From assembly GCA_001801485.1 (NCBI GenBank), contig MGXV01000090.1, positions 1-5,815 of the forward strand: DNA of 5,815 bases, read 5' to 3'. Shown here piece by piece: positions 1 through 5,815 of the stretch (position 1 is its first letter; each line of letters opens with the position of its first letter). The position numbers and the translations under genes are program-made. Below the pieces are notes generated by a model. It was not told the DNA's origin. It made no database searches and saw nothing but the letters and a program-made list of their open reading frames with translations. Source of the stretch: Gammaproteobacteria bacterium RIFCSPHIGHO2_12_FULL_37_14 (lineage in GTDB: Bacteria; Pseudomonadota; Gammaproteobacteria; DSM-16500).

Positions 1-163
1 CAAATAATTCAGATTTATTAACGATATGATTATAAAGCGATGCCGCTTCAACCTTTAATTTTGAAGCAATTTTGCGCATGCTTAACCCTTCAAGGCCATC
101 GCTTTCGATAAGTTGAATAGCAGCTGTACATATTGCTTGTTTGGTTAAATTTCTTTTTTGCAC
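1..163 (-). CDS. TetR-family transcriptional regulator, N-terminal part (runs off left edge)
   Basis: Reading leftward from a GTG at 163-161, the frame stays open for 54 codons to the window edge. The peptide has the TetR-type N-terminal DNA-binding domain: a first helix around residues 6-21 (LTKQAICTAAIQLIE), a turn rich in Gly (SDGLEGLS, 21-28), then the helix-turn-helix MRKIASKLKVEAASLYNHI (29-47) followed by NKSELF, the usual TetR 'LYxHxxNKxxL' ending. The GTG is chosen because a good SD (AAAGGTG) sits just upstream, an in-frame stop lies a few codons further up, and the overlapping ATG two bases away opens a frame that stops after six codons. The ligand-binding domain lies outside the window, so the inducer is unknown. 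Its promoter overlaps two palindromes that are probably its own operators. Family call is firm; regulated genes are unknown. Confidence 0.9.
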   Translation of the reverse strand, partial: MQKRNLTKQAICTAAIQLIESDGLEGLSMRKIASKLKVEAASLYNHIVNKSELF

Positions 164-175
164 ATGTTCACCTTT

Positions 176-214
176 AAACTAACATCGTTAGCTTATAACT
201 AACGATGTTAGTTT
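176..214. promoter_or_regulatory. Double palindromic operator, probably for the TetR-type regulator
   Basis: AAACTAACATCGTTAG (176-191) and its exact reverse complement (199-214) form a perfect 16-bp inverted repeat with a 7-base spacer. Each arm is also a palindrome, CTAAC-N3-GTTAG (179-191 and 199-211), so this looks like two complete operators 20 bp apart centre to centre, about two helical turns, and not only one large hairpin. One copy lies between the -35 and -10 boxes of the adjacent TetR-type gene and the other just past the -10. An extra half copy, AAACTAAC, is at 233-240. TetR-family repressors typically bind such sites as dimers; binding here is inferred from position and symmetry. 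Confidence 0.75.
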
Positions 215-219
215 GTCAA
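192..219 (-). promoter_or_regulatory. Promoter of the TetR-type regulator gene
   Basis: On the minus strand there is a perfect -35 box TTGACA (219-214), a 16-base spacer and a -10 box TATAAG (197-192). The start of transcription should fall near 185, about 20 bases upstream of the GTG start. One operator palindrome fills the spacer and the other covers the predicted transcription start, which is the classic arrangement for repressor autoregulation. The boxes are read directly; the function is inferred. Confidence 0.75.
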
Positions 220-246
220 GGTTTTATGTAAGAAACTAACTTCACA

Positions 247-615
247 TTACTTATCAGGTATACAAACTCGAATACGATGTCCATCTGGATCAAGCGCTAC
301 AAAAGTGAGTCCGAATACTGCTTCATGCAGGTCTTGTTCAATCACTACCCCGAGATTTTCCCACTGTTTGCGGAGTGTGCGCACCGTATCTTCATCCTTT
401 ACCATAAAGGCAAGTTCGCAACGATGACCAGCACCTCCTGAAACAAAGTTTTTAGCTTGTATAGACCATAAGCTGAACGTTAATCCGTTTTCAAAGAAAA
501 AAGCCACATAGGTTGGAAATGAGGCGACAGGCTTTACAGAAAAAATCTTTTCGTAGAATAAAGCACTTGATTCCGGATTTTCTACATAAAACAGCAATAA
601 ATTAGGGACGAGCAT
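247..615 (-). CDS. VOC-family (glyoxalase/bleomycin-resistance fold) protein
   Basis: A 122-residue protein with the length and pattern of a two-module VOC protein: beta-alpha-beta-beta-beta units at about 1-50 (MLVPNLLLFYVENPESSALFY) and 65-118 (CELAFMVKDEDTV to DPDGHRIRVC). The 'ALDPDGHRIRV' ending is the usual VOC C-terminal strand. In metal-dependent glyoxalases and dioxygenases the residue after 'DPDGxxI' is normally a metal-binding Glu; here it is Arg116, so a metal-free binding or sequestration role, as in bleomycin-resistance proteins, is more likely than catalysis. The ATG at 615-613 has an SD (AAGGAA) about 8 bases upstream. It is divergent from a YafY-type regulator across about 85 bases with overlapping promoters, suggesting control by that protein. 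The substrate cannot be told from sequence. Confidence 0.88.
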   Translation of the reverse strand: MLVPNLLLFYVENPESSALFYEKIFSVKPVASFPTYVAFFFENGLTFSLWSIQAKNFVSGGAGHRCELAFMVKDEDTVRTLRKQWENLGVVIEQDLHEAVFGLTFVALDPDGHRIRVCIPDK

Positions 616-640
616 AGTTATATTCCTTATTAGGCATAAA

Positions 641-668
641 TTGTTCTGCTATAATTGTATAGGATAAT
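641..668 (+). promoter_or_regulatory. Predicted promoter of the YafY-type regulator gene
   Basis: Plus-strand TTGTTC (641-646), a 16-base spacer and GATAAT (663-668). Transcription would begin near 675, which leaves only about five bases before the ATG at 680 but a normal leader before the ATG at 701; this supports the later start. The sequence 649-662 (CTATA-N4-TATAG) is a small palindrome between the boxes and is a possible regulator site. An alternative -10 (TATAAT, 650-655) lacks a good -35. Confidence 0.4.
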
Positions 669-676
669 ACTGACAA
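648..676 (-). promoter_or_regulatory. Predicted promoter of the VOC gene
   Basis: Minus-strand boxes TTGTCA (676-671) and TATAGC (653-648) are separated by 17 bases, placing a transcript start near 641 and a leader of about 25 bases before the VOC start codon. It overlaps the opposing promoter of the YafY-type gene, so one bound regulator could affect both. The -10 is imperfect. Confidence 0.45.
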
Positions 677-700
677 AAAATGGCAGTAGTAATTTTAGCT

Positions 701-1090
701 ATGAATAGAACTGAACGACTTTTAAATTTACTAAAGATTTTAAGAAGTTATCGCTATCCCGTCAACGGAGAACGTCTAGTGGAACGATTAGATGTAAGTA
801 TTAGAACCTTGTATCGTGACATCGCCACCCTTCAAGCAATGGGTGCCGAAATTAGAGGAGAAGCTGGTATTGGATATATTCTTAAGCCAACCTTCTTTCT
901 GCCACCCCTTATGTTTACGAAAACCGAGATAGAATCATTACTTTTAGGTACACAATGGGTTTCACAGTTCGGAGACGCACCCTTATCCAAAGGAGCAAGA
1001 GATGCCTTAAATAAAATATCCGATGTTCTACCTGCTAATAGGCCCATTGTGAAGCTACGTCCGATGAGCCGCCAAGTGCATAATATTTAA
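701..1090 (+). CDS. YafY-type HTH regulator lacking its WYL domain (C-terminally truncated)
   Basis: From the ATG at 701 this gives 129 residues. It begins MNRTERLLNLLKILR, the standard start of YafY/DeoR-like HTH_11 regulators. The recognition helix is at 33-41 (SIRTLYRDI), the wing at 53-61 (GEAGIGYIL), followed by the family linker LPPLMFTKTEIESLLLG (67-83) and a helical stretch RDALNKISDVLP (100-111). An ATG at 680 would add seven residues (MAVVILA) not typical of the family, has no SD and almost no leader, so 701 is preferred, though 701 also lacks a clear SD. Family members usually have about 230 residues with a C-terminal WYL ligand-sensing domain. Here the sequence departs from the family pattern after VLPA (near base 1035) and stops, and the terpenoid operon ends 38 bases later on the other strand. 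It may be a remnant or a domain-only DNA binder of the VOC promoter. Confidence 0.8.
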   Translation: MNRTERLLNLLKILRSYRYPVNGERLVERLDVSIRTLYRDIATLQAMGAEIRGEAGIGYILKPTFFLPPLMFTKTEIESLLLGTQWVSQFGDAPLSKGARDALNKISDVLPANRPIVKLRPMSRQVHNI

Positions 1091-1100
1091 ACTAAATATT
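1082..1100. terminator. AT-only hairpin between convergent genes, weak terminator candidate
   Basis: AATATTTA (1082-1089) and TAAATATT (1093-1100) are exact reverse complements with a 3-base loop. It overlaps the stop codon of the YafY-type gene and lies about 28 bases past the GST-like gene's stop, where a bidirectional terminator is expected. The stem has no G or C and there is no clear U-tract, so it is not a convincing intrinsic terminator. No other hairpin is apparent in the 37-base gap. Confidence 0.25.
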
Positions 1101-1127
1101 TCTGCTATATACTCGATTAATAGTCTC

Positions 1128-1811
1128 CTATTTCATCCGTGCCACATATTCCATGAGACGCTGATTATTGCATACCGCTTCTCGCAAGGGGTTATCAATA
1201 GGGGTATAAATAATCACGCTTAAAAACGCATAAACCGTCGCATCGATAGAGGTAGGTTTGTCGCCAAAAAAATAGTGATTGCTGCCAAGTAAGGTTGCGA
1301 TTGCATGAATGTCTTGCTTGCCAATAGAGTAAATTTCTTCGCGAGTATGACGACCTATTCCTTGTCCATGCGCTTGTTTCTTTAAATTACGGCGAATGAT
1401 GGCCAAAATAAGTGGCGAAAGGAGACGCGGGAAAAATTGTTTAAACGCATCATTGATAAACTTCTTGCCAACTGGATCTATCCAGCGTGAATATAAAATA
1501 ACAAAATATAAATTTTCTTCAATCATGCGTCGCACAGCGATCGCCATCGCCTGCTGTTCTGCTGTTAAATGCGCATCTAATGTGTTACCAAATTTATTTT
1601 TTAGATACTCTAAAATGAAACCGGAATCCGGAATAATCTTGTCACCATCTTTAAGCACTGGCATTTTACCTTTGGGTCCACGACGTGGGTCATTTTCAAC
1701 TACTACCTTATATGGAATGCCGGTCATTTTTAAATACGTTTCAACCTTTATGCAAAACGGACTTAGGCTTGGTAACTCCCAACAACCAGGATATTGATGT
1801 AATGTAATCAT
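1128..1811 (-). CDS. Fax/metaxin-type glutathione S-transferase-like protein
   Basis: A 227-residue two-domain GST-fold protein, last gene of the operon. The thioredoxin-like N-domain (about 1-75) carries SPFC (17-20) followed by IKVETYLKM, the 'SPFCxKVExYLxM' signature of the Fax/metaxin/cadmium-detoxification subgroup; KMPVL (49-53) with the conserved cis-Pro51; and PDSGFILEYL with Ser63, the usual glutathione gamma-glutamyl contact. The all-helical C-domain has the subgroup's GQGIGRHTREEI (149-160) and FFGDKPTSIDATVYAFL (181-197), including the N-capping Ser/Asp. Cys20 or Ser17 are candidate catalytic residues. No signal peptide, so cytoplasmic. The ATG overlaps the upstream TGA as ATGA (1811-1808), with GGAA upstream as a modest SD. 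Members' substrates are mostly unknown; next to a flavin monooxygenase and P450 it may conjugate, isomerise or detoxify an oxidised terpenoid (inference), by analogy with GSTs that open epoxides in bacterial isoprene degradation. Confidence 0.87.
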   Translation of the reverse strand: MITLHQYPGCWELPSLSPFCIKVETYLKMTGIPYKVVVENDPRRGPKGKMPVLKDGDKIIPDSGFILEYLKNKFGNTLDAHLTAEQQAMAIAVRRMIEENLYFVILYSRWIDPVGKKFINDAFKQFFPRLLSPLILAIIRRNLKKQAHGQGIGRHTREEIYSIGKQDIHAIATLLGSNHYFFGDKPTSIDATVYAFLSVIIYTPIDNPLREAVCNNQRLMEYVARMK

Positions 1812-2953
1812 ATCGAAATTCCATGCAATTTACGTAAAAATTTTAAATGAATTTTTTCACTTCTAACACAAATCTGATAAAGTTTGTCTAAACAAAAATG
1901 CAAGATGCGCAGCTTAAGTTTTTTATTTTGGTAGGCACGCTTGTCTTCAGTAGTAGCCATTAACCAAGAAAAAGCTATGACTTTGTCTATTTTTTTCTGA
2001 ATGAGACGCGTATTCACGTTAGCATTATTAACAAAATGTCTATCCAATAACGCCACTTGCTTAGCAGCCAACATCATCCCTTGTCCATAAATCGGGTTTA
2101 TCTTACATGCTGCATCCCCTAGCACCACTACATTTCTCGGCCAAGGTTTTATTTTACTTAGATGACGATGTTTATTGTTTAAATCCGTAAACAATTTAAT
2201 GTCTGAAACAGGTGTTGCCCCTATCAAATATTCAATGATCTCTGGGTTATTTAATTGCGCAAGGTGTTGCAAAAAACTTTCCTGATTTTTGCTTGGTCGT
2301 GCGTTTCCGCGCCCGATGAGTGTGACAACAACTTTATTTTCCTCTATGGGTGAAATAACGCAACCACGGTCATTTATACCTATATAGACAGGCACATAAA
2401 TTTGTTTAAAAGGCGCTGAATGGTTATCAGGTAATTGATAAAATTGAGTGGCATAAGATAAATTGTTAGTAACAATTGTAGTTTGAGCGTTCTTTAAAGT
2501 AGCAATCTCAGCATTTCGCCCTCGCGCATCAACGAAAAAATCTGCGCTACTGCTTTCATCATTCATACCATATTTAAATTTAATATTAGGTATAGCTTGC
2601 AACCACTGATACATCAATTTGTCGAGCAATAACCGGCTACAATTAACTGTCACAATTCCTGAATGAAAACGTGGATACATTCCAAAAGGGCTATGCCAAA
2701 CTGTATCCGCCGCCCAATCGACTTCTTTGCAACCTAAGCGACGCATTTCATCTAATATTCCAAGAAAATAGTGTTCTAAAATGTTTTGACCTTCTTTTAA
2801 CAGCACGTGTAAATGAGGGGCTTGTGCAATACCCGCTGAAACATGCGAAAACTTTTCCTCAATGATGACTTGTTTAAAATGACGTGACAACATGGCGGCG
2901 CTTAGCATTCCAGCGAAACCACCGCCTAGAATAACTGCACTATCCCGCTTCAA
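1808..2953 (-). CDS. FAD-dependent monooxygenase (possible epoxidase/hydroxylase)
   Basis: A 381-residue flavoprotein. The N-terminal Rossmann motif is LGGGFAGM (GxGxxG, residues 10-15), followed by the acidic strand end VIIEEK (29-34). AQAPHLHVLLKEG (43-55) resembles the 'Q-x-x-H-x-H-x-LL' segment of flavin monooxygenases that include polyether and squalene-type epoxidases. VDARGRNA (141-148) is the mid-chain FAD/NAD(P)H contact, and VVLGDAACKINPIYGQGMMLA (276-296) is the second FAD-binding GD motif, GDA-x5-P-x2-GQG. The C-terminus is basic and helical without a clear membrane anchor. It starts with TTG (2953-2951), whose last two bases lie in the preceding gene's TGA; GAGG about 7 bases upstream is a good SD, and the next Met (16) is already inside the FAD motif, so TTG is the only sensible start. 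It probably oxidises the terpene product or a P450 product; epoxidation versus hydroxylation is undecided. Confidence 0.88.
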   Translation of the reverse strand: MKRDSAVILGGGFAGMLSAAMLSRHFKQVIIEEKFSHVSAGIAQAPHLHVLLKEGQNILEHYFLGILDEMRRLGCKEVDWAADTVWHSPFGMYPRFHSGIVTVNCSRLLLDKLMYQWLQAIPNIKFKYGMNDESSSADFFVDARGRNAEIATLKNAQTTIVTNNLSYATQFYQLPDNHSAPFKQIYVPVYIGINDRGCVISPIEENKVVVTLIGRGNARPSKNQESFLQHLAQLNNPEIIEYLIGATPVSDIKLFTDLNNKHRHLSKIKPWPRNVVVLGDAACKINPIYGQGMMLAAKQVALLDRHFVNNANVNTRLIQKKIDKVIAFSWLMATTEDKRAYQNKKLKLRILHFCLDKLYQICVRSEKIHLKFLRKLHGISI

Positions 2954-3804
2954 ATGCTGCCTCGCGACTCTTCATGTAAATGATGAAGCTGTTGCATACT
3001 ATTGATATATTTCATCGCATCGAAGGATTTAAGCTTATCCTGTATTGCAAGCATTTTTTGCAATAGTATTTTCTGCTCTTTCAATGCGTGATTTTCACTG
3101 ACCATGAGCAATTCACTCGAATAATCTTGCTCGTTGATTTCTCGATCAAAGGTAATTAGATTATTGGATATTTTTGCATAACGTTGAGCCAAAATGAATA
3201 GCTCACGCGATATACCAAGCTCATTCATGTCAAAGTTTGGTGACGCCATGATATCCATTATCCCAACCAATACAATTCCCATGTTATACGAACTATAATA
3301 TTGAATCTCAGTTAGGTTTTTTAATTTAGGATATTTTCGTAATATCTCAAAATATCGGTTGCATTGGTGAAACTGCTTCAAATCAAAAACAAATAATTCA
3401 CTATAGCAAGCATGGTGCGGTAAGATGGAAAGTGATTTAATCATATCCTCGCAAATATCTATCGCTAACCCAATGACTGCTTTAGAAAATTCACAATCTG
3501 TTTGTGTAATTTCATCTAAAGCACTACCCCTTGTTGGACTGCGATGAAAATAAGGCAGATCATAAAGCTTGTCCAGTAATTGCGGTTGATTAAAGTTCGG
3601 ATGATCGGCAAAATCATCAAATAAAGTAATCAACATGCCTAAATGAAGCTTGGCAGACAATAGATCAGGAAAAAATTCATCAGCAACAGAGCTCAGCGTC
3701 GTTAGTTGATAACCTTTCAGTAAAAAATGATTAAATAAATATTCTTGCCGATGAGGAAAATACTCACGATACAATTTAATTTTTTTGATATAATTATCAT
3801 TCAT
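2950..3804 (-). CDS. Class I terpene synthase-like protein (divergent, short)
   Basis: A 284-residue, mostly helical protein with both metal-binding motifs of class I terpene cyclases in the right order. The aspartate-rich motif is DDFAD (63-67, DDxxD) in the context LITLFDDFADHP. The NSE-type triad is NNLITFDRE (214-222), with Asn214, Thr218 and Glu222 at the canonical spacing. The 151-residue gap between them is normal for bacterial cyclases. Known enzymes use these motifs to bind three Mg ions and the diphosphate of GPP, FPP or GGPP. Unusual points: NN in place of ND in the triad; no evident diphosphate-sensor Arg about 45 residues before it (the segment reads IQYYSSYNMG); no C-terminal Arg-Tyr pair; and it is shorter than the usual roughly 320-350 residues. 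There is no second DDxxD, which argues against a prenyl diphosphate synthase. The ATG overlaps the P450 stop (ATGA, 3804-3801) and has no SD, so translation is probably coupled. Substrate and product are unknown; impaired or altered activity is possible. Confidence 0.78.
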   Translation of the reverse strand: MNDNYIKKIKLYREYFPHRQEYLFNHFLLKGYQLTTLSSVADEFFPDLLSAKLHLGMLITLFDDFADHPNFNQPQLLDKLYDLPYFHRSPTRGSALDEITQTDCEFSKAVIGLAIDICEDMIKSLSILPHHACYSELFVFDLKQFHQCNRYFEILRKYPKLKNLTEIQYYSSYNMGIVLVGIMDIMASPNFDMNELGISRELFILAQRYAKISNNLITFDREINEQDYSSELLMVSENHALKEQKILLQKMLAIQDKLKSFDAMKYINSMQQLHHLHEESRGSI

Positions 3805-5027
3805 CGTTTTATAACTCGTAAGTTAATATTTCCCACAGGGTGTAATGTAACCATGGCCTGCATTTTTAATGGTTGATTATCCGGCAAAGAAAACTGATAG
3901 CGCTGGCATAATCTCGATATTGCTAATACCGCTTCCATCATTGCCATCGCATGTCCGCTGCATATTCGTTTTCCCATGCCAAATGGAAGAAATGAAAAGC
4001 GCGGCTTATCATCCAAAAAAAACCGTTCTGGCTTACAAGAGTCCGGCGAACTCCAATAGTCAGGGTGTCGTTGAATTTCGCGCACACTAAGAAAAATATT
4101 ATCGCCTTTTGCAATATTTTGTTCGCAAAGCAACGTATCTGTTACCGCTTGTCGTGCCAACATCCATGCCGGTGGATATAAACGCAGCGTCTCTTTATAG
4201 ACAGCCGTAGTATATGATTTTTTATCATCATCACATATTATTTTATCTTGTAGCTCAGGATATTTTGCTATCAAATATAAAGAACTTGCTAACGATGCCG
4301 CTGTTGTTTCAAATCCAGCAAACAAAAATGTCATGAGTTGATCAACGATTAATTCTGTCGCGTCATTATCTACCATGGGGATTTGCTGTCGTAGTACAGA
4401 CATTAAGCTAACACCTTCTGTGTATTGCGATGTGACTAACGCCATTATTTTTGAGCGTAACGCCTGTTGAATGCCATAAATTCTGATGCTTGGTAAGCTC
4501 AGCAATGACCGCATCCTTACACCGCAGCGAGCATTCAATTCTAAAAATAATGATGAAAATGATTCAACCGTTTCGTTATTAACGTTGCCAAAAATAACAG
4601 TTAGTGCAGTTTTGAGTGTATAGCTCGTCATTAATGCCATGATATTAACTGCGTCCGCACCGTCAATTTTCTCACATTCTTTATCTAAAAAATAAATCAT
4701 CATTTCCGGATAGCGCGCCATATATTGACGCTGAAAAATTTCATTCGTGATTTTTCGCATCCGCGCCCATTCATCATTTTCTAATTGTACCAGCCCCCGT
4801 CTTCCTGTGATTGGTCGGATTTTATTGAAGATCAAACGCGATTTTTGAAATTGGTCTGTTTTCATGCCTAGCATCGCTTCGGCATATTTTGGGTGGCAGG
4901 CAAAATGAATTTTTTTGATACCCAAATGCACTGTGAAAAAATCGCCTTGTTCTTTACGTTGATTAGTGATGAATGCAAGAGGATCTTGTGTAAATGATCT
5001 TAGTTGTTTGAATTGTTTTAGCATCAT
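3801..5027 (-). CDS. Cytochrome P450, soluble bacterial type
   Basis: A 408-residue P450 with all key motifs: C-helix WxxxR (Trp87-Arg91, EWARMRK), I-helix oxygen-activation motif AGFETT (237-242), K-helix KETLR (ExxR, Glu279-Arg282), PERF (333-336) and the heme loop FGMGKRICSG (349-358) with Cys356 as axial thiolate. The typical bacterial length and lack of an N-terminal membrane segment indicate a cytoplasmic enzyme that needs an external ferredoxin and reductase; neither is in the window. The pattern (WxxxR, PERF, ETLRLYPPAW) is closer to the CYP102/CYP4-like 'E-class' style than to typical actinobacterial P450s. It is first of the four main operon genes and is probably the oxidase for a terpenoid made by the next gene. 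The start is one of two adjacent ATGs (5027 or 5024) with no SD; the sequence upstream is CCTCTC-rich, so initiation may depend on the small leader frame ending 19 bases upstream. Confidence 0.95.
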   Translation of the reverse strand: MMLKQFKQLRSFTQDPLAFITNQRKEQGDFFTVHLGIKKIHFACHPKYAEAMLGMKTDQFQKSRLIFNKIRPITGRRGLVQLENDEWARMRKITNEIFQRQYMARYPEMMIYFLDKECEKIDGADAVNIMALMTSYTLKTALTVIFGNVNNETVESFSSLFLELNARCGVRMRSLLSLPSIRIYGIQQALRSKIMALVTSQYTEGVSLMSVLRQQIPMVDNDATELIVDQLMTFLFAGFETTAASLASSLYLIAKYPELQDKIICDDDKKSYTTAVYKETLRLYPPAWMLARQAVTDTLLCEQNIAKGDNIFLSVREIQRHPDYWSSPDSCKPERFFLDDKPRFSFLPFGMGKRICSGHAMAMMEAVLAISRLCQRYQFSLPDNQPLKMQAMVTLHPVGNINLRVIKR

Positions 5028-5046
5028 TAACTTAGAGAGGATATTT

Positions 5047-5112
5047 TTAACTGGCTAAAATCACTAGGTAGACGAAGTCACCAAAGAAAAGAGCAAAAAA
5101 TAATTGCTTCAT
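5047..5112 (-). CDS. Possible 21-residue hydrophobic leader peptide before the P450
   Basis: A short frame starting ATG at 5112-5110 encodes MKQLFFALFFGDFVYLVILA plus a final Ser, then TAA (5049-5047). It has a stronger ribosome site than any gene in the operon: AAAGGA with a six-T spacer. The peptide is almost entirely hydrophobic after Lys2, with one Asp at 12, long enough to span a membrane. It ends 19 bases before the SD-less P450 start, so it could act as a translational coupler or leader peptide, or be a small membrane protein. At 21 codons it could also be chance. I do not recognise it. Confidence 0.45.
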   Translation of the reverse strand: MKQLFFALFFGDFVYLVILAS

Positions 5113-5118
5113 AAAAAA

Positions 5119-5124
5119 TCCTTT
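5119..5124 (-). promoter_or_regulatory. Strong ribosome binding site of the leader frame
   Basis: Minus-strand AAAGGA, six bases (all T) before the ATG at 5112. It matters because it is the only good SD in the operon's 5' region; the P450 start itself has none. The surrounding 12 bases (5114-5125) can pair 10 of 12 with 5035-5046, just upstream of the P450 start, so the site may be partly masked in the mRNA. Confidence 0.5.
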
Positions 5125-5130
5125 CAAATT

Positions 5131-5158
5131 CGTTTAAATTTTAACCATCTATTAAACG
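5131..5158. repeat. Short inverted repeat in the operon leader
   Basis: CGTTTAA (5131-5137) and TTAAACG (5152-5158) are exact reverse complements separated by 14 bases, lying between the predicted operon promoter and the leader-peptide SD. It could be a regulator site or a weak mRNA hairpin. A 7-bp AT-rich match in such sequence may be chance. Confidence 0.3.
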
Positions 5159-5198
5159 TCCGTTTTCCTTACATGAGCGACAGTGACACGGGAGCGGC

Positions 5199-5227
5199 AT
5201 TATATGTCTAGTTTTGTGTTAAATAAA
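5199..5227 (-). promoter_or_regulatory. Likely promoter of the terpenoid operon
   Basis: A perfect minus-strand -10 box TATAAT (5204-5199) is preceded by a 17-base spacer and a weak -35 (TTTATT, 5227-5222). The transcript would start near 5192 and have about an 80-base leader before the 21-codon frame. The weak -35 suggests an activator or low basal expression. No other minus-strand -10 of this quality is visible between the P450 and the recombinase. Confidence 0.5.
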
Positions 5228-5231
5228 ACAT
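5204..5231. repeat. Imperfect 28-base inverted repeat overlapping the operon promoter
   Basis: The segment begins ATGT (5204-5207) and ends ACAT (5228-5231), with GTTTT (5211-5215) and AAAAC (5225-5229) forming a second, offset inverted pair. The TGT...ACA ends and about 28-base length recall Tn3-type resolvase subsites, and it lies just upstream of a serine recombinase. It covers the -35 and spacer of the predicted operon promoter. Resemblance only; the rest of a three-part res site is not obvious. Confidence 0.2.
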
Positions 5232-5310
5232 CCAAAATTCAATGATAAGCATCTTCTTTTAAATGACGGGTTCATATACAATTCATCCACAAAATTAGCT
5301 AGGAGCAGCC

Positions 5311-5815
5311 ATGAAAATCGGTTACGCGCGTGTTTCTACCGCCGATCAGCACCTAAGAATGCAAGAAGATGCATTGAAGAGCGCTGGGTGTGAAGAAATC
5401 TATTCTGATGTTATCAGTGGTGTTAAATCTCAACGTCCTGGATTGGAAAAAGCACTGAATTATGCTCGTGAAGGTGACACTATTGTTGTATGGAAATTGG
5501 ATAGGCTAGGCCGTTCGATACAGCATCTAATTCAAACCATCACATCGTTAATAGAAAAGAAAATTGCTTTTAAAAGTTTACAAGAAAACATTGATACCTC
5601 CACCAGTGGTGGTAAGCTTATTTTCCATATTTTCAGTGCGTTAGCAGAGTTTGAACGAGATCTTATTCAAGAAAGAACTCAAGCCGGGTTAAAGGCTGCA
5701 AGGGTGCGTGGAAAAATGGGTGGTAGACCGCCGTTGCTTGATACCAGGCAGATTAATCGAATGATTGAAATGTATGATGAACAGAAAAATACCGTGGCTG
5801 AGATTTGTAAAATCT
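5311..5815 (+). CDS. Serine recombinase (resolvase/DNA invertase family), cut at right edge
   Basis: 168 codons are visible and the frame is still open at the window end. The catalytic domain begins MKIGYARVSTADQ with the nucleophile Ser9 and Arg7, and continues with ISGVKSQRPGLEKAL (35-49), VVWKLDRLGRS (59-69) containing active-site Arg65 and Arg68, and GGKLIFHIFSALAEFERDLI (100-119), the long E-helix. GKMGGRPPLL (134-143) is the hinge to the C-terminal HTH, which is entered but incomplete. The family is usually about 185-200 residues, so only a short piece is missing. Such enzymes cut and rejoin DNA at paired sites through a 5'-phosphoserine link, resolving transposon cointegrates or inverting segments. 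The start is fixed by SD AGGAG (5301-5305). It is divergent from the operon across about 200 bases, suggesting a mobile-element boundary nearby. Confidence 0.95.
   Translation, partial: MKIGYARVSTADQHLRMQEDALKSAGCEEIYSDVISGVKSQRPGLEKALNYAREGDTIVVWKLDRLGRSIQHLIQTITSLIEKKIAFKSLQENIDTSTSGGKLIFHIFSALAEFERDLIQERTQAGLKAARVRGKMGGRPPLLDTRQINRMIEMYDEQKNTVAEICKI

What the first reader, a model, noticed from the sequence alone, without database searches (positions are those of the whole stretch)
1128..5027. Compact terpenoid-type operon: P450, class I terpene synthase-like, flavin monooxygenase, Fax-type GST
The motifs of all four proteins are seen directly. From family knowledge, class I cyclases, P450s and flavin monooxygenases form terpenoid tailoring pathways, but a Fax/metaxin-type GST as the terminal member is not a combination I recognise. 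The tight layout suggests one dedicated small-molecule pathway that may be undescribed.
Basis: partly seen in the sequence, partly recalled or inferred. Interest (0 to 1): 0.82.

Follow-up and report, generated by a model that had tools for sequence, protein, structure and literature searches.

The report
Conserved terpenoid-glutathione gene cluster
Four overlapping genes that look like a small terpenoid-making pathway, including an epoxidase-like enzyme next to a relative of enzymes that open epoxides with glutathione, are kept together in the same order in Legionella relatives and in predatory Bdellovibrio relatives, and no description of them turned up in the searches made here.

The parts
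3801..5027 (-). Cytochrome P450 (408 aa), first gene of the cluster
   Evidence: PF00067 E 8.8e-55; I-helix AG(F/H)ETT, ExLR and haem-cysteine loop present in 18 of 18 cluster P450s, window included
3954..3983 (-). P450 haem-thiolate loop FGMGKRICSG
   Evidence: residues 349-358; FGxGxxxCxG in 18 of 18
2950..3804 (-). Class I terpene synthase, divergent family (284 aa)
3604..3618 (-). Metal-binding motif DDFAD (DDxxD), residues 63-67
   Evidence: D63, D64, D67 invariant in 59 sequences
3139..3165 (-). Second metal-binding motif NNLITFDRE (NSE-type NxxxTxxxE), residues 214-222
   Evidence: N214, T218, E222 invariant in 59 sequences
1808..2953 (-). FAD-dependent monooxygenase, Lsd18/MonCI epoxidase-like (381 aa, TTG start)
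   Evidence: best solved relatives LasC/Lsd18 E 4.3e-33 and MonCI 6e-29; GxGxxG, QxxHxH and GD(x6)P motifs in 19 of 19
1128..1811 (-). Glutathione S-transferase, IsoI/StyI-like (227 aa), last gene
   Evidence: StyI 9qd3 E 2.9e-31; NCBIfam IsoI model 168 bits, cut-off 300; the 19 cluster GSTs are one side of a branch against 7 stand-alone copies, support 98/96
1752..1769 (-). GST N-terminal motif SLSPFC, residues 15-20
   Evidence: 19 of 19 cluster GSTs; the seven stand-alone copies read NPSPFC, NVSPFC, CMSPFC or NNSPFC instead

Best explanation
The four genes are one translationally coupled operon for a small modified terpenoid. Shown by sequence or predicted structure: a class I terpene synthase fold with both metal motifs, a P450 with its haem cysteine, a flavoenzyme whose solved relatives are polyether epoxidases, an epoxide-type GST, and conservation of the set in two phyla. 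Inferred: the synthase ionises farnesyl diphosphate (the short-chain prenyl diphosphate indicated in the relatives checked) to a terpene olefin or alcohol. The P450 hydroxylates it and the flavoenzyme epoxidises a remaining double bond. The GST then opens that epoxide with glutathione, giving a thio-terpenoid or, after loss of glutathione, a rearranged product. Some Bdellovibrionota add a Rieske oxygenase as a fifth step. I put 'terpenoid pathway' at about 0.9, 'epoxide made and opened with glutathione' at about 0.55, and 'C15 substrate' at about 0.6.
For: Terpene synthase; one Legionella homologue is already named 'terpene synthase family protein' by NCBI (P0024). Four-gene order in 17 of 28 synthase-bearing genomes of the two groups. 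Distances of the four proteins correlate at 0.85-0.99 with 0 of 999 permutations as high, and in each gene's tree the Legionellales and Bdellovibrionota rows fall on two sides of a branch. Epoxidase kinship: 9 of 9 rows. Epoxide-GST kinship; StyI and IsoI open epoxides with glutathione (PMC8552685 passages; PMC10057887 abstract). In each group no GST outside the cluster scores as high as the cluster copies, and the seven outside copies put in a tree fall apart from them. FPP: the 4 of 5 fetched short-chain prenyl synthases that were scanned match the FPP synthase model best, one of them over its cut-off. Rieske gene in 4 loci. Metagenome relatives of synthase and flavoenzyme share the contig lengths 5048 and 70633, which suggests linkage there too.
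Against: No product, substrate or expression is known. Profile matches of the synthase to solved synthases are weak (best E 0.15 and 0.02), so substrate and product cannot be read off. The GST misses the IsoI equivalog cut-off (168 of 300 bits; 130 and 140 bits for two relatives). The flavoenzyme shares only the epoxidases' framework; its middle (D/E)xRGR motif is in 11 of 19 and in none of the 8 Bdellovibrionota copies. Ten Bdellovibrionota have the P450-synthase pair without flavoenzyme and GST, so those two steps are not part of every version. In one locus the GST frame looks broken (L048) and in another the P450 is missing (L056). IsoI-like GSTs are also common without the cluster (57 of 143 genomes). 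A 2026 paper reports that the Legionella species analysed lack canonical mevalonate enzymes (PMC13001223 passages), so precursor supply there is itself unsettled.
Confidence: 0.55

Rival explanations
1. The GST is a clean-up enzyme. The pathway product is made by synthase, P450 and flavoenzyme, and the GST only protects the cell from leaked epoxide.
For: IsoI/StyI act on reactive epoxides in degradation pathways. IsoI-like GSTs occur in 57 of 143 genomes of the Legionella order that lack the synthase; the five of these read in context lie outside such clusters. So the family has general roles.
Against: In each group no GST outside the cluster scores as high as the cluster copies (317-360 against at most 268 bits in the Legionella order; 262-358 against at most 220 in Bdellovibrionota), and the seven outside copies tested in a tree are separate. 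The GST frame overlaps the flavoenzyme in 17 of 18 loci besides the window, with starts chosen by script. That fits a dedicated step better, but does not prove it.
Confidence: 0.25
2. The flavoenzyme is a hydroxylase or reductase rather than an epoxidase, and the GST is an isomerase or non-catalytic partner. The cluster still makes a terpenoid, but no epoxide or thio-adduct is formed.
For: NCBIfam matches spread over ubiquinone hydroxylases, geranylgeranyl reductase and others at low scores; one source names close relatives '2-polyprenyl-6-methoxyphenol hydroxylase-like'; the middle FAD motif is absent from the 8 Bdellovibrionota copies.
Against: The only solved relatives below E 0.001 are the epoxidases LasC/Lsd18 and MonCI (9 of 9 rows), and an IsoI-like GST follows directly in 18 of 18 cluster loci that carry the flavoenzyme besides the window, one of them with a broken frame.
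Confidence: 0.15
3. Degradation cassette: the cluster consumes terpenoids of a host or prey instead of making one.
For: P450, flavin monooxygenase, Rieske oxygenase and IsoI-like GST are all found in degraders (recalled); Rieske gene in 4 loci.
Against: A terpene synthase makes, and does not consume, terpene skeletons, and it stays next to the P450 even in the ten loci without flavoenzyme and GST. The loci were collected through the synthase, so its presence in all of them is by construction.
Confidence: 0.05

Closest known systems
Bacterial class I terpene synthases (e.g. Sat1646, T-muurolol synthase TmS, selinadiene synthase)
   Different: 6-13% identity in the listed rows; no Pfam or NCBIfam match for the window protein itself; no RY pair in the last 60 residues of 19 of 19 cluster synthases (the RY rule is recalled)
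IsoI / StyI epoxide glutathione S-transferases (isoprene and styrene degradation)
   Same: Similarity over most of the length (StyI E 2.9e-31 over residues 1-199; IsoI model positions 1-233 of 238)
   Different: Below the IsoI equivalog cut-off; sits beside a terpene synthase, with no isoprene or styrene monooxygenase recognised among the window's frames
Lsd18/LasC and MonCI polyether epoxidases
   Same: Two matching stretches, residues 4-113 and 135-337, FAD motifs, and the shared QxxHxH segment
   Different: About 110-130 residues shorter; no polyketide synthase noticed by eye among neighbouring frames (not searched); in polyethers an epoxide hydrolase, not a GST, opens the epoxides (recalled)
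P450 plus terpene synthase clusters such as pentalenolactone or albaflavenone (Streptomyces)
   Same: Terpene synthase next to P450 (recalled for those clusters); the P450 matches the pentalenene oxygenase and albaflavenone P450 models at 116 and 108 bits
   Different: Far below those models' cut-offs (800, 700); those clusters have no epoxide-type GST (recalled)

Membership tests
Class I terpene synthase | Terpene synthase alpha fold | tested here: met
Class I terpene synthase | DDxxD and NSE-type metal motifs | tested here: met
   Invariant in 59 sequences and in 19 of 19 cluster members
Class I terpene synthase | Match to a terpene synthase Pfam model | tested here: inconclusive
   Window protein itself none; 14 of 25 family members match PF19086 and 7 of 25 PF03936 at E up to 1, best 9.4e-6 and 4.9e-6
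Class I terpene synthase | Turns a prenyl diphosphate into a terpene | not testable with these tools
   Needs enzyme assay
IsoI/StyI-type GST | Similarity over most of the length to StyI/IsoI | tested here: met
IsoI (NCBIfam equivalog NF049950) | Score over the curated cut-off of 300 bits | tested here: not met
   168 bits window, 130 and 140 bits two relatives: not filed as IsoI itself
IsoI/StyI-type GST | Opens an epoxide with glutathione | not testable with these tools
   Needs enzyme assay
   115, 74 and 70 bits, all over cut-off
Lsd18/MonCI-type flavin epoxidase | Sequence kinship with the outer FAD motifs | tested here: met
   GxGxxG and GD(x6)P in 19 of 19
Lsd18/MonCI-type flavin epoxidase | Epoxidises a double bond | not testable with these tools
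   Needs enzyme assay
Tryptophan halogenase | Halogenase WxWxI-type signature | tested here: not met
   0 of 19 by pattern (motif recalled); Pfam match passes its cut-off but covers only profile positions 3-97 of 458
Cytochrome P450 | PF00067 and haem cysteine loop | tested here: met

The most novel reading that the evidence does not exclude
A dedicated pathway in which a terpenoid epoxide is made by a polyether-type flavin epoxidase and then glutathionylated by its own GST, yielding sulfur-bearing terpenoids. It would be shared by amoeba-infecting Legionellales and bacteria-eating Bdellovibrionota (lifestyles recalled), with a second version that replaces the last two enzymes by a GFA-family protein.
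Probability: 0.3. Interest if true: 0.82.

Novelty: new variant of a known kind. Interest (0 to 1): 0.62.

Why it matters
Terpenoid pathways seem little known in Legionella and Bdellovibrio relatives, judged from my search listings only. A compact, conserved four-gene unit in both groups gives a testable route to a new metabolite class. If the GST step is biosynthetic, it would carry the pairing of epoxidation and glutathione opening, known from isoprene and styrene breakdown, into terpene building. In 11 of 25 members tested the synthase does not match the Pfam model PF19086 even at E 1, so genome mining that relies on that model may miss it.

Tried and rejected
Chance or one-off layout: rejected, because 17 of 28 synthase-bearing genomes of the two groups have the same order. 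Broad distribution in the class: 1 of 369 genomes drawn evenly from the class of G005 matched, and that one was the centre itself; the draw is sparse. Viral carriage: 73 pattern stretches, none confirmed. Plasmid carriage: six haloarchaeal records at 23-27% identity and no others. Tryptophan halogenase for the flavoenzyme: signature absent in 19 of 19. Diterpene (C20) substrate: not excluded. In five genomes (G004, G005, G061, G154, G340) nine of ten polyprenyl synthases found were fetched (G061's other one was not). Five of the nine are short-chain by eye, and each has Y five residues before its first Asp-rich motif (the chain-length rule is recalled). Four of those five were scanned and match the FPP synthase model best, one over its cut-off; the longer ones were not scanned. 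The 12 genomes counted hold 2 to 4 such genes each, so a GGPP synthase in others is possible; G045 in that call was included by slip and carries no synthase of this family. Promoter and terminator scan: nothing above shuffles (18 against 17.1; 0 against 3.8). Host of the window: not identified. Literature: searches (3 papers; 11; none; 20 of 234 shown; 17; 12; none; 12 of 28 shown) gave no title or abstract start on this cluster. I read no paper in full: passages of PMC8552685, PMC13001223 and PMC10609062, abstract and outline of PMC10057887, and a term search of PMC7192455 with no mention of Legionella, Bdellovibrio or glutathione; the polyether-epoxidase papers I saw only as a listing.
Full report
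What is in the window. Four reading frames on the minus strand, 5027 down to 1128, encode a P450 (408 aa), a 284-aa protein, a flavin monooxygenase (381 aa, TTG start) and a GST (227 aa). Each junction overlaps by 4 nt (3801-3804, 2950-2953, 1808-1811), the usual sign of translational coupling. On the other side of the P450, divergent, lies a serine resolvase; beyond the GST are an HTH regulator, a VOC protein and the start of another regulator.

The cluster is conserved. A scan of GTDB genomes with the synthase found 8 loci. Searching whole genomes found it in 10 of 143 genomes of the order of Legionella norrlandica and 18 of 368 of the phylum of Bdellovibrio sp. qaytius; I call these Legionellales and Bdellovibrionota after the named centres, the other genomes being unnamed or named only by record title. 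With one further Deltaproteobacteria MAG (L010), that is 29 genomes. A draw across the class of L. norrlandica gave 1 of 369, the centre itself. I fetched wider stretches and compared genes by tblastn. The order P450-synthase-flavoenzyme-GST on one strand is found in 9 of 10 Legionellales and 8 of 18 Bdellovibrionota (L007, L042, L045-L050). In the tenth Legionellales genome (L056) no P450 is found and the synthase frame is short. The other 10 Bdellovibrionota have P450-synthase, 9 of them followed by a gene whose two tested members are GFA family (PF04828), and one (L006) without it. L010 has the synthase with another FAD enzyme and no P450 hit in the stretch held. A LysR gene (PF00126, one member tested) diverges from the P450 in 15 of 18 Bdellovibrionota (split into two pieces in L044; no hit in L041, L047, L049). 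A Rieske oxygenase gene follows the GST in 4 of the 8 four-gene Bdellovibrionota loci, L042, L045, L046 and L047; in L049 the contig ends 117 nt after the GST, so it cannot be judged there. In L048 the GST frame looks broken near its end. Metagenome relatives hint at the same linkage: synthase relatives P0002 and P0004 and flavoenzyme relatives P0052 and P0055 come with the same longest-contig lengths, 5048 and 70633.

The four genes travel together. Pairwise distances of the four proteins over 18 loci (window included) correlate at 0.97-0.99, and over 13 loci thinned of near-copies at 0.85-0.94; 0 of 999 permutations reached the observed value in any pair. Vertical descent alone also gives such correlations, so this shows a shared history, not a cause. 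In trees of each gene the Legionellales and Bdellovibrionota rows fall on two sides of a branch, leaving the window and two P450-synthase-type rows uncounted; support is 94/95 for the P450, 82/90 for the synthase, 99/98 for the flavoenzyme and 96/90 for the GST. The window's place is unsteady.

The GST. Pfam gives GST_N_4, GST_C_6 and Tom37, which explains the 'Fax/metaxin' label. The closest solved protein is StyI (9qd3, E 2.9e-31), and the NCBIfam IsoI model matches nearly end to end at 168 bits, below its cut-off of 300. StyI and IsoI open styrene oxide and isoprene epoxide with glutathione (PMC8552685 passages; PMC10057887 abstract). IsoI-like GSTs occur in 67 of 143 Legionellales and 21 of 368 Bdellovibrionota genomes at E up to 1e-15, so most carriers of such a GST lack this cluster. 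The cluster copies score highest in both (317-360 bits against at most 268 in Legionellales; 262-358 against at most 220 in Bdellovibrionota, the 262 being the broken L048 copy). Seven stand-alone copies were read in context; in a tree with them the 19 cluster GSTs form one side of a branch with support 98/96. SLSPFC is kept in 19 of 19.

The flavoenzyme. The only solved relatives with E below 0.001 are nine rows of LasC/Lsd18 and MonCI, flavin epoxidases of polyether biosynthesis (titles and abstract starts). The alignment covers the nucleotide-binding start and the GD...P.YG.GM motif. The first and last FAD motifs and a QxxHxH segment are in 19 of 19; the middle (D/E)xRGR segment is in 11 of 19, the window and all ten Legionellales, and in none of the 8 Bdellovibrionota. 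The tryptophan-halogenase signature is absent in 19 of 19.

The P450. PF00067 at 8.8e-55. The I-helix, ExxR and haem cysteine are present in 18 of 18 (a first, too narrow pattern found the cysteine loop in 10 of 18). No ferredoxin or reductase was recognised among the window's frames of 80 aa or more. A reductase with Fer2, FAD and NAD domains next to a truncated globin lies near the cluster in L047 and L057, and look-alike genes, judged by eye, in L058-L060.

Substrate. No prenyl diphosphate synthase was recognised in the window or noticed by eye in the loci read. In five relatives nine polyprenyl synthases were fetched. Four of the five short-chain ones were scanned, and all four match the FPP synthase model best (275, 274, 225 and 277 bits, cut-off 275, which only the last passes), so FPP is the likeliest substrate in those relatives. 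This is inference for the window. How Legionella makes its isoprenoid precursors is itself called unsettled (PMC13001223 passages).

Explanation. The best reading is FPP to terpene, P450 oxidation, flavin epoxidation and glutathione opening. The neighbourhood of an epoxidase-like enzyme and a relative of epoxide-opening GSTs, coupled by overlap and co-inherited, is the main argument. The rivals are clean-up, a non-epoxidase flavoenzyme, and a degradation cassette.

Novelty. Each enzyme belongs to a known kind. The combination, the two-phylum distribution and the divergent synthase family are what is new, as far as the listings and the passages show. Automatic annotation already calls one Legionella synthase by its name, so the gene is not wholly unnoticed.

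Noticed in passing
window 1-214: Minus-strand start of a TetR-like regulator frame running off the window (judged by eye), with a perfect 16-nt inverted repeat at 176-191/199-214.
   Followed up: partly
window 680-1090 (+): HTH_11 regulator of 136 aa without the WYL domain that its 54%-identical relative in L074 (240 aa) carries; it looks shortened.
   Followed up: partly
window 247-615 (-): VOC-fold protein with weak fosfomycin-glutathione-transferase model matches far below cut-off; a VOC/regulator pair also lies together in L074, the VOC at 30% identity.
   Followed up: partly
window 5311-5814 (+): Serine resolvase 75.8% identical in DNA to a stretch of an Aquicella lusitana plasmid, hinting at a mobile setting.
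   Followed up: no
L001 6001-6855, L002 6001-6891: Haloarchaeal plasmids encode distant relatives (about 25% identity) annotated hypothetical; in L001 a prenyltransferase/squalene-oxidase-repeat protein lies about 1.2 kb away.
   Followed up: no
L004, L005, L009, L011, L040, L041, L043, L044, L051: Second architecture: P450-synthase followed by a GFA-family gene (the two members tested are PF04828), another gene of a glutathione-linked family in place of flavoenzyme and GST.
   Followed up: partly
L047 3694-5043, L057 12430-13754: Fer2/FAD/NAD reductase plus truncated globin near the cluster in a Bdellovibrionota and in a Legionellales genome; a possible P450 redox partner or plain nitric-oxide defence.
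   Followed up: partly
L056 (G058): Cluster copy without a P450 and with a short synthase frame, apparently decaying.
   Followed up: no
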